Shown here: piece by piece, positions 1-64,000 of the stretch | How the letters are laid out: each line of letters starts with the position of its first letter | Numbering within the stretch: position 1 is the stretch's first letter | DNA from: an uncultured Desulfatitalea sp. | Lineage (GTDB): Bacteria; Desulfobacterota; Desulfobacteria; Desulfobacterales; Desulfosarcinaceae | Length of the DNA stretch: 64,000 nt | Reading direction: 5' to 3' | NCBI GenBank assembly: GCA_937868765.1 | Contig: CALMNL010000004.1 | Location: 186,001 to 250,000, forward strand | Program-made: the position numbers and the translations under genes | The notes under the pieces: generated by a model | Told to the model about the DNA's origin: nothing | What the model saw: only the letters and a program-made list of their open reading frames with translations | The model's database searches: none

Positions 1-247
1 TCGGACGACCGGCTTTCCAGGAATTCAATTGCTCGGATCGTTCACATGGCATCAAGGTAAAGCAACTTACATGCCGAGGAACAGAAGAGCAGGCAAGGAC
101 CAAATCGAATCAAGACCGATGGGGCTGATGTCCATAGAAAGGAGGAAAAACGCCATGCAGGACAGCGGCGCATCGGCAGGTAGAACCCAGACGGATCAGG
201 CGCGTGCGGGTGGCCTTGCGGCGCTCTTGGAAGACATTGGGCTGAAG

Positions 248-1039
248 CTATGTCCTTTTATGCTCCGCCGCCAGGCATGCGGCGCCGAAAGCGGCTGTCA
301 GCCTGGGGTTTTCCGGCACCAAAATTGTCAGCCCCAGCGCTTGACCCACGGCCTGCACCAGGCCGGCATCTTCGCCGCCGCCGCCGGTGAGCACCACGTC
401 GGCTTCCAGTTTGACTCGCTTTACCAGCATCTTGACCTTGGCGGCCATGGCGCGGTGCACACCGGCCAGGATATCGGCCGGTCTGGCCCCTTCGGCGATG
501 CGGGAGATGGTCTCCGATTCTGCGAAAACGGCGCAGTTGGTGGAGAACTCCACCGGGTGTTGCGCTTGCAGTGAAAGCGGCCCGATCTCTTCGATGGGGA
601 TGTGCAGGATCCGGGAGATCACCTGCAGGAATCGGCCGGAGCCGGTGGCGCACTTTTCGCTCATCAGAAAGTCGGCAATGCTCCCCTGGGGGGTGATGCG
701 GGCGGCCTTGGTGAACTGGCCGCCGATATCGATGATGGTGCGCGCCGAGGGGAATAAAGCGTGGCACCCCCTGGCGTGACAGGAGATATCCGAGAGCTGC
801 GGGGCGTCCCAGGGCGCGCTCTGGGCCCCCAGGCCGGTGACGACCATGCCGGACAGATCGTCCGAAGCAATCCCCGCCCTGGCTAAAACTTCTTCCATGA
901 CCTTGGCGGCCGCGGCTTTATAGTTGCCGCCTGCGGGGGTCAGGCCGGAGGCGGCCACGCGGTCGTTTTGCAGGATCAGGGCCTTGACGGACACCGAGCC
1001 CATGTCCAGGCCGGCGAAGTATCGGGAATCGGCGTTCAT
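248..1039 (-). CDS. BadF/BcrD-type ATPase subunit, benzoyl-CoA reductase-like (BzdQ position)
   Basis: This 263-residue protein belongs to the BadF/BadG/BcrA/BcrD ATPase family (acetate/sugar kinase/Hsp70 actin fold). Such proteins couple ATP hydrolysis to low-potential electron transfer in class I benzoyl-CoA reductases and 2-hydroxyacyl-CoA dehydratase activators. Visible features are the phosphate-binding GLDMGS (10-15), IDIGGQ (103-108), and the two cysteines expected to bridge a 4Fe-4S cluster, Cys130 in KCATGSG and Cys169 in NCAVFAESE, then TGGGGE. Its ATG overlaps the end of the upstream ATPase gene by 4 bp, so the two are translationally coupled. It is the last gene of a four-gene operon in the order bzdN-O-P-Q. 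The family is certain. Benzoyl-CoA as the substrate is inferred from the presence of two different ATPase subunits. The 247 bp after it, to the window edge, show no clear gene on this strand. Confidence 0.85.
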   Translation of the reverse strand: MNADSRYFAGLDMGSVSVKALILQNDRVAASGLTPAGGNYKAAAAKVMEEVLARAGIASDDLSGMVVTGLGAQSAPWDAPQLSDISCHARGCHALFPSARTIIDIGGQFTKAARITPQGSIADFLMSEKCATGSGRFLQVISRILHIPIEEIGPLSLQAQHPVEFSTNCAVFAESETISRIAEGARPADILAGVHRAMAAKVKMLVKRVKLEADVVLTGGGGEDAGLVQAVGQALGLTILVPENPRLTAAFGAACLAAEHKRT

Positions 1040-1866
1040 GAGTAAAAGGTGACATCCTCCCGCTTGCGGGGGCGCTGCGGCTTGATACCCCGCCGGAAGA
1101 GATCCATGCCTGCCAGGGCCGCGCCCAGCGCGCCGGTGATGAAGGGTTCGGGCGGGGTGAGCACCGCAAATCCCACCTGCGCTTCGATGGCCTTGACCAG
1201 GCCATTGTTCTTGGCGCCGCCGCCGGTGACCACCACCTCTTTTTCGATGCCCAGCCGGCGGGTCATGTTGACCACGCGGGTTGCGATGGCCTGGTGCAGG
1301 CCGGCCGCGATGCGGCCCACATCGGCGCCTTCGGCCAGCCGCGAAGTGACTTCATGCTCGGCGAAAACGGTGCAGATGTTGGAGATCTGCACGATGCCGT
1401 CGGCCGCAAGGGCGATGTCGCCCATGGCCGCGAGGTCGATGCCCAGGGTCTCGGCGATCACTTCCAGAAAGCGGCCGGTGCCGGCGGCACATTTGTCGTT
1501 CATAACGAAGTCGCTGACCTTGCCGTCGCCGTCCAGCTTGATGCCCTTGGAATCCTGGCCGCCGATATCGATGATCATCCTGGCCGACGCGAAGAGCGCG
1601 CGGACGCCCCGGGCATGGCAGGTGATTTCGGTGAGCTGTTTGTCGGCAAAGGGCACATTGATGCGGCCGTAGCCGGTGGCCACGATGAAATCCAGGGCCT
1701 CGAACGAGAGACCGGCGCTCAGGACGGTCTCGTCCATGACCTTGAGGGCCAGGTGGCGGTGTTCCACACCGGTGGGCCCGATATGGGCCGCGAGCACGGC
1801 CTCCTGGTCGTCGGCGATCACCACCTTGGTCATGGTGGAGCCAATATCGATTCCGGCGAAAGGCAT
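1036..1866 (-). CDS. BadF/BcrA-type ATPase subunit, benzoyl-CoA reductase-like (BzdP position)
   Basis: A 276-residue BadF/BcrA-family ATPase. It carries GIDIGST (5-11), IDIGGQDSK (99-107), the cluster cysteines Cys126 (NDKCAAGTG) and Cys165 (SNICTVFAE), and VVVTGGGAKN near residue 216. The length fits the short Azoarcus-type (BzdP) subunit better than the longer Thauera BcrA. It would pair with the neighbouring ATPase as an unlike dimer holding one shared 4Fe-4S cluster and pass electrons to the two HgdB-like subunits. It starts 4 bp after the stop of the upstream gene and overlaps the next gene by 4 bp. A single homodimeric activator, as in 2-hydroxyglutaryl-CoA dehydratase, would need only one such gene, so two support the reductase reading. 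Confidence 0.87.
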   Translation of the reverse strand: MPFAGIDIGSTMTKVVIADDQEAVLAAHIGPTGVEHRHLALKVMDETVLSAGLSFEALDFIVATGYGRINVPFADKQLTEITCHARGVRALFASARMIIDIGGQDSKGIKLDGDGKVSDFVMNDKCAAGTGRFLEVIAETLGIDLAAMGDIALAADGIVQISNICTVFAEHEVTSRLAEGADVGRIAAGLHQAIATRVVNMTRRLGIEKEVVVTGGGAKNNGLVKAIEAQVGFAVLTPPEPFITGALGAALAGMDLFRRGIKPQRPRKREDVTFYS

Positions 1867-1870
1867 GCGT

Positions 1871-3181
1871 TTATGCCCGCCTGGCCCGGGCCGCGAGGGC
1901 GTCCATGAAGGCGCCGATCTGGGCCTTCCACTGGGCTTCGGAGTAGTCCCGCAAATCCACCATGTCCGAGACCAGTTGCATCATGGGCAGATCGCAATGC
2001 TTTCCCAGTTCGCTCTTGATGTGGGTCTGACCGATGGTGGTGGCCCGGCACGACCGACAGGCGTGAAACACCACGCCGTCGATGGCGTAGTCTGCGATCA
2101 GGCCCAGCAGTTTTTCCACCGCCGGGCTGCCGCTGCGCGTGCGCGCCTGGTCGTGGTAGCGCGTGGCGCGCAGGAACGCCCGCCAGGCCAGGTAATCCAC
2201 CGGATCCTGGACATGGGACGGCACCTGGACCGGATCGAATCCGCGGTAGACATTCTCGATGGCGAACACCGCGCCGAAGCTTTCAAAGTAGTTGAAGATC
2301 CACAGGGTGTGCCAGGGCGGCAGGCCGCCGCCGTACAGAATGCGATACTTCTCCTCGGCGGTGACGCCGATCTTGTTCTCGGCCTTGTGTTTTACTTCAT
2401 CGTACAGCTTCTGGTAGAAATCCACGGCGGTCTGGGTGCCGGAGTAGTAATGGCCGGCCACCATGATGCTGAAATGATCCTGGGACGGCATGGGGCTGGG
2501 CACGGCCACGCGCAGCCGATCGATGTCGTACCACAGCTGCCAGGCCCGGTCGCCCAGGCGGATGGCCTCCCACAGCCGTTCCGGGTCCATCTGCTTGCCG
2601 GTCTGCATTTCCAGAAAATCGATCAAGCCCTGGAACTGGGCGCGCTGGTAGGCGATGTAATGGTCGCGCACCTGGTTCAAATCGGCCTGGGGCGGCGGCG
2701 CCACCACATCGATGGCAAAAGTGGGCACTTCCAGGTAGCGGCTCGTGGCTTGATACCATTTGAATCGCGGATCGCACACGGCGGAACTGCCGATCATCAT
2801 GTCGGGCAGGGGCATGCCGCCGTCGGGGCTGTTGTCCGGTATGCGGCCCAGCTCCTTGCGCAGGCTGTCGAACCCCAACCCGATGCGTGCATAGCTGCAA
2901 AGCACCTGGGAGTACCCGTCCGCCTCGGCCTTGTGCAGGAAGCGGTCCATGTCGCGTTTGGCCGCACACAGCCCGGCGTAGTTTTCCGTGGGCAGGGGCA
3001 CGATATCCATGGCGCGCAGGATCTCGTCATAGTGGGAAGCGACCATCATGTAGGCCACTTTGCGGCCGTTGGCCTTGGCCTCGTGGGCGCTCTTGTAGAT
3101 ATTTTTGACCAGCGCCCGCACTTCCCGCGCCGTTTCCGTGCCTTTAACAGCGGTGGTCTTGACTTGCTGGGTGGCTTCCAT
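1871..3181 (-). CDS. 2-hydroxyacyl-CoA dehydratase/benzoyl-CoA reductase HgdB-family subunit (BzdO position)
   Basis: A 436-residue HgdB/BcrB/BzdO-family protein (2-hydroxyglutaryl-CoA dehydratase, D-component fold). In class I benzoyl-CoA reductase, two such subunits hold the 4Fe-4S clusters and the active site for ring reduction. Conserved-looking cysteines lie in LCSYARIG, SSAVCDPRF and FHACRSCRAT (C-terminal third), the last resembling the cluster-binding segment of the family. The start at 3181 (MEATQQ) is preceded by AGAGGGG and leaves 11 bp to the upstream gene; the longer open frame upstream runs through that gene. It sits second in the operon, as bzdO does. The family is firm and the substrate is inferred. 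Confidence 0.84.
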   Translation of the reverse strand: MEATQQVKTTAVKGTETAREVRALVKNIYKSAHEAKANGRKVAYMMVASHYDEILRAMDIVPLPTENYAGLCAAKRDMDRFLHKAEADGYSQVLCSYARIGLGFDSLRKELGRIPDNSPDGGMPLPDMMIGSSAVCDPRFKWYQATSRYLEVPTFAIDVVAPPPQADLNQVRDHYIAYQRAQFQGLIDFLEMQTGKQMDPERLWEAIRLGDRAWQLWYDIDRLRVAVPSPMPSQDHFSIMVAGHYYSGTQTAVDFYQKLYDEVKHKAENKIGVTAEEKYRILYGGGLPPWHTLWIFNYFESFGAVFAIENVYRGFDPVQVPSHVQDPVDYLAWRAFLRATRYHDQARTRSGSPAVEKLLGLIADYAIDGVVFHACRSCRATTIGQTHIKSELGKHCDLPMMQLVSDMVDLRDYSEAQWKAQIGAFMDALAARARRA

Positions 3182-3192
3182 ATCGATCCCCT

Positions 3193-4332
3193 CTATGCAA
3201 TCATCTCCAGGAAAGCTTGAATCCTGGTCCTGAGCTGTCCCATGGTAGTGGTCGAATAGTCGTCTTCGATCATCAGCACCGGCAATTTCTGCTGGGTGAG
3301 ATACTCCTTCAGGTCCGGTCCTTCCAGCTCGCAGGTGTCGCAGTAGCGCACGATGTAGAAGATGGCGCCGTCGGCCTTCCACTGGGCCGCGAACTCCCGG
3401 ATATAGCCGAAGCGGTTTTCCAGATCGTCCGCACGGCCACCGGCCTGGGGCACGAGGCTGCGCGGGCAGTGAGTGCAGAGGTATTTTTGCACCAGCCCGT
3501 CGAAGGGGTCGTCGGTTTCCGGCACATCTTCCCAGAAAAAGCGGGTGCCGGTGCACAGGTCGTCCATGACCACATGGGCGCCACAGCTTTCCACCAGCTC
3601 GATGAAGGCGATATCGTCGATCTCATTGCCCCACAGAAAAATGCGCGGCAGGCCGTCCGGTCGGGGCGCGGGCCGCTGTTGGACCTCATCGATGAAGGCC
3701 CGCACCACGTCGATGTGCTCGGCCGCGGGGATGCCCATACCGGCGACCAGCACCTTGGTGATCTCGGTGCCGCTGACGCGCGGGGGCACCGCCTTGCGCA
3801 ACGCATACAGCTCGCGCAGCAGCGCCCGGCGCCGGTTGTACAGCCGGACGGCTTGCCGCAGCTTTTCGAGATCCAGTTTCCGGCCGGCGAAGGTTTCCAG
3901 GCAACCGGCGAAATAGTGCAGCTCGTTTTTATAAAATTCGGCCGAGGAAGGCCCCATCATATGCGGGACATTGATCAAATGGTTGAAGGGCGAAGGGGTG
4001 TTGCTGCGCCAGATGTGGTACATGCGCTCGATGGTGTCGCAGCTGTGGGGCGCGACAAACCCATCCAGAAATTCATACTGCCCCTTGAGCGCCATATTGA
4101 AACAACTGCGGGCAAAGGGGCAGGCCATGGGTTCGAGCAGCGTGTCGGCTTCGTCGATGGGCTCCCTTTGGCTTCCCTGAATTCGAAAGGGAATCAATCC
4201 CAGGGCAGTAATGATCTCCTCCGGCACAAAGCAACAGAAATACCCGATCACCTTCTCGCCGGCCTGGCGCAATTCGCGGGCGCGAACGCCCCTTTGGGTA
4301 TACAGTGCTTCGATCTGCTTCATGATAGACAT
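3193..4332 (-). CDS. 2-hydroxyacyl-CoA dehydratase/benzoyl-CoA reductase HgdB-family subunit (BzdN position)
   Basis: A 379-residue HgdB/BcrC/BzdN-family protein and the first gene of the operon. An early GYFCCFVPEE segment is followed by MACPFARSC and, in the C-terminal half, IVRYCDTCELEG, cysteines in places typical of 4Fe-4S binding in this superfamily. Its size matches BzdN (about 380), and the following 436-residue gene matches BzdO. The start at 4332 (MSIMKQ) was chosen because GAGG lies 8 bp upstream and family members begin near this point. The protein is likely cytoplasmic and part of an alpha-beta-gamma-delta complex with the next three products. A 2-hydroxyacyl-CoA dehydratase with another substrate cannot be excluded. 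Confidence 0.84.
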   Translation of the reverse strand: MSIMKQIEALYTQRGVRARELRQAGEKVIGYFCCFVPEEIITALGLIPFRIQGSQREPIDEADTLLEPMACPFARSCFNMALKGQYEFLDGFVAPHSCDTIERMYHIWRSNTPSPFNHLINVPHMMGPSSAEFYKNELHYFAGCLETFAGRKLDLEKLRQAVRLYNRRRALLRELYALRKAVPPRVSGTEITKVLVAGMGIPAAEHIDVVRAFIDEVQQRPAPRPDGLPRIFLWGNEIDDIAFIELVESCGAHVVMDDLCTGTRFFWEDVPETDDPFDGLVQKYLCTHCPRSLVPQAGGRADDLENRFGYIREFAAQWKADGAIFYIVRYCDTCELEGPDLKEYLTQQKLPVLMIEDDYSTTTMGQLRTRIQAFLEMIA

Positions 4333-4617
4333 TGCGCTATCCTCATTTGTTAGGCCAAAGGTCACGCCTTGACCAGACCCCTGTCCCGCCAAGGCATCTT
4401 CTATTTATGATAAAATTAGCCTGCGGCATAGGAGTTTTTTAAATCGTCCATCGCGCTGATATCAAATGAATAATAGAATTGAAGCAGAACGTTTATGTTC
4501 GATAATGATGAACGGAGGACCTCAATATCATCCAACCCCACGAATACCTGGAGGTATTGGTTCAGGGCTGAGTCGGAGCAATAGTCCGATAACCGGCTGC
4601 TTGTGATGGGTCGGGGC
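4333..4617. other. Intergenic region upstream of the bzdN-like operon
   Basis: About 285 bp between the operon start and the terminator of the upstream gene. It should contain the operon promoter. No clear -35/-10 pair or sigma-54 motif stood out. A 67-codon frame on the minus strand (TTG start at 4619) lacks a ribosome-binding site and begins inside the terminator tail, so it is not called. Confidence 0.5.
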
Positions 4618-4652
4618 AAAAAAAAAGCGCCGGGGAACTCGTCCCCCGGCGC
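4618..4652 (-). terminator. Rho-independent terminator of the substrate-binding-protein gene
   Basis: Read on the minus strand, a 9-bp GC stem (GCGCCGGGG with its complement, 4627-4635 and 4644-4652) is followed by nine T residues. It lies just downstream of the minus-strand gene ending at 4675, which separates that gene from the reductase operon. Confidence 0.9.
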
Positions 4653-4674
4653 CTTTGATTTATAAGCTTAAAGG

Positions 4675-5676
4675 CTACTCGTAGATCTTTTCCGCAGTGG
4701 ACAGGATTTCGTAGGGAATCGATACCTTGTATTTCTGGGCGGTCTTGGCGTTGACCAGCAACTTGCCCTTCTTGCTCTGTTTATACACCTGGCTGGGAGC
4801 CGCGCCGTTGAGGATCTCCACTGCGGTTTCGGCAGTCAAGCCCCCCATGGCCCTTTCCGAGGTCACGATGGAAAACAACCCGCCGGCCTCCACATCCGAA
4901 TCGGCGGCGGCGATGACCGGCACCTTGGCGTTGTCCACGGTCCAGCGCACCAATTCCTGGCGGGGCAGTTCCTTGCCGTCCTTGACGATACGGCTGGTGT
5001 CGGCCAGGTAGATGAAGTCATACTGGAAGGTGGTCACCGCGTTTTCCCATTCGGGGAAGGTTTCGCATAGCACCATGCCTTTAAACAGGACCCCGGACTC
5101 TTTTTCCAGGAAAGGCGCCCGGCCTTCGAGTACCTTTTTGACGCCTTCCATGGAGGCGCTGCCCTTGCTGATCATGCCGACCGTCTTGGCGCCGAACAGT
5201 TTATTGGCCATCCGCCAGATATCAGCCGCGTAAGAGGCCCGGATGATGCCGGTGACGTTGTTCTTGGGCATCCCCGAGGCATTCGGGGCACCCCAGATGT
5301 ACGCGAATACGATCGGAATATCATCGATTCTGGCGCCGACGAACTTCAAGGCATCGTCCCCCAGAATGATAATCAGGTCCGGCTTCTCCGCCCGCGCCTT
5401 GGCAATGGCGGCATCGCCCGCTTTGGTCTTCTCCTCGTCCGTGGTCAGGTAGGTCATTTCCGCCCATTGGTAAATGGGGGTGATCCCCGATGCCTTGAAC
5501 CCTTCATTGATGCCGTCGCGAACCAGAAGATAGCCGGTTTCAGCGGCCTTGGCCTCATGTACGCTACCAACGACCACGACCTTTTTGCCGCTCAGGTCCG
5601 CGGCCATGGCGCCGCTGGCAATAAGGGCCGTGGCCAGAATGCAAACCATTAAACATCCCATTTTGAAAAGCTTCAT
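4675..5676 (-). CDS. ABC-type substrate-binding protein (PF04392-like), periplasmic
   Basis: A 333-residue exported protein of the ABC_sub_bind family (TrpX-like). A classic signal peptide (residues 1 to about 29, ending AMA before ADLS) is followed by GKKVVVVGSVHEA, PDLIIILGDDALKF and PVIAAADSDVEAGG, the alternating Rossmann segments of a two-lobed binding protein. The start at 5676 (MKLFKM) has an AGGGGGA site; the longer frame upstream has no signal and is not used. No permease or ATPase gene lies beside it, so its transporter partner, if any, is elsewhere. Its place next to the aromatic-CoA operon suggests an aromatic or organic-acid ligand, but that is only a guess. Confidence 0.82.
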   Translation of the reverse strand: MKLFKMGCLMVCILATALIASGAMAADLSGKKVVVVGSVHEAKAAETGYLLVRDGINEGFKASGITPIYQWAEMTYLTTDEEKTKAGDAAIAKARAEKPDLIIILGDDALKFVGARIDDIPIVFAYIWGAPNASGMPKNNVTGIIRASYAADIWRMANKLFGAKTVGMISKGSASMEGVKKVLEGRAPFLEKESGVLFKGMVLCETFPEWENAVTTFQYDFIYLADTSRIVKDGKELPRQELVRWTVDNAKVPVIAAADSDVEAGGLFSIVTSERAMGGLTAETAVEILNGAAPSQVYKQSKKGKLLVNAKTAQKYKVSIPYEILSTAEKIYE

Positions 5677-5953
5677 ACAATGTCCCCCTTGTTCATGAAA
5701 GTAACTGCCGGATTTTGGGATGGATCGTCTCTTCAGGGCCTTTAGATTACCCAAAATGCCGAAGAACCGAACTGCGCCGCGCCCGCGCCGAAACGACCAA
5801 CCGCACGGGCCGCGCCCCAAACTGATACTATCGGCAAATGACAAGCGAACTTGAATAGATTTCAGAGCGGCTGTAAGCGCTTGATCATCGGTGCGAAAAT
5901 GCGCTATGGCCTCGTACCGTCTTGTTCAATCCATGCTGAGAAAGGTTTCGACG

Positions 5954-7543
5954 ATGAGTACACCCGACAATGGTAACGACGCCCTCCGCCCCGAACTGGC
6001 CGAGCTGTTCCAACGCACGGCCTTGACCCTCGATGAAAACCGGCCCGAAGCGGTCGCACGACGGCAGCAGAGCGGCCAGCGCACGACGCGCGCCAACCTG
6101 CACGATCTCTTCGATCCCGGTTCGTTCATCGAATACGGTGCCCTGGCCGTCGCCGCCCAGCGCTTCCGGCGCAGCGAACCGGATCTGCGCGCCAAGACGC
6201 CCGCCGACGGCCTCATCGCGGGCATCGGGTCGGTCAACGGCGGCCTGTTCGGTGAGGAAAACGCCCGCTGCATGGTGTTGGCTTACGATTACACTGTCCT
6301 GGCAGGCACCCAGGGGCACTTCAGTCACAAGAAGATGGACCGCATGCTGCGTCTGGCCCACGAACTGGAGATCCCGCTGGTGCTCTTCGCCGAGGGCGGC
6401 GGCGGCCGGCCCGGAGATGTGGACGCCGCCGGCGTGACCATCGCCGGACTGGACCTGTCGACCTTCGCCCTGTTCGGCGCCTACAACGGCAAAGCCCCGC
6501 TGGTGGGGATCGTTTCGGGACGCTGCTTTGCAGGCAATGCGGCCCTGCTGGGCTGTTGCGACGTGATCATCGCGGCCCGCGATGCCAATATCGGCATGGG
6601 CGGGCCGGTGATGATCGAAGGCGGCGGCATGGGCGTCTTCCGCCCCGAAGAGATCGGCCCCATCGATGTGCAGATCAACAACGGCGTGGTGGACATCGCC
6701 GTGGAGAACGAAGCCGAGGCAGTGGCCGCGGCCAAGAAATATATCTCCTATTTCCAGGGGGCCACCAAGACGTGGCAGGCGCCCGATCCCGGGCCGCTGC
6801 GCGACATCATTCCGGACAACCGCCGCCGCACCTATGACATGAAGCGGGTCATCACCGGCATTGCCGATGTGGACTCGTTCCTGCAACTGCGCCCCGATTA
6901 CGGCATGGGTATCATCACGGGCTTCATGCGCATCGAAGGCCGGCCCTTCGGTGTCATCGCCAACAACTGCCAGCACATGGCCGGTGCCATCGAGGCCGAG
7001 GATGCCGACAACGCGGCCCGGTTGATGCAAATCTGCAACGTCCACGGCATTCCCATCGTCAGCCTCATCGACACCCCCGGCTTCATGGTCGGCCCGGAGA
7101 TCGAGACCCGCGCCCAGGTGCGCCACGTCTGCCGCATGTTCGTCATCGGCTCCCATTTGACCGTGCCCTATTTCTCCATCGTGACCCGTCGCGGTTATGG
7201 CCTCGGCGCCATGGCCATGGCCAAGGGCGGCTTCCACGAATCGGCTTTCACGGCCGCGTGGCCCACCGGCGAGTTCGGCGGCATGGGGCTCGAAGGCGCC
7301 GTAAAGGCCGGCTTCAAAAAAGAGCTGGAGGCCGAGAAGGACCCGGCCGCCCGGGAAGCGCTCTTCAATACGCTGCTGGGGCAGCTCTACGAACGGGGCA
7401 AGGCCGTCAACATGGCCGCCTACCTGGAGATCGACGCGGTCATCGACCCCGTGGAAACGCGCCCGTGGATCATCAGGGGGTTGCAGTCGGCGCCCAAAAA
7501 ACCGGCCGTGCATCCAAGCCGGCCCTATATCGATCCGGTCTGA
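5954..7543 (+). CDS. Acyl-CoA carboxylase carboxyltransferase subunit
   Basis: A 529-residue carboxyl transferase (PF01039) of the propionyl-/methylcrotonyl-/glutaconyl-CoA type, which moves a carboxyl group between biotin and an acyl-CoA. It has two crotonase-like halves. The N-terminal half includes GIGSVNGG, AYDYTVLAGTQG and GGGGRPGDVD; the C-terminal half includes GFMRIEGRPFGVIANN, DTPGFMVGPEIE and GGMGLEGAV. The start at 5954 (MSTPDN) has GAAAGG upstream; an in-frame ATG at 5891 looks weaker. No biotin carboxylase or carrier gene is adjacent, so it must use partners encoded elsewhere. Glutaconyl-CoA decarboxylase alpha is an alternative that would fit benzoyl-CoA catabolism. Confidence 0.85.
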   Translation: MSTPDNGNDALRPELAELFQRTALTLDENRPEAVARRQQSGQRTTRANLHDLFDPGSFIEYGALAVAAQRFRRSEPDLRAKTPADGLIAGIGSVNGGLFGEENARCMVLAYDYTVLAGTQGHFSHKKMDRMLRLAHELEIPLVLFAEGGGGRPGDVDAAGVTIAGLDLSTFALFGAYNGKAPLVGIVSGRCFAGNAALLGCCDVIIAARDANIGMGGPVMIEGGGMGVFRPEEIGPIDVQINNGVVDIAVENEAEAVAAAKKYISYFQGATKTWQAPDPGPLRDIIPDNRRRTYDMKRVITGIADVDSFLQLRPDYGMGIITGFMRIEGRPFGVIANNCQHMAGAIEAEDADNAARLMQICNVHGIPIVSLIDTPGFMVGPEIETRAQVRHVCRMFVIGSHLTVPYFSIVTRRGYGLGAMAMAKGGFHESAFTAAWPTGEFGGMGLEGAVKAGFKKELEAEKDPAAREALFNTLLGQLYERGKAVNMAAYLEIDAVIDPVETRPWIIRGLQSAPKKPAVHPSRPYIDPV

Positions 7544-7579
7544 TCGGCGGTATCTGCCGATCGGTACACCGGCCGGGGA

Positions 7580-8290
7580 TCAGACGAAGAAACGGCCGGA
7601 CGCGATCACCGGCGGATCTTCCTGCTCCAGGGCGTAGACCACATCCTTGTTCAGGTCCGCCTTGATAGCGGCAACGGTGGCGCGCTTTTTATCCAGCGTC
7701 CGGGCGAAGCGCATCGTTTCTTCCATCAAGGTTTCGATGGGGCAGGCCTTGGTGATGATGTGGTGCGCTTCGCACTCGACGGCCGTCAAGCGCTTGCCGG
7801 TAAGCACCATCTCTTCGAGCGTGGGTCTGGGGATCGCTTTTTTCATGCCGGCCAGCATGCCCGGCAGAAACGGGATGTTTAGATCGACTTCCGGATAGCA
7901 CAGGAATCCACGATCCGAGCGCATGAAGCGGAAATCGAAGTAGCACGCCCAGATCGCGCCGCCGGCAAAGGCATGCCCGGTGATCGCCACCAGCGTGGGC
8001 ATGGGGAAAAGCAGCACCCGCTTGAACATCGCCATCAGGGCTTCGATGAACTGCTTCATGCCGGCCTTGTCGTTCTTTTTCAGCATCGGCAGCAGCCAAT
8101 CCAGATCGATGCCGTTGCTGAAGATCTTTTCATGGGCGGCCTTGACCACCAGCACGGAGGCCTCGGTCTCATTCTCTACCCGATCCAGGGTCTTCATCAT
8201 CTGGGACAAAAAATTCAGGTTAAAACGGTTTTCGCCTTCATCGAGCGTGACGATGGCGACCTTGTCGTCCATTTTGATTTCAATCGGCAT
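7580..8290 (-). CDS. Enoyl-CoA hydratase/isomerase family protein
   Basis: A 236-residue crotonase-fold protein (PF00378). FSNGIDLDWL and AITGHAFAGGA form the CoA-ester oxyanion region, and DRGFLCYPEVDLNIPF carries the glutamate typical of delta3-delta2-enoyl-CoA isomerases, so isomerase activity is at least as likely as hydratase. The start at 8290 (MPIEIKMDD) fits the family's N-terminus. The longer frame upstream runs through the neighbouring terminator and is rejected. It converges on the carboxyltransferase gene with 36 bp between and lies downstream of the 3-hydroxyacyl-CoA dehydrogenase gene, with which it could work in beta-oxidation-like steps. Confidence 0.87.
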   Translation of the reverse strand: MPIEIKMDDKVAIVTLDEGENRFNLNFLSQMMKTLDRVENETEASVLVVKAAHEKIFSNGIDLDWLLPMLKKNDKAGMKQFIEALMAMFKRVLLFPMPTLVAITGHAFAGGAIWACYFDFRFMRSDRGFLCYPEVDLNIPFLPGMLAGMKKAIPRPTLEEMVLTGKRLTAVECEAHHIITKACPIETLMEETMRFARTLDKKRATVAAIKADLNKDVVYALEQEDPPVIASGRFFV

Positions 8291-8372
8291 GTAGTTCTCG
8301 CTTTCCGGTGGCAGAACCCTCTGGTTGAATTTAGCGCTTGCAGCTGGAGGAACGCATACCCTCTTTCGCGGC

Positions 8373-8405
8373 AAAAAAAAAGCCCTGTGCCAAAACGCAC
8401 ACGGC
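8373..8405 (-). terminator. Rho-independent terminator after the 3-hydroxyacyl-CoA dehydrogenase gene
   Basis: On the minus strand, GCCGTGTGC and GGCACAGGGC form a 9-bp stem with one mismatch and a short loop, followed by nine T residues. It separates the dehydrogenase gene from the enoyl-CoA hydratase gene, which must then have its own promoter in the roughly 80 bp that follow. Confidence 0.75.
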
Positions 8406-8542
8406 AAAGGCTGGGGAATCGATGGATCGGTAAGCAAAAGCAGGCTGCAGGTTTCCGCCGGAGGGAAGCGCCTGTGACATGCCGCCCGATCCGGCCAAGA
8501 CCAGGTCGGGCGGCGTGATGTTTGGTGAGTGCAGGGGCCCGT

Positions 8543-9418
8543 CTACTTCTTCTTGGTGTAGTCGTACCAGCCCTTGCCGGTCTTCTCGCCGTATTCGCCT
8601 TTGACATACTTTTCCACCAGGCTGGGCGTAGGCAGCTGGCTGCGGTCGCCGGTGGCGCGGAAGGCTTCCATGCCCATGATGTAGCTCAGGTCGATGCCGG
8701 TGAGGTCGTTCAGGCGGAACGGTCCCATGGGATGGCCGGCGCCGTAGACGCAGGCCTTGTCGATGTCTTCCACCGAGGCCACGCCCATTTCAAGAATCCA
8801 CTGGGCTTCGCGGGCGATGGCCCTGAAGATGCGGTTGAGCAGAAAGCCGTCCACCTCTTTTTTCAGGTGCACGGGCACCTTCTCGATCTTCTTGCACAGG
8901 TCCATGGAAATCTGGATGGTTTCATCCGATGTGTGGGGGCCCTGGACCACTTCCACCAGCTTCATCACCAGGGCCGGGTTGAAGAAGTGCAGGTTGCACA
9001 CCTTGCCGGGGCGCTTGGTGGCGTCGGCGATCCGGGAGCTGACGATGAACGAGCTGTTGGTGGCCAGGATGGTGTGGGGCGGACACCATTTGTCCAGGTC
9101 GGCGAACACCTTGCGCTTGAGGTCCAGGATCTCCAGGATGGCTTCGATCACATAGTCGGCATCCTTGCAGGCTTCCTGCAGATTGGACGAGAAGCTGATG
9201 TTGGCGCGGATCTGCTTGGCCTGGTCGGCGGTCATCTTGCCCTTTTCGACGCGACCGGGCAGGTATTTGTCCACAAAGGCTTCGGCCTTTTTCAGGACCT
9301 CTTCCTTGACATCCGTGCACACCACTTTGAAACCAAAGATGGCGCATTGCAGGGAAATCTGATGCCCCATGTTGCCGGCACCGACGACGACGATCTTTTT
9401 GACATCCTCGATCTTCAT
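8543..9418 (-). CDS. hbd: 3-hydroxyacyl-CoA (3-hydroxybutyryl-CoA) dehydrogenase
   Basis: A 291-residue NAD(P)-dependent dehydrogenase that interconverts 3-hydroxyacyl-CoA and 3-oxoacyl-CoA. The N-terminal Rossmann motif is GAGNMG (13-18). The middle holds LATNSSFIVSS and the catalytic HFFNPALVMKLVE, and GFLLNRI begins the C-terminal helical domain. The length equals stand-alone hbd enzymes (about 280-295). The start at 9418 has a perfect AGGAGG site. A 20-bp inverted repeat 110 bp upstream may be its operator. It most likely serves crotonyl-CoA metabolism or butyrate/fatty acid oxidation. Confidence 0.92.
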   Translation of the reverse strand: MKIEDVKKIVVVGAGNMGHQISLQCAIFGFKVVCTDVKEEVLKKAEAFVDKYLPGRVEKGKMTADQAKQIRANISFSSNLQEACKDADYVIEAILEILDLKRKVFADLDKWCPPHTILATNSSFIVSSRIADATKRPGKVCNLHFFNPALVMKLVEVVQGPHTSDETIQISMDLCKKIEKVPVHLKKEVDGFLLNRIFRAIAREAQWILEMGVASVEDIDKACVYGAGHPMGPFRLNDLTGIDLSYIMGMEAFRATGDRSQLPTPSLVEKYVKGEYGEKTGKGWYDYTKKK

Positions 9419-9528
9419 TGTTGAATCTCCTCCTTGGGTGAATTGATGGGCAAGGGCTGAAACGCCAGCCCGCGAGCGGCCAGGAAAGGGCCGAAATCCG
9501 GACATTCACAGCCTTTTGTGCCATTGAG

Positions 9529-9548
9529 AACCGAACGTTTGCTCGGTT
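9529..9548. promoter_or_regulatory. Possible TetR-type operator upstream of hbd
   Basis: AACCGA and TCGGTT flank 8 bp to make an imperfect 20-bp palindrome about 110 bp before the hbd start and 150 bp before the divergent HDOD gene. TetR-family regulators of acyl-CoA genes often bind such A/CCGA...TCGGT palindromes. No TetR gene is in the window. Confidence 0.4.
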
Positions 9549-9698
9549 TCATAACACCGCGGCGAGCACAGGTCAAGGCGATCATTTAGAACTCAACTTT
9601 ATCGTAGAGGGGGCAATAATATAGGTGGGTATTACAAAAGATCCGAATGTATTCAAGGCCGCTCTTTCGGCACAGTCTGCAATGAACGGGAAAGGCGT

Positions 9699-11852
9699 AT
9701 GATTTTCCAAGGTGACCTGAGCAAATACCATCCTGCCGACGCGCTCATGTTCCTGTCCCAGTTGAGCTTGAACGGCGTGCTGTCGGTCTCGTGCGGCAAC
9801 CGGCTCCTGACCCTGGATTTCAAGGATGGTTTCCTGCTCGATGCGCATTCGGCCGCCGGCGATGAAAAAATCCTGCGCGTGTTGCGTTTCCGCAAACATA
9901 TCGACGGCACCCGGGAACAGCGGATCCGGCAGATCCGGTCGGAAACCGGCATGCCGGTGCGCCAGATCCTGGGTGAATTGAATTTCATCCCCTTGACGAC
10001 CATCAAGAAAATTCTGGAACTGGGCATCCATGAGGTGCTTCTGGAGCTTTTCCTCATGGAGACCGGCACCTTCAACTTCACCGATGCCGTGGTGGATGAA
10101 GACGGCGCCGGGATCAAAATCGCCACCGGCGCCATTGCCATCGCGGTGCTCTCCCAGGCCGATGAAATGCGCAACTTCGAGAAGGCCATCGTCCGCCTGG
10201 ATCGTCAAGTGGGCCTCGTGTCGCCGGTGCCAGGCCCGGACGGAACCACTTGGCAGGAACGCGTCCTGGCCCATCTGTGCGCCCAACCGGTTGCCGTGCG
10301 CCAGTTGATCGCCACGGCGCCGTTCGAAAGCCACCGCGCCATGCAGCTCATCGAAGCGCGGCTGGAAGCCGAATCGATGCGGCTCCTGCCCCTGCCCGAA
10401 GCCGCTGCGATCCCGGCCGCCGGCACCATCCCGCCCGTGGACCCGCTGTTCGCGACCTACAAGCAGGCGATCAAGAGCATGCTGTCCACCGAAGAGGTGC
10501 TGAAAAAACTCGAGGCGGTCATCGCCTTTTGCAAAAATTTCTACGACGGCATACTGATCCTCAGCGCCCGGGAATCGCGCATTATCCACTGCAAGGCGAT
10601 CACCGTGGAAGCCAACCGCACCGTGCGCCAGAAAAACTTCAAGGGCGATCTGGGCGCCATCCAGCAGGATCCTGTTTTTCAGGCCGTGCAACGCTCGGGA
10701 ATCGGATTTTTCGGTCAGATCTTCCCTTCGCGGCTCATCGGCCAGTGGACGACGCTGCCCCCAAAGGGAGAATGCGGCCTCTTCCCCATTCTCAGCACGC
10801 CGCAACTGGCCCTGTTTTGCTATGTCTACACCCAGAATGCCTATACGGGCCTGACCCCCCATCACTACCTGGAACTGTTGGCATGGATACTGAACCCGGG
10901 GCCCAAATCCGCCCCCGGCAACACCGCTGCCCTGGCCCAAATCCAACCGGCCGGGCCGAACCCCGGCCCGGGCGCCGAACCGGCGAAAAGCGAAGAGGGC
11001 CTTCCGGGGAGCCTCTTGCGCATGGTCGAACGGATCGACGACCTGCCGCCCTTCCCGGCCCTGGCGGCCCGGACCCTGGAGACGCTGGCCAATCCCAATG
11101 CTTCCATGGAGGAGGTGGAGAAGACCATCGCCCAGGACCAGGCCCTGGTGGCCAAGATCATCAAGGTGAGCAATTCGGCGTTATACGGGGGATATCAGAA
11201 GATCGCCTCGCTGCGCCAGGCCCTGACCCGTCTGGGGGTGAAGACCACCAAGAGTCTGATCCTGGCCGCTTCCACCCGGGGCTATTTCTTCAAGAACCGC
11301 AACGTCATGAACACCTACGGCCAGTTTCTCTGGCAACATGCGGTCGAGACCGCCATGGCCTGCCGGCGCATCGCCGAGGCCCTGCGCCATGAAGATCCCG
11401 AACAGGCCTTCATCTCCGGCATCATGCACGATATCGGCAAGCTGGTGATTCTCATGCTCGACGACGAGAAGTACAAAGAGATCCAACGCACAAAAACCAT
11501 CGACAAGCTCACCACCGTGGTCGCGGAACAACAGCTGCTGGGCACGGACCACGGCACCCTGGGCCGTCTGCTGATGGAAAAATGGCGCATGCCCGAAGCC
11601 GTGCAGTTTTGCGCCCAGTATCATCATACCCCCGCCGCGGCGCCCCAGCATGGCCCCTTGACCACCCTGGTGGCCTACGCCGACTACCTCAGCCACAAGC
11701 TGAGCAACCATCCCCTCTCCGATCATCTCGAAGACGAACCCCTCGCTCAAGCCCTGAAACAATCGTTGGGACTCACCGAAGCGGTCCATGCCGACCTGCT
11801 GGCCAAAATCCAAACCGATCTGCAAAGCAGCGATATTCTGGGCGAAGGCTGA
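9699..11852 (+). CDS. PATAN/DUF4388-HDOD signalling protein
   Basis: A 717-residue cytoplasmic signalling protein. The N-terminus (about 1-130) looks like a DUF4388/PATAN domain, opening MIFQGDLSKY with LNGVLSVSC and DGFLLDAHS. The middle (about 250-400) is a poorly conserved, possibly GAF-like region. The C-terminus (about 440-640) is an HDOD domain: RIDDLPPFPALAARTLE, IKVSNSALYGG and IMHDIGKLV, the last keeping an HD pair that many HDOD proteins lack. A GGGAAAGG site precedes the ATG. Such proteins act in regulatory networks, for example motility or second messenger control. The target is unknown here. Confidence 0.8.
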   Translation: MIFQGDLSKYHPADALMFLSQLSLNGVLSVSCGNRLLTLDFKDGFLLDAHSAAGDEKILRVLRFRKHIDGTREQRIRQIRSETGMPVRQILGELNFIPLTTIKKILELGIHEVLLELFLMETGTFNFTDAVVDEDGAGIKIATGAIAIAVLSQADEMRNFEKAIVRLDRQVGLVSPVPGPDGTTWQERVLAHLCAQPVAVRQLIATAPFESHRAMQLIEARLEAESMRLLPLPEAAAIPAAGTIPPVDPLFATYKQAIKSMLSTEEVLKKLEAVIAFCKNFYDGILILSARESRIIHCKAITVEANRTVRQKNFKGDLGAIQQDPVFQAVQRSGIGFFGQIFPSRLIGQWTTLPPKGECGLFPILSTPQLALFCYVYTQNAYTGLTPHHYLELLAWILNPGPKSAPGNTAALAQIQPAGPNPGPGAEPAKSEEGLPGSLLRMVERIDDLPPFPALAARTLETLANPNASMEEVEKTIAQDQALVAKIIKVSNSALYGGYQKIASLRQALTRLGVKTTKSLILAASTRGYFFKNRNVMNTYGQFLWQHAVETAMACRRIAEALRHEDPEQAFISGIMHDIGKLVILMLDDEKYKEIQRTKTIDKLTTVVAEQQLLGTDHGTLGRLLMEKWRMPEAVQFCAQYHHTPAAAPQHGPLTTLVAYADYLSHKLSNHPLSDHLEDEPLAQALKQSLGLTEAVHADLLAKIQTDLQSSDILGEG

Positions 11853-11856
11853 AACA

Positions 11857-11888
11857 ACGCCCCTGCTCAATCGGCTCAACAGGGGCGT
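11857..11888. terminator. Hairpin between convergent genes
   Basis: ACGCCCCTG (11857-11865) pairs perfectly with CAGGGGCGT (11880-11888) across a 14-nt loop. It lies between the HDOD gene and the convergent dehydratase-like gene. It lacks a T tract, so intrinsic termination is uncertain. Confidence 0.45.
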
Positions 11889-11934
11889 CGGAGAGCGGCG
11901 TATGGACTGCCTTCAAGCGGCCGGTTCAGGGCGT

Positions 11935-13386
11935 CTAATCGACGGGCGTGCCGATGGGCAGAATGCCGGCGGCGATTTTGGCGAACTTTTCGTATTTGTC
12001 CAAGGGCGATTCATGCAGAATCATCATCTTCTGGGCCGCCATGGAACCTTCGGCGTGCACCGTGGTCACCTCATGGAAGGCAGATTCATGCGAGGCCACG
12101 TGGCGCATGGTTTCGTGGATCATGCGCAGCCGCTCCTCGGTGGTGCAATCGTGACCGCCCAGGTAATGCTCCAGGTAGTCGTGGATCTCGGGGTTGTCCC
12201 AATCGCGCTTGTCCGGCGAAGTGGCCAGGATGCCGCCGCCGATGTCCTGGATCAGCTTGACGAACTCATGGTACTTGCTGGCGAAGTGCAGTTTGGCCAT
12301 GTTGGCGATGAGCGGATTGGGCACGGCGATGTCACCGTACATCACCGGTTTCATGGCAGCCGCGTCGGCCAGGGCGCGTAACGTTTCCACATAGGCAGCG
12401 ATGTCAGCCAGTTTTTCGCGGACATGGCTCACCTTGAAAAGGCCGTTGTACTTGGCCATGGCCACGGCGCACCCGGCCATCACCTCCACGCTGGGCACTT
12501 TGTAACTGATGGCCGTGAAGCGGTGGAAAGTGGCGAAGGTGTAAGCGATGGCCATGGAGAATTTCCACTCTCCGCACATGAACACCCGCTCCCATGGCAC
12601 GAACACGTTGTCGAAGACGATCATCGCCTCGGTGAGCTCGCGCACCGGCCGGTCGGCGTGAAACTCCTTGTCCGACCACGTCCCGCGGCCGTTGCGGCAG
12701 ATGAAAGTGATGCCCTTGGTGTTGGCCGGGATGGCGAAGCTGACCGCGTAGTCGGCTTCGTTTTCACGCATCTGGCGGGTCGGCACCACCAGGATCTCGT
12801 TGGCCGCCGGCGCACTGGTGATATGGATCTTGGCCCCCTTGACGTAGATGCCCTCCTTGTTCTTATCCACCACGTGCAGGTAGTAATCAGGGTGTGTCTG
12901 GTGGGCCGGTTCCTTGCCGCGGTCGCCCTTGACGCAGGTGATGGCGCCGCAGGTATGCAGATCGTTCTTGCGCAGGTGCTCCAGGAAGTTCTTGGCGTTG
13001 GCCTCGTACTGCTTGTTGCCCATCATCCTGGCCACCGCCATGGCCGCGTTGAGGCAGTCGGTGCCGATATCTTTGCCGAAGGGCAGGCCGCCGGTCTGGC
13101 GCATCAGGGTGTGAATGGCCTTGGTGCGGTTGGCCAGGTCTTCGGCGGTTCTGGGGGTGACATAAAAACGGTTGATGGGCTCCCCTGTTTCGGGGTGTTT
13201 GGCGATGAGCAGCTCCTTCGTTTTCTGGTCCCCTTTCTCCGCCAGTTCATAAGCGGCGCCGATGGTATCCACCGTTAGACCCAGTATGCGATGCCGGGTG
13301 ATGTCATCCACCCGTTCGCCGCTGATGTAAACTCGACGGCCATCGCGCAGACTTTGCTTGTACTGTTCGACAGTGCGAATTCCCAT
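11935..13386 (-). CDS. 4-hydroxybutyryl-CoA dehydratase/HpaB-family flavoprotein, Fe-S ligands apparently missing
   Basis: A 483-residue protein aligning end to end with 4-hydroxybutyryl-CoA dehydratase/vinylacetyl-CoA isomerase (AbfD) and the HpaB flavin family. Shared features include YISGERVDD, INRFYVTPRT, KGDRG, GIYVKGAKIH, VFDNVFVPWERVF and CTTEERLRM. In AbfD the 4Fe-4S cluster is held by Cys99, Cys103, His292 and Cys299. Here the matching first segment (about 97-113) reads GGLPFGKDIGTDCLN, without the cysteine pair, and the second keeps His288 but has Tyr295 for the last cysteine. The flavin fold thus seems intact while the cluster is lost, so dehydration of 4-hydroxybutyryl-CoA is doubtful. 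It stands alone, with a long AT-rich region upstream. Confidence 0.8.
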   Translation of the reverse strand: MGIRTVEQYKQSLRDGRRVYISGERVDDITRHRILGLTVDTIGAAYELAEKGDQKTKELLIAKHPETGEPINRFYVTPRTAEDLANRTKAIHTLMRQTGGLPFGKDIGTDCLNAAMAVARMMGNKQYEANAKNFLEHLRKNDLHTCGAITCVKGDRGKEPAHQTHPDYYLHVVDKNKEGIYVKGAKIHITSAPAANEILVVPTRQMRENEADYAVSFAIPANTKGITFICRNGRGTWSDKEFHADRPVRELTEAMIVFDNVFVPWERVFMCGEWKFSMAIAYTFATFHRFTAISYKVPSVEVMAGCAVAMAKYNGLFKVSHVREKLADIAAYVETLRALADAAAMKPVMYGDIAVPNPLIANMAKLHFASKYHEFVKLIQDIGGGILATSPDKRDWDNPEIHDYLEHYLGGHDCTTEERLRMIHETMRHVASHESAFHEVTTVHAEGSMAAQKMMILHESPLDKYEKFAKIAAGILPIGTPVD

Positions 13387-13721
13387 GATGTTGCTCCCTC
13401 TCTAATTAAGGTTGGATGATTACCCGCAAGCCTGATCCCGCTGCTTGCAGATCGCCGGGCCTGCAGGCAGGGCCTGAATGGAAAGCCGCGGAAAAGGTCG
13501 GATGCCAACGTGGACAACCGGCCTTGCGTTTCATTATTCCCTTTTGAAAATGAGTTACTCACCTACAGTTGATGTAACGCCGCACAAATACTGAAGATGA
13601 TTCATACTTATATGAACGATTGGAGTGCCGTCAAGATGGCAATAGGATTTTTTCGAGCGAATGTTCGTTTTTAATATGAAGATTATTTGTTCTATTTAAA
13701 ATAGTTATAACAAATTTTGGT
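13387..13721. promoter_or_regulatory. AT-rich intergenic region with inverted repeats
   Basis: 335 bp between the AbfD-like gene start and the end of the PHP gene, clearly richer in A/T than its surroundings. It holds TTCATA-4-TATGAA (13601-13616) and CTATTTAAAATAG (13692-13704) inside TTGTT...AACAA. These may be an operator and a weak terminator or promoter. No gene is seen. Confidence 0.45.
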
Positions 13722-14330
13722 TCATATTTGGCACGGAAAATAATCACCGGCACGCAGGCAGGCAACCAGCTCTGCTTCGCTGGCGAAGGCGGCCGGAAAA
13801 CAAGTATAGGCCTTACCCAGCGCCTGGATGCCATGGGCGTCGGAACCGCCGATGCCGGCCACACTTAATTGAAGGGCTGCGGTCTGGGCCAGCCGGTTCA
13901 TTTCCGGCGGCAGACTGCCGTTGAGCGTTTCAAGGGCCACCAGCCCTTTGAGCTGCAGCACCCGGTCGCCCAGGGCGCTGCCCACCATGCCGGGCTGGTA
14001 GGGATGGGCCGGCACGCCCACTCCGCCCCGGCGCTCGACCCAGGTCATCACCGTCTGCATGGGCAGACCCGGCGGGAAATCTCCTTTGCCGGCCCGTACA
14101 CCGTAGATCAGCAGATGGCCTTCGGCGGCGCGATACTCCAGCCCGCGGAAGATGGGGAAACCCTGCTTTTGGGCGATACGCACGAAAGGCTGGCTCAAAT
14201 CATAGGAGTGGTGCTCGGTGATGCACACGCCGTCCAGCCCCACCCGTCGCGCCTGCGCCACCACCTCTTCGGGCCGTATGGCCGAATCGCCGCCCAGCAG
14301 CGTATGCACGTGCATATCGATTTTGAACAT
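13722..14330 (-). CDS. PHP-domain metal-dependent phosphoesterase
   Basis: A 202-residue PHP-domain protein. The start MFKIDMHVHT gives the first HxH metal motif. GVCITEHHS follows (second metal histidines), then FRGLEYRAAEGHLLIYG, GVPAHPYQP and GGSDAHG, the expected C-terminal D-x-H. This matches small PHP hydrolases of the TrpH/YciV type, which cleave phosphoester or nucleotide substrates with two or three metal ions. The start at 14330 was chosen because the domain begins there and an A/G-rich stretch precedes it; an ATG at 14354 would add 8 residues. It lies 33 bp after the thioesterase gene and may be cotranscribed. Confidence 0.82.
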   Translation of the reverse strand: MFKIDMHVHTLLGGDSAIRPEEVVAQARRVGLDGVCITEHHSYDLSQPFVRIAQKQGFPIFRGLEYRAAEGHLLIYGVRAGKGDFPPGLPMQTVMTWVERRGGVGVPAHPYQPGMVGSALGDRVLQLKGLVALETLNGSLPPEMNRLAQTAALQLSVAGIGGSDAHGIQALGKAYTCFPAAFASEAELVACLRAGDYFPCQI

Positions 14331-14363
14331 CTTCTCTTCTTCGATGCTATTCATGCGCAGACG

Positions 14364-14855
14364 TCAACACTTCACCGGGATCTTCTCTTTCTGCTTTTCC
14401 AGGCGACGCATTTCGCTGCGGGCCTTGGCTTCCTTGTTGCGGCGGCACTCTTCGTCGGTCTCCAGCACCAGCTCCGGCACCGCCTTGGGTTTGTGCTGCT
14501 CGTCCAGGCTCACGAAGGTCAGGTAGGCCGAGGCGACATGGCGCACGTAGCCGCTGAGCAGGTTTTCGGCCTCCACGCGCACGCCGATCTCCATGGAGGA
14601 GCGCCCCACGTAGTTGAGACTGGCCTTGAAGGTCAACAGTTCGCCCACGAAGGCCGGATGGTGAAAATCCAACCGGTCGATGGAGGCCGTGACCACGTTG
14701 GCGCGGGCATGGCGATAGGCCACGATGCCGGCCGTGTTATCGATATGCTTCATGATCACGCCGCCATGCACGTTGCCCGCCGGGTTGGTATCCGACGGCA
14801 TCACCAGATGGGAAACCACCAGCTTGGTCTCGCTGGCTCTTCGCGCTTCCACCAT
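14364..14855 (-). CDS. Acyl-CoA thioesterase, hotdog fold (YciA/BFIT-like)
   Basis: A 163-residue hotdog thioesterase that hydrolyses acyl-CoA to free acid and CoA. The hallmark NPAGNVHGGVIMKHIDNTAG (about 36-55) holds the catalytic helix with its Asp, and DRLDFHHPAFVGELL follows. The C-terminal 30 residues are highly charged. The start at 14855 has AAGGGAGGA 8 bp upstream; an upstream in-frame start lacks a site. It probably shares a transcript with the PHP gene downstream. A role in recycling CoA among the local CoA-ester enzymes is reasonable but unproven. Confidence 0.87.
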   Translation of the reverse strand: MVEARRASETKLVVSHLVMPSDTNPAGNVHGGVIMKHIDNTAGIVAYRHARANVVTASIDRLDFHHPAFVGELLTFKASLNYVGRSSMEIGVRVEAENLLSGYVRHVASAYLTFVSLDEQHKPKAVPELVLETDEECRRNKEAKARSEMRRLEKQKEKIPVKC

Positions 14856-15032
14856 GCAAATTCCTCCCTTTTCGCGGATCTTTCCAGAGTCCATCGTTTT
14901 TCAAATGGCGTTCAAGGTAAGATTGTGCATGGGTTTTGGCAAGCGAAAAGTCGGCGGCCCGGGCACCACGAATCGGTCCCTCAGGACACGATCAAGAGAA
15001 GAGATCGTCGGAAGCCGGCATGGAGCCGGGAC

Positions 15033-17714
15033 TCAGGCGGCAGACGGCTGACGCCGCGAGGGCAACTCTTCCTTCACCGCCAGGCCGAGGGTCTCCAGGG
15101 TATAGGGTTTCTTGAGGTAGCGGCGGGCGCCCAGGCGCAGGGCCTTTTTGACCTGCTCGGTTTCCGAATAACCGCTGGTGATGATCACCCGCTGGCGCTG
15201 GTTGTGCGTCCAGATGCGCTCATAGGTCTCAAGGCCGTCGATGCCGGGGTCCATGATCATGTCCAGCACCACCATATCGATCGGATTCTTCTGCAGGTAT
15301 TGGACTGCCTCCTCGCCCGAGGAGGCGGTCGCCACACGGTATCCGAGCTGGGTGAGGATGGCCGTGGCGATCTCGCGTTGCTGGGCCAGGTCGTCCACCA
15401 CCAGGATCTTTTCGCCGTTGCCGCGCATCTCGGCCTCACCGGGCGGCCGCCTGCGCGACGAAGGCGCCTTGCGGGTCACCGGGAAGTAAAGGGTAAAGGT
15501 GGTGCCTTGACCCGGCCCGCTCCGCAGATCGATGTATCCTTTGTGGTCCTGCACCGTGGCCCACACCACGGATAAACCGAGCCCCGTGCCGCTGCGGCCC
15601 ATTTTCTTCTTGGAGAAAAAAGGCTCGAAGATCCGGGCTTGATCTTCCGGAGAAATGCCCATGCCGCTGTCGGCCACCGTGAGCACGGTGTAATCGCCGG
15701 GCTGCACATGGTCGTAGCCTTTGATGGGATGGTCCACATAACCGCTGCGGGTGGTGATGGTGATGACCCCGCCTTCGGGCATGGCCTCGGCCGCATTGGA
15801 GACCAGGTTCATGACGGTCTTGGACAAATGCACGGGCGACCCCATGATATTCATCAAATTTTCATCCAGGTCGGTGCGGATCACGACGCCCGGGTGGAAC
15901 GACTTCATCTTCAGGAACTCGGGACTGTTGAAATAGGCCACGACAAGGTCGTTCAGGCGCACCGGCTCGGCCACGGAAACCCCCCGCCGCGCCAGGGTCA
16001 GCAGGTCCTGGACAATGGCCGTGGCCTTGAGGCCGGATGACTTGATGCTTTCCAGGGGGCGGCGCAGCGGACTGTCGGCGGCCAGTTGCAGAAGCACCAG
16101 ATCGGGGTAGCTCACGATGCCGGACAGGATGTTGTTGAGATCGTGGGCCACGCCGCCGGCCAGGCTGCCGATGGTCTCCATCTTCTGGGCCCGCTGGATC
16201 TGGCGATCCAGTTCCTGCTGCTGTCGTTCATGGCGCTTGCGCTCGGATATGTCGCGCAGCAGACCGCGGCAGCCGATAACGGCACCGTCGGTGGCGACGA
16301 TGGGCCAGGCGGAGAGATCGACGCACAGGGACGCGCCCTCATCGGGGCGCATCTGCATGTCGCTGATGCGCACAGCCTTGCCGGGTTCGGCGCCGCTTTC
16401 GATCATTTGGTTCAGGCGCACCATGGCTTCGGCCGGAAACAGGCGCTTCAGGTCGACGCCGGCGCAGGCCTCCTGGGAGCAACCGGCGCAACCGGCCATG
16501 CGGCAGAAGGCATTGTTGAAGAAGGTCAGGCTTGCGCCGGCATCCAGCTCGAAATAGCCCTCTTCCAGGCTTTCGATCATGTTGCGGTATTTCTCTTCGC
16601 TGCGTTTCAGCGCCTGTTCGGCCCGCTTGCGGTCGGTGATGTCCCGGGCGATGCCTTCGTAACCCTCGGGTCGGCCGGCCGCATCGTACAGCATCCGCAA
16701 GGTTACAGACACGAGCCGTTCCCCACCATCGGTGTGCCGGATGAACAACTCGTAATCCCGCACTTCACCCGTCTGCGCCAACAGCGCCATCAAATGCTCC
16801 CGCTGCCGGGGATGGGCATAGATGGAATCGATCTTTTTGCCCAGCAACCGATCGATATTTTCGTGTCCCAACAAGCGGGCCGCCGAAGGGCTGAGCATCA
16901 CGACCCGCCCCTGGCCGTCCACCCGGTAAAAGATGTCCAGCATGCTCATGACGATGCCGCGGTAGGCGCTTTCGCTCTGGGCCACCCGGGCCTCGGAAAC
17001 GGCGATGCGCTGATAGGCCTGTTCGGCACGGCGGGTCAGGATCCAAAGGATCGTCAACAGCGCCAACAGGGTAAGCGTCAGGGCCGCCAGGGGTACGCAG
17101 CGCACCAGGATGCCGCGCGTCCAATTCCGTGCCTCGATATCGATGCCCAAGACCGCCGTGGGCAGGATCGCATCGCTGCCATCCACGGGAACCAGGGCAC
17201 TGACCCAGTTGCCCCAACGATCGGCAAGGGGGCCCTCCACGAACGGCATTCCAGTTTCGAACACCTGCCGGAAAGCATCACTGGCTTCGGGGTAGATTTC
17301 CCCCGGCGGCGAGTGGTCTTCTGAGGCGGGAGGCTCCGAATCCACGAAGAAAAAGATGGCCCCGTCCGGGCGCATGCCGGCCAGATAGACAAAGCGGCAA
17401 AGGCCATACGCCCGGCGTACGCGCATCAAACGCGCCTTGAGCGCCTGATAAACCGGCCGATCGAGATCGGAAGCCGTGGCGCTCAAGGCATACAGATCGG
17501 CCAGGTCGATGCCGGCCGCCACCATTCGGGCCCGGACCAGCATTCCCTCGCGCAGACGGGCATCCTCGGCCCGGGCCATCCACAGGGTGGCGATCAGCCC
17601 CAGCAAGATAATCACCAGGGCGGCGCCGACATATAAGCGCAGGGTGAGGGCTCTTTTTTTATTGGTGGCGGTAAGATCCACTCCTGCAGACATGGGTTTC
17701 CCGGTTTCCTCCAT
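15033..17714 (-). CDS. Hybrid sensor histidine kinase (TM-PAS-PAS-HisKA-HATPase-REC)
   Basis: An 893-residue membrane sensor kinase. Two transmembrane helices (about 27-46 and 203-227) enclose a roughly 155-residue periplasmic sensor region. Two PAS domains follow (about 250-365 and 375-490); the second has a GCAGCSQEAC cysteine cluster that might bind a cofactor. HisKA carries the phospho-His in GGVAHDLNN (His524), then HATPase motifs GMGISPEDQARIF and GTGLGLSV. The receiver (about 765-885) has VVDD and the phospho-Asp in VVLDMIM. An alternative start at 17693 has GGAGG upstream at a long distance. No partner regulator is adjacent, so output may go through phosphotransfer to a distant protein. 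Confidence 0.9.
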   Translation of the reverse strand: MEETGKPMSAGVDLTATNKKRALTLRLYVGAALVIILLGLIATLWMARAEDARLREGMLVRARMVAAGIDLADLYALSATASDLDRPVYQALKARLMRVRRAYGLCRFVYLAGMRPDGAIFFFVDSEPPASEDHSPPGEIYPEASDAFRQVFETGMPFVEGPLADRWGNWVSALVPVDGSDAILPTAVLGIDIEARNWTRGILVRCVPLAALTLTLLALLTILWILTRRAEQAYQRIAVSEARVAQSESAYRGIVMSMLDIFYRVDGQGRVVMLSPSAARLLGHENIDRLLGKKIDSIYAHPRQREHLMALLAQTGEVRDYELFIRHTDGGERLVSVTLRMLYDAAGRPEGYEGIARDITDRKRAEQALKRSEEKYRNMIESLEEGYFELDAGASLTFFNNAFCRMAGCAGCSQEACAGVDLKRLFPAEAMVRLNQMIESGAEPGKAVRISDMQMRPDEGASLCVDLSAWPIVATDGAVIGCRGLLRDISERKRHERQQQELDRQIQRAQKMETIGSLAGGVAHDLNNILSGIVSYPDLVLLQLAADSPLRRPLESIKSSGLKATAIVQDLLTLARRGVSVAEPVRLNDLVVAYFNSPEFLKMKSFHPGVVIRTDLDENLMNIMGSPVHLSKTVMNLVSNAAEAMPEGGVITITTRSGYVDHPIKGYDHVQPGDYTVLTVADSGMGISPEDQARIFEPFFSKKKMGRSGTGLGLSVVWATVQDHKGYIDLRSGPGQGTTFTLYFPVTRKAPSSRRRPPGEAEMRGNGEKILVVDDLAQQREIATAILTQLGYRVATASSGEEAVQYLQKNPIDMVVLDMIMDPGIDGLETYERIWTHNQRQRVIITSGYSETEQVKKALRLGARRYLKKPYTLETLGLAVKEELPSRRQPSAA

Positions 17715-17980
17715 TGACGATACGGCTTCGTCTTTTATCGGCGCATCGGCCCGCAGGCTTTAATGCCCCTCATTTCGCCATACGGGAGGTGAACGGAGTG
17801 GTCAAAATGTCCTGATGCGATAAGAGCTCTTGTCAGCCGGCCGGAAACCAGTGTCTTAAGATTTTCATTCCCATTGATCGCTAAACATTTTCGCGCAACG
17901 GTCGATATTGGAAAATAGCCGCCCGTGGCCGGAGCAGGCCATGCATCCGAAACCACCCTGCGGACCGGAGACGTGTGCCC

Positions 17981-18478
17981 ATGAGCCAAAAGAAGAATCA
18001 AAACGCCCCTTCAATCCTCATCGACATGATCATGGACATTCCGTTCTTTGCCATGCTCGACAGCCTGGAACTGGCCGTGGTCGCCAAGCACATGAATTAT
18101 TACGAAATAGTCGGAGGAGAGACCTTGTTTCGCGAGGGGGATCCGGGAGATTCCGTCTGTTTCGTGGTCAAGGGGGCACTCGACGTTTACAAGCAGGCCT
18201 CCACAACGGGGAAGCCGGTGCACCTGGCAACGGTCACCAAACACAAATCCATCGGCGAGATGGCAGTCATCGACGAATACACGCGCTCGGCCACGGTCAA
18301 GGCCCGCAGCGACGCGGGCATCGTGGCGCTGACCAAGAGCGGGTTCAATGCCATACTCGACGAAAATCCCAAGGTAGGCGCCGCCATTCTAAAGAAGATC
18401 GCCACCCTGGTGAGCATGAACCTGCGCCGCACCTCGTCCAAGCTGGCCGACTATATGAACGCCCTGCCGATCACCTGA
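17981..18478 (+). CDS. Cyclic-nucleotide-binding (CNB) domain protein without DNA-binding domain
   Basis: A 165-residue protein with one cyclic-nucleotide-binding beta-barrel (about 25-145). It includes GGETLFREGDPGDSVCFVVKGALDVY and the phosphate-binding-cassette region IGEMAVIDEYTRSATVKA. The usual C-terminal winged helix of Crp/Fnr regulators is absent, so it is not a transcription factor by itself. Small proteins like this act by binding partners, and the ligand could be cAMP, c-di-GMP or none. The ATG at 17981 is preceded by GGAG. It is convergent with acetoacetyl-CoA synthetase and divergent from the hybrid kinase, with 26 and 266 bp between. Confidence 0.82.
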   Translation: MSQKKNQNAPSILIDMIMDIPFFAMLDSLELAVVAKHMNYYEIVGGETLFREGDPGDSVCFVVKGALDVYKQASTTGKPVHLATVTKHKSIGEMAVIDEYTRSATVKARSDAGIVALTKSGFNAILDENPKVGAAILKKIATLVSMNLRRTSSKLADYMNALPIT

Positions 18479-18504
18479 TTGCGGTCGCCCGATCCGTTTT
18501 CGTT

Positions 18505-20457
18505 TCAGTCCATTTTGAGCTCTGCGATGGATGCATAGAAGTCCAGCACCTCGGGATTCATCAGCGCATCGCGGTTGCCCACCGGTTGGCCGGCGATGGC
18601 CTTGCGCACGGCCAGTTCCACCTTCTTCATGTTCAGGGTGTAAGGGATGCCCGGCACGGCGATGATCTTGGCCGGCACGTGGCGCGGCGAGGCCTGGGTA
18701 CGGATGATGGCCCGGATCTTCTCCTTGAGCGCGGCATCGAGATCGAAGCCCGGTTTGAGCTTGACGAAGAGCAGCACGCGCACGTCGTTCTTCCAGTCCT
18801 GGCCGATGACGATGCTGTCTTCGATTTCGGCGATCTGCTCGACCTGGCGGTAGATTTCGGCCGTGCCGATGCGCACGCCGCCGGGGTTGAGCGTGGCGTC
18901 CGAGCGCCCGTAGATGGTCACCCCGCCCCGGGCGTTGATCAGGATAAAATCGCCGTGGCGCCAGACGTTGGGATACTTTTCGAAATAGGCGGCGCGGTAT
19001 TTGGCGCCGTCGGGGTCGTCCCAGAAGTATATGGGCATGGAGGGAAATGGCGCGGCGCAGACCAGCTCGCCCTTCTGGTCGATGACCGGGCGGCCCGCTT
19101 CGTCATAGGCCAGCACTTTCATGCCCAGGCCGCGGCCCTGCAGTTCGCCGGCATGGACCGGGGAAAGGGGATTGCCCAGGGCGAAGCAGCCGTTGAGATC
19201 CGATCCGCCGGAGATCGAGGCCAGCTGAAGATCCTGCTTGATGGACGCATAGACGTATTCGAAGTTCTCCTCGGTCAGGGGCGAACCGGTGGAAAGGATG
19301 GCACGCAGCGCCGGCAGCTTGAACCGCTCGCCGATGGCCGCGCCCATGTTCTGCAGGGCGCCGATGTAGCCCGCGCTGGTGCCGAAGACGGTGATGCCCT
19401 CCTCTTGGGCCATGCGCCAGAGCGCCTCGGCGTCGGGATGGAAGGGATTGCCGTCGTAAAGCACCACCGTGGCCCCCACGGCCAGGGCGCTGACCAACCA
19501 GTTCCACATCATCCAGCCGCAGGAGGTGTAGTAGAAGATCGTGTCCTCGCGCCGCAGGTCGGTGTGCAGGATCATCTCCTTGAGCTGGTTGAGCAGCACG
19601 CCGCCCCCGCTCTGCACCATGCATTTGGGCAGTCCCGTAGTGCCCGAAGAGTACATGATGTACAGGGGGTGGCTGAAGGGTACGGCCGCAAAGGGGATCT
19701 CGCGGTCGGTGCCGGCGGCGAAATCGTCCAGCAGCACGGCATTGGGGATGGCACCGATCTCGGGGGCCGCCGTCAGGTGGGGCACCACCACCACCTTTTC
19801 GATGGAGGGCAACCGCTTGAGCATCTCGCCGATGCGTTCCAGGCAGTCGAAAGGCCGGCCCTTGAACATGTATCCGTCGGCGGTGAAGAGCACCCGCGGC
19901 GCGGTCTGGCCGAAGCGGTCCAGCACGCCGCGGATGCCGAAATCGGGCGAGCACGAGGACCACACCGCCCCCAGGGCGGTGGCCGCCAGCATGGCGATCA
20001 CCGTCTCGGCGATGTTGGGCATGAAGCCCACCACCCGGTCGCCGGGCTGGATGCCGTGGGCCTTCAGGGCCCAGGCCAGGTTGCGCACCCTTTCGTGCAG
20101 TTGGGCATAGGTGAGGCGCACCGGCCCGCGGTTTTCGCAGCGCGACACCAGGGCGATCCGTTCGTCCCGAAAGCGCAGCAGGTTTTCGGCGAAATTGAGG
20201 GTGGCGCCCTCGAACCAGCGGGCGCCGGGCATCTTGCCCGGGTCGTCGATCACCGCGCGGTAGGGGCTATGCAAGCGGATCCCGGAAAAGGAGAGAAAAG
20301 ACTCCCAGAAATCGGGGATCTGCTCCACCGACCATTGGTACAGTTCGCTGTAGGTTTGCAGTTTCAAATGGAAACGCCGGTTGACGGCCTCCATGAATGC
20401 CGCCATGTTCGATGCGGCGGCCCGCTGCGCAGAAGGCGCCCAAAGCTGTCGACCCAT
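18505..20457 (-). CDS. acsA: Acetoacetyl-CoA synthetase
   Basis: A 650-residue adenylate-forming ligase matching acetoacetyl-CoA synthetase (acetoacetate-CoA ligase) in length and in the acetyl-CoA-synthetase-like N-terminal domain. It has the AMP-binding P-loop YSSGTTGLPK (about 268-277), SPDFGIRGVLDRF, the acetoacetyl-specific-looking YTSCGWMMWNW, and the C-terminal NPGGVRIGTAEIYRQVEQI hinge. The start at 20457 (MGRQLW) has a perfect AGGAGG site, and residues read upstream of it are not part of the family. It activates acetoacetate with ATP and CoA, linking ketone-body-like acids to acetoacetyl-CoA, which the nearby hbd and crotonase enzymes can use. aacS is a synonym. Confidence 0.9.
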   Translation of the reverse strand: MGRQLWAPSAQRAAASNMAAFMEAVNRRFHLKLQTYSELYQWSVEQIPDFWESFLSFSGIRLHSPYRAVIDDPGKMPGARWFEGATLNFAENLLRFRDERIALVSRCENRGPVRLTYAQLHERVRNLAWALKAHGIQPGDRVVGFMPNIAETVIAMLAATALGAVWSSCSPDFGIRGVLDRFGQTAPRVLFTADGYMFKGRPFDCLERIGEMLKRLPSIEKVVVVPHLTAAPEIGAIPNAVLLDDFAAGTDREIPFAAVPFSHPLYIMYSSGTTGLPKCMVQSGGGVLLNQLKEMILHTDLRREDTIFYYTSCGWMMWNWLVSALAVGATVVLYDGNPFHPDAEALWRMAQEEGITVFGTSAGYIGALQNMGAAIGERFKLPALRAILSTGSPLTEENFEYVYASIKQDLQLASISGGSDLNGCFALGNPLSPVHAGELQGRGLGMKVLAYDEAGRPVIDQKGELVCAAPFPSMPIYFWDDPDGAKYRAAYFEKYPNVWRHGDFILINARGGVTIYGRSDATLNPGGVRIGTAEIYRQVEQIAEIEDSIVIGQDWKNDVRVLLFVKLKPGFDLDAALKEKIRAIIRTQASPRHVPAKIIAVPGIPYTLNMKKVELAVRKAIAGQPVGNRDALMNPEVLDFYASIAELKMD

Positions 20458-20667
20458 GTAACCTCCTTGGAAAGGTTTCGGTCCATCCTCCAAATTGAAA
20501 GCGATGGTTTGATAATTCCCCAAATCCCATGACCGGGCAAGCTTTTTCCCACTCACACGCAACGCTTGCATGGATCACGCCTCGCTGCCGGCGACCGAAT
20601 TGATGCATTCCAACCGCGAAGCGCCTCAATCAACTGAGGATTTTGATGGCTGCGTTTTAACAGCCGG

Positions 20668-21153
20668 TCAATCCCGGCGGCGCAAGGTGCTTTGGAGGCT
20701 CTGCACGTGGCTGCCGGCCGACTCGAGCACGATGGTCTCCAGGAGCTGCCGCACGGTGAGCTTGCCGCCGAAGGCCGGCAATTCGGCGTCTCGCTCCAAC
20801 TCGGCGTCGCTGAGGCCGGCCACGTAGTCGACAAGGGCGCGGCCATTTTTCTCCAGAATGGCCTGCACCTCCTGCTTGGTGCAATCGGCATGTTTGACCG
20901 CCTGGGCTTCGTTGCGGGCCAGGATCGCCTCCTCTTTCACTTCCGGCAACGGTTGGCCGGCAACCATCATTTTGGCCAGCTCCACGATGCGGTAGTGTGT
21001 GGCCCCCACGTGGCGGGCAACCACGCCGACGCTCCACTTCTCACTCTCGGTGGGACGGCGCCAGCCCTCGTCGTCGGCGGCGGTCACCAATGCGATGAGA
21101 TGATCGTTGAGCGCTTTCAGCTGTCGGGCCAGTTCTTGGGCGCGCGTGCGCAT
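20668..21153 (-). CDS. DinB/maleylpyruvate isomerase-like four-helix protein
   Basis: A 161-residue protein of the DinB/MDMPI superfamily, which are metal-binding four-helix bundles. The metal-ligand pattern seems present: a histidine in VGVVARHVGATH near residue 48 and another in SAGSHVQSL near the C-terminus. Members include thiol-dependent transferases and many uncharacterised stress proteins. No function can be assigned. It is followed by a GDPD gene on the same strand, but they read as separate units with about 45 bp between. Confidence 0.7.
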   Translation of the reverse strand: MRTRAQELARQLKALNDHLIALVTAADDEGWRRPTESEKWSVGVVARHVGATHYRIVELAKMMVAGQPLPEVKEEAILARNEAQAVKHADCTKQEVQAILEKNGRALVDYVAGLSDAELERDAELPAFGGKLTVRQLLETIVLESAGSHVQSLQSTLRRRD

Positions 21154-21198
21154 GGGCTCCTCCCTTCATTGGCGATGGTCGATGGGACGTTGACCCGG

Positions 21199-21999
21199 TT
21201 ATTGGCGTTCGCGGCGGATGATGGCCTGCAATCGGGCCGCGTGGTTGGAAAAGATGAAATCCACGTTGCGGTTCACTTCACGGAACAAACTATTGGCCGA
21301 TTTGGGATAAGCGGTGCCCACCGTTTGTCCCATGCGGTGATGGGCACGCACCTGGTGGCCGCGCAGCAAGGCATAATGGGTGCAAAGACCGCCCCATCCC
21401 GCTTGACGCACCCAATGGCTGAGGGCATCCGGCCAGTTGAAGGCGATGGCCAGCCGGCTGGAATCGGGAAAGCCCGCGATGGCCATGAGGATTTCGGGGC
21501 GCAGGGCCATGAAGTGGAAGTGGTCGCAGGGGATCAGCCCGGCCAGCGCCTCCTGCAGGCTGCGGCTCTGGTCCCCGGCCTCCGGCCAGGCGCAGGCCTT
21601 GATTTCGATCATCAAATGCAGGCGCCGGCCGTAGCGCGCCGCCACCTCGGCCAGGGAGGGCACCTCCGGGGCCTTTCGCCGCAGTTCGGCAAAGGTCAGC
21701 GAGGCCACCTCCCGGGGCACCTGGTGCACCCGCAGCAGATCCGGATCATGGGCCACCACCGGTACCCGGTCAGCGGTCCAGCGCACATCCAGTTCGATAC
21801 CCCACACCCCTGCTGCCGCGGCCCGGTCAAAGGCCTCGAGGGTATTCTCCTTTATCCGGCCGTCGTCGCACTCACCCCGGTGGGCGATGATCCGGGCCGC
21901 CTGCAATGCCGCCGGGACAGGCACCGGCCGGGGCCAGCGGGCGAACAGGCCATCCATGAGCGCCAGGAAAGCACCCTCGATCAGACGTGGCACGGGCAT
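21199..21999 (-). CDS. Glycerophosphodiester phosphodiesterase family protein
   Basis: A 266-residue GDPD-family TIM barrel that would hydrolyse glycerophosphodiesters to sn-glycerol-3-phosphate and an alcohol. Catalytic elements are visible in order: IIAHRGE (His about 41), KENTLEAF, GIELDVRWTAD (metal Glu/Asp), PVVAHDPDL (second catalytic His) and LMIEIKA. There is no signal peptide, so it acts in the cytoplasm. It starts 13 bp after the stop of the UspA gene and lacks a good ribosome-binding site, which suggests coupling. The C-terminal part is shorter than in GlpQ, fitting UgpQ-like enzymes. Confidence 0.87.
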   Translation of the reverse strand: MPVPRLIEGAFLALMDGLFARWPRPVPVPAALQAARIIAHRGECDDGRIKENTLEAFDRAAAAGVWGIELDVRWTADRVPVVAHDPDLLRVHQVPREVASLTFAELRRKAPEVPSLAEVAARYGRRLHLMIEIKACAWPEAGDQSRSLQEALAGLIPCDHFHFMALRPEILMAIAGFPDSSRLAIAFNWPDALSHWVRQAGWGGLCTHYALLRGHQVRAHHRMGQTVGTAYPKSANSLFREVNRNVDFIFSNHAARLQAIIRRERQ

Positions 22000-22012
22000 A
22001 AAATAATGACCG

Positions 22013-22483
22013 CTAGTTGACGATCAGCACGGAGATATCCTTGGCACCGTTGAACACTTTCTGGGCCGTGCTGCCCATGAAGAAATCCTTGACGGCGGAG
22101 ATGCCCTTTCGGCCGATGACGACCAGGTCGTAGCCCTTTTCGGATTCGGCCAGGATATCCCTGGCCACGCCATGTTTCTTGTCTTCGATCTTGATCGCTA
22201 CCTGATCCGCCGGAAAACCGGCCACGACAAGGAGGTCCTTCGCTTTTTTCAGGGCCGCGTTCACCAGCTCGCGCTTCTTGTTTTCCAGGACGCAGAAACT
22301 GGCCTGTTGCGATTTGAAGATAGGGGTCAGTTCGGGGCTGTCCATTTTACAGAGGGCCGCCGTGTCCAGCATGACGCAGAAAAGGGTCACTTGATTACTG
22401 GTGGCAAAGCGTTTGGCGACAAAGGCAACGGCGCGTTGGGCATTTTCCGAATCGTCGATGGCGATCAATATCTTTTGCGGCAT
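22013..22483 (-). CDS. Universal stress protein UspA family
   Basis: A 156-residue Usp-domain protein. It opens KILIAIDDSENAQRAV, and the C-terminal ATP-binding signature is VIGRKGISAVKDFFMGSTAQ, fitting the G-2x-G-9x-G(S/T) rule of ATP-binding Usp proteins. GGGAGGAG precedes the ATG at 22483. It is divergent from the HAD gene and upstream of the GDPD gene. Its likely role is a soluble stress or starvation factor; the stimulus is unknown. Confidence 0.9.
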   Translation of the reverse strand: MPQKILIAIDDSENAQRAVAFVAKRFATSNQVTLFCVMLDTAALCKMDSPELTPIFKSQQASFCVLENKKRELVNAALKKAKDLLVVAGFPADQVAIKIEDKKHGVARDILAESEKGYDLVVIGRKGISAVKDFFMGSTAQKVFNGAKDISVLIVN

Positions 22484-22670
22484 ATCTCCTCCCTTGGGTC
22501 ATCCTGGATTGGAAAGTGCGGCGAACGGGCGCCGCAGCGTGATGCTTTTTCTTATACAGGGGAGTGCGGGAAGTCCATATTTTTTTATGGACCGCCGACA
22601 GGGCCTGGTTTATGAAAATCAAACGTGCTTCAAAAGCCTTTTTTACTTCATTCACCTGCGAAAGGCACTC

Positions 22671-23279
22671 ATGGCCGCCCCCCCTTGCATCCGAGCGGTA
22701 CTCTTCGACTTCGACGGCACCCTTACCCTGCCGGGGGCTCTGGATTTCCCGGCCATCAAAAAGGACTTGGGCTGCCCCCCCGATCTGGCCCTGTTGGAGT
22801 TCATCGCCGCCATCCCATCGTCGGCACATCGCCGGGCCGCCCAGGCGCGTCTGGATTTTTTCGAGACCCAGGCCGCCCGGTGTTCCCAGCCCAATGCAGG
22901 CGCCCAGGAGCTGGTGGCCTGGCTCAGGCAACGCGGGGTGCGCGTAGCCATCCTCACCCGCAACAGTCGGGCATCGGTGCTGTGCGCCCTGGAAAATTTC
23001 AACCCGCTGTCCGCCGGCAGTTTCGACCTGATCGTCACCCGGGACGATCCGGTGGCGCCCAAACCCAGCGGCGAAGGGGTGTTGTACGCAGCCGGGCTGC
23101 TGGGGGTCGCTCCGGCCGAAATGGTCATGGTGGGCGACTTCATCTTCGACTGCCAGGCCGGTCGCGCGGCCGGTGCCCGAACGGTGCTGCTCGATCCCCA
23201 CGACGACCCGCACCTGGCCGACGCCGGCTGCGATCACCGCATCCGCCATCTGGCCGAGCTGAAATCATTGCTGTGCTGA
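22671..23279 (+). CDS. HAD-superfamily hydrolase (phosphoglycolate phosphatase-like)
   Basis: A 202-residue HAD phosphatase. Motif I is LFDFDGTLT (nucleophile Asp about 13), motif II lies in VAILTRNSR, motif III is the lysine of APKPSGEG, and motif IV is MVGDFIFDCQAG. A small helical cap separates motifs I and II, as in Gph-like enzymes. The start at 22671 (MAAPPC) was chosen because AAAGG precedes it and the domain begins at once; the longer frame runs antisense into the UspA gene. The substrate is unknown. It is 110 bp upstream of the giant kinase gene. Confidence 0.85.
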   Translation: MAAPPCIRAVLFDFDGTLTLPGALDFPAIKKDLGCPPDLALLEFIAAIPSSAHRRAAQARLDFFETQAARCSQPNAGAQELVAWLRQRGVRVAILTRNSRASVLCALENFNPLSAGSFDLIVTRDDPVAPKPSGEGVLYAAGLLGVAPAEMVMVGDFIFDCQAGRAAGARTVLLDPHDDPHLADAGCDHRIRHLAELKSLLC

Positions 23280-23389
23280 AGGCTTGCCTCCCATCCGGTG
23301 ACGGGCCCGTTATCAAAACTAAAGCCGCCAATCGGCCAAACCGATAAGAAGGAGGGAAACTGCCCATTTCTTACCGGAAGGATGTCGGC

Positions 23390-26300
23390 ATGATTGCAGG
23401 GACGGCGGTCGATGAAGCGGTGGCGCGGGATAGTTTTCCCGGCTACGAAGTGGATGCGGTTGTTTTTTATGGCGATCCGAGCCGAATTTTCCGGGCCCGG
23501 CGCCGTTCCAACGGCATGCCCGTGATGCTCAAAACCCTGCGCGATGAACGCATCGCGCGGGAAGCGGCTGCTTTGCTCAAGCATGAATTCGAGGTGGCCC
23601 GGCGGCTCAATGTGTCCAATGTGATCCGGGTGTTTGCCCTGGAGCGCTACAACAACCTGCCGGTCATCGAGCTGGAGGATTTCGGCGGCGACTCCCTGGA
23701 CAACATCGGCCGCCTGCGCCGCTTCGGCATCGAGGAACTGCTGGGCATCGCCATCCAGTTGTGCCAGGGTTTGAGCGAAATCCACGCGGCCAACATCATT
23801 CACAAGGATATCAACCCTTCCAACATCGTGTATAACCCTTCGACGGGGGTGGCCAAGATCATCGACTTCGGCATCTCCACCTGCCTCACCCGGGAACAGG
23901 CCGCATTGGCCAGTCCGGAGGTGTTCGAGGGCAGCCTGCCCTACATCTCCCCCGAGCAGACCGGCCGCATGAACCGCTCCATCGATTACCGCACCGACTT
24001 CTACTCGCTGGGGGTAACCCTCTACGAACTGCTCACGGGGCGACCGCTGTTCATCGTCAGCGAACCCATCGAGTGGTTCCACTGCCATATCGCCAAACAG
24101 CCGGTGCCGCCGGAGCAGATCGATCCCGCCATTCCCGGCCCGGTCTCCGATATCGTCATGAAGCTGCTGGCCAAAACCGCCGAGGATCGCTACCAGAGTG
24201 CACATGGCATTCAGCACGATCTGCGGCGCTGCCTCGACGCGTGGCGCAAAACCGGCACCATCCAACGTTTCCAGCTGGCCGGCCAGGATCTGTCCGAGCG
24301 CTTCCAGATCCCCCAGCGCCTGTACGGCCGCGAGAGCGAGGTGGCCCAACTGCTGATGAACTTCGAGCGTGTGGGACGCGGCGGCAGCAAGATGATCCTG
24401 GTGTCGGGATATTCGGGCATCGGCAAGACCTGCCTGATCAAGGAGATTTACAAACCCATCACCGAGCGCCGGGGCCACTTCGTGGCCGGCAAATTCGACC
24501 AGTTGCACCGCAACATGCCTTACAGCGCCCTGGCTGCGGCCCTGCGCGACCTGGTGCGCCAACTGCTGACCGAGTCCGAAGAGCGTCTGGCCGCCTGGCG
24601 GGACAGAATTATCGAAGCAGTGGGTGCCAACGGCCAGTTGATGGTGGATCTGATTCGTGAGCTGACGCTGATCATCGGTCCCCAGCCGAGCCTCCCCCAG
24701 CTCCCGCCTCTGGAGGCCGAGCATCGGTTCCACCGCGTCTTCCTGCGTTTCATCCAGGTCTTCTGCCGGTCCGAACATCCCCTGGCGATTTTCCTGGACG
24801 ACCTGCAGTGGGTCGACAACGCCAGCATGCGGTTGCTCGACCTGCTGCACAGCGGCGCGTCGGGCATCCGCCATCTGCTGCTCATCGGGGCTTACCGTGA
24901 CAACGAGGTCCAGGCCGGTCACCCGGTGGCGCTCTGGCTCAAGGAGATTCGCACCCAGGAGCGTCCGCCCGACGAGATTCGCTTGCGGCCCTTGAGCATC
25001 GAGCATTTGACCAGCATGCTGGCCGACACCTTCGGCGTCGACCGGACCGGTGTCGAAAGCCTGGCGGAGGTGGTCGACCAGAAGACCGCCGGCAATCCCT
25101 TTTTCACCGAAGAATTTCTCAAGGCCATGCACCAGCAGGGGTTGATCGCCTTCTCCCGGACCCTGAACCGCTGGACCTGGGATGTGGCCGGCATCCGATC
25201 CCAGAAAATCACCGACAACGTGGTCGATCTGATGACCATCAAGCTCCAGCGGTTGGCGTCACAGACCCGCAAGTTGCTCGAACTGGGCGCCTGCATCGGT
25301 TTCCGCTTCCCCTTGCGCGAACTGGCCGTGGTCTCGGAAGAGAAGCCTACGCTGGTGGCCCTGCGGTTGCGGCCGGCCATCGACGAAGGCCTGATCGCTC
25401 CCATCGGCGACGCCTACCAGTTGATCGAACTGGAACAGACGCCGGAGCTCGGCGATGTGACCGTGGAATTCGCCTTTGCCCACGACCGCATCCACCAGGC
25501 GGCCTATGCCCTGCTGGACCATGCCGGCCGCCGCGAGACCCACCTGAAGATCGGACGCCTGCTGTGGCAGTGCCTGCCCGAGCCCCGGCAAAACGAGCAC
25601 CTGTTCGAAATCGCCAATCACATGGATCTGGGCCTGGAACTCATCGACGACCCCGGCGAGCGCGTGGCCTTGAGCCGTCTGAACCTGGCCGCCGGCCGGC
25701 GTGCCAAGAGCGCCAACGCCTACTCGCAGGCCCTGGCGTACTTCCAGATGGCCATGGCACTGCTGGACGACGACGACTGGAAGACCGACTACCAGCTGGT
25801 CCTGGAAATTCATGCCGAAGCCGCCGAAGCCGCATACCTCGCCGGCGCCTATGAGGTCATGGACGAGCTGATCGATACCGGCCTGACCCGCGCCCGGGAA
25901 TTGCTGGATAAAATCAAATTCTACCTGGTGCAAATCTCGGCCTGCATGGCGCGCGGCCGGCTGCTGGAAGCCATCGATCTGGCCAAGCCGGTAATGGCTC
26001 AACTGGGCCACCCCTACCCGGCCAGACCGACCAAAAGGCACATCCTCGCCAAGCTGATCCAGCTCAAGTGGTGCCTGCGCAACAAGCGTATGGACGACCT
26101 GCGCAATCTGCCCGAGATGACCGATCCCCGCCACCGGGCCGCCATGAGCATCGGCGCACGCATCGGCGGGGCAGCCATGTTCGCCCAGTCCGGCCTGCTC
26201 CCCCTGCTGATCCTGCAAGGCGCCAAAATCTCCGTGGAGCAAGGCCATGCGCCCGAATCGCTGACCACCTATGCGGCCCTGGGCATGATCTTCGCCGAAG

Positions 26301-28378
26301 TCCTGGCCGATCCCGACCGCGGTCTGGCTTTCGGGCAGCTGGCCCTCGATCTGACCCAGCGGCTCCAGGCCAAAACCGTCGAAGGCCGGGTGCGCCATGT
26401 CTACAACGCCCTGGTGCGCCACTGGAAGGAACCGATCCGCAACAGCCTCGACCCCTTGCACGAGGCCTTCCGGCTCTGCCTGGAACAGGGCGATTTCGAA
26501 TATGCGGCCCATGCGGTATGCGTCCGCCTGGCCTATGCCTACGAATGCGGCCAGGACCTCAAGCACTTGTATGGCGAACTGACCGAATACCGGGCCATCA
26601 TGAAGCCGCTCAAGCAGGGGCCGCGGGTCTATTACCTGGATTCGATCCTGCAGCGGATCGATTGCCTGATGGGCAATGCCGCCGACCCGGCCCACCTCAA
26701 GGGCCGGTACTACGACATCGACGAAATGGAGCCGATCAACGACAAATCCGGGGACAAGAGCCTGGTGCTCACCGACCGCATGGCCAATATGCTGCTCAGT
26801 TATCTGTTCGGCCATCACCGGGAGGCGTTGGCCCAGGCGGGCAGGAGAAACGCCGGCCTGGGCGGTGGGGCGCGCGGCATGTACTTTTCCGTGACCTATG
26901 TTTTACTGGACACCCTGATCCGATTGGCCAACGTGCCCGGCGCCGATAAGCGCAGCCGGCGGCGCCTGTTGCGCACCGCCGATTTCAACCGCCGCATGCT
27001 CAAACGCTGGGCCCGGATGAATCCGGCCAACGCCTTGAACAAACTGCGCCTGCTGGAGGCCGAACGCAAACGGGTCACCGGCAAGCATTTCGAAGCCCAC
27101 ATGCTGTTCGACGAAGCCATCCGCCTGGCCCGGGGCCAGGGGTTCGTCCACGAGGAGGCCCTGGCCTACGAGCTGTGCGGCGCCATGCATGCCCAGGCCG
27201 GTCGCATGACCCTGGCCGACGCCTATCTGGCCAAGGCGCGCGATCTCTACCGCAGCTGGGGCGCCCAGGCCAAGGTGGAAGATTTGAAGCGCCGCTATCC
27301 CCAGCTCATCGAAAGACTGCACCGCAAAAGCGACAAGACCACCTCCCTGGCGGCGCCCATGGCCAGCGTCGACATCGGTTCACTGATCAAGGCGCTCAAG
27401 GCCATCGCCGAGGAGAAAATCCACAGCCGCATGGTACAGACCATCATCGCCACGGCTTTAGAGTTCGCCGGCGCCCAGCAGGGCCGGCTTCTGCTGCGCA
27501 ACCCCGCGGGGGGGCTGTACATCGAGGCCGAGGCCTCGGTGGACGGCGCAGAGCCGCGCATCCTGCAATCCATCCCGCTGACAGCCGATAAATTGCCCCT
27601 GGCGATTGTCAACTTCGTGGCCCGCACCCGGACCAGCATCGTCATCCATGACGCCCAGCGGCCCGGCGAGCAGCTGCCGGGACTCAATCAGGACCCCTAC
27701 ATCCAGACCCACGGCGTCCGATCCGCCTTGTGCCTGCCGATCCTGGCCGGGAACAGGGACCAGAGCGATCTGATCGGAATTCTCTACCTGGAGAACAACC
27801 GGATCAGCGGCACCTTCACCCAGGAGCGTTTCGACACCCTGGAACTCATCTGCCTCTCGGCCGCCGGACGGCTGGAACTGTCGCGCAAGGCGGTCATCGA
27901 CGGTCTCACCGAATTGTTCAACCACGATTACTTCCAGAACATGCTCGGCCAGGAGTTCGCCACCTCCCGGCGCCACGGCCGGGACCTGGCGCTGATTCTC
28001 ATCGACATCGATCACTTCAAGCGCTTCAACGACACCTGGGGGCATCAGGTGGGCGACCAGGTGCTGCGCGAAGTGGCCCAGATGATCAAAGCCGCCTGCC
28101 GCAGCGGCGACACGGTGGCCCGTTACGGCGGCGAAGAGATGGCCGTGATCCTGCCCATGTCCGGCGCCGAACACGCCAAAATCGTGGGCGAACGCATCCG
28201 GACCTCGGTGGAGGCCCATCGGGTTCTGCACAACGGCGAAGCGCTGCAGGTGACCATCAGTCTCGGCCTGGCTTTGCTCGACGACAAGAGCCGCGACAAG
28301 GACGCCCTCATCCGCCTGGCCGATTCGGCCCTCTACCGCTCCAAGGCCGAAGGCCGCAACCGGCTCACGGTGGCCTGA
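23390..28378 (+). CDS. Giant Ser/Thr kinase-AAA ATPase-GAF-GGDEF signalling protein
   Basis: A 1662-residue multidomain protein. An N-terminal Hanks-type kinase (about 15-285) has Lys48, HKDINPSN with catalytic Asp140, and the IIDFG loop with Asp159. A large AAA ATPase follows, with Walker A SGYSGIGKT (about 338-347) and Walker B AIFLDDLQWVD (about 465). A long TPR-like helical region (about 700-1310), a GAF domain (about 1337-1490) and a GGDEF domain (about 1504-1660) with RYGGEEM near 1580 complete it. GGEEM is a functional variant of the diguanylate cyclase motif. Related kinase-ATPase-GAF proteins usually end in a histidine kinase; here the output seems to be cyclic-di-GMP synthesis. There is no transmembrane segment. 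GGAAGG precedes the start. Confidence 0.88.
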   Translation: MIAGTAVDEAVARDSFPGYEVDAVVFYGDPSRIFRARRRSNGMPVMLKTLRDERIAREAAALLKHEFEVARRLNVSNVIRVFALERYNNLPVIELEDFGGDSLDNIGRLRRFGIEELLGIAIQLCQGLSEIHAANIIHKDINPSNIVYNPSTGVAKIIDFGISTCLTREQAALASPEVFEGSLPYISPEQTGRMNRSIDYRTDFYSLGVTLYELLTGRPLFIVSEPIEWFHCHIAKQPVPPEQIDPAIPGPVSDIVMKLLAKTAEDRYQSAHGIQHDLRRCLDAWRKTGTIQRFQLAGQDLSERFQIPQRLYGRESEVAQLLMNFERVGRGGSKMILVSGYSGIGKTCLIKEIYKPITERRGHFVAGKFDQLHRNMPYSALAAALRDLVRQLLTESEERLAAWRDRIIEAVGANGQLMVDLIRELTLIIGPQPSLPQLPPLEAEHRFHRVFLRFIQVFCRSEHPLAIFLDDLQWVDNASMRLLDLLHSGASGIRHLLLIGAYRDNEVQAGHPVALWLKEIRTQERPPDEIRLRPLSIEHLTSMLADTFGVDRTGVESLAEVVDQKTAGNPFFTEEFLKAMHQQGLIAFSRTLNRWTWDVAGIRSQKITDNVVDLMTIKLQRLASQTRKLLELGACIGFRFPLRELAVVSEEKPTLVALRLRPAIDEGLIAPIGDAYQLIELEQTPELGDVTVEFAFAHDRIHQAAYALLDHAGRRETHLKIGRLLWQCLPEPRQNEHLFEIANHMDLGLELIDDPGERVALSRLNLAAGRRAKSANAYSQALAYFQMAMALLDDDDWKTDYQLVLEIHAEAAEAAYLAGAYEVMDELIDTGLTRARELLDKIKFYLVQISACMARGRLLEAIDLAKPVMAQLGHPYPARPTKRHILAKLIQLKWCLRNKRMDDLRNLPEMTDPRHRAAMSIGARIGGAAMFAQSGLLPLLILQGAKISVEQGHAPESLTTYAALGMIFAEVLADPDRGLAFGQLALDLTQRLQAKTVEGRVRHVYNALVRHWKEPIRNSLDPLHEAFRLCLEQGDFEYAAHAVCVRLAYAYECGQDLKHLYGELTEYRAIMKPLKQGPRVYYLDSILQRIDCLMGNAADPAHLKGRYYDIDEMEPINDKSGDKSLVLTDRMANMLLSYLFGHHREALAQAGRRNAGLGGGARGMYFSVTYVLLDTLIRLANVPGADKRSRRRLLRTADFNRRMLKRWARMNPANALNKLRLLEAERKRVTGKHFEAHMLFDEAIRLARGQGFVHEEALAYELCGAMHAQAGRMTLADAYLAKARDLYRSWGAQAKVEDLKRRYPQLIERLHRKSDKTTSLAAPMASVDIGSLIKALKAIAEEKIHSRMVQTIIATALEFAGAQQGRLLLRNPAGGLYIEAEASVDGAEPRILQSIPLTADKLPLAIVNFVARTRTSIVIHDAQRPGEQLPGLNQDPYIQTHGVRSALCLPILAGNRDQSDLIGILYLENNRISGTFTQERFDTLELICLSAAGRLELSRKAVIDGLTELFNHDYFQNMLGQEFATSRRHGRDLALILIDIDHFKRFNDTWGHQVGDQVLREVAQMIKAACRSGDTVARYGGEEMAVILPMSGAEHAKIVGERIRTSVEAHRVLHNGEALQVTISLGLALLDDKSRDKDALIRLADSALYRSKAEGRNRLTVA

Positions 28379-28412
28379 CCCGATCCCCGAGAAGGCCATC
28401 GGGCCGGCAGTA

Positions 28413-30278
28413 CTACTCTGCGATCAGGCCGATGAAGCAACCGCCACCGCCGCCGCCCCCACCACCCGAGCTGTTGGAGAGATCCGCGTGGGTGTTGTCT
28501 TCTTCGAAGTTCAAGGCCTTGAGGGCATTGAGGCGGCCGCCGGTGACGGAAGTGCCGGCCAGGGCCGCCACCACGTCCACGGTGTCCAGAATGGCGTTCT
28601 TCAAAGAAAGGGGCGTCATCTGCGGGTAGCGCGCCTGAACCAGGGCGGCCACGCCGGAGACAAAAGGCGCGGCCATGGAAGTGCCGCTCATGTACGCGTA
28701 GGTCCCTTCAGCGGAGACGGCGCTGACGGTCACATTGTCGATGCAAAAACCCGGGAGCGCATTGCTGCTGTTGCTGATGAAATGAAAACGAAGATAAAGC
28801 CGGGCGGCGCGGTCCCAGGTGCCCAGGTCCGACATGACCTCGGTCCAGTAGGGATAGTTGCCGCTCAAGCCGCCATATTTGATGGCGTCTCCCACCTTGA
28901 GCGGCAGATTGGACCAGGCTGCGCCATCTGCAGAGACCTCCACGTAGAGGGAGTCCCGAAAGGCTTCGGTGGCCCCCCTGATCTGGAAAGTCAGCTGGCA
29001 GGCCGATGCGGTGCTCAGGTCCAAGGCAGGGGTCATCGCCCAGTTGTCGGCATAGTCGGCGTAGGTCGGGTCCGCGGTCAGGGCCAGGACCTTGTTGGTC
29101 CCGCTGTCAGGAGCCGGCCGCACCGTCCAGTTGTCGGGGGTCCCGCCCGTAGTCCAGCCGTCGAGCGGCGAGACGCTGAAATTTTCCGCCAGCAGATCCT
29201 GCCAACTGATGCTCAGGCTGTAGATATGTGCCCCCGGAGCGGCCAGGTGCACCGTTTGCCGACCGTAGTTGGAAAACCAGGCCGGTTCGTCGGACTGGTC
29301 GCTGGCGGTGACGGAGATGACGTTTTCCAGGGCGAAGCCGGCCGGGTAGAACCCGTGACGGTCGGTGTCGACCCCGTTGTTGCCGGCGGCACACACGAAA
29401 AGGGCCTGGGCGTCGGCCATGGCATGATAGAGCGAGGCGCTGTAGCCGCCGCTGCCCCAAGAGCAATTGATGATCTGCGCCCCGTTGGCCAGGGCGTATT
29501 CGATGGCCGCCACGGCATCGGCCACCGTGCCGGTATCGAAACCGTCCATGAAGCGCACCGGCATGACCCGCACCTGGCGCGCGACGCCGCTGACGCCCTG
29601 GCCATTGTCCGCCCGGGCGGCGATGATGCCGGCCACATGGGTGCCATGCCCGCTGCCATCCTGGGGATCGTTGTCGTCGTCCGCAAAATCCCACCCCTGG
29701 CGATCATCCACGAATCCATTGCCGTCGTCGTCCAGGCCGTTCTCCGCCACTTCACCGGCGTTGACCCACAGATTGGCCGCCAGGTCGGGATGGGTCAGAT
29801 GGCAGCCCGTATCCACCACGGCCACCACCACCGATCCCGGACCGGTGGGCAATTGCCAGGCTTCGAGGGCGTGGATATCAGCCCCGGCCGTGCCGGTAGT
29901 GCCGCTCACAAGCTGGCCGGTATTGGACAGGCCCCACTGCTGATCGAAGTAAGGGTCGTTGGGCACGCTCTGGGGATAAAGCAAGTAATTGGGTTCGACG
30001 AAATCCACCCCGGGGTCGCGGCCGTAAAGGTCCAGGGCCTCTGGAACACTCATCTCTTCGGGCAACGCCAATTGCACCACGCGCCCCTTGGCCAGGGTGC
30101 GCACGGCCCGGCCGCCTTTATATTGCGCGGCGCGGGTCAAGGCCGCGGCGCGGGTTTCGGACTTGAAACGAACCAGCACCTCACCGGGTTTGTAGGCCGG
30201 CGCCTGGGCCTCGGCAGCCACAGACAGATGCAGAAAAAAGGAAAGGGCGGCAAGCGCATGGAAAGCGAAGCGGTGCAT
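28413..30278 (-). CDS. Secreted subtilisin-like serine protease with shortened CFI-box C-terminus
   Basis: A 621-residue S8 peptidase. A signal peptide (1 to about 24) and an inhibitor-I9-like propeptide (about 28-100) precede the catalytic domain. Asp156 lies in VVAVVDTG, His211 in GSGHGTHVAG, an oxyanion Asn in CAAGNNG, and the catalytic Ser near 534 in YMSGTSMAAPF. A beta-sandwich-like insert (about 370-510) lies between the Asn and the Ser. The protein ends SNSS, nine glycines and CFIGLIAE, which resembles the start of the CFI-box C-terminal motif but stops after eight residues. It should be exported and perhaps processed or anchored at the cysteine. It is divergent from the regulator gene. 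Confidence 0.9.
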   Translation of the reverse strand: MHRFAFHALAALSFFLHLSVAAEAQAPAYKPGEVLVRFKSETRAAALTRAAQYKGGRAVRTLAKGRVVQLALPEEMSVPEALDLYGRDPGVDFVEPNYLLYPQSVPNDPYFDQQWGLSNTGQLVSGTTGTAGADIHALEAWQLPTGPGSVVVAVVDTGCHLTHPDLAANLWVNAGEVAENGLDDDGNGFVDDRQGWDFADDDNDPQDGSGHGTHVAGIIAARADNGQGVSGVARQVRVMPVRFMDGFDTGTVADAVAAIEYALANGAQIINCSWGSGGYSASLYHAMADAQALFVCAAGNNGVDTDRHGFYPAGFALENVISVTASDQSDEPAWFSNYGRQTVHLAAPGAHIYSLSISWQDLLAENFSVSPLDGWTTGGTPDNWTVRPAPDSGTNKVLALTADPTYADYADNWAMTPALDLSTASACQLTFQIRGATEAFRDSLYVEVSADGAAWSNLPLKVGDAIKYGGLSGNYPYWTEVMSDLGTWDRAARLYLRFHFISNSSNALPGFCIDNVTVSAVSAEGTYAYMSGTSMAAPFVSGVAALVQARYPQMTPLSLKNAILDTVDVVAALAGTSVTGGRLNALKALNFEEDNTHADLSNSSGGGGGGGGGCFIGLIAE

Positions 30279-30492
30279 GATCGGCGGTGGCTCCTTTGGC
30301 GAGTCGCTGAGACCCTTGATCCTGAATCCCGAACAACTCTGCTATCGGCGTTACCCGGCAAAACTTGATGGCGATGAGGGGGCATCCGGCGAACTCCTTG
30401 ACACCCTGCATTTTTCCCATATATGTTGCCATCGAACGGTCCATCATGCTTGTGAGCTTGTTTTTCACCGCCAAAACGACTGCAGGTTGGGC

Positions 30493-31920
30493 ATGGGCAA
30501 GGCGCTGATCATCGACAGCAACCAGGAATTGGTCACCTCCCTTTCCACCCTTCTCAGTTCCATAGGACACACCGTCTATACCGCGGCCGACCTGGCCCAG
30601 GGGTGGTCCCAGGCCCAGGCGCATGCGGTGGCAGCCGTCGTGCTGGCCTCCCGCCTGCCGGATGGGGACGGGCTGGCCCTGCTGTCCAAACTGACCCAAC
30701 TGCCCAGCCCGCCCGAAGTGGTGATCATAGACCCGGCGGGAGATCCGCAAAGCGCCGAATTTGCCCTGGGCAACGGGGTATGGGATTACCTGACGGACAC
30801 CCGGGAAGTGGAACCCGTCGCGCTGAGCGTCGACCAGGCCATGCAATACCTGGGGGAAAAGACGGCGGCGGTACCGCCGGTGAGTATCCCGCGCGAGCGG
30901 ATCATCGGTGCCGGACCAAAGATGAAGGCCTGCTTTGCCCTGATGGCCGAGGCGGTGACCAGCGACAGCCATGTGCTGATCGTCGGGGAACCCGGCACCG
31001 GCAAGGAACTCTTCGCCCGGGCGATCCACTCCAATGGCTCCCGGGCGCGGGTCCGATCGCTGGAACCCAAGCTGCGTGCCGCAGCCCGCAGGTCCGAGAA
31101 GAATTTCGTCATAGCCGACGGCGAGGCCCTGCCGGAAATCCTGGCGGACAGCGTCCTGTTCGGTCAAGCCAGCGAATCCTTCTGCGAGGCCGACAATGCC
31201 CGGAACAGCCTGATCGCCCAGGCCCAGGGCGGCACCCTCTTCGTGGATGAAATCAGCGAGCTGCCGCTGTCGACGCAGAAGGCCCTCGCGCAGACCGTCC
31301 AGGAGCGCTGCTGCCGGCCGCTGGGCAGCCGTAACGCCTACGAAAGCAATTTGCGCCTGATCGCCGCCACCAGCCGGGATCTGGAACAGCTGGTGTCCGA
31401 AGGCGGCTTCAGCGAGGAACTGCTCGGCGTGCTGCGCAGCTGTCTGACCATAGAACTGCCGCCGCTGCGCGAGCGCCCCGAAGACATTCAGGAACTGATC
31501 CGCCACCACACCCATCGATTGTGCAAAATCTACCATCTCGCGCCCAAGGCGTTCTCCGCGGAGCTGCTCGATACCCTGGGCGCTTACGCCTGGCCGGGGA
31601 ATGTACGCGAGCTGATCCAGGCCATCAACGCCATGCTGGCCATGGCCGGCGAGGAAACGACCCTGCATGCCAAGCACCTGCCGCCCCATTTGCGCATCGA
31701 GGTGGTGTGCCGCCACTTGCAGGAGCCTAAAGTCAACGTGATCCCCAAGCAGTCGGCAGCCGCCCTGCCCGATTTCAAAACCTTTCAGATGGAGGCCGAG
31801 CGCAGGTACCTGGAAGAATTGCTGGGGCTCACCGGCCGCAACGTGGCCCGTGCCTGCACCATTTCGGGAATCCCGCGGCCGCGACTTCACGAGATGATGG
31901 CCAAATACAATTTGAAATAG
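30493..31920 (+). CDS. Degenerate NtrC-like regulator (pseudo-receiver, AAA+, Fis HTH)
   Basis: A 475-residue protein with the layout of a sigma-54 enhancer-binding response regulator but two broken parts. In the receiver domain (about 1-115) the phosphoacceptor position in VVLASRLPDGDG is Ala52 instead of Asp. In the AAA+ domain (about 138-370), Walker A GEPGTGKE (165-172) and Walker B GTLFVDE (247-253) are intact, but the sigma-54-contacting GAFTGA loop is replaced by ESFCEA (228-233). A Fis-type HTH (GRNVARACTISGIPRPRLHEMM) ends it. It probably binds DNA and ATP but should not activate sigma-54 polymerase in the usual way. It is first in a three-gene plus-strand run. Confidence 0.85.
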   Translation: MGKALIIDSNQELVTSLSTLLSSIGHTVYTAADLAQGWSQAQAHAVAAVVLASRLPDGDGLALLSKLTQLPSPPEVVIIDPAGDPQSAEFALGNGVWDYLTDTREVEPVALSVDQAMQYLGEKTAAVPPVSIPRERIIGAGPKMKACFALMAEAVTSDSHVLIVGEPGTGKELFARAIHSNGSRARVRSLEPKLRAAARRSEKNFVIADGEALPEILADSVLFGQASESFCEADNARNSLIAQAQGGTLFVDEISELPLSTQKALAQTVQERCCRPLGSRNAYESNLRLIAATSRDLEQLVSEGGFSEELLGVLRSCLTIELPPLRERPEDIQELIRHHTHRLCKIYHLAPKAFSAELLDTLGAYAWPGNVRELIQAINAMLAMAGEETTLHAKHLPPHLRIEVVCRHLQEPKVNVIPKQSAAALPDFKTFQMEAERRYLEELLGLTGRNVARACTISGIPRPRLHEMMAKYNLK

Positions 31921-31976
31921 GCAGGTGGGTTCGAGGACCGCAAACAGATGACGGTCAGGCCGAGGAGACTTTCGCG

Positions 31977-32369
31977 ATGATCCTGTTCTATGCCGCCGAA
32001 AGAGATCGCGTCGTCACGACCCTGGAAAGCATCATGGCCCAGCGGATGCCCCAGCGGCACCTGGTGCACTGCCGTTCGCTCTCCCTGCTGGAGCAGCGCC
32101 TGCGCCGCCCGAGCCGCAATGTGGAAATCCTGCTGCTCTATATCGCCAGCGCCATCGAGATCCGTCATCTCTCGGCCATGCGGCTGCTGCTGGCCGACCT
32201 GCGCATGGTCATCGTCCTGCCCGACCACAACGCCGATATCATCGCCTGGGCCCACAAGCTGAGCCCCCGCTTCATCACCTATGCCGACGACGGCCTGGAG
32301 CAAGCCGGCGCCGTGCTGGAAAAAATGCTGTTGGCCCAGAAGGTGGTGTCGCTGCGCGCGGTTCGCTGA
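31977..32369 (+). CDS. Small receiver-like protein of unknown function
   Basis: A 130-residue protein, not assigned to a family. Its alternating strand-helix pattern (MILFYAAERDRV, VEILLLYIASA, LRMVIVLPDHNADI, PRFITYADDGL) suggests a receiver-like Rossmann fold, but the acidic pocket and phospho-Asp are not present. GAGGAG sits 9 bp before the ATG. It lies 56 bp after the degenerate NtrC-like gene and 12 bp before the secreted protein gene, so the three probably form one operon. It might interact with the upstream pseudo-receiver, but nothing in the sequence shows this directly. Confidence 0.65.
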   Translation: MILFYAAERDRVVTTLESIMAQRMPQRHLVHCRSLSLLEQRLRRPSRNVEILLLYIASAIEIRHLSAMRLLLADLRMVIVLPDHNADIIAWAHKLSPRFITYADDGLEQAGAVLEKMLLAQKVVSLRAVR

Positions 32370-32381
32370 AGGTGAGACAAC

Positions 32382-32873
32382 ATGAAATATCCGCCATCGA
32401 TACTTCTTTTACTTGTTGCGCTGTCGGCCGCCGGTCTGCTGCCGGCCCGGGCCAGTGGCCAGATCCGGCTGGAAACGGTGATCGAAATGGAGGTAGAGAC
32501 GGTCAATGGGGCCGGGCAAAAGGAAACCTACCGCATCCCCGTGGACAGGGCCGCTCCCGGCTCCCGACTGATTTACTCCATCCACTATAAAAATGAAAGC
32601 CCGGAGCCGGCGGCCAACGCGGTGATCACCACTCCCCTGCCCGCCAATATTCTTTACCAGGAGGGTTCGGCCCAGGGAGGAGACGCCCGCATATCCTTCT
32701 CCGTCGACGGCGGGCGCACCTATCACCCACCCGCGCAACTTTTCATCACCGACCCTTCCGGACGTCGGTTTCCGGCCCAGCCCAAAGACTATACCCACAT
32801 CCGCTGGACCTTCGATACCCCCCTGGCCCCGGGAGCCACAGGGATTGTGAGCTACCGGGCGATATTGAAGTAA
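32382..32873 (+). CDS. Secreted DUF11-like repeat protein
   Basis: A 163-residue exported protein with a signal peptide (cleavage near ARASG, about residue 25) and one beta-sandwich domain. The domain has the DUF11/conserved-repeat pattern: PGSRLIYSIHYKNESPEPAANAVITTPLPAN, then SFSVDGGRTY and a final GIVSYRAILK strand. Such domains occur in cell-surface and adhesive proteins. There is no anchor or C-terminal sorting tail, so it is likely periplasmic or released. It follows the 130-residue gene by 12 bp. Together with the divergent protease, this locus looks devoted to a surface function. Confidence 0.72.
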   Translation: MKYPPSILLLLVALSAAGLLPARASGQIRLETVIEMEVETVNGAGQKETYRIPVDRAAPGSRLIYSIHYKNESPEPAANAVITTPLPANILYQEGSAQGGDARISFSVDGGRTYHPPAQLFITDPSGRRFPAQPKDYTHIRWTFDTPLAPGATGIVSYRAILK

Positions 32874-33049
32874 CCCTCCACCGGCGGCACATCGCCGCCT
32901 GTCTGCTTGGTGTGCCGAAAGGGATGAGATATTTTCGTCGAGTTCAAGGCCTACGGGAATTTCAACCGCAGGAATATAGAGACATATTTCGAGAATTAAA
33001 ATTCCCCCCAACACCGAAATCGGCGATTATAACCATTCCAGGAGGGACA

Positions 33050-33844
33050 CTACTTTGCCACCCGGTATTGGGCGATCTGGCGGGAGATGGCGATCAATTC
33101 ACCCGTCTCATCCCAGATCTGGCCATCTTCTTCCATCAACCCGCAGGTAATAAAGCGCGTGCGGAAGATGCATTTGAGCCACTGGCTGGCGGGCTTTTTA
33201 CGGATATTGACCGACATTTCGATGGTGGGCACCCAGGCGGCGAGCCCCTGGGTGACGTAAACCGGCGGCGGAAAGCAATCGGCGATGAGAAGCAGGGCCA
33301 CTGCATCGTAGGGCCGGTCGTACTTGAACCGGGCCCATCCTTTGTGCTCCGACTTTTCCGCCAGCCGCCCGTGCATCCAACCGGTGCATGCCGGGTCCAA
33401 ACGCACATCCATATGATCGAACAGGGTAAACCCCGGCATCGGGGGAATCGGCAGGCACTCCGTAAGGGGTGCCACGGCCGGTGCTTGTTCTTCCCGGCGA
33501 TCCAGAGCGCAGGCCATTTCCTCCTTGACGAAAGTGCCCCATGACCGGAGCCGTTCACGTTCTCCCTGGTAAAGGTGCGCCTCCAGGCGCTCGAACTGGG
33601 AGGATGCGGCGATCTTCTCCAATTTCACCTGCCCTTCGGCCGGATCGCACCGGGAGATGAAGGTCGTGGTGACGATGGCGATGGATTTCTTCTCGCTGGC
33701 CTGCAGCATGGCGTTGGCCATGAGGGCCATCAGATACCCGCCGTTGGGCAGGCCGTTGATGGACCAGTTGGGGGTGACACGCACTTTTAGGGTGGCGGCA
33801 TCTCCCAGGAATCGGTTGGCGATGTCTTCATCGAAGCGATGCAT
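33050..33844 (-). CDS. Double-hotdog acyl-CoA thioesterase family protein
   Basis: A 264-residue protein of the TesB-like double-hotdog thioesterase family (4HBT_3). The N-terminal hotdog carries PNWSINGLPNGGYLMALMANAM, and a second domain includes CTGWMHGRLAEK, LLLIADCFPPPVY and PTIEMSVNIRK. The start at 33844 (MHRFDEDI) agrees with family N-termini; upstream GTG codons in the frame seem less likely. It acts on acyl-CoA in the cytoplasm, but its chain specificity is unknown. It is convergent with the DUF11-like gene across a 176-bp gap in which nothing clear was seen beyond a small GGCGG/CCGCC hairpin near 32,884. Confidence 0.82.
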   Translation of the reverse strand: MHRFDEDIANRFLGDAATLKVRVTPNWSINGLPNGGYLMALMANAMLQASEKKSIAIVTTTFISRCDPAEGQVKLEKIAASSQFERLEAHLYQGERERLRSWGTFVKEEMACALDRREEQAPAVAPLTECLPIPPMPGFTLFDHMDVRLDPACTGWMHGRLAEKSEHKGWARFKYDRPYDAVALLLIADCFPPPVYVTQGLAAWVPTIEMSVNIRKKPASQWLKCIFRTRFITCGLMEEDGQIWDETGELIAISRQIAQYRVAK

Positions 33845-34007
33845 TGGGCGGTTCTCTCTTTGACTGTTGAGCACGGTCTTGGTTGCTTCAACGGGGCACT
33901 TTAATTGGCAGCGCCACGGGTGTCAAGGCGTGCAGTTGCCATCTCGGCCCTGAAAAGGTAAAAGGCATTTTAATCTCGGTTCTTTAATCTCTGACCAAGG
34001 AGCGAAT

Positions 34008-34331
34008 ATGTATTCACCCAGCGGCGCCGGTCCCCGGCGAACGGTATTGGACGGCATCGACATGACGCCCCTGGCCTGGGGGGCCAAAACCATTCTGGTG
34101 CGCTTCGATCTTCAGGCGGGCAGCGCCATCCCATCCCATCACCATCCCCATGAGCAGACTGGTTTCCTGGTTTCGGGGCGGCTGCGCCTGACCATCGGTG
34201 CAGAAACCGTGGAGGCCGCGGCCGGGGCCAGTTGGAGCATACCCGCCGACGTGCCCCATGCGGCCGAAGCGCTCGAGCCGTGCGTGGCCGTGGAGGTGTT
34301 TACGCCCGTCCGAGAAGATTATTTGCCTTGA
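34008..34331 (+). CDS. Cupin-domain protein
   Basis: A 107-residue single-domain cupin. Motif 1 is the HHHPHEQTGFLVSGRL stretch (metal-binding His, His, Glu) and motif 2 is IPADVPHAAEAL (His). A metal ion is therefore likely. AAGGAG precedes the ATG. Such small cupins may be sensors, isomerases or dioxygenase-like; nothing here decides between them. It is monocistronic, divergent from the thioesterase gene, and followed by the sigma-54 promoter region. Confidence 0.82.
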   Translation: MYSPSGAGPRRTVLDGIDMTPLAWGAKTILVRFDLQAGSAIPSHHHPHEQTGFLVSGRLRLTIGAETVEAAAGASWSIPADVPHAAEALEPCVAVEVFTPVREDYLP

Positions 34332-34482
34332 CCGGTTCCGGATGGACTCATGAGAGCCTGGTTGGGTGCACGGTCGGTGGTGCGCAATTTTCGTACCCGC
34401 GGTGGGATCAATTGGGCCTCCGGAATGTTTCCCTAAAAACCGCTTAAAACCATTTTCATAGTGATTTCAAACATTTTTATTT

Positions 34483-34498
34483 TGGCACACGCCTTGCT
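34483..34498 (+). promoter_or_regulatory. Sigma-54 (-24/-12) promoter
   Basis: TGGCAC-ACGCC-TTGCT matches the RpoN consensus with the required 10 bp between the GG and GC elements, and a T-rich stretch lies just upstream. Transcription would begin near 34508 and run right, into a stretch with no convincing gene. The nearest gene ahead on the plus strand starts beyond 42 kb. Confidence 0.7.
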
Positions 34499-34507
34499 CC
34501 TATGAAC

Positions 34508-34850
34508 AGTGAATCGCCGGCAGGATCTCGGAACTTCATAAGGGGGGGGAAGGGAGGCCGGCCGGCGGTTAATAAAAAAAGAATGCTTCCCGCGGGAGGC
34601 GAGTGCCATAAACAAGGCGCCCGGGCCGATATTCTCCCCGGCACCGGAAAGCAGAAACGCTTCACCCCGCCGGATCTTCGCTTCCGGTTCACCCCAATTC
34701 CGGAAAGCACGCGTGGTCCGGCGTTTCCCCAAACCCCCGCCATGGGCGATGAGCAAGCTCCGTTCTTGGTGCAAGGCTCGCGTCCAAGATAGCTTCCACC
34801 CCTTCGTGACGCCCGGCGCACGCCAACCCCCCGTTGGCCGTGCGCCGGAA
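34508..34850 (+). ncRNA. Possible sigma-54-driven non-coding RNA or structured element
   Basis: About 340 bp between the sigma-54 promoter and a strong hairpin, within a 545-bp gap. Both strands carry overlapping open frames of about 100-130 codons, but none has a ribosome-binding site at its start, and the plus-strand ATG at 34502 precedes the predicted transcription start. Several short palindromes occur: GCTTCCCGCGGGAGGC near 34590 and CTTCCGG...CCGGAAAG near 34680. This fits an RNA gene or a repeated element better than a protein. It matches no RNA family that I recognise. Confidence 0.35.
34813..34848. terminator. Long GC hairpin downstream of the radical SAM gene
   Basis: The arms 34813-34827 and 34833-34848 pair over 15 bp with one bulged G and a 5-nt loop. 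A weak T-containing tail (CTTCCTTTAT) follows on the plus strand. It may end the sigma-54 transcript, the minus-strand AmmeMemoRadiSam operon 29 bp away, or both. Confidence 0.6.
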
Positions 34851-34876
34851 CTTCCTTTATCAAGGGCAAATCCCCT

Positions 34877-36076
34877 TCACTTTTCCGCTTTTACCTTTTC
34901 TTCCCAGACCCCGGCGATCTTCGCCCCGCAAAAGGCGCAGGCGTCGTCTTTCAGATGGTACTGGGGCAGTTGATAGCCCCGGCGCTCGATGATCAGCCGA
35001 CCGCAACCGTGGCAGTAGGTATGATTGGCCGCATGGCCGGGCACATTGCCGATGTAGACATGGCGCAGCCCCTGGGCCAGGGCGATGTCGCGGCAGCGCT
35101 CCAGGGTGGAAACCGGCGTGGCCGCCAGGCGGTCCAGCTTGTACTGGGGGAAAAAGCGCAAAAAATGCAAGGGATGGTCCGGCCCCACGTTCTCGACGAT
35201 CCAGCGGCACATGGCGTGAACCATCTGCAGATCGTCGGTGTAGCCGGGCACGACCAGGTTGGTGATCTCCAGGTGCACCTTGCGCGCATGCAGGGTCTTG
35301 AGGGTTTCGAGCACCGGCGCCAACCGGCCGCCGTTGAGAGCGCGGTAGATGTCGTCGTTGAAGGCCTTGAGATTGATATTGGCGCCATCCACCAGGTCGC
35401 ATAGATCGGCCAGGGGGCCGGAGTTGATGTACCCGTTGGAGATCCACAGGTTCTTGAGTCCGGCGACCTTGGCCGGCCGGGCAATGGCCGTCATGTATTC
35501 GATGAAGGTGATCGGTTCGGAATAGGTATAGGCGACCGCCCGGCAACCATCGCGGCCTGCGGCGGCCACGGCCGCTTCGGGGGCCAGGGGCTCATGGCGC
35601 ACCTGCTCGGGCGTGAATTGGGAAATCTCCCAGTTCTGGCAATTGAGGCAGCGGAAATTGCATCCGGCCGCAGCCAGGGAGTAGACCCGGATTCCGGGAA
35701 GAAAATGGTAGAGGGGCTTTTTCTCCACCGGGTCGATGTGTACGGCGCAGGGGTTGCCGAAGGCCAGGGTATAGAGGCGGCCGCCCAGGTTGACCTTGGA
35801 GCGGCAGACGCTGCGGTCCCCGGGCGAGAGCAGGCAGCGATGGGGGCAGACGGCGCACACCACCCGGCCTTCGGCCATCTTCTCGTAACGATAAGCCTCA
35901 TGGGACCACGGCCCAGGCTGGGCAGGGGCATCGCCCTTGAAGATGTGTCCCCGGATATCTCCGGCCGTATTTTCTTCCGATCGCCGCCCGAAGGGCCGGA
36001 AAGCTTCGGCCGAGGCCGCGCAGCCCAGCCAGGCGGCGGTGCCGGCAATGAAGGTGCGTCGATCCAGGGGCGCCAT
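34877..36076 (-). CDS. amrS: AmmeMemoRadiSam system radical SAM enzyme, Tat-like N-terminus
   Basis: A 399-residue radical SAM protein of the PflA-like AmrS family. The cluster motif CNFRCLNCQNW (about 144-154) gives CxxxCxxC. NLKAFNDDIYR and LEITNLVVPGYTDD are typical strands of the barrel. Extra cysteines lie before the core (CAVCPHRCLLSPGDRSVC) and at the C-terminus (CHGCGRL, CAFCGAK), suggesting auxiliary metal sites. The N-terminus MAPLDRRTFIAG followed by a hydrophobic stretch resembles a twin-arginine signal. It starts 1 bp after the upstream membrane protein with an AGGAGG site. The substrate is unknown for the whole family. The symbol follows the system name. Confidence 0.88.
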   Translation of the reverse strand: MAPLDRRTFIAGTAAWLGCAASAEAFRPFGRRSEENTAGDIRGHIFKGDAPAQPGPWSHEAYRYEKMAEGRVVCAVCPHRCLLSPGDRSVCRSKVNLGGRLYTLAFGNPCAVHIDPVEKKPLYHFLPGIRVYSLAAAGCNFRCLNCQNWEISQFTPEQVRHEPLAPEAAVAAAGRDGCRAVAYTYSEPITFIEYMTAIARPAKVAGLKNLWISNGYINSGPLADLCDLVDGANINLKAFNDDIYRALNGGRLAPVLETLKTLHARKVHLEITNLVVPGYTDDLQMVHAMCRWIVENVGPDHPLHFLRFFPQYKLDRLAATPVSTLERCRDIALAQGLRHVYIGNVPGHAANHTYCHGCGRLIIERRGYQLPQYHLKDDACAFCGAKIAGVWEEKVKAEK

Positions 36077-36077
36077 C

Positions 36078-38162
36078 TCATCCTCCTGCAGTCATCACCG
36101 AACGGCCCATCAGCGACAGGCTGGCGATCTTGACGACGATCAGCAGCGCCACCGTGCCCCCCAACCCGAGATAGGGGATCAACAGCGTACTGGTGAGCAG
36201 CGCACCGCAGGCGCCGCCGACCAAGTCCACGGAGAAAATACCCGCCGCGGCCCGGTTGTCGTCTCCCAGCCGAGCCAGGGCCAGGGGGACCTGAAACCCG
36301 CAGGCCATGGCCAGAACGTAGCCGGCGCCGTAATAAAAGAGGGCCGGCAGCCGGTCGCCGCCCCAGTGCAAACACGCCATCAGCACCGCGAGCCAGATCA
36401 AGATGGCTGCGTCGGCCGCCATCAACCCGGCGGCGGGCCGCCGATGGCGGCTGCCCAGCCAGGCGCCGGGAAGCAATCCGGCCAGGGTGGCGGTGATCAG
36501 CATGCCGATCCGGCCGTAAATGTATCCCAGAAAGATCTGGAAGGCGAAAATCAGCACGATCTGGCCGCCCATGGCCAGCAGGCCGGTGGAAAACAGGATA
36601 TACTCCTCGCTGCGCAGGCGCATGCCGTAGAAGATCAGGGCCGCGGCGACGAGCAGCATGAAAACCCACGGTGAGGCGCCGAACTTGAGGAACCATTGAG
36701 CCCAGGCCACCCGCATCAGATATGGCCGGGTGTCCCGGTTGACCGGCGCCTGGGCGTCGACGGCCTGCATCAGGGCCTGGATGCGCTCGGGGGTTATATC
36801 GCCGTCAAAGAAGGGCCCCACCACCCGGGTGGCGATGCCCAAGCGCGACAGCCGCCGGGGGATGTCCAGGGCCACCGGGACCTGACGGCATAGAAAAAAG
36901 ATCCGTTCGCCGGGCAGCAGCTGCACATGGCGGAAGTGGCGTCCGGCCGTGGCGAACAGGCTGGCGATCTTGCGCCGCTGGGGCTCGGTGAGATAATTGG
37001 CCGCGCCCTCCACGTAAAAGCATAAGACACCCCCGGGACGCAGGTGCCGGGCCGCCAGTTGAAAGAAACGTTCGGTGAAAAAGCGATTGAGCTGGAAGGT
37101 ATCGGGCTCGGGCAGGTTGAGCAGGATGGCATCGTAGCTTTGCGGATCGTGCCGGAGCCACTCCCGGCCGTCGGCGATGACGGGCCGGAGTCCCGGCACG
37201 TCGGCGCTCAAGCCGTACCGGGCCATCAGCCGGGCCACGGCAGGGTCCAGTTCCACATAGGTGATCACAGCCGGCCGGTACTTGGCGATCTCTTCCAATA
37301 CGCCGCCCTGGGCCGAGATCAGCAGGATGCGGCCCGGCGACGCCAGTTGGCTCAGGGGATAGTGTACCACCTGTTCGGCCAGGGTCGGGTCCTGGGTGCC
37401 GGCCAGGGGTTGACCATCGGCAAACAGGGTGACCTGCTCCTGGTCCTGGTGGACGGTGAGCCGGGCATAGCGCGACTCCTCGTAATCGATCAGCCGGCCC
37501 ACCGGCGGTCGCAGCGAGGCGCGCTCGCCGGCCATGCCCAGCAGCGATATCAGTAAAACCCCGGTCAACCCTGCCCACCCCAGCCGGCCGGGGCAGAGCC
37601 GCGCCGCGGCCGCCAGCAGCGGCAGGCTGGCGGCCGGCAGGGCTTGCAAGGGGGTGAGCCAGAACACCAGCACAAAGGTGAAGAGAGCGCCGCCGAGGAT
37701 GTCCCCGAGATTGTCCGCCAGGTAGATGCGGGTGCCGCCGTAGTCCGGAACCTGCCGCCGCAGCAAGAAAAGGCTATAGGGCAACACGTACCCCACCAGC
37801 AGGCCGTAGGGCGCCATGGTCAGCAGCGTGAAGACGAAAATGGGATAGAAGCCCACCGAAAGGCCGGTGCCGAACACCAGCGGCCGCAGCCACCGGATGG
37901 CAGCCAGCTGGATGGGACCCAGCCCGATGAGAAGCAGCGAGAGCCAGAACAGGCGGCTTGAAGCGGCTTGTCGGGCCGAAAGGGCGACGCGGGTGCCCAC
38001 GCCCCCCAATACCAGCCAGTTGAACAGCACCAGAGCGATGGTCACCTCGTTGCCCTGGAACTGGGCCATGTATTCGCGGATCAGAACCAGTTGGGTCGCC
38101 ACCGAAGCGATGCCGGTGGCCACCACCAGATGCACGATGCGGCGCTCAGTGGGGCTCTTCAA
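36078..38162 (-). CDS. Membrane-embedded spermidine synthase-like methyltransferase-fold protein
   Basis: A 694-residue protein. About six transmembrane helices (about 10-220) precede a soluble SpeE-like Rossmann domain (about 225-465), and six or more helices follow (about 490-685). The soluble domain shows ILLISAQGGVLEEIAKY and YVELDPAV, but the catalytic Asp region reads AILLNLPEPDTF where polyamine synthases have a VDSTDP-type motif, so polyamine synthesis is unlikely. The TTG start at 38162 overlaps the end of the MEMO-AMMECR1 gene by 17 bp; a GTG slightly downstream is possible. Its place between the two AmmeMemoRadiSam genes, with tight coupling, suggests it belongs to that pathway at the membrane. 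Confidence 0.8.
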   Translation of the reverse strand: MKSPTERRIVHLVVATGIASVATQLVLIREYMAQFQGNEVTIALVLFNWLVLGGVGTRVALSARQAASSRLFWLSLLLIGLGPIQLAAIRWLRPLVFGTGLSVGFYPIFVFTLLTMAPYGLLVGYVLPYSLFLLRRQVPDYGGTRIYLADNLGDILGGALFTFVLVFWLTPLQALPAASLPLLAAAARLCPGRLGWAGLTGVLLISLLGMAGERASLRPPVGRLIDYEESRYARLTVHQDQEQVTLFADGQPLAGTQDPTLAEQVVHYPLSQLASPGRILLISAQGGVLEEIAKYRPAVITYVELDPAVARLMARYGLSADVPGLRPVIADGREWLRHDPQSYDAILLNLPEPDTFQLNRFFTERFFQLAARHLRPGGVLCFYVEGAANYLTEPQRRKIASLFATAGRHFRHVQLLPGERIFFLCRQVPVALDIPRRLSRLGIATRVVGPFFDGDITPERIQALMQAVDAQAPVNRDTRPYLMRVAWAQWFLKFGASPWVFMLLVAAALIFYGMRLRSEEYILFSTGLLAMGGQIVLIFAFQIFLGYIYGRIGMLITATLAGLLPGAWLGSRHRRPAAGLMAADAAILIWLAVLMACLHWGGDRLPALFYYGAGYVLAMACGFQVPLALARLGDDNRAAAGIFSVDLVGGACGALLTSTLLIPYLGLGGTVALLIVVKIASLSLMGRSVMTAGG

Positions 38163-39618
38163 AATATTGCACTTGATAGGTCTGCACCTCCAGTTGGCCC
38201 TTGCGCCATTCGTCCGCCGACAAGCCGGCTTTCAGGCACAAGTGCGAGAGGAAGGCCTCGGGCTTGGGCAACTGCTCCCATACCTGGGGCAGAAAAGTGG
38301 CGCTGGCGTACCCCTTGCGCAGGATGACGCCATCCACATGGGGCCTCAGTCTGGCGATCAGATCGGTCGCCCCGTCGTAGCGCAGCGGCTCAGGCTCGGT
38401 GAGCACGCTCACCTCGATGGTCACCCGTGACAGCTCCTCGGCCGTCAGGGGTCGGAAGCGCGGGTCGTGAAAGGCGGCATTGAGGGCATAGGTGCGCACC
38501 CCTTCCACCAGCGGTTCCCGGCCGTTCAAGGTGCCGATGCACCCGCGCAGATCTTCGCCGATCTTGAGCGTCACGAAGGTACCACTGGGGGCCTGCAAGG
38601 CCGGATCATCCGGCTGCGGCCCGCCTTTGGGAACGCCCTGGACCGGACGTCCGAAGTGTTCATTGAGGGTGTCGCGGGCCACCGAAAGCAGCACGCGGCC
38701 CTGTTCCTGGGTCAGATGGGATGATTGGGACGGCATGGCGTTTTCTCCAAAAAAGGCGATGGCCGCGTAGCCGACCACGGCCGCACGGTCTCCGGCGGTG
38801 TCGCCGCTGTTGGCATAGTCGAGCAATCGGGGCTGCCAGTGACGCCCGCGGGCCAGGGAAAGCAGCACGGCCAGGGGGTAGCGGCCGCAGGCGCGATTCT
38901 CTTCTTTTTTCAGAAGCGTGTCATCCAACCGCAAAATGGCCGCGATGGTCTCCGAGTCCCTGGCCTTGGCGGCGTCATAGGTCAAATAGTGGGAAAGATC
39001 GCTGCTGACCACTACCAGGGTCCTATCGTCCAGCAGCGGCGCCAGTGCCTGGCCGGCGGCCCGGGGATCGCAGCGCCCCACCACCAGCGGCACCAGGGCC
39101 GCGGCCGGCAGATCGGCTTGCAGGAAGGGCAGGAGCACTTCCAGGCTGTGCTCGCTGCGGTCCGACTCCGGGCTGGTGCCGAAGAGCGCTGTCTCGGCCT
39201 TTAATCGCCGGGCATCGGGGTGCACCGGCACATTGCCCAGGGGCGTGGCATAGGCCGCCACGTCGCTGATGGCAATGCCGGCAAAGCCCACGTGGTGATC
39301 GGGCCCCATGAGGATCACCTTGGCGACGCCGCTGCCGGCCAGCACCCGGTGGGCATGGGCCGCCGTGGGCCCCGAATAGATATAGCCGGCATGGGGCAGC
39401 AGCAGGGCCCGCAAGCGGCCGGGGGGCGCGGTCCAGGGACGCTTTTCGGCCCGGGCGTTCAGGGCGCTGATGGTCCGGCGCAATTCATCGGGATCGGCAG
39501 GGTAGAATTTGCCGGCCCAGACGGCCGGGCGCACATCATCGGCCCGGACGCCGGAGGCCCAGCCAAGCGTGCACCAGAAGGTCCAACAGATGAAAAAGAG
39601 CCTGATGGTCGCCCCCAT
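38146..39618 (-). CDS. MEMO-AMMECR1 fusion protein (AmmeMemoRadiSam system A and B)
   Basis: A 490-residue fusion. A signal-peptide-like segment (1 to about 27) is followed by a MEMO domain (about 28-295) with LLPHAGYIYSGPTA, LMGPDHHVG and SSDLSHYL, the His-rich dioxygenase-like pocket. An AMMECR1 domain (about 305-490) follows, with the diagnostic LRGCIGTL and FHDPRFRPL. In many organisms these are two proteins; here one frame runs through both with only a short linker. The start at 39618 (MGATIR) has GGGGTG upstream; the longer frame is antisense-like and runs into the LOG gene. It is first in the operon with the SpeE-like and radical SAM genes. Its biochemical role is unknown. Confidence 0.87.
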   Translation of the reverse strand: MGATIRLFFICWTFWCTLGWASGVRADDVRPAVWAGKFYPADPDELRRTISALNARAEKRPWTAPPGRLRALLLPHAGYIYSGPTAAHAHRVLAGSGVAKVILMGPDHHVGFAGIAISDVAAYATPLGNVPVHPDARRLKAETALFGTSPESDRSEHSLEVLLPFLQADLPAAALVPLVVGRCDPRAAGQALAPLLDDRTLVVVSSDLSHYLTYDAAKARDSETIAAILRLDDTLLKKEENRACGRYPLAVLLSLARGRHWQPRLLDYANSGDTAGDRAAVVGYAAIAFFGENAMPSQSSHLTQEQGRVLLSVARDTLNEHFGRPVQGVPKGGPQPDDPALQAPSGTFVTLKIGEDLRGCIGTLNGREPLVEGVRTYALNAAFHDPRFRPLTAEELSRVTIEVSVLTEPEPLRYDGATDLIARLRPHVDGVILRKGYASATFLPQVWEQLPKPEAFLSHLCLKAGLSADEWRKGQLEVQTYQVQYFEEPH

Positions 39619-39785
39619 CTTTTTCACCCCATAAGCACAGGTCGGGTTCGCGGATGTGGGTATTCTAAGATGAATAGCGACGACAATACAAGCACAATGA
39701 CCACCGGCGCCAAAGCCATCCATCCGGGGCATTGTCTGGCATTGCGTTGGGTGATTCCGATCTGTCAGGACCTTTTCAGAATCGG

Positions 39786-41762
39786 TCAAAACAAGTGTAG
39801 CTGCCTGCGATACACATCGGTGACCTCCTGGGGATCGTCGGTGATCACCAGATATTCTTCGATCCACTTGGGTGCGCGCTGGTGGCGCACCATGGTGGCG
39901 ATCTGCTGGCGCATGCCGTTCCAGAAATCCCGCAACCCTTCGGTGTCGAACAGGATAATCGGCACCCGTTCCATGATGGAAAGCTTCATGTTGCACAGGG
40001 TGATGCCCAGTTCTTCCAGGGAGCCCAGTCCGCCCACGTTGAAGATGGGGAAGGAGGCGATCTCGAACCACTTCTGGCGGCTGTGGCGACAGGTGGCCTG
40101 GAATACCTGGCAGAAATCCACATCCGTGGTCATGGCCTGATCCGTGATGTCCAGGTAGTTGGCCCCGGAAAGAATGCCGCGGCGACGGGCCAGGGTGTTG
40201 GCCATCTCCATGACGCCGCTGCCGCCGCCGGTGACGATGCCGATGTTGCGGCCCCAGAAGGCCACCAGGGCGTCCAGCAGGCGCCCCAGGCGCTCCACGC
40301 CGGCCTCGGAGAGCCGCAGGGTGGAACCGTAGAAGGCGAAGAGCATGGACTTGTGAAAGTCGGCCAGCCGGTCGATATCCACGAAATACCCCTTGCCGTC
40401 CCGCATGGTGTGGACCATGAGCCGCTGGTTCAAGTTGCATACCCAGTAGACATCCACGCCGAAAGCGGCATATTCCTGCAGCCGCGAATGATCTTCCTGG
40501 GAGAGGAACGGACCATACTCGCACGAAGCTTCATAGAAGTAAAGCGCCTGAACTTTCCCCTGGGCCACCAGATTGATGATATCGCGATGTTCCACCAGGT
40601 TGGGAAAATACTTCAGGGCCAAGACGCCGGGTACTTCCTCGGCCCCGGGGTGAATGTGCGCGGTGGCGTACTCGTGCGGGCAGCGGCTGCGCAGCGAGAA
40701 GTCTTCCCGGGCCGTGGAGCACTGGGCCTTGGACACGTCGCAGAGCGTTTTGGGCCCATTGGTATGAATGCGTGCTTTGGGCAATCCCAGGGCCGGATCG
40801 ACCCAGGCGATGGAGCGGTCGATGAAGTGGCAGGTTCTTTTACGTTTGGCGCCCAGCCGGCGCTGCAAGCCCTTGAGTTCCGCCAACCCGTAGCGGCCGT
40901 GGTTGCGGGTCGAGCTGCGGCGCCGTTCGGTGGTACGCTCCTTGGGCGCGCCATAAACCCGGGCGCTGATCAGGGGATTGATGATGGTGTGCCGCGTGCC
41001 GTTGATGATTTCCAGATAGATGCGGATGCCCCGGGTCTTGATGGGGTCCAGGACCGTGGCCGGCAGGTTGCGCCCCAGGGAAAATCCGCTTTGCAGCACC
41101 ACGTAGTGCTCGTTGAGGTACATGGAGCAGGTGGTGATGACCCCTTCGCCCGGGGGGATGATCAGGTGGGGCACGCTGCGCGGGATCTGATAGCGGTTGA
41201 GCATGTCCCGCCCGTCTTCGCTGAGCAGAATGCGGCCGAAGGTTTCGGTGGAAACGTCCTTGCGCAGGTCGCATAGCACCCGGTGGGGGGCGATGACGAT
41301 GCTGCCATCGCTGGAGATGGCGGTGGAGGCCGGCAGTTTCAGCACGGAGCGCTCGATGGCGGCCATCACCTCTTCGGAGCCGAGCAGGGCTTCGGGGTCG
41401 CAAAAGACCATGCGGCCCACGGGCAGGCCCTGGTCGAAAAAGGCGCGCAGCTGATCCAGCCCCGGATAACCGGGGATGGCGGCCGACGCGGTCTGGGTCA
41501 GGATCAGCAGATCGCCTTTCAACTGGGCCATGGAAAATGGCTCGCTGGTGATCTGTACCCCCAGACGGGCGATGCGCGACCGCTCGCTGAAAACGATGTG
41601 TTCGGGATGGGACTCCAGGCGCTGGATCATGTGCCGGGAAAGACCGAAGGCGCTTTGAAAGGTGATGCTGTCCGCCTCATGGGACAGCACCTTCAGAATG
41701 TGCCCGTCGTCCGATTGCAGCATGCCCCGGTAGGATCGGGTGTCTCTGGGGATTCTGGCCAT
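39786..41762 (-). CDS. Large LOG-family Rossmann protein with unknown N-terminal region
   Basis: A 658-residue protein. The C-terminal 260 residues resemble the LOG/lysine decarboxylase-like nucleotide-binding fold: GIVTGGGSGVMEMAN, GANYLDITDQAM and VGGLGSLEELG, the last in place of the usual PGGxGTxxE (Pro lost, Thr to Ser). The first 400 residues match no domain that I recognise. They contain several cysteines and a basic stretch near 275-305 (KERTTERRRSS, RRLGAKRKR). GAGGAG precedes the ATG. LOG enzymes cleave nucleoside monophosphates, but this variant's activity is uncertain. It may be cotranscribed with the AmmeMemoRadiSam operon 168 bp downstream. Confidence 0.72.
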   Translation of the reverse strand: MARIPRDTRSYRGMLQSDDGHILKVLSHEADSITFQSAFGLSRHMIQRLESHPEHIVFSERSRIARLGVQITSEPFSMAQLKGDLLILTQTASAAIPGYPGLDQLRAFFDQGLPVGRMVFCDPEALLGSEEVMAAIERSVLKLPASTAISSDGSIVIAPHRVLCDLRKDVSTETFGRILLSEDGRDMLNRYQIPRSVPHLIIPPGEGVITTCSMYLNEHYVVLQSGFSLGRNLPATVLDPIKTRGIRIYLEIINGTRHTIINPLISARVYGAPKERTTERRRSSTRNHGRYGLAELKGLQRRLGAKRKRTCHFIDRSIAWVDPALGLPKARIHTNGPKTLCDVSKAQCSTAREDFSLRSRCPHEYATAHIHPGAEEVPGVLALKYFPNLVEHRDIINLVAQGKVQALYFYEASCEYGPFLSQEDHSRLQEYAAFGVDVYWVCNLNQRLMVHTMRDGKGYFVDIDRLADFHKSMLFAFYGSTLRLSEAGVERLGRLLDALVAFWGRNIGIVTGGGSGVMEMANTLARRRGILSGANYLDITDQAMTTDVDFCQVFQATCRHSRQKWFEIASFPIFNVGGLGSLEELGITLCNMKLSIMERVPIILFDTEGLRDFWNGMRQQIATMVRHQRAPKWIEEYLVITDDPQEVTDVYRRQLHLF

Positions 41763-42001
41763 AGGACTCCTCGAATATGAAAGCTTTTTTAATCCTGCTG
41801 CCGTAATTTGTCAGTTTCTTGACGTCGCTGCGCATCGGCTGCCCAGGGAACCCTCCAAGGGCTAACCCCGCGTCGCATAAGGTTTTTAATATGCGTGATT
41901 CCCCATCTGATTTCAACACTTTATTAAAGGCATAAAAATTGCTTAATATATGAAATCAGTTATTTGGTACCATTGGCCCGAACCCATGCGACGAGGTTGA
42001 A

Positions 42002-43138
42002 ATGAAGTGCCCCAAATGTGGATATGAGCGTCAATCGCGGGACGATGCCTTCGCTCCTCCCACTGAATGCCCGGCCTGCGGCATCGTTTATGTCAAATGC
42101 GGCCCCGGCAGCGCCGATGCGGCGGACAATCCCCAAGCCGCGGCACCCTCCCCCAAAAAGCAAAGCGCCGTGGACGAATCCACCCTGCGCAAAGCCCGCG
42201 AACGGGTCGAGCGTCGCTTGCGCAATAGAACCGCCACCCATGCCGCTCAGGACGAGGAACGCGAACGGATGCTCAAGCAAGCACGCATCCTGGCAGCCGA
42301 GGGCGTCCGTAAACGACAGCAGGAGTGGCAGCAGCGGCAGGCGTCTGAATCGGATCCAGCGCAAGGCTCCCTGGGTGCGGAGGTGGACGCAGCGCTGCAG
42401 GAAGGCAGCGGGTCCGAGGCGGACAATTCAGCCGATCGCCTGGTCTTCACCCCGGTGGCAGAGGTCAAGGCAACTGAGCCCAGCCTGTTCGTCGACGACA
42501 CCCAGCGGCTGACACCGCCGCTATCCGCTTCGGCGGAACCGGAACTCGAGCTGGATGACACGATCTCCGAGGAGCCGCTGCTGCTGGACCCATCGGCCAC
42601 CCTGCAGGCAGCGCCAGGGCCCGCGCCCGAACCATCGCCCCAGACGCCTATGGGAGAAGAACTGGTCGCAGAAAAAGCGGTGCCGGAAGACAGTGGAGCG
42701 GAGGAGAACACGGTGGTTGCCATCGCCGCGCGGCCCAGGCCCCCTGTCCGGCCCGTGGAAGCGCCGGCGCCGCAACACGAGGAAAAGGAAAATATGGTTC
42801 CCGAGGAGGTGTTATCCGCCGCCATGGCAGCGGATCGGCAAGTCCCCAAGGTCAAGGCCGTCGGCTTCATGCGCTTTTTTCAGGCCGTGGCCTGGCTTAT
42901 CCTGGTCGCCGGCCTGGGCGGCGCGGTTTTGAGCTGGATCACGCTGACGGACGTTCAGGCTGGCCCCCTGGCGCTTGGCCCCCTTAGTGCGGAGAACCTG
43001 CCCATGGCCCTGCTGCTGGCCTTCGCCTATCTGGCCATCGGCGTGCTGGGTTTTGCCTTTTTCTGGGTGGCGTCGCTGATCGGCGGACAGCTGGCCGAGA
43101 TTCGCAGGATACTGCTGCTCGGCGACCATACCCCCTGA
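42002..43138 (+). CDS. Zinc-ribbon, low-complexity, two-helix membrane protein
   Basis: A 378-residue protein of unknown function. An N-terminal zinc ribbon (MKCPKCGYERQ, then ECPACGIVYVKC) is followed by a charged helical region (about 55-115), a long acidic Pro/Ala/Glu-rich stretch (about 120-280) that should be disordered, and two transmembrane helices near the C-terminus (about 297-320 and 336-362). GAGG precedes the ATG. Proteins that open with this MKCPKCGYER ribbon are common in Desulfobacterota, usually with unrelated C-termini. It has no operon partner, being divergent from the LOG gene across a 239-bp AT-rich gap. Confidence 0.72.
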   Translation: MKCPKCGYERQSRDDAFAPPTECPACGIVYVKCGPGSADAADNPQAAAPSPKKQSAVDESTLRKARERVERRLRNRTATHAAQDEERERMLKQARILAAEGVRKRQQEWQQRQASESDPAQGSLGAEVDAALQEGSGSEADNSADRLVFTPVAEVKATEPSLFVDDTQRLTPPLSASAEPELELDDTISEEPLLLDPSATLQAAPGPAPEPSPQTPMGEELVAEKAVPEDSGAEENTVVAIAARPRPPVRPVEAPAPQHEEKENMVPEEVLSAAMAADRQVPKVKAVGFMRFFQAVAWLILVAGLGGAVLSWITLTDVQAGPLALGPLSAENLPMALLLAFAYLAIGVLGFAFFWVASLIGGQLAEIRRILLLGDHTP

Positions 43139-43154
43139 GCGGTCGATGAATGCT

Positions 43155-43225
43155 GCGAGGCCGATGCTGATTCCGTCCCCAAACAGGGCTGCATCGGCAT
43201 CGGCCTCGCTGTGGGCAGCGGAATC
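43155..43225. repeat. Interleaved inverted repeats (possible pseudoknot or terminator)
   Basis: Arms 43155-43167 and 43197-43209 pair perfectly over 13 bp. A second pair, GATTCCG (43169-43175) and CGGAATC (43219-43225), interleaves with it, so the two helices form a pseudoknot-like A-B-A'-B' order. It lies in the 258-bp gap between two convergent genes; nothing else was seen there. Confidence 0.5.
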
Positions 43226-43396
43226 GCCCGGCACATGATGGCCACCTGGATGCTTTCCCCTGCAGCCGGCTGGCGAATTGCCGCTTCATATACTTCCGAG
43301 ATTTTCACCGGAGCATGATGCAACGCGACTGATTTTTCTTCCCACCGCGCTTCTTAGACCCAAGCAGTAAAGCGGAAGGGTGCTTGCCGGCTGCCA

Positions 43397-44428
43397 TCAT
43401 TTGCCCATTATAAGCACCTTGGCCCCTCTGATCTTGCGCTGCTTGAGTTCCAGCAGCGCCTGGTTGGCCGCTTCGAGCGGATAGGTCTGCACTTCCGGCC
43501 GGATGGGGATGCGGGCCGCCAGCGCGAGGAATTCTTCGACGTCCCGGCGGGTGACGTTGGCCACGCTCTTGATCTCCTTCTCCTGCCACAAATGGGTGGC
43601 GTAATCGATGCCCGACAGAAGATCCCGATCTTTGCTCTCCTTGCGGATGGCGTTGACGACCAGCCGTCCGCCGGGGGCCAGGCAGGCCAGGGCCGCGATG
43701 ACCGGTCGCCAGGCCGGCGTGGTATCGATAATGGCCCGGGGGGCGGCGGGCGGTGAGTCGTCCGTGTGACCGGCCCAGGCCGCGCCCAGCTCCCGTGCGA
43801 AGTGTTGCTCGTCCCCGCCGCGGGCGAAGACATAGACCGGTGAATCGGGATAGAGATGGCGCGAAAGCTGCAGCACCAGGTGCGCCGAGGCGCCGAAGCC
43901 GGTCAACCCCAGGGCCTGGCCATTGGCCAGGTTGCACAGCCGCAGGGAGCGATAGCCCACGGCGCCTGCGCACAGCAGGGGGGCCGCCCGGGCGTCGTCC
44001 AGTTCTTCAGGAAGGGCATGCGCAAAGAGTTCCTCCACGGTCATGAACTCGGCATAGCCGCCGTGGGCATCCCGGCCCGTGGCCATAAACTCGGCACACA
44101 GATTCTCTTGACCCTGCCGGCAAAAATCGCATCGGCCGCAGGCCGAGTAGATCCAGGCCACCCCCACCCGCGCCCCCGGCTGGAAGCGCCCGGCCGCCGG
44201 CCCCAGGGCCGCCACCCGGCCCACCACCTGATGCCCCGGCGTCATGGGCAGCCGCGCAGGCGGCGTGCGCCCCTCGATCTCATCCAGTTCGGTATGGCAC
44301 ACCCCGCAGGCGGTCACCCGGATCAGAATCTGGCTCCCCGCGGGTTCCGGCCGCGGCACCTCGGCCGGCGCCAGGGGGGCTGAATGTTGCGCCAGATCGA
44401 CGATTTTGTTCAGCAGCATGGCGCGCAT
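43397..44428 (-). CDS. Zinc-dependent alcohol dehydrogenase (MDR family)
   Basis: A 343-residue medium-chain dehydrogenase. Catalytic zinc ligands lie in ACGVCHTELDEIEG (Cys) and PGHQVVGRV (His). The structural zinc site is SACGRCDFCRQGQENLC with four cysteines. The Rossmann glycine motif reads LGLTGFGASAHLVLQ. This pattern and the length match the adh_fam_2 group of zinc alcohol dehydrogenases. The start at 44428 (MRAMLLNKI) has AAGGAG 6 bp upstream; the longer frame has none. It is divergent from the FAD oxidoreductase gene with 95 bp between, so their promoters are close together. The substrate alcohol is unknown. Confidence 0.88.
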   Translation of the reverse strand: MRAMLLNKIVDLAQHSAPLAPAEVPRPEPAGSQILIRVTACGVCHTELDEIEGRTPPARLPMTPGHQVVGRVAALGPAAGRFQPGARVGVAWIYSACGRCDFCRQGQENLCAEFMATGRDAHGGYAEFMTVEELFAHALPEELDDARAAPLLCAGAVGYRSLRLCNLANGQALGLTGFGASAHLVLQLSRHLYPDSPVYVFARGGDEQHFARELGAAWAGHTDDSPPAAPRAIIDTTPAWRPVIAALACLAPGGRLVVNAIRKESKDRDLLSGIDYATHLWQEKEIKSVANVTRRDVEEFLALAARIPIRPEVQTYPLEAANQALLELKQRKIRGAKVLIMGK

Positions 44429-44523
44429 CGATATTCTCCTTGCCAAGAATCGGTTTTTTGAAACATACTTCAAAGCATAGCCAATAGCAAAACAGTACGC
44501 TCAGGAATACCAAAGGAGATATC

Positions 44524-45771
44524 ATGCGCATCGCGGTGATCGGTGCCGGCATTTCGGGTCTGACGTGCGCCTACCTGCTCAGCAATGAACACGAAGTGAC
44601 GGTTTACGAGGCCAACGACTATATCGGCGGCCACACCCACACGGTGGCGGTGCCCCTGGCGGGACGTACCTACGCGGTGGATACGGGCTTCATCGTCTTC
44701 AACCGCAAGACCTATCCGAATTTCGTCAAGTTGATGCAGGCCCTGGGGGTGGCCTGGCAGCCGTCGGACATGAGTTTCAGCGTGCACTGCCTGCGCACCG
44801 GCCTGTTTTATCGGCCCAGCACCCTCGGCAGCCTCTTCGCCCAGCGCTCCAACCTGCTGCGGCCCGGCTTTTACCGCATGCTGCTCGATGCCCTGCGCTT
44901 CCGGCGCGAGGCTCTGGCGCTCTTGGAAACCGACGACGACCGCACCACCCTGCAGGCCTATCTGCGCCAAAACCGCTACGGCCGCCTTTTCATCGAAAAA
45001 TTCATCATCCCCATGGGCGCGGCCATCTGGTCGGCGGACCCGGAGCGGTTCCAGGCGTTTCCGGCGCGTTACCTGGTCGAGTTCTTTCACAACCACGGGT
45101 TCCTCAACCTGCGCGACCAGCCCCAATGGCTGGTGATCAAGGGAGGCTCGCGCCAGTACATCGAACCGCTCACCCGGCCCTTCCGCAACCGCATCCGGCT
45201 CAATGCGCCGGTGGCCGCCGTGCGACGGGGGCCGGAGGAGGTGGCGGTGGTCACCGCCGCCGGCGAGCAGAATCGCTTCGACCAGGTGATCCTCGCGACC
45301 CACAGCGATCAGGCCCTTTCCCTGCTGGCCGACGCCCGCGATCGGGAACGGGACATCCTGGGGGCCATTGCGTACCAGGAGAACCATACCACGCTGCACA
45401 CCGACACGGCGGTGCTGCCGCCCCGGCGCGCCGCCTGGGCCAGCTGGAACTATCGCATCCCCGGCGATGCGCGCCGGCGGGTGGCGGTGACCTATGACAT
45501 GAACCTGCTCCAAGGCCTGGGCGCGCCCGAGGAGTTCTGCGTCAGTCTCAACATGACCGACGAGATCGACCCGCGCAAGATCATCCGGACGATGGTCTAT
45601 CACCATCCGGTCTACGACCCGAGGAGCCTCGCGGCCCGGCGGGGCCAGCAGGCCCTCAACGGCATCGACCGCACCTATTTTTGCGGCGCCTACTGGGGCT
45701 ACGGGTTTCACGAAGACGGCGTCAACAGCGCCCTGGCCGTCTGCCAACATTTCGGAAAGGCCCTGGCATGA
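44524..45771 (+). CDS. FAD-dependent oxidoreductase, COG2907 type
   Basis: A 415-residue flavoprotein starting with the dinucleotide motif AVIGAGISGL (4-13) and the YEANDYIGGHTHTV segment typical of amine-oxidase/phytoene-desaturase-like flavoproteins of COG2907. AAAGGAG precedes the start. Its stop overlaps the ATG of the next gene by 4 bp. In many bacteria this family sits with DUF1365 and a cyclopropane-fatty-acid-synthase-like methyltransferase, as here, and is thought to act on the acyl chains of membrane lipids. The exact oxidation is not shown by the sequence. Confidence 0.86.
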   Translation: MRIAVIGAGISGLTCAYLLSNEHEVTVYEANDYIGGHTHTVAVPLAGRTYAVDTGFIVFNRKTYPNFVKLMQALGVAWQPSDMSFSVHCLRTGLFYRPSTLGSLFAQRSNLLRPGFYRMLLDALRFRREALALLETDDDRTTLQAYLRQNRYGRLFIEKFIIPMGAAIWSADPERFQAFPARYLVEFFHNHGFLNLRDQPQWLVIKGGSRQYIEPLTRPFRNRIRLNAPVAAVRRGPEEVAVVTAAGEQNRFDQVILATHSDQALSLLADARDRERDILGAIAYQENHTTLHTDTAVLPPRRAAWASWNYRIPGDARRRVAVTYDMNLLQGLGAPEEFCVSLNMTDEIDPRKIIRTMVYHHPVYDPRSLAARRGQQALNGIDRTYFCGAYWGYGFHEDGVNSALAVCQHFGKALA

Positions 45772-46547
45772 AGAGCTGCATCTACGAAGGCACCGTGCGC
45801 CACCGCCGCTACAGGCCGCGGCCCAACCACTTCCAGTACCGCCTCTTTTTCATGTACCTGGACCTGGCCGAACTGCCCCGGATATTCGACCAACATTGCC
45901 TGTGGTCCGGCGACCGCCCCAACCTGGCCTGGTTCAGGCGCGGCGATCACTTCGGCGACCCGGCCAAGCGCATGGACCAGGCGGTGCGCGATCTGGTCCA
46001 GGAACGCACCGGCCAGCGGCCCGCCGGACCGATCCGCATGCTGACCCACCTGCGCTATTTCGGCCACTGCTTCAATCCGGCCACCTTTTTCTACTGTTTC
46101 GACCGCAGCGACCGGCGGCTGGAGACCATTGTGGTAGAGATCCACAACACTCCCTGGGGTGAAGTCTTCTGCTACGTGCTGCCCGAAACCCGCAACGAGC
46201 ACCCCCTGGCCCAATGGCGGCGCTTCCGGTTCGCCAAGAGGTTTCATGTCTCGCCGTTCATCGGCATGGACATCGCCTATGACTGGCGCTTTTCGATTCC
46301 CGGCGAGCGGCTGCGCGTTCACATGATCGACTACCAGGCCGGAGCGCTGTTGTTCGATGCCAGCCTGCGCCTGCAGCGCCGGCCCATCGACCACCGGGCC
46401 CTCAGCCGTGTGTTGTTCGGCTATCCGCTGATGACCGTCAAGGTCATCGCCATGATTTACTTTCAGGCCCTGCGCCTGGTGTTGAAGCGGACCCCGTTCT
46501 TCGAACATCCCAAAAATGCGGGCAAACCGTTTGCCCACGGGGCTTAG
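45768..46547 (+). CDS. DUF1365 protein
   Basis: A 259-residue DUF1365 (PF07103) protein. Signature segments are YEGTVRHRRYRPRPNHFQYRLFFMYLDL at the N-terminus, LTHLRYFGHCFNPATFFYCF in the middle and KRFHVSPFIGMDIAYDW. The ATG at 45768 overlaps the previous stop (ATGA), so the pair is translationally coupled. No signal peptide is seen. The function is unknown; the constant association with Cfa-like methyltransferases and COG2907 flavoproteins points to lipid acyl-chain modification. Confidence 0.88.
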   Translation: MKSCIYEGTVRHRRYRPRPNHFQYRLFFMYLDLAELPRIFDQHCLWSGDRPNLAWFRRGDHFGDPAKRMDQAVRDLVQERTGQRPAGPIRMLTHLRYFGHCFNPATFFYCFDRSDRRLETIVVEIHNTPWGEVFCYVLPETRNEHPLAQWRRFRFAKRFHVSPFIGMDIAYDWRFSIPGERLRVHMIDYQAGALLFDASLRLQRRPIDHRALSRVLFGYPLMTVKVIAMIYFQALRLVLKRTPFFEHPKNAGKPFAHGA

Positions 46548-46613
46548 CGGCCTTATCTTCGAGCTCGAAATGCCTGATCCGTGAGAAGTCATCCGCACTG
46601 GGAGGAAAAGCAA

Positions 46614-47873
46614 ATGTCCGATACCATCCTGCCCTATGTCCTGTCCGAGCCCGAGAACCTCAAGCCCCGCGTCCTGGACCGCATGGCGCGGCGCACGGTG
46701 CTCTCTCTGCTCCGTGGCATCCGCCGCGGCCAGCTCACCATCGTCGATCCGGAGGGGGCCCATACTTTCGGCGCCCCGTCAGCGCATATCCCCGTCCACC
46801 CGCGGGTGCACATCCACCACCCCCGCTGTTATGCCTGGATGCTCTCGGCCGGCAGCATGGGGGTCGCCGAAGCCTACATGGCCGGGCTCTGGTCCACCGA
46901 GCAGCTGACCGACGTGGTGCGCCTGGTGGTGGCCAACCAGGCGGTGTTCGAGGGGCTGGACAGCGGCTGGATGCGCCTGACCGAGCCGTTCTACAAGATC
47001 GCCCACTGGCTGCGGCGCAACACGGTGGCCGGCAGCCGACGCAACATCGTGGCCCATTACGACCTGGGCAACGAGTTCTACCGCCTCTTTCTCGACCCGA
47101 CCATGACCTATTCGGCGGGCATCTTCGAACGGCCCGAGAGCACGCTGGAAGAGGCCTCCATCGCCAAGTACGACCGCCTCTGCCGCAAGTTGAAGCTGAA
47201 TCCCAAGGACCACGTGGTGGAGATCGGCACGGGCTGGGGCGGTTTCGCCCTGCATGCCGCCACCCGCTACGGCTGCCGCGTCACCACCACCACGATCTCG
47301 GAGCAACAATATGCCTATGCCCGGGAGCTTTTCCGTGCCGCGGGCCTGGGCGACCGCATCACCCTGCTCAAAGAGGATTACCGCCGTCTCACCGGCACCT
47401 TCGACAAGCTGGTCTCCATCGAGATGATCGAAGCCGTGGGGCATCACTTCCTGGGCCTCTTCTTCGAAAAGTGCAGTTCACTGCTCAAGGCGGAGGGCCT
47501 CATGGCCCTGCAGGCCATCACCATTCGCGACCAGGTATACCGGCAGCACCGCCGCTCGGTGGATTTCATCAAACATTACATCTTTCCGGGAAGCTGCATC
47601 CCCTGCGTTTCGGTGATGCTCGAAGCGGTGCGCCAGCGCACCGACCTGGCCCTGCTCCACCTGGAAGATACCACCGCCCACTACGCACGCACTCTGGCCG
47701 CCTGGCGCCGGCGGTTTTTCGACAACCTCGCCCAGGTGCGCGCCATGGGCTTTTCGGAAGCTTTCATCCGCATGTGGGAGTACTATCTTTCCTACTGTGA
47801 AGGCGGTTTCGCCGAACGGTACATCGGCAACGTGCAGATGGTGCTGGCCAAACCGATCTGGCGGGAAGATTAG
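46614..47873 (+). CDS. cfa: Cyclopropane-fatty-acyl-phospholipid synthase family methyltransferase
   Basis: A 419-residue CFA-family enzyme that transfers a methyl group from S-adenosylmethionine to unsaturated acyl chains in phospholipids. The N-terminal lipid-binding region (about 1-130) precedes the SAM domain, with VEIGTGWGGFALHAA (motif I), NIVAHYDLGNEFYRLFLDP, TYSAGIF and the bicarbonate-site-like region around SIEMIEAVGH. The start at 46614 (MSDTIL) has GGAGG 7 bp upstream; an upstream in-frame start is weaker. It is third in the plus-strand run and converges with the DUF1295 gene with a 4-bp overlap. A methylated or furan-type product instead of a cyclopropane cannot be excluded. Confidence 0.9.
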   Translation: MSDTILPYVLSEPENLKPRVLDRMARRTVLSLLRGIRRGQLTIVDPEGAHTFGAPSAHIPVHPRVHIHHPRCYAWMLSAGSMGVAEAYMAGLWSTEQLTDVVRLVVANQAVFEGLDSGWMRLTEPFYKIAHWLRRNTVAGSRRNIVAHYDLGNEFYRLFLDPTMTYSAGIFERPESTLEEASIAKYDRLCRKLKLNPKDHVVEIGTGWGGFALHAATRYGCRVTTTTISEQQYAYARELFRAAGLGDRITLLKEDYRRLTGTFDKLVSIEMIEAVGHHFLGLFFEKCSSLLKAEGLMALQAITIRDQVYRQHRRSVDFIKHYIFPGSCIPCVSVMLEAVRQRTDLALLHLEDTTAHYARTLAAWRRRFFDNLAQVRAMGFSEAFIRMWEYYLSYCEGGFAERYIGNVQMVLAKPIWRED

Positions 47874-48664
47874 CCGGCGGGCTTGCGCGGAAACCAGGGG
47901 ACGAAGGCGCTGGTCCGGGCGATGTACTCCCGATAGCCCGGCCGCCGCTCGATGAGCCCCTGCTCGGTGAGCGGAATGCCGGTCATCTTGAGCAGTACCG
48001 CGGTGATGGCGATGGGGCTGATCACGGTCCACCAGGCGCCGGGCGCGGCCAGGGCGATAATGAAGATGCCCCACCAGAGCAGCGCCTCGCCGAAATAGTT
48101 GGGGTGCCGGCTACAGGCCCACAGGCCGCGGTCCATGACCCGTCCCTTGTTGCGCGGGTCGGCCTTGAAGGCCGCCAGTTGGGCGTCCGCCACCGTTTCC
48201 AGGGTAAAACCGACGATCCACAGCATCGCTCCCGCCGCGTCCCAGAGAGTGAAGCGGGAGGGGCTCGCAGCAGACTGCCCGTACTGCAGGGCCAGGGCGA
48301 TGATCCACATGAACAGCGCCTGGAGTAGAAAAACTTTGAACAGGCTGCGCAGCCAGAAGGCCTCGCCGCTGCGGGCGCGCCAGACGGCATAACGCGGGTC
48401 CTCGCCCTTGCCCCAATTGCGGCGGGTGAGGTAGATGCTCAACCGCGCGCCCCACAGGGTCACCAGCACGGCCAGCAGCCAGCGCCGGCCGGCATATCCG
48501 TCGGAGAACCCCAAGGTCAGCCAGGCGATAAGCACGAACCCCAGGCCCCACAGGGTATCCACCACGCTCACGTTGCGCAGCGGCAGACTGATCAGCCACC
48601 CGACGAACAGCAGGGCCACGGCCGCCCCCAGATTCATAACCAACAGCATCCAGATACTTTCCAT
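47870..48664 (-). CDS. DUF1295/steroid 5-alpha-reductase-like membrane protein
   Basis: A 264-residue integral membrane protein with about six hydrophobic helices and the C-terminal isoprenylcysteine-methyltransferase/5-alpha-reductase signature WACSRHPNYFGEALLWWGIF. GGGAGG precedes the ATG at 48664; the frame upstream is not coding. It is the last gene of the minus-strand run chalcone isomerase-like, GPH transporter, DUF1295, and follows the transporter by 22 bp. The family often accompanies cfa genes. NAD(P)H-dependent reduction of a lipid double bond is a reasonable hypothesis only. Confidence 0.85.
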   Translation of the reverse strand: MESIWMLLVMNLGAAVALLFVGWLISLPLRNVSVVDTLWGLGFVLIAWLTLGFSDGYAGRRWLLAVLVTLWGARLSIYLTRRNWGKGEDPRYAVWRARSGEAFWLRSLFKVFLLQALFMWIIALALQYGQSAASPSRFTLWDAAGAMLWIVGFTLETVADAQLAAFKADPRNKGRVMDRGLWACSRHPNYFGEALLWWGIFIIALAAPGAWWTVISPIAITAVLLKMTGIPLTEQGLIERRPGYREYIARTSAFVPWFPRKPAG

Positions 48665-48686
48665 GGTGCCTCCCTTGCTCAAGGTT

Positions 48687-50093
48687 TCAGCCCGCGGCGC
48701 TTCGCATCGCCAGGGGGTCGGTGTAGGCCTGGCCGCTCCGTCGCCGGGCCGCGGCCTCGCGGATGCGACGGTGGGCATGGCTGTCGATGGGGTAAGCCAG
48801 GGCGATGCCCATGCCGATCAGGTTGCAGACCGAAGGCACCAGGGCGTACAGAATCCGCAGGGACCACAGCACCGTTTCGTTCTGGACGGTGTTGGGCGTG
48901 TAGCCGGCCAGCCCCAGCAGGGTCAATCCCACGCCGATACCCAGGGCCGCGGCCAGTTTCTTGGCGATGGACCACAGGCCGATGTACTGCCCCTCCCGGC
49001 GCTCTCCCGAAAGCAGTTCGTCGTAGTCGATGACGTCGGCCTGCATGGCCGACGGAATGGCCAGGGTGGCCCCGAAGCCGATGCCCGAAAGGAATACCAG
49101 GATGCCATAAAGCATCGCATCCCCCGGCCCCAGGAAAAAGACCCCCAGGAAGGCACCCGAATTGACTGCCATGGCTGCCAGCCAGGCCTCCTTCTTGCCG
49201 ATCCGGCGGGCCAGGATGATCCAGGCCGGCAGAAAGAGAATGCCGGTGACGAAGTAGAGCAGCAGAAACAGGTCTGCATGGGGCGACTGCAGCACATACT
49301 GCACGTAGTAGAGAATCAGGGTGGCCGGCAGGTTGTTACCCACGGCGCTCACGGTATAGGCCGCCAGCAGGATCAGGAAGGGCCGGTTGGCGCGCACCTG
49401 CCGGAGGCCGTCCAGCAGGGATCGTTGGACCACGGGCGGCGCGGCCGGCCGCTCCTTGACCACGGCCACGCAGCCCCAGGCCGTGGCCACGATCAGGGGG
49501 GCATAGGCCGTGGAAATCCAGAAGAAAACCGCACGCTCATCGGCCGCCTGCCCCTCGGCCCCGAGCCAGCCGCGCACCAGGGCGGGCGAAGCGGCGGCGG
49601 CCAGGGTGCCGGCGATCAGCAGTCCGTCCCGCAGGGCGAACAGCCCCACCCGCTCACGGTAGTCGAAGGTGATTTCCGGTCCCAGGGATTCGTAGGGCAC
49701 GGTCACGACGGTCCAGAAGAGAAACAGGCCGAAAATCCCGGCGGCAAACCAGGCCGTGGCCGCCGCCGAAGTCATGACGGGGGGATTGAAGAGCAGCAGC
49801 ATGACGGCGGCGAGGCACACCGCCCCCAAGGCGATGTAGGGCCGGCGCCGGCCGAAAACCGATCGGGTACGGTCCGAGAGATAGCCCATGGCCGGATCGG
49901 TCACGGCGTCGAAGATCCGAACGGCGAAAAGAATGGTGCCCAGGGCCAATACGTCGATGCCCACCACGTCGGTGTAGAATTTGGGCAGGTAGACGTAGAC
50001 CGGAATGCCCACCACGGCCAGGGCGAAGGCCGGCAGGCCGTAGGCGATCTTGCGGGCCGTCGAGACCCTCTGGTGATCAGTGGCCAGGCTCAT
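48687..50093 (-). CDS. GPH/MelB-type MFS cation symporter
   Basis: A 468-residue transporter with twelve predicted helices. The GPH signature appears in helix 2 and the first loop: FDAVTDPAMGYLSDRTRSVFGRRRPY. Other recognisable parts are VPYESLGPEITFDYRERV and SGIGFGATLAIPSAMQADVIDYDE. The ATG at 50093 overlaps the stop of the upstream chalcone-isomerase-like gene (ATGA), and GGGGGG precedes it. Although called a sugar symporter family, this branch is found in cfa-type clusters, so a lipid or other amphiphile may be the cargo. Confidence 0.87.
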   Translation of the reverse strand: MSLATDHQRVSTARKIAYGLPAFALAVVGIPVYVYLPKFYTDVVGIDVLALGTILFAVRIFDAVTDPAMGYLSDRTRSVFGRRRPYIALGAVCLAAVMLLLFNPPVMTSAAATAWFAAGIFGLFLFWTVVTVPYESLGPEITFDYRERVGLFALRDGLLIAGTLAAAASPALVRGWLGAEGQAADERAVFFWISTAYAPLIVATAWGCVAVVKERPAAPPVVQRSLLDGLRQVRANRPFLILLAAYTVSAVGNNLPATLILYYVQYVLQSPHADLFLLLYFVTGILFLPAWIILARRIGKKEAWLAAMAVNSGAFLGVFFLGPGDAMLYGILVFLSGIGFGATLAIPSAMQADVIDYDELLSGERREGQYIGLWSIAKKLAAALGIGVGLTLLGLAGYTPNTVQNETVLWSLRILYALVPSVCNLIGMGIALAYPIDSHAHRRIREAAARRRSGQAYTDPLAMRSAAG

Positions 50094-50662
50094 CGTCCCC
50101 CCAGCAGCTGGCGTTTGAAATCCTCGTTCATGGGCGCATCGCCCAGCCACATGGCAAAAAGCGCAGCGGCGAACTCGGCCCCCGGAATCACCCCCAGCGC
50201 CTCCCCGTTCAGGGCGAGCTCGGTACCGCGTCCCGGCAGGTAGGTCAAGGCATAGCGGTCGCCGGGGCGCACATCGCGGTAGAGGGAGTTGTGATAATCC
50301 ACCTGGGGCCGGATGCGCGCCAGGGTAGCACCATCCACATTTTCGGCCAGGAACCGGTCGGTCACCTTGCCGAAATCCTCACCCTTGAGGGCGTAAAAGT
50401 ATTCCACCTCCAGGCGTTTGGCACGATCGGCCAGAATCTGCCCGGCGGAGAGCCCGGCTTCATGGTAAAGGGCACCCGCGTAGGCCTTGATGAATCCCAG
50501 GTAGCGGAACACCCCCGTACCTTGCAGGGGCAGCCGCACCCCAGGGGCTTCATAAGCAGTCTCGAAACGCACATTCTCTATGACCGCCGCAGGTCCCGGC
50601 GTCGGAACGAGCAATGTCGACAAGACGATGATAATGATCCCCTTGGCATTTCCAACTTTCAT
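50090..50662 (-). CDS. Exported chalcone isomerase-like protein
   Basis: A 190-residue periplasmic protein. The signal peptide (1 to about 26) ends near GPAAVIENV, and the rest is a chalcone-isomerase-like domain (PF16036): GTGVFRYLGFIKAYAGALYHE, KRLEVEYFYALKGEDF and ALFAMWLGDAPMNEDFKRQLLG. The fold binds fatty acids in several bacterial and plant relatives. The start at 50662 has GGGAGG. It is first in its minus-strand run and coupled to the transporter gene. It is divergent from the DUF2177 gene, 209 bp away. Confidence 0.85.
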   Translation of the reverse strand: MKVGNAKGIIIIVLSTLLVPTPGPAAVIENVRFETAYEAPGVRLPLQGTGVFRYLGFIKAYAGALYHEAGLSAGQILADRAKRLEVEYFYALKGEDFGKVTDRFLAENVDGATLARIRPQVDYHNSLYRDVRPGDRYALTYLPGRGTELALNGEALGVIPGAEFAAALFAMWLGDAPMNEDFKRQLLGGR

Positions 50663-50871
50663 GGCATCCTCCCGAGACCGAGCCCCCTTGCGGACGGCGC
50701 GAAATGAAGCTACATGTTGTTGAGCAATAAGATAGGAAGTCCGGCGCCAAAACAAATGAACGACAAATAGGGGTGCGGTGGCAGGCAAAAACTACCCTCC
50801 ATGCCGCCGAACGATGCCATCTGAAACCGGACGGCCGAAACCCAAAACCGTAACCGACCCTGAGGTGCCCC

Positions 50872-51279
50872 ATGCCGACCTCTTTTTTCATCAAGCTCTA
50901 TGTCATCACCGTGCCTATCTTCTTCGCCATCGACCTGCTCTGGTTGGGCGTGGTGGCCAAACCCCTCTACCGGAAGCACCTGGGTGAGATTCTCGCCCCG
51001 AAGGTCAATTGGAAGGCCGCGGCCGCATTTTATCTGGTCTACATCGCCGGCATCCTCATCTTTGCCGTGGCGCCGGCCCTGGAAAAGGAATCGGCAGGCC
51101 GGGCCCTGCTCTGGGGCCTGCTCTTCGGCTTCTTCACCTACGCCACCTACGACCTGACCAATATGGCCACGCTGCCCCGCTGGCCCCTGGCCATCGCCCT
51201 GGTGGACATCGCCTGGGGCATGGTGCTGTGCGCCAGCGTGGCGGCCTTGAGCTACCGCGTGGGACGCTGGCTGCTGTAA
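50872..51279 (+). CDS. DUF2177 membrane protein
   Basis: A 135-residue protein with four predicted transmembrane helices, matching DUF2177 (PF09945). IFFAIDLLWLGVVAKPLYR opens it, FGFFTYATYDLTNMATL lies in the middle, and ALVDIAWGMVLCASVAALSY closes it. GAGGTG precedes the ATG. This family is a regular companion of cfa/DUF1365/chalcone-isomerase-like clusters. Function unknown. Confidence 0.87.
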   Translation: MPTSFFIKLYVITVPIFFAIDLLWLGVVAKPLYRKHLGEILAPKVNWKAAAAFYLVYIAGILIFAVAPALEKESAGRALLWGLLFGFFTYATYDLTNMATLPRWPLAIALVDIAWGMVLCASVAALSYRVGRWLL

Positions 51280-51623
51280 CCATTGCCGGTCGAGCATAAG
51301 TCATGATGGTTACATGGCCGCAGCCGCCTTTCAGCGGTACGCGTACGATATACGATAGAGGAATCTATCGGGTGCAGCAGCCGTGACCCACACCCGCTTG
51401 CCTGTCAAAGGGCTTGACCAAAACCACGGATAGTGCGAAATAAGGGATATTGCTTCGAAAACCATTGTTCACTGCTAAAGTTGATGACCTTATAAACATA
51501 CCGCATTCCGTTTCGTTCCCATGACCGGCAACCCGCTTTTTCGTGAAACGGAATTCCGCCGCCGGCCGATGCCGGTGGTGGTGACTCGACGCTATTCCCG
51601 GCGATCTCGGCTGGAGGTTTGTC
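51280..51623. promoter_or_regulatory. Leader region of the giant activase gene with inverted repeats
   Basis: 344 bp without a gene. It contains CGATAG-6-CTATCG near 51352-51369 and a perfect 10-bp inverted repeat, ATTCCGTTTC (51505-51514) with GAAACGGAAT (51545-51554), about 70 bp before the activase start. This could be an operator or an attenuator stem. No -24/-12 motif is seen. Confidence 0.4.
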
Positions 51624-54600
51624 ATGAATAAACCGGTCACCGCATTAGGCTTGTGCATGGGCGCCTCCACGGTCTCCCTGGTGCAGATCCGATGCGCCCC
51701 CGACCCCATCGCCGGTCCCGACGCCGAGGCCCGGCCGGTGGTGATTCACCATGCCGTCCACACCCACGACGGCGACCCCAAACGCACGCTGCTCAAGGCC
51801 CTGGAGGCCGTGGAGTGGTCCGCCATCGACAAAGTGGCGGCCACCGGCCGCAAGTTCCGGGAGTTTCTCGACCTCTCGTCCATCCCCGAACCCGAGGCGG
51901 TGGAGTATGCCTACGAACATTTGAAACCGGCCGACCGCTGCTGCCCGGCGGTGATTTCGGCCGGCGGCGAAACCTTCATGGTCTATACCCTGGACCCGGG
52001 CGGCCGCATCACCAACGTGATCACCGGCAACAAGTGCGCCGCGGGCACCGGCGAATTCTTCCTGCAGCAGCTGCGGCGCATGGATGTCTCGCTGGAGACG
52101 GCCGGCCAGTGGGCCGCTGAGACCGAACCGTACGCGGTGTCGGGACGCTGCTCGGTCTTCTGCAAATCGGACTGCACCCACGCCACCAACAAAGGCATTC
52201 CCAAGGCCCGGGTCACCGCCGGACTGGGCCAGATGATGGCCAACAAGGTACTGGAATTGCTAAAAAAGGTAGATCGGCGCGACCTGATGCTGGTGGGCGG
52301 CACGGCCCGCAACCAGATGATGGTGCGCTACCTGCGCCAGGCCATTCCGGGGTTGATCATTCCAAGGGAGGCGCCTTACTTCGAGGCCCTGGGGGCGGCC
52401 CTGTGGGCCCTGGAAAACAATCCCCGGCCGTTTCCCGGCCTTGCAAACCTTTTCGTGGCCCAGCAGCGCCGCTTCGACCTGCTGCCCCCCCTGGGCCGGT
52501 TTGCGGAGCGGGTGACCTTCAAAACCATCTCCCGGGATACGGTGCAGGCCGACGATGTCTGCCTGTTCGGCCTGGACGTGGGCTCGACCACCACCAAGGC
52601 GGTGCTGATCCGCGAAAAGGACCAGGCTCTGCTGGCCTCGGTCTACCTGCGCACCAACGGCGACCCGGTGGGGGCCTCGCGGCAGTGCTACCGCGCCATC
52701 CTGGAGCAGATCAGGCCCCACGCCGACCCGGCCCGGATTTCGGTCATCGGCCTGGGCGTATGCGGCTCGGGTCGTCAGATCGCCGGCCTGCACGCCCTGA
52801 CCGACGGGGTGATCAACGAGATCATCGCCCACGCCACGGCATCGGTCTACTTCGACCGCGAGGTGGACACCATCTTCGAAATCGGCGGCCAGGACGCCAA
52901 GTACACCTACATCACCAACGGCGTGCCGTCGGACTACGCCATGAACGAGGCCTGTTCGGCCGGCACCGGCTCGTTTCTGGAAGAGTCGGCCCTGGAGACG
53001 CTGGGCGTGCCCATGGAACGCATCGCCGAGGTGGCCCTGCAGGCCCACCGGCCGCCCAACTTCAACGATCAGTGCGCGGCCTTCATCTCCTCGGACATCA
53101 AGAACGCCATCCACGACGGCGCGGCCCACGAAGATATCCTGGCCGGCCTGGTCTACTCGATCTGCATGAACTACAACAACCGGGTCAAGGGCAACCGGCC
53201 CATGGGCACGAAGATTTTCATGCAGGGCGGGGTGTGTTACAACCGCGCCGTGCCCCTGGCCATGGCGGCCCTGACCGGCAAGCCCATCGTGGTACCGCCC
53301 GAACCGGGCTTGATGGGCGCCTTCGGCGCGGCCCTGGAAGTAAAAAAGCGCATGGACAACGGCCTGATGCAACCGGGCCGCTTCGACCTCGCCGTGCTGG
53401 CCGATCGTGAGACCCAGTACGGCGAACCGTTCATCTGCAAGGGCGGCGTGGAAAAGTGCGACCGGCGCTGCCAGATCGCCCGCATCACCATCGAAGGCGA
53501 AGTGTATCCCTTCGGCGGGGCCTGCAACCGGTACGACAACCTGCGGCGCAAGCAGCGTTTCGACGTAGCCGGTCTCGACCTGGTGCGCGTACGCCAGCAG
53601 CTCGTCTTCGGCAAGTACGCCCCGGCGCCGCTGGATCATTCCGCGCCCGGCTACCGCGGCCGGGTGGGCCTGAACCGCAGTTTCCTGGTGCACACTTACT
53701 ACCCGCTCTACGCCCAGTTCTTCAGCCGTCTGGGGTATGCGCCGGTGCTGCCCGAAACGCCCGCCCCGGACGGCATCGACCAGCGCAACGCCCCCTTCTG
53801 CTACCCGGCGGAGCTGGCCCACGGCTTCTTCCACGACCTGATCTCCCGGGAAGATCCGCCCGAAGTGCTTTTCCTGCCCCATTTCAAATCGGTGCCGGCC
53901 CTCAACGGCGACCGCAACGCCCAGGTGTGCCCCCTGGTGCAGGGCGAGACCTTCTACCTGCAATCCACCTTCCGGCCCCGCCTGAGCCGGCTCAAGCAAG
54001 AGGGGATGCGGCTCTTCGCCCCCCTGATCGAACTCTCCGAAGGCATGGAGGGGGCGCGCCAACCCCTGGTGGAGACGGCCGTGGCGCTGGGCATCCAGGC
54101 TGCCAAGGCCCGGGAGGCATTCAGCCAGGCCGCCGCCGTCATGCGCGCCTGCCAGGAAGAGATGCGCGAACTGGGCCGCCAGGCGCTGGCCGCGCTGGAA
54201 CAGGCCCCCGAGAAGATCGCCGTGGTACTCTTCGCCCGGCCATACAACGGTTTCACCGAAGAGGCCCACAAGGGCATCCCCCACAAATTCGCCTCCCGGG
54301 GCATCCTGGTGCTGCCCCTGGACTTTCTCGATCTGGCCAACCTGCCCACCCGGCGCCACATGTATTGGGGCATGGGGCAGCGCATCATGACGGCCGCCCG
54401 CAAGGTCAAGCCCCATCCCCAGCTGTTCGCCACCTACATCACCAACTTCTCCTGCGGCCCGGATTCGTTTCTCATCGGCTATTTCCGCGACCTCATGGGC
54501 CGCAAACCCTCCCTGACCCTGGAACTGGACAGCCACACGGCCGACGCCGGCCTGGAGACGCGCATCGAGGCCTTCCTGGACATCGTCAAGGCCTACCGCC

Positions 54601-56003
54601 AGCTGGAAGCGAAGATCCAGGCGCCGGCCGTCACCACGAGCGACTACCGGCAGGCCAGCACCGTGGTTCAGGACGGCGTTTTTTCGGTGATCGATTCGCA
54701 GGGGGACACCCTGCCCTACACCGATCCGCGGGTGACCTTGCTCTTTCCGGCCATGGGCGAACTGGCGGTGCACCTCATGGCCGCCACTTTCCGCAGCCAC
54801 GGCTTTCATACCTATGCCCATGCGCCCAGCGACGAGGCGATCCTCAAGCTCGGCCGGGGCAACACCTCCTGCAAGGAGTGCCTGCCGTTGATCCTGACCA
54901 CCGGCACCTTGCTCAACTACGTTCGCACCCGGAAGCGGCCGGACGAGATCGTGCTCTACTTCATGCCCACCGGCTCCGGGCCCTGCCGCTTCGGGCAGTA
55001 CTACATTTTCATGGAAGATCTGGTCAGAAAGCTGCAGATCCCCAACGTGGCCATGTTCGCGCTCTCATCGGAAAACGCCTACGGCGGGCTGCCCACCTCG
55101 CTGCACCGCCGCGCCTGGTGGGCCGTGCTGCTTTCCGACATCCTCGAAGACGTCCGCTCCATGCTGCTGGCCAACGCCAGGGAGCGCGACGCGGCCCTGA
55201 AAACCTTCCAGGAACGGTTCCAGGAGATCCTGGCCGCCCTGGAAACCGGGCGGTTCGATGAATTGGAACGGGTCCTGACCCAATGCGCCGCCGCTCTGGC
55301 CCGGGTGCCGCTCAAACGGCCCGTAGAGCAGGTGCCCGTGGTCTCGTTGATGGGCGAGATCTTCGTGCGCCGGGACGGCCTCTCGCGCCAGTACCTTACC
55401 GAACAGCTGGCCGACAAGGGTTTTGCCACCGTCTGCGCACCGGTGTCCGAGTGGGTGCTCTACTCCGATTACCTGCTGCAGAAGGGCTTGAGCGACCAAC
55501 CGCCCCAGGGCTGGCGCAAGCGGCTCAACGGACGCATCAAACAGCTCTTCATGGCCAAAGACGAACGGCGCATCAAGCGAATTCTTTCAACCTCGGGACT
55601 GGTCCATGCCGAACCGCTGCGCATCTCCACGGTGATCGACACGGCCCGTCCCTATATCTCCCCCCACCTGGGCGGCGAGGCCATCCTCACGGTGGGCAGC
55701 GCCATTAAGGAGGTAGCCTCCCACGCCTGCGGCGTCATCGCCATCGGCCCCTTCGGCTGCATGCCCAACCGGCTGGCCGAGTCGATTCTCAACGAAGCCA
55801 TGAAAAAGGAGGACAAGCTGGCCGCCGAACCGGACAATGCGCGCCTGCGCATGGTGCTCTCCGATCTCGACGACCTGCCCTTCCTGGCCATCGAAAGCGA
55901 TGGATCGCCTTTCCCGCAGCTGATTCACGCCAAACTGGAGGCCTTCTGCCTGCGGGCCGAGCGCATGCATGTGCGCATGCTGGCCGCCCGGCTGCAAAAT
56001 TAG
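51624..56003 (+). CDS. Giant acyl-CoA dehydratase activase (two BadF domains, DUF2229, HgdB-like region)
   Basis: A 1459-residue protein of the large CoA-substrate-specific enzyme activase family. The first BadF-like ATPase domain (about 1-280) has the cluster segment NKCAAGTGEFF near 136 and CSVFCKSDCTHAT. The second (about 312-585) has FGLDVGSTTTKAV, FEIGGQDAKY, NEACSAGTGSF near 440 and NDQCAAFISSD. DUF2229 (about 680-900) and an HgdB-like region follow, with GNTSCKECLPL, GPCRFGQYYIF and CGVIAIGPFGCMP as likely Fe-S sites. GGAGG precedes the ATG. Such fusions combine activator and dehydratase-like parts in one chain, and their substrate is not established. The prsK gene starts 2 bp after its stop. 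Confidence 0.87.
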   Translation: MNKPVTALGLCMGASTVSLVQIRCAPDPIAGPDAEARPVVIHHAVHTHDGDPKRTLLKALEAVEWSAIDKVAATGRKFREFLDLSSIPEPEAVEYAYEHLKPADRCCPAVISAGGETFMVYTLDPGGRITNVITGNKCAAGTGEFFLQQLRRMDVSLETAGQWAAETEPYAVSGRCSVFCKSDCTHATNKGIPKARVTAGLGQMMANKVLELLKKVDRRDLMLVGGTARNQMMVRYLRQAIPGLIIPREAPYFEALGAALWALENNPRPFPGLANLFVAQQRRFDLLPPLGRFAERVTFKTISRDTVQADDVCLFGLDVGSTTTKAVLIREKDQALLASVYLRTNGDPVGASRQCYRAILEQIRPHADPARISVIGLGVCGSGRQIAGLHALTDGVINEIIAHATASVYFDREVDTIFEIGGQDAKYTYITNGVPSDYAMNEACSAGTGSFLEESALETLGVPMERIAEVALQAHRPPNFNDQCAAFISSDIKNAIHDGAAHEDILAGLVYSICMNYNNRVKGNRPMGTKIFMQGGVCYNRAVPLAMAALTGKPIVVPPEPGLMGAFGAALEVKKRMDNGLMQPGRFDLAVLADRETQYGEPFICKGGVEKCDRRCQIARITIEGEVYPFGGACNRYDNLRRKQRFDVAGLDLVRVRQQLVFGKYAPAPLDHSAPGYRGRVGLNRSFLVHTYYPLYAQFFSRLGYAPVLPETPAPDGIDQRNAPFCYPAELAHGFFHDLISREDPPEVLFLPHFKSVPALNGDRNAQVCPLVQGETFYLQSTFRPRLSRLKQEGMRLFAPLIELSEGMEGARQPLVETAVALGIQAAKAREAFSQAAAVMRACQEEMRELGRQALAALEQAPEKIAVVLFARPYNGFTEEAHKGIPHKFASRGILVLPLDFLDLANLPTRRHMYWGMGQRIMTAARKVKPHPQLFATYITNFSCGPDSFLIGYFRDLMGRKPSLTLELDSHTADAGLETRIEAFLDIVKAYRQLEAKIQAPAVTTSDYRQASTVVQDGVFSVIDSQGDTLPYTDPRVTLLFPAMGELAVHLMAATFRSHGFHTYAHAPSDEAILKLGRGNTSCKECLPLILTTGTLLNYVRTRKRPDEIVLYFMPTGSGPCRFGQYYIFMEDLVRKLQIPNVAMFALSSENAYGGLPTSLHRRAWWAVLLSDILEDVRSMLLANARERDAALKTFQERFQEILAALETGRFDELERVLTQCAAALARVPLKRPVEQVPVVSLMGEIFVRRDGLSRQYLTEQLADKGFATVCAPVSEWVLYSDYLLQKGLSDQPPQGWRKRLNGRIKQLFMAKDERRIKRILSTSGLVHAEPLRISTVIDTARPYISPHLGGEAILTVGSAIKEVASHACGVIAIGPFGCMPNRLAESILNEAMKKEDKLAAEPDNARLRMVLSDLDDLPFLAIESDGSPFPQLIHAKLEAFCLRAERMHVRMLAARLQN

Positions 56004-56004
56004 C

Positions 56005-58104
56005 ATGACCGCCGTCATCTACGCGCTGGACCTGCTCCTGCTGCTCTCGTGCCTGGCCGACGAGCGTCCCATCGGCGCGGAGCGGCGCTTTTCCTTTACG
56101 CTGCTGCGTCTGGTCCTCTTTATCCCGCTGCTGGCAGGCCAGTACCTGCTCTTTTGCTTGCAACACCCGCCCCGGCTGATTGAGCCGCTATTTTTTTCCG
56201 AAAATCTCTTCGGGCTGTTGCTGCTCCTGTTGGGCTTCCGCTTGCGGCAGTTGATGACATCCGAAGCCGCACCGCAGCAAGGCGAGCGGCTCGTTTTCTG
56301 GGGCCTTTCCGCCATGGTGGCCATCGTGGGCGGCCTGTGGTTGTGGATCCCGCCGCAGCATGAAATCCTCACGAATGGGGTCATCCTACCTTACTTCGGC
56401 CAGTACTACGGCGCCTGCCTTTTTGTGCTGCTGGCAGTCCTGGCGGCCGCCTGGCGCCTGGAAATGTTCTGGCGTCGGGTCGGTTCCCGGGAACGCCGGC
56501 CTTACAAGTACGTGGTTATCGGCCTGTTCCTGATCCTGGGCAGCCTGGCCTGGTCGGTCTCCTACCGTTTGACCTACCTGCATGTGGATGGCGATCATTT
56601 GCTGCTGCTGGCCGCCCTTTTCGGTGTGGCCTGGCTGCTCATCGTCCATGCCGTGGTGCGCCACCGGCTGCTCAACCGCAAGATCTTCATCTCGCGCCAG
56701 GTACTTTACGCCACCTTCACGCCGCTGGTCTTCGCCATTTATCTACTGCTGGTGGGCACAGTCTCCACGATGATCCGGGCCTTCGGCTGGTCCCTGCCGT
56801 TCGTGCTCCAGTGGCTGCTGATCATCCTGGGGTTGCTGGCCATCGTGGTGCTGGCTTTTTCCGTCCGGGTGCGCGCCCGGATCAAGTATTATGTCAGCAC
56901 CCACTTCTATCTGAACAAATATGAGTACCGTGATGAATGGCTGGCCTTCTCCGAGATGCTCCAGGGCAAAATGACCGAAACCGAGGTGGCCGAAGCGTTG
57001 CGCCGAATTTTGCGCGAGTGCCTGTACACGTACAATATCAGGCTCTGGCTGGAAGACGGCCGCGGGGGGTTCCGGCCCCTGGCGCCGCCTGGCAGCGCCG
57101 CCCCTTCTGCGGAGGCTGGCCTGGCCGCCGACGATCCCCTGGTGCGGCATCTGGCAAACGCACCGTATATATATGTGAAGAACGCCGACCTCGATCCGGA
57201 CACCCAGCGGGTCGCCACGCAAAAAAGGGGCTTTCTGGAAGCCAACGGCCTGGTCTTGATCTACCCTCTGATAATCGGCAACCAGTGCATGGGGCTCATC
57301 GGCCTGGGACCGGAGCACACCGGCGGCACCTACGGACGGGACGATTTCGACCTGCTGGCCGCCCTGGGCTCCCAGGCGGCCTGGGCCCTGCTGGCGGTGC
57401 GCAATGCCGAGCGTCTGGCCCATGCCCGGGAGCAATCGGCCTGGGAGACCCTCTCGGCCTTCGTGCTGCACGACATCAAGAACGCCGCCACCATGCTGGG
57501 CCTGGTGCGCCAGAACGCCCCGGAGCACATCCACGACCCCGAATTCCAGCAGGACATGCTGCTCTCCATCGACGACGCCCTCAAGCGCATGAACAAGGTT
57601 CAGACGCGCCTCAAGGCCCTCAAGGGAGAGATCGTGCCGGTGCTCGGCCCCCTGGCGTTGACGGCTTTCATGGAGACTGCCCTGCGCAGGCTCTCCAAGA
57701 AAATGCCGCGGTTGCATGCGACCCTGCATTGCCCGCAACCGGTGACGATCCGCAGCGATCCGGAGTTGCTTACCCAGATCCTGGAAAACCTGCTGCTCAA
57801 TGCCGTCGAGGCAGGCAATAGGGTCGACGATATAAAGGTCCAGATCGATGTGCAACCGATTTCACAGGATGAAGTTGAAATCATCCTCACCGACAACGGC
57901 CCCGGCATCCCCCTGGAACTGCTGCCCGACCGCCTCTTCGAACCCTTCGCCACCAGCAAAGAGCACGGCAGCGGCATCGGCTTGTGGCAGGTCCAACGGC
58001 TGGTGGCATGCCTGGGCGGCACCATTACGGCGAACAACCTCGGCCCGGAAGGCTGCGCCCGATTCCACATGCGACTGCCGCTGTTTACACTTAAAGGATT
58101 GTAG
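56005..58104 (+). CDS. prsK: PEP-CTERM system histidine kinase PrsK
   Basis: A 699-residue kinase. Eight or so transmembrane helices (1 to about 300) form a sensor, a GAF domain (about 330-475) follows, and the kinase core has the phospho-His in FVLHDIKNAATML (His489) and ATP-binding motifs NLLLNAVEAG, ILTDNGPGIP and GSGIGLWQVQRLV. Layout and motifs match PrsK, which pairs with PrsR in bacteria having the exosortase/PEP-CTERM system. The start at 56005 lies 1 bp after the previous stop and has no ribosome-binding site of its own, so it depends on translational coupling. Its partner gene prsR is 1 kb downstream on the other strand. Confidence 0.9.
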   Translation: MTAVIYALDLLLLLSCLADERPIGAERRFSFTLLRLVLFIPLLAGQYLLFCLQHPPRLIEPLFFSENLFGLLLLLLGFRLRQLMTSEAAPQQGERLVFWGLSAMVAIVGGLWLWIPPQHEILTNGVILPYFGQYYGACLFVLLAVLAAAWRLEMFWRRVGSRERRPYKYVVIGLFLILGSLAWSVSYRLTYLHVDGDHLLLLAALFGVAWLLIVHAVVRHRLLNRKIFISRQVLYATFTPLVFAIYLLLVGTVSTMIRAFGWSLPFVLQWLLIILGLLAIVVLAFSVRVRARIKYYVSTHFYLNKYEYRDEWLAFSEMLQGKMTETEVAEALRRILRECLYTYNIRLWLEDGRGGFRPLAPPGSAAPSAEAGLAADDPLVRHLANAPYIYVKNADLDPDTQRVATQKRGFLEANGLVLIYPLIIGNQCMGLIGLGPEHTGGTYGRDDFDLLAALGSQAAWALLAVRNAERLAHAREQSAWETLSAFVLHDIKNAATMLGLVRQNAPEHIHDPEFQQDMLLSIDDALKRMNKVQTRLKALKGEIVPVLGPLALTAFMETALRRLSKKMPRLHATLHCPQPVTIRSDPELLTQILENLLLNAVEAGNRVDDIKVQIDVQPISQDEVEIILTDNGPGIPLELLPDRLFEPFATSKEHGSGIGLWQVQRLVACLGGTITANNLGPEGCARFHMRLPLFTLKGL

Positions 58105-58351
58105 GTCGCCTCATGCTTTTGGATGAAAGAATGTAAAAGGTCCCGACAAGGGGATATTCCTGCCAGTATGCTCCCGAATTGGGCGATGCCCCACGATCAG
58201 CGTATTCATCCGATATTCATTAAATTAATGACAACTCGACCCCAATACCGGCAGCCATTGTATTCTTAAAGGTGTCGGCAGACTTTACAGTCACCCGTCC
58301 GCCCAGTTCAAATAGTAGATATTGACCATAATATTCAGCTAGTTATGAAAA

Positions 58352-58367
58352 TGGCACCCATATTGCT
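58352..58367 (+). promoter_or_regulatory. Sigma-54 promoter of the PEP-CTERM protein gene
   Basis: TGGCAC-CCATA-TTGCT matches the RpoN -24/-12 consensus with exact spacing. It predicts a start near 58377 and a 54-base leader before the ATG at 58431. It lies in a 326-bp gap (58105-58430) after prsK; the 250 bp upstream of it are the likely place for PrsR binding sites, but I could not define one. prsR encodes a sigma-54 activator with an intact GAFTGA loop. Confidence 0.8.
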
Positions 58368-58430
58368 CTACTTGAAGCAGCGTTAAACCGACAAAGCGGA
58401 TCTTAGGGTGTACGGAAAGGATGGGGTGAA

Positions 58431-58997
58431 ATGAAGAAAATAAGCATAGTTATGGTCAGCCTGCTCTTGGTGTTGGGCCTGGCAGGGGCGGCAGGAGCGG
58501 TGCCGACAACATGGACGGATACGATCGATGTTTTCAGTGGACAGGACTACGTCAAAATCCCACCTTCGGCGACCTATACCCATGATATTACAGATGGCGC
58601 CAACGGTTTTTCGGGTTATTTAATGGGGGGAGACGACATCATCTGGGACTATTCGCTTAATATAGCACTGTTTGATGATGGCGGAAGGTATGATGGTTAC
58701 GAGATCGCATTCGTAAATCAGCCAGGGATCATTGGTGATGGTTTTTATAATTTCGCTTACAACAACAACGTGTTTGGATGGAGCCTGGCGGGATTGATCA
58801 GCCTGAATGCCATGGGAAACCTGACCGTAACCATCAGTTCATGGTTAGGCGACTTCTATCTCGATGCATCTACGCTTGTCGCCCATGGCGACAACGGCAC
58901 CGCCCCGGTTCCCGAACCGGCTACCCTTATTCTCCTTGGCACCGGCCTGCTTGGCATAGTCGGCGCCAACCGCAAGCGCCTCAGCAGGAAAGCATAG
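58431..58997 (+). CDS. PEP-CTERM sorting-signal protein
   Basis: A 188-residue exported protein. It has a signal peptide (1 to about 23, ending GAAGA) and a Ser/Asp/Gly-rich beta-type middle. The C-terminal sorting signal runs from VPEPAT (about 160), through the hydrophobic ILLGTGLLGIVG, to the basic tail NRKRLSRK, exactly the PEP-CTERM layout cut by exosortases. The middle region is not recognised. Codon use is visibly more A/T-rich than in the neighbours. A sigma-54 promoter precedes it and a strong terminator follows, so it is monocistronic. Known relatives are linked to exopolysaccharide or floc formation. No exosortase gene is in the window. Confidence 0.9.
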   Translation: MKKISIVMVSLLLVLGLAGAAGAVPTTWTDTIDVFSGQDYVKIPPSATYTHDITDGANGFSGYLMGGDDIIWDYSLNIALFDDGGRYDGYEIAFVNQPGIIGDGFYNFAYNNNVFGWSLAGLISLNAMGNLTVTISSWLGDFYLDASTLVAHGDNGTAPVPEPATLILLGTGLLGIVGANRKRLSRKA

Positions 58998-59029
58998 CCT
59001 TCAAAGCCGCACCAACGGGTTTAATAAAT

Positions 59030-59058
59030 AAAACCCCCCGGAAATTCCGGGGGGTTTT
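59030..59058. terminator. Bidirectional Rho-independent terminator
   Basis: A near-perfect 14-bp palindrome (59030-59043 and 59045-59058) with A residues on the left edge and T residues on the right. It serves both the PEP-CTERM gene and the convergent prsR gene. Confidence 0.93.
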
Positions 59059-59092
59059 ATCTTTTTCTGCGTTCTTAACCCGGCGCTGCTGA

Positions 59093-60460
59093 TTACGTCC
59101 TTATTCCATGTTTCTTCATCAAGTCGTGCAGTGTTGGCCGACTGGTGGCCAACAGCTTGGCGGCCTGGCTGATGTTGTGGCCGGTGATGAGCAGGGCCTG
59201 CTGGATACATCGGCGCTCGGCCTGATCGCGGGCCTCCTGGAGGGTCATGAGCCGCTCGGCAGGGCGTGCTTCGGTCTCGGCCGCTTCCAAATCCAGGTGC
59301 TCGGGCGTGATGACCTGACCCCGGTAGACCGAGAGGGCCCGCCGGATGCAATTCAGCAGTTCGCGCACGTTGCCGGGCCAGGTGTGGACGGACATGGCCG
59401 CGAGGGCAGCCGGTGAAAAGGAGGGGCGTCCGACCTTGAGCGACCGGGCCTCCCGGTGCAGGAAGTGGTGGGCCAGCACCAGCACATCTTCGGGATGCTC
59501 GCGCAAGGGGGGCATCTTGACCTGGACCACGTTGAGCCGGAAAAAGAGATCCTCCCGGAACTGCCCCTGGTTCACGGCCGCCTCCAGATCCTTGTTGGTG
59601 GCGGCCACGATGCGCACGTTGAGGTAGAGGGTCTTGTCGCCGCCCACCCGCTCGATGGTGCCTTCCTGGAGGCAACGCAGCAGCTTGACCTGCATGGGCA
59701 GCGGCAACTCGCCGATTTCGTCTAAAAACACGGTGCCGGTGTGGGCCTGCTCGAATTTGCCGAACTTGCGGGCGACGGCCCCGGTAAACGCCCCTTTTTC
59801 ATGGCCGAACAGTTCGCTCTCGAGCAGATTCTCCGGAATGGCGCCGCAATTGATGATCACGAACGGATTCTGGCTGCGCGGGCTGAAATGGTGGATGGCG
59901 TGGGCCGCCATCTCCTTGCCCGTACCCGATTCACCGGTGATGAGAATGGGGTAGTCGCTGGCGCTTACTTTACGGATGACGTCGAACAGGGAGCGCATGG
60001 CCGGTGAAACGCCGATCATGCCGCCCAGAGAGCTCTCCTGTGCCTGGCTCGCCTGAAGGCTTCGATTGGCCGCTTCCAGGGATTGGATACGGTAGGCGCG
60101 GCTCAGGATGATCTGCAGCAGTTTCAAATCGATGGGTTTGGTACAAAAATCCACGGCTCCCAGCGAGACAGCCTGGATGGCAACGTCCTGTTCTTCATGA
60201 CCGGTAATGACAATGGCTTTGGTAAGCGGCGCCAGTACCGGCAGCAGTTCAAGCAGTTTCAGACCTTCCCGGGGGGTGTCCGGCGAGGGCGGCAGCCCGA
60301 GATCCAGGGTGGCTACCGGAAAGATTCCGGTGGCCAGCAGCTCCCGCGCTTTCTGGGGGTCGGCGGCGACGGCAATATCGTATTCCGGTTCGAGGGACCA
60401 CTTGAGCTGTTTGGCCACCGAAGGCTCGTCTTCGACGATCAACAGGCGTTCTTTGGGCAA
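59093..60460 (-). CDS. prsR: PEP-CTERM-box response regulator PrsR (sigma-54 activator)
   Basis: A 455-residue NtrC-type response regulator. In the receiver, LLIVEDE begins the fold and the phospho-Asp is Asp53 in VATLDLGLPP. The AAA+ domain has Walker A GESGTGKE (176-183), GAFTGA (223-228) and Walker B GTVFLDEIGE. The Fis-type HTH near the end has ITGHNISQAAKLLATSRPTLHD. The opening residues and the LGLPP signature match PrsR specifically. The start is TTG at 60460 with GAGG 5 bp upstream; no ATG fits. It should activate the sigma-54 promoter at 58352 after phosphorylation by PrsK. Confidence 0.92.
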   Translation of the reverse strand: MPKERLLIVEDEPSVAKQLKWSLEPEYDIAVAADPQKARELLATGIFPVATLDLGLPPSPDTPREGLKLLELLPVLAPLTKAIVITGHEEQDVAIQAVSLGAVDFCTKPIDLKLLQIILSRAYRIQSLEAANRSLQASQAQESSLGGMIGVSPAMRSLFDVIRKVSASDYPILITGESGTGKEMAAHAIHHFSPRSQNPFVIINCGAIPENLLESELFGHEKGAFTGAVARKFGKFEQAHTGTVFLDEIGELPLPMQVKLLRCLQEGTIERVGGDKTLYLNVRIVAATNKDLEAAVNQGQFREDLFFRLNVVQVKMPPLREHPEDVLVLAHHFLHREARSLKVGRPSFSPAALAAMSVHTWPGNVRELLNCIRRALSVYRGQVITPEHLDLEAAETEARPAERLMTLQEARDQAERRCIQQALLITGHNISQAAKLLATSRPTLHDLMKKHGIRT

Positions 60461-60611
60461 GGCGGCCTCACTCCGAAGGGCGTTGAGGGGAAATTATCAC
60501 GAATGGACAGAGTTTTAATCGTCCAGGCGGGGCGTGTCAACTGACAGGAGGTCTCCATGACCGCTGGCGAGCGCTCGTGGAGTGAACCTTGTCGGGATTT
60601 TCGGCACCGGG

Positions 60612-60821
60612 TCACGGATGGCGGCGATCTCCCCCCTGCCGACGTTCGTCTGGATGGGAGAGGGTCACCACCACGCCACTGCGCACCGACTCCTGAGGAT
60701 CGGATTGGTTTTTACGTTTGTCCTTGGCCATCTGCCTGGGAGATACGGCGCGCCGTTTCCCCTCCCGTTGCTTCTGATAGCTTTGGACCGGGGCGATCAT
60801 GCCTGCGAGCATCTCATCCAT
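60612..60821 (-). CDS. Small hydrophilic protein, unknown function
   Basis: A 69-codon gene supported by an excellent CAGGAGG site 7 bp before the ATG at 60821. The product is strongly charged (MDEMLAGMIAPVQSYQKQREG, cut here for length), with a basic central part and an ERRQGGDRRHP tail. It has no membrane segment or signal peptide. The long open frame that contains it runs antisense through inositol-phosphate synthase and is not real, but this final piece looks separately translated. It lies between prsR and the divergent inositol-phosphate synthase gene. A competing plus-strand frame with its own ribosome-binding site (60557) overlaps it, which lowers certainty. Confidence 0.55.
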   Translation of the reverse strand: MDEMLAGMIAPVQSYQKQREGKRRAVSPRQMAKDKRKNQSDPQESVRSGVVVTLSHPDERRQGGDRRHP

Positions 60822-61007
60822 GGCTGCACCTCCTGATAAAGGTATCGGCCGACGCTGCAAAAGCTTTAGTCTCATCGATTGATAAGGTGCCGCTCTTTGT
60901 GGTAAGCCTTTCAGGTTTGGTGGGATTGAGGATCGAACGTGGCTGAAAACGGTTCGGCGAAGTTGCGGGTCGAACCAAATGAAACGGTTGAGGAGCAAGG
61001 GGTGAGG

Positions 61008-62117
61008 ATGCCCAAGGTCAAGATCGCCATCGTTGGGGTCGGGAACTGCGCCAGTGCCCTGGTCCAAGGCATATGCTATTATGGAAGGAAAACATCCCAA
61101 CAGGCCATCGGCCTGATGCATTGGGATATCGGCGGTTATCGGCCCCAGGATATCGAGGTGGTCGCGGCCTTCGACATCGACCGCCGCAAAGTGGGTCTGG
61201 ATCTGGCTCAAGCCATCTTTGCCCCACCCAACTGCACCACCGTCTTTTGTCCGGATGTTCCCCCCACTGGTACCATCGTGGTCATGGGATGTGTGCTGGA
61301 CGGCGTGTCGGAGCACATGCAGGCCTATGATCCACTGCACACTTTCCAACCCGCCGATCTTCCCCAACCCCGGCAGGAGGAGGTGGTCCGCCTGCTCAAA
61401 GAGAGCGGCGCCCAGATCATGCTCAATTACCTGCCGGTGGGGTCGGAAGCGGCCAGCCGGTTCTATGCCGAGTGCGCCCTTGCGGCCGGCGTGGCCTTGA
61501 TCAACAACATTCCGGTCTTTATCGCCAGCGATCCTGTCTGGGCGGAGCGGTTCGCCCGCAATGGGATTCCCATCATCGGCGATGACATCAAATCCCAACT
61601 GGGCGCCACCATCACCCACCGGGTGCTCACCGACCTGTTTAAAAAACGGGGGGTGGCCCTGGAACGCACCTATCAGCTCAACACCGGCGGCAATACCGAT
61701 TTCCTCAATATGCTCAACCGCAACCGGGTCTTGTCCAAGAAAAAATCCAAGACCGAAGCCGTGCAGGCCGTAGCGGCCAGGCGCCTGGCGGCTGAGAATA
61801 TCCACATCGGACCGAGCGACTATGTGCCCTGGCAAAAGGACAACAAGGTGGCCTTCATCCGCATGGAGGGGCGCCTGTTCGGCGATGTGCCCATGAACCT
61901 GGAACTGCGCTTGTCGGTGGAGGATTCACCCAATTCGGCCGGGGTAGCCATCGATACCATCCGTTGCGCCAAACTGGCGTTGGACAGAGGTCTGGGGGGC
62001 GTACTGGAAGGACCGTCGGCCTATTTCTGCAAGCACCCGCCGCGGCAATTCGACGATGACGAAGCCCATCGCCTGATCGAAGCATTCATCGCGGGTAACC
62101 AGGGCAATCCGCACTAA
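61008..62117 (+). CDS. ino1: Inositol-3-phosphate synthase (myo-inositol-1-phosphate synthase)
   Basis: A 369-residue MIPS that converts glucose 6-phosphate to inositol 1-phosphate with tightly bound NAD. It has the NAD motif VGVGNCASALVQG (about 9-21), NYLPVGSEAASRFYAECAL, the active-site loop GDDIKSQLGATITHRVL and the lysine-rich NTGGNTDFLNMLNRNR. The length fits the short bacterial/archaeal form. The ATG at 61008 is preceded by AAGGGG; an upstream GTG at 60939 would add 23 residues that are not typical of the family. It would supply inositol for inositol lipids or compatible solutes. It is convergent with the diadenylate cyclase gene with a 4-bp overlap. Confidence 0.92.
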   Translation: MPKVKIAIVGVGNCASALVQGICYYGRKTSQQAIGLMHWDIGGYRPQDIEVVAAFDIDRRKVGLDLAQAIFAPPNCTTVFCPDVPPTGTIVVMGCVLDGVSEHMQAYDPLHTFQPADLPQPRQEEVVRLLKESGAQIMLNYLPVGSEAASRFYAECALAAGVALINNIPVFIASDPVWAERFARNGIPIIGDDIKSQLGATITHRVLTDLFKKRGVALERTYQLNTGGNTDFLNMLNRNRVLSKKKSKTEAVQAVAARRLAAENIHIGPSDYVPWQKDNKVAFIRMEGRLFGDVPMNLELRLSVEDSPNSAGVAIDTIRCAKLALDRGLGGVLEGPSAYFCKHPPRQFDDDEAHRLIEAFIAGNQGNPH

Positions 62118-63556
62118 TTGGGGCGGGGGCCGATGGCGAAGCTGACCTCCACCTTCTCCTTGCCGCCTTCAGCGACCTTCAGGCCAAGAGATTGCAGTGC
62201 CAGGGGAACGTCCAACTGGCCGGACGTTTTGAGGTTCTCGAGCGGCACCTTCTCCGTGTAGACGGTGTCGATGTGATCCAGCACGCGCTGCGCCCCCGTC
62301 AACTTGACTTTGCCGGGGGTGACCGAAGCGCTCTCCAGGGTCAGGCCGGGGGACAGAGCGCCGGCCCAATCCACCTGCACGGGGACTTCCTTGGTGGCCG
62401 GAACATCCAGGGTAACCTTGACTTCCGCCGGTTCGATGCGGTTGAGGCGCAAGCCGGGCGGCAAGGCGATGTTTTCGTTGGTGAGCCTGAAAGTGTTCTG
62501 GCCCCTGGCGGCATGACTCAGATCCAGCTTGGCTTTTACCTGATCGAGCCGAAGGGAACCGATCAGGGCGGCCGACCCGCTCAGGTGCAAGCGTACCGTG
62601 TTCACAGAGGTGGATTGGATCTGGGTCTGCGGGTCGCGGTTCAGATACTCCAGCGGCACTTCGATACTGGTCAAGGTTTCCATGCCCTTGGCGAAGCTGA
62701 ACCACACCCCGGCCATGCACAGAACGCAGATCACGGCGGCCGCGGTCAGCTCTTTTCTCTCGCGCCGCTTGTTCAAGTGGTCGCGCTGCTCCCGCCCCAC
62801 GCCCAAATGTTCACCCAGGATGCGCTCCAGCGCCACATTGTCTTCGATGGGGGTGAAGATGCTGCCTTTGGCCGCCACCACCGCCCCTCGCTCTTCGGAT
62901 ACCACGATCACCAGCGCATCGGTCTGTTCGGCCAGGCCGGCGGCGGCCCGATGACGGGTACCATAATATTTGGGCATATCCTCCCGCAGGCTGAGGGGCA
63001 AAATGCCACCCACCCGGGTGACCCGGTTGCCTTGAATCAACGCGGCACCGTCATGGGCCGGATTGCCGTTCCAGAAAATCGAGACGAGCATCTCTTTGGA
63101 AACCAGACCGCCCCATGCCAGCCCCCCCTGGATCATTTCATCCAGATCCTCCTTGCCCGGGAAAACCATGAGCGCTCCGATGCGATGCCGGGCCAACTCG
63201 TAGACCCCCTGCACGATGGCATCGATGGGCGTCATCTCGGCGTTTCGGGGCACCTCCCACAGCAGGGCGCGCAGGTTTTTGGCCTGTAGCACGCTCCGGA
63301 TCTCGTTGCGGAATACGATGACAATGATCAAAGCGGCACCGGCGATGATGCCCTGCATGGCCCAACTGGTGACGATCAGGCCCAGCGCCACGGCCATCCG
63401 CTGGAAAATCCAAAGCAAGGCCAGACCCGCCAGCACGCGGATGACGTTGGTGCCTCTGAACAGCACATACATCCGAAAAAGAATATAGCTGTTCAACAGC
63501 ACATCGACGATGTCTTGCCAGCGGATGGAAAAGAGAAAAGCGAAAAAAGAGTTCAT
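62114..63556 (-). CDS. cdaA: CdaA-type diadenylate cyclase fused to a YbbR region
   Basis: A 480-residue protein. Three N-terminal helices (about 1-85) lead to the DAC domain (about 100-260), with the diadenylate cyclase motifs NPAHDGAAL (DGA 169-171) and GTRHRAAAGL (RHR 201-203) and the VIVVSEE strand. A fourth helix (about 288-308) is followed by YbbR/CdaR-like repeats to the end. In Firmicutes cdaA and cdaR are separate neighbouring genes; here both are in one chain, so the regulator is presumably fixed to the enzyme outside the membrane. It should make cyclic-di-AMP. The start at 63556 has a poor ribosome-binding site and lies 14 bp after the DUF2914 gene. Confidence 0.9.
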   Translation of the reverse strand: MNSFFAFLFSIRWQDIVDVLLNSYILFRMYVLFRGTNVIRVLAGLALLWIFQRMAVALGLIVTSWAMQGIIAGAALIIVIVFRNEIRSVLQAKNLRALLWEVPRNAEMTPIDAIVQGVYELARHRIGALMVFPGKEDLDEMIQGGLAWGGLVSKEMLVSIFWNGNPAHDGAALIQGNRVTRVGGILPLSLREDMPKYYGTRHRAAAGLAEQTDALVIVVSEERGAVVAAKGSIFTPIEDNVALERILGEHLGVGREQRDHLNKRRERKELTAAAVICVLCMAGVWFSFAKGMETLTSIEVPLEYLNRDPQTQIQSTSVNTVRLHLSGSAALIGSLRLDQVKAKLDLSHAARGQNTFRLTNENIALPPGLRLNRIEPAEVKVTLDVPATKEVPVQVDWAGALSPGLTLESASVTPGKVKLTGAQRVLDHIDTVYTEKVPLENLKTSGQLDVPLALQSLGLKVAEGGKEKVEVSFAIGPRPN

Positions 63557-63570
63557 GCGTTGATAGAGGG

Positions 63571-63993
63571 TCAATCGATGACGCTGAAACGCAGCGTTTT
63601 GATCAATCGGGATTGGGCGTTCCAAATCTCCACCCGCCAGGGGCCCTTGTCCTCCTCGCGCAGTTGAATACTGCTGTAAGTGGCCCATTTGGGGGGCTTG
63701 ATCGTCAATCGTTTGCTGGTGACCAACTCATCCTTACGGTACCATTTATGGTCCACCACGGTGGTTTCGTCCACATCTTCGAACAAGGTGTAACACGAAA
63801 TCCGTCCGGCGTTGATGGAAAAGGCCACCGCGATGTATTTGGGCTCATAGCCATCGATGGATTCGCACATTACCGCACGCGCCAGCCGGATCGTGTGCCC
63901 GGTGACTTCTGGTGATGCATCGGCGGCATAGCCCTGCTCAGCGCCTCCCGCCAGGAGACAGATCCACATAAAAGGGATCAGCAGGGCTTGCAT
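63571..63993 (-). CDS. Exported DUF2914 protein
   Basis: A 140-residue protein with a signal peptide (1 to about 23, ending GYAAD) and one DUF2914 domain. Signatures are AVMCESIDGYEPKYIAVAFS, DHKWYRKDELV and PPKWATYSSIQLREEDKGPW. The ATG is 7 bp from the window edge, so the ribosome-binding site cannot be judged, but the signal peptide supports this start. It is the upstream partner of the diadenylate cyclase gene, 14 bp away, so the two are probably cotranscribed. Function unknown, located in the periplasm. Confidence 0.82.
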   Translation of the reverse strand: MQALLIPFMWICLLAGGAEQGYAADASPEVTGHTIRLARAVMCESIDGYEPKYIAVAFSINAGRISCYTLFEDVDETTVVDHKWYRKDELVTSKRLTIKPPKWATYSSIQLREEDKGPWRVEIWNAQSRLIKTLRFSVID

Positions 63994-64000
63994 CTTTACG

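Follow-up and report, generated by a model that had tools for sequence, protein, structure and literature searches.

The window analysed here, a 64,000-nt stretch of DNA from an uncultured Desulfatitalea sp., carries a three-gene operon that, taken as a whole, is probably best explained as a branch of the AmmeMemoRadiSam system that works outside the cytoplasm and has a membrane protein as its dedicated partner. Within this reading, export of the proteins and their dedicated partnership with the membrane protein, here named SPEM, are likely, while handling of SAM outside the cytoplasm by SPEM is a possibility that we raise tentatively. The sequence itself shows the signals, the conserved linkage and intact residues for clusters and metal; fold and topology are predicted, and export, SAM handling and substrate are inferred. 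Export signals together with a recurrent membrane partner suggest radical chemistry outside the cytoplasm, where, to our knowledge, no radical SAM enzyme has yet been proven to work. The conserved signal-bearing clade, the intact catalytic residues and the membrane partner of its own make such action directly testable, and the uncharacterised AmmeMemoRadiSam system, which includes relatives of human MEMO1 and AMMECR1, gains both a compartment and a candidate for its fourth component, leaving fewer possible substrates.

The sequence-only reading had described a tight AmmeMemoRadiSam operon with a SpeE-like membrane protein, and all three genes were confirmed (Table 1), in the order MEMO-AMMECR1 fusion, SPEM (the 14-helix membrane protein) and radical SAM enzyme AmrS; the first two overlap by 17 nt and the last two are 1 nt apart. 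AmrS scored 348.5 bits against TIGR04337 (cut-off 220), and the fusion 235.9 bits against TIGR04336 (cut-off 26) and 198 bits against TIGR04335 (cut-off 99), with PF01875 and PF01871 also matching. Like the known system, the operon combines all three proteins, above curated model cut-offs, with clustered genes and an intact CxxxCxxC motif and MEMO ligands; it differs in its export signals, in the fusion of MEMO to AMMECR1 and in the extra MFS/SpeE-like membrane protein. A PF01871 search of the same genome found AMMECR1 only as the domain of this fusion. Scans of the DNA gave 2 promoters vs 1.7 in shuffles, and 11 terminators vs 6.3.

Table 1. Features of the operon, with positions numbered within the window.
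Feature	Position	Strand	Basis
MEMO-AMMECR1 fusion (AmmeMemoRadiSam proteins B + A, one chain), 490 aa	38146..39618	-	TIGR04336, TIGR04335, PF01875, PF01871
Sec-type signal-like N-terminus of MEMO-AMMECR1, ~27 residues	39538..39618	-	sequence; near relative L038
MEMO domain, residues 30-289	38752..39531	-	TIGR04336
AMMECR1 domain, residues 309-486	38161..38694	-	TIGR04335
SPEM, MFS-fold membrane protein with inserted SpeE-like domain, 694 aa	36078..38162	-	PF01564, AlphaFold2, fold matches
SpeE-like domain of SPEM, about residues 216-495, predicted extracytoplasmic, helices 7/8	36678..37517	-	model, charge bias
AmrS, AmmeMemoRadiSam radical SAM enzyme, 399 aa	34877..36076	-	TIGR04337; nearest fold PFL-activating enzyme 3cb8
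Tat-like signal of AmrS, residues 1-25 (DRRTFIAG, hydrophobic core, possible AEA site)	36002..36076	-	sequence; motif class common to relatives
Radical SAM cysteines C139, C143, C146 of AmrS	35639..35662	-	invariant in 88 tagged + 93 untagged AmrS
Shine-Dalgarno AGGAGG of AmrS	36082..36087	-	sequence, 5 nt before ATG

The radical SAM enzyme had been noted for an RRTFIAG motif followed by a hydrophobic stretch, and its N-terminus indeed has the form of a Tat-like signal, a twin arginine ahead of a hydrophobic core, which by motif makes AmrS a putative Tat substrate; since AGGAGG lies 5 nt before the ATG, the RR signal is very probably translated. A rule-based scan recovered such signals in homologues as well, whose absence there would have counted against the earlier claim: with SPEM no more than 1 kb away, and with two truncated ones left out, 38 of 40 AmrS rows carry a Tat-like signal (28 RR, 9 RK, 1 KR), which amounts to 37 of 39 genes because L049 is a piece of L077, and the two missed by the rule, L158 and L164, display RRxFL by eye. 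RK, a weak Tat signal, replaces RR in eight SPEM-linked AmrS genes (nine rows), and the L079 sequence, KR by score, is GRKEFLK by eye. R6 and F9 are near-invariant in AmrS alignment A2, although this carries little weight given that A2 was drawn from rows bearing the signal (tagged rows). The signal-peptide-like start ascribed to MEMO-AMMECR1 also stood: its N-terminus is of Sec type, below the hydropathy threshold in the window's own protein and above it in the near relative L038, and starting instead at a GTG 9 nt upstream would prepend MKK. By a start-independent hydropathy rule, Sec-like signals occur near SPEM in 29 of 30 MEMO rows (two of them duplicates, L059 and L061, which are pieces of L087 and L089) and in 10 of 13 separate AMMECR1 rows. 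Such MEMO signals are not specific to SPEM loci, as 8 of 10 MEMO rows whose stretch lacks SPEM likewise pass the rule, in a contrast set that held one plainly untagged MEMO, L007. Chance or a misread start as the origin of the signals is ruled out by shifted frames under the same start-independent scans (0/274 for AmrS; 0/110 for MEMO and AMMECR1) and by the AmrS Shine-Dalgarno site.

The proposal that the membrane protein is the missing partner of the system is well supported by gene context. SPEM recurs beside AmrS rather than being absent from other loci: a tagged AmrS lies within 4.5 kb in 50 of 112 cases and in several gene arrangements, and the linkage outlasts several rearrangements, while a further 8 SPEM adjoin an untagged AmrS and for 53 no other gene of the system turned up in the fetched stretch within 4.5 kb. 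Across a survey that covers one phylum and two near named MAGs, for which the Fisher value ignores ancestry, a tagged AmrS was seen in 73 of 90 SPEM-bearing vs 2 of 41 SPEM-lacking genomes, and a later search added five more SPEM-bearing genomes. Where the SPEM-lacking genomes were hand-chosen for completeness (22 genomes), 1 of their 24 AmrS was tagged, compared with a tagged AmrS in 12 of 14 SPEM-bearing genomes, or 9 of 11 once G031, G051 and G286, whose tagged copy sits on SPEM's own contig, are set aside. There remain eight genomes with SPEM in which no tagged AmrS was seen: G195; G024, with a different Tat-tagged radical SAM protein beside SPEM; G143 and G169, 82 and 86% complete; G094, with a truncated AmrS; and G085, G049 and G011, which belong to one family with an N-terminally anchored MEMO. 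Conversely, G016 and G192 have a tagged AmrS and no SPEM, and G041 has one with only a weak SPEM match. On the AmrS tree, the 88 tagged sequences fall within one clade of 96 rows (support 97), and the label changes between tagged and untagged 5 times vs 60.6 in shuffles. Rows were dropped below 300 HMM bits for AmrS (for the tree and genome table also below 300 model positions), which removed among others the radical SAM neighbours of 111-170 bits in L104, L118 and L145; below 200 bits for SPEM (60 in one of the scans), with minima of 450 model positions for the 112-SPEM linkage and 640 for the 109-sequence set; and below 60 bits for MEMO and AMMECR1. When the 379 ORFs neighbouring 77 AmrS (L158 and L164 taken by eye, the other 75 tagged by rule) were clustered, we recognised no likely partner among them as a recurrent fifth gene, though one may exist; seven clusters reach at least three families, the largest with 11 ORFs in 10 families, and a family search gave these no identity. 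ORFs with at least two CxxCH motifs neighbour AmrS at 2 loci.

We propose that AmrS would fold and acquire its iron-sulfur clusters in the cytoplasm before Tat export, that MEMO-AMMECR1 would be exported by Sec, and that both would act at the outer face of the inner membrane; we infer the periplasm in preference to the cell surface. Their dedicated partner would be SPEM, which has 14 helices of MFS type and a SpeE-like nucleoside-binding domain predicted on that same face, and which may move or bind SAM, or both, or swap it for spent products. AmrS would then cleave SAM reductively, and MEMO, through its His-His-Cys metal site, and AMMECR1 might bind or process the substrate. The ligands of that site, H76, H108 and C244, are kept in 28 of 28 sequences and align with those of human MEMO1 (3bcz, 7kq8), from which the MEMO here differs in bearing a signal and being fused to AMMECR1. 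A more specific version, which we consider somewhat doubtful, casts SPEM as a dedicated SAM transporter or receptor that presents SAM periplasmically to Tat-exported AmrS, which together with MEMO and AMMECR1 would modify an envelope component (a lipid, quinone, isoprenoid or protein). An extracytoplasmic radical SAM enzyme needs SAM and a strong reductant, and a source of neither was found here.

It is unlikely, though conceivable, that the proteins are exported without SAM cleavage, the AmrS clusters serving as a redox or metal centre with the MEMO metal site and SPEM handling a ligand other than SAM. We know of no extracytoplasmic SAM source, as such a role would lead one to expect, and CxxCH stands between signal and enzyme domain in 4 of 6 AmrS of one subclade. 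That human MEMO1 binds iron and copper (PMC11081632) would also suit this role. Against this, the radical SAM cysteines are invariant in tagged and untagged AmrS alike, the 11 conserved cysteines are retained across the 88 tagged proteins except for C383 in one, and so are most other residues that are near-invariant in untagged AmrS. The nearest solved fold and sequence is that of pyruvate formate-lyase activating enzyme (3cb8, 3c8f), from which AmrS is set apart by eight extra conserved cysteines outside the radical SAM motif and by its Tat-like signal. SPEM, moreover, retains what we take to be the nucleoside-contact residues of spermidine synthase, E304 in 97 of 109 homologues and D331 in all 109.

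Less likely still, the N-termini could be anchors or vestiges, with AmrS and MEMO on the cytoplasmic face acting on a cytoplasmic or membrane substrate that SPEM transports. SAM and low-potential reductants are cytoplasmic, and some AmrS signals have no obvious AxA site or carry RK, all of which would fit. However, AmrS carries its signal together with one on MEMO or AMMECR1, anchoring through an uncleaved signal of this type would keep the enzyme outside all the same, and the SpeE-like domain, too, is predicted to lie there.

The AlphaFold2 model of SPEM (pLDDT 93.1, pTM 0.92) has, with high confidence, an MFS fold into which a spermidine-synthase-like domain is inserted, and it matches MFS proteins with Z up to 32.1 (best SLC37A4, 9w1r, 345 aligned residues, 3.5 A) and SpeE with Z 27.8; the start codon of SPEM is uncertain, TTG or a GTG nine codons further. 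The predicted insertion between helices 7 and 8 puts the domain on the outer side, as does the charge bias: with AlphaFold helix limits, the density and number of K+R favour N-in, C-in and domain-out in 109 of 109 homologues and in both halves, and hand-set limits, with the charged 516-518 turn outside loop 8 (0.002 K+R per residue there), gave the same outcome.

That SPEM is a membrane polyamine synthase or transporter merely neighbouring the system, as its SpeE fold and its PF01564 match (residues 262-382, above the Pfam cut-off) might indicate, is highly improbable given its residues, its position below the curated cut-off of all six matched NCBIfam models and its linkage and co-occurrence with tagged AmrS. 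Position 349, presumably that of the catalytic Asp, is Asn in the window's SPEM and Asp in 14 of 109 homologues (another residue in the other 95), and the Asp of GGGDGG, to which we likewise assign a role by analogy, is missing from 100 of 100 six-letter glycine loops and from the loop here, shortened to SAQGG. By these residues SPEM is not an ordinary spermidine synthase, and polyamine synthesis is rejected as its role; Q285 as a substitute for the loop Asp proved wrong, the window's loop being one residue short. SpeE itself (1uir, 3anx, 1inl) shares the fold and the nucleoside-contact Glu and Asp, but not the insertion into an MFS fold or the predicted outside location, while the fused MFS/spermidine synthase NF037959 has MFS-type helices and a SpeE-like domain, yet SPEM reaches only 31.1 bits against its cut-off of 40 and carries the domain between helices 7 and 8, on the outer side. 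Among the 50 structure matches listed, none bears a description that combines an MFS protein and a SpeE-like domain, which proves no absence, and the search for named plasmid examples gave 11 records that match SPEM, each covering no more than 80% of it.

No description of an exported AmrS appears among the literature matches listed. The study of Burroughs et al. 2019 (JBC), whose abstract reportedly links Memo to nucleotide-base and isoprenoid modification, may already describe part of this arrangement; PMC7159879 cites it for Memo-Ammecr1 systems.

Many AmrS of the same phylum carry no signal, and the same holds for a second AmrS in this genome, an untagged paralogue 41% identical to the one in the operon, with an alignment that starts only at residue 58. 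The genome has 60 radical SAM matches; applying a laxer rule to 29 distinct frames from 30 of them gave 3 signal hits, judged internal by eye. TatC is represented by two matches in the same genome.

The sequence-only reading had described a tight operon joining all three AmmeMemoRadiSam parts to a SpeE-like membrane protein, and the profile search bore this out, with all three models far over cut-off. The gene of the MEMO-AMMECR1 fusion overlaps that of the membrane protein (SPEM) by 17 nt, and 1 nt separates SPEM from the radical SAM enzyme AmrS, whose ATG is preceded by AGGAGG at 5 nt. By sequence, AmrS begins with a Tat-like signal (MAPLDRRTFIAGTAAWLGCAASAEA) and MEMO-AMMECR1 with a Sec-like signal. 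The genome (5.36 Mb, 18 contigs) also holds two TatC matches, an untagged AmrS paralogue (41% identity, aligning only from residue 58 of the window AmrS) and a stand-alone untagged MEMO besides the fusion; it has one SPEM and only one AMMECR1, that of the signal-bearing fusion.

Genes of the AmmeMemoRadiSam operon, in order of transcription
Feature	Position in window	Strand	Remark
MEMO-AMMECR1 fusion	39618-38146	minus	First gene of operon
SPEM, 694-aa membrane protein	38162-36078	minus	Second gene; start codon uncertain
AmrS, AmmeMemoRadiSam radical SAM enzyme	36076-34877	minus	Third gene

Export signals, which had been proposed for both AmrS and MEMO, recur in homologues close to SPEM. We sampled 297 genomes, all from one phylum, in which AmrS is nearly universal (271/297 over cut-off) and SPEM less widespread (119/297 at E 1e-10), and chose 160 stretches, 110 of them placed at a SPEM match and the remaining 50 at a further AmrS match, plus two of the window's own genome. 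Each AmrS above 300 bits (137, 2 of them truncated) was scanned, without use of gene calls, for a twin-arginine-like motif and hydrophobic core downstream of a start codon in the same frame. Such a tag is present in 38/40 AmrS rows within 1 kb of SPEM (28 RR, 9 RK, 1 KR; one gene is counted twice, as L049 and L077), and the two rows missed by the rule, L158 and L164, have a visible RRxFL and a weak core. At 1-4.6 kb from SPEM 11/19 AmrS are tagged, as are 26/76 whose fetched stretch shows no SPEM up to 4.6 kb away; a shifted-frame control gave 0/274. As radical SAM background, the window's genome gave 60 matches; 30 of these were retrieved, and a scan of 29 distinct frames, covering at most 600 residues of each, yielded three RR matches that were judged by eye to be internal and due to chance. 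A Sec-like signal is found in 29/30 MEMO rows near SPEM (two being duplicate pieces; the sole miss, by threshold, is the window's own MEMO) and in 10/13 rows of separate AMMECR1 near SPEM, the control giving 0/110. Since 8/10 MEMO rows from stretches that lack SPEM also pass, mostly beside a tagged or anchored set, MEMO signals alone are no marker of SPEM loci. In one clade (L074-L082), RK replaces RR in the AmrS signal of most members, no recognisable MEMO lies nearby and the stand-alone AMMECR1 bears its own Sec-like signal.

In the 136 genomes for which at least one AmrS was inspected, a tagged one was seen in 73/90 bearing SPEM, 2/5 with a weak SPEM and 2/41 lacking it (Fisher 1.6e-17, a value that ignores ancestry and rests on part of the AmrS of some genomes). 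For 22 SPEM-lacking genomes hand-picked for completeness, all AmrS at E 1e-40 were requested and 1/24 is tagged; in a SPEM-bearing set (30 loci examined of 32 matches) 12/14 genomes have a tagged AmrS, or 9/11 excluding G031, G051 and G286, where it lies on SPEM's own contig. Checking 11 of 17 exceptions added a tagged AmrS in five genomes of one family, f20 (G048, G084, G114, G194, G260); RR motifs are visible by eye in G255, G276 and G045, G286 has a tagged AmrS fragment (L274), and in eight SPEM-bearing genomes (G195, G024, G143, G169, G094, G085, G049, G011) a tagged AmrS is still unseen.

The SpeE-like gene also proved to be present at other AmmeMemoRadiSam loci: 50 of 112 distinct SPEM genes lie near a tagged AmrS (the rule finds the tag in 48, visual inspection in L158 and L164), 8 near an untagged one, all in f20, and 1 beside MEMO-AMMECR1 alone, at a contig end, while 53 are without any other system gene within 4.5 kb (a distance that some contigs do not reach). 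Gene patterns vary (S, SPEM; R, AmrS; M-A, MEMO-AMMECR1; A, AMMECR1; arrowheads, direction), among them A>S>R> (10), M-A>S>R> (8), S>R<A-M< (8), S>R< (7), R>M-A>S> (6), S>R>M-A> (4) and orders seen once, such as M-A>R>S>, so that AmrS may be downstream of, convergent with or upstream of SPEM. That SPEM and AmrS stay neighbours through such reshuffling speaks for a functional relationship between them. SPEM may have a general role with radical SAM enzymes that bear a signal, because at L104:4856-5938 and L145:3997-5109 it adjoins a different Tat-tagged radical SAM protein, similar to the PflX/COG1313 type, which the AmrS model matches at 160-170 bits only. No further recurrent partner was recognised among the neighbour genes. 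Genomes with SPEM near an untagged AmrS have a tagged AmrS elsewhere in 5/7 checked, and also in G010 (L027). In one family (L085, L086, L091, L092, L094, L095, L097, L151) SPEM is close to an untagged AmrS, with MazG-type and tetrapyrrole-methylase-type genes between the two in L085.

A quick-search tree of 181 AmrS domains, with SH-aLRT as its sole support measure, places all 88 tagged rows within one clade of 96 rows (support 97), with 5 label changes vs 60.6 in shuffles, so that the signal was probably gained once and marks a lineage of enzymes. Among the eight untagged rows of this clade, RR can be made out by eye in L158, L164 and L213, and L200 is a truncated sequence. L013, L014, L016 and L028, untagged AmrS within the clade, sit next to a MEMO whose N-terminal segment resembles an anchor, and could be read either as an anchored variant or as a loss.

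By their conserved residues both enzymes are intact. Eleven cysteines of AmrS, three of them those of the radical SAM motif, do not vary among 88 tagged and 93 untagged domains (C383 in 87/88 tagged), and the AmrS model (pLDDT 93.3) has PFL-activating enzyme 3cb8 as nearest structure. In one subclade, 4/6 AmrS (L114, L142, L149 and L171; L124 and L130 are without it) carry a CxxCH between signal and radical SAM domain, a possible c-type haem or metal site. A c-type haem site would only be made outside, and the motif, if a haem site, would offer independent evidence for a periplasmic location, as a lead only. MEMO near SPEM retains H76, H108 and C244 in 28/28, positions aligned with the ligands through which human MEMO1 binds iron/copper (PMC11081632).

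The SPEM model (AlphaFold2, 50 sequences; pLDDT 93.1, pTM 0.92) has helices at 4-34, 39-62, 68-97, 105-137, 143-168, 171-189 (broken at 179) and 193-211, a mixed domain, and helices at 498-514, 518-545, 549-572, 576-604, 607-632 and 636-693; by its length this last helix could be two. VIA-align assigns the membrane part to the MFS fold (Z 32.1, 345 aligned, 3.5 A to SLC37A4 9w1r) and the inserted domain to the spermidine-synthase fold (Z 27.8, 278 aligned, 3.0 A to 3anx). The insertion follows helix 7, and in 14-helix MFS proteins the extra hairpin is located after helix 7. In 109/109 homologues the number and the density of K+R point to N-in and C-in for both halves (loop limits from the model; hand-set limits agree), a bias that predicts the SpeE-like domain outside the cytoplasm. 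Helices 6 and 7 are short in the model, 19 residues each; should only one of them cross, the N-terminal half would give the opposite side, but the C-terminal half points outside on its own if helix 498-514 crosses.

SPEM shares with spermidine synthase the fold and the nucleoside-contact Glu and Asp (E304 in 97/109, D331 in 109/109) but mostly lacks the catalytic Asp (Asp in only 14/109; N349 in the window); the GGGDGG Asp is missing from its place in 100/100 six-letter loops, the window's loop being five letters, SAQGG. N359 and R360 are each found in 108/109. Because contact residues are kept and the catalytic and loop Asp are lost, SPEM resembles a module that binds nucleosides or SAM rather than a polyamine synthase.

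Tat exports folded proteins, and most likely AmrS has its clusters loaded in the cytoplasm and is then exported folded via Tat, MEMO(-AMMECR1) leaving via Sec, with SPEM in the inner membrane turning its SpeE-like domain towards them. There SPEM might supply, hold or recycle SAM-type nucleosides outside, a step we infer tentatively and rate somewhat below even chances; it is the simplest role for a transporter whose SAM-fold domain faces outwards and which occurs together with radical SAM enzymes that bear a signal. No report of an exported AmrS was found in the literature listed by the searches, and its novelty is judged against that literature and not against Burroughs et al. 2019, the main previous genomic work on Memo gene contexts.

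Two MAGs, one of them labelled Desulfobacterales (80% identity), are the closest relatives with a name and have flanking genes as in the window; they were the yield of one scan of genomes other than those surveyed, with SPEM as only query and sensitive to close relatives only. The second MEMO of the window's genome, untagged and stand-alone (L002, G000:C4:1130232-1131065), adjoins a NifU-like ORF, named by reading its translation. Upstream of the operon lies a 658-aa protein (39786-41762, minus strand), about 91% identical in L038 and L039, with a family match in its C-terminal part only (PF03641; TIGR00730 below cut-off).
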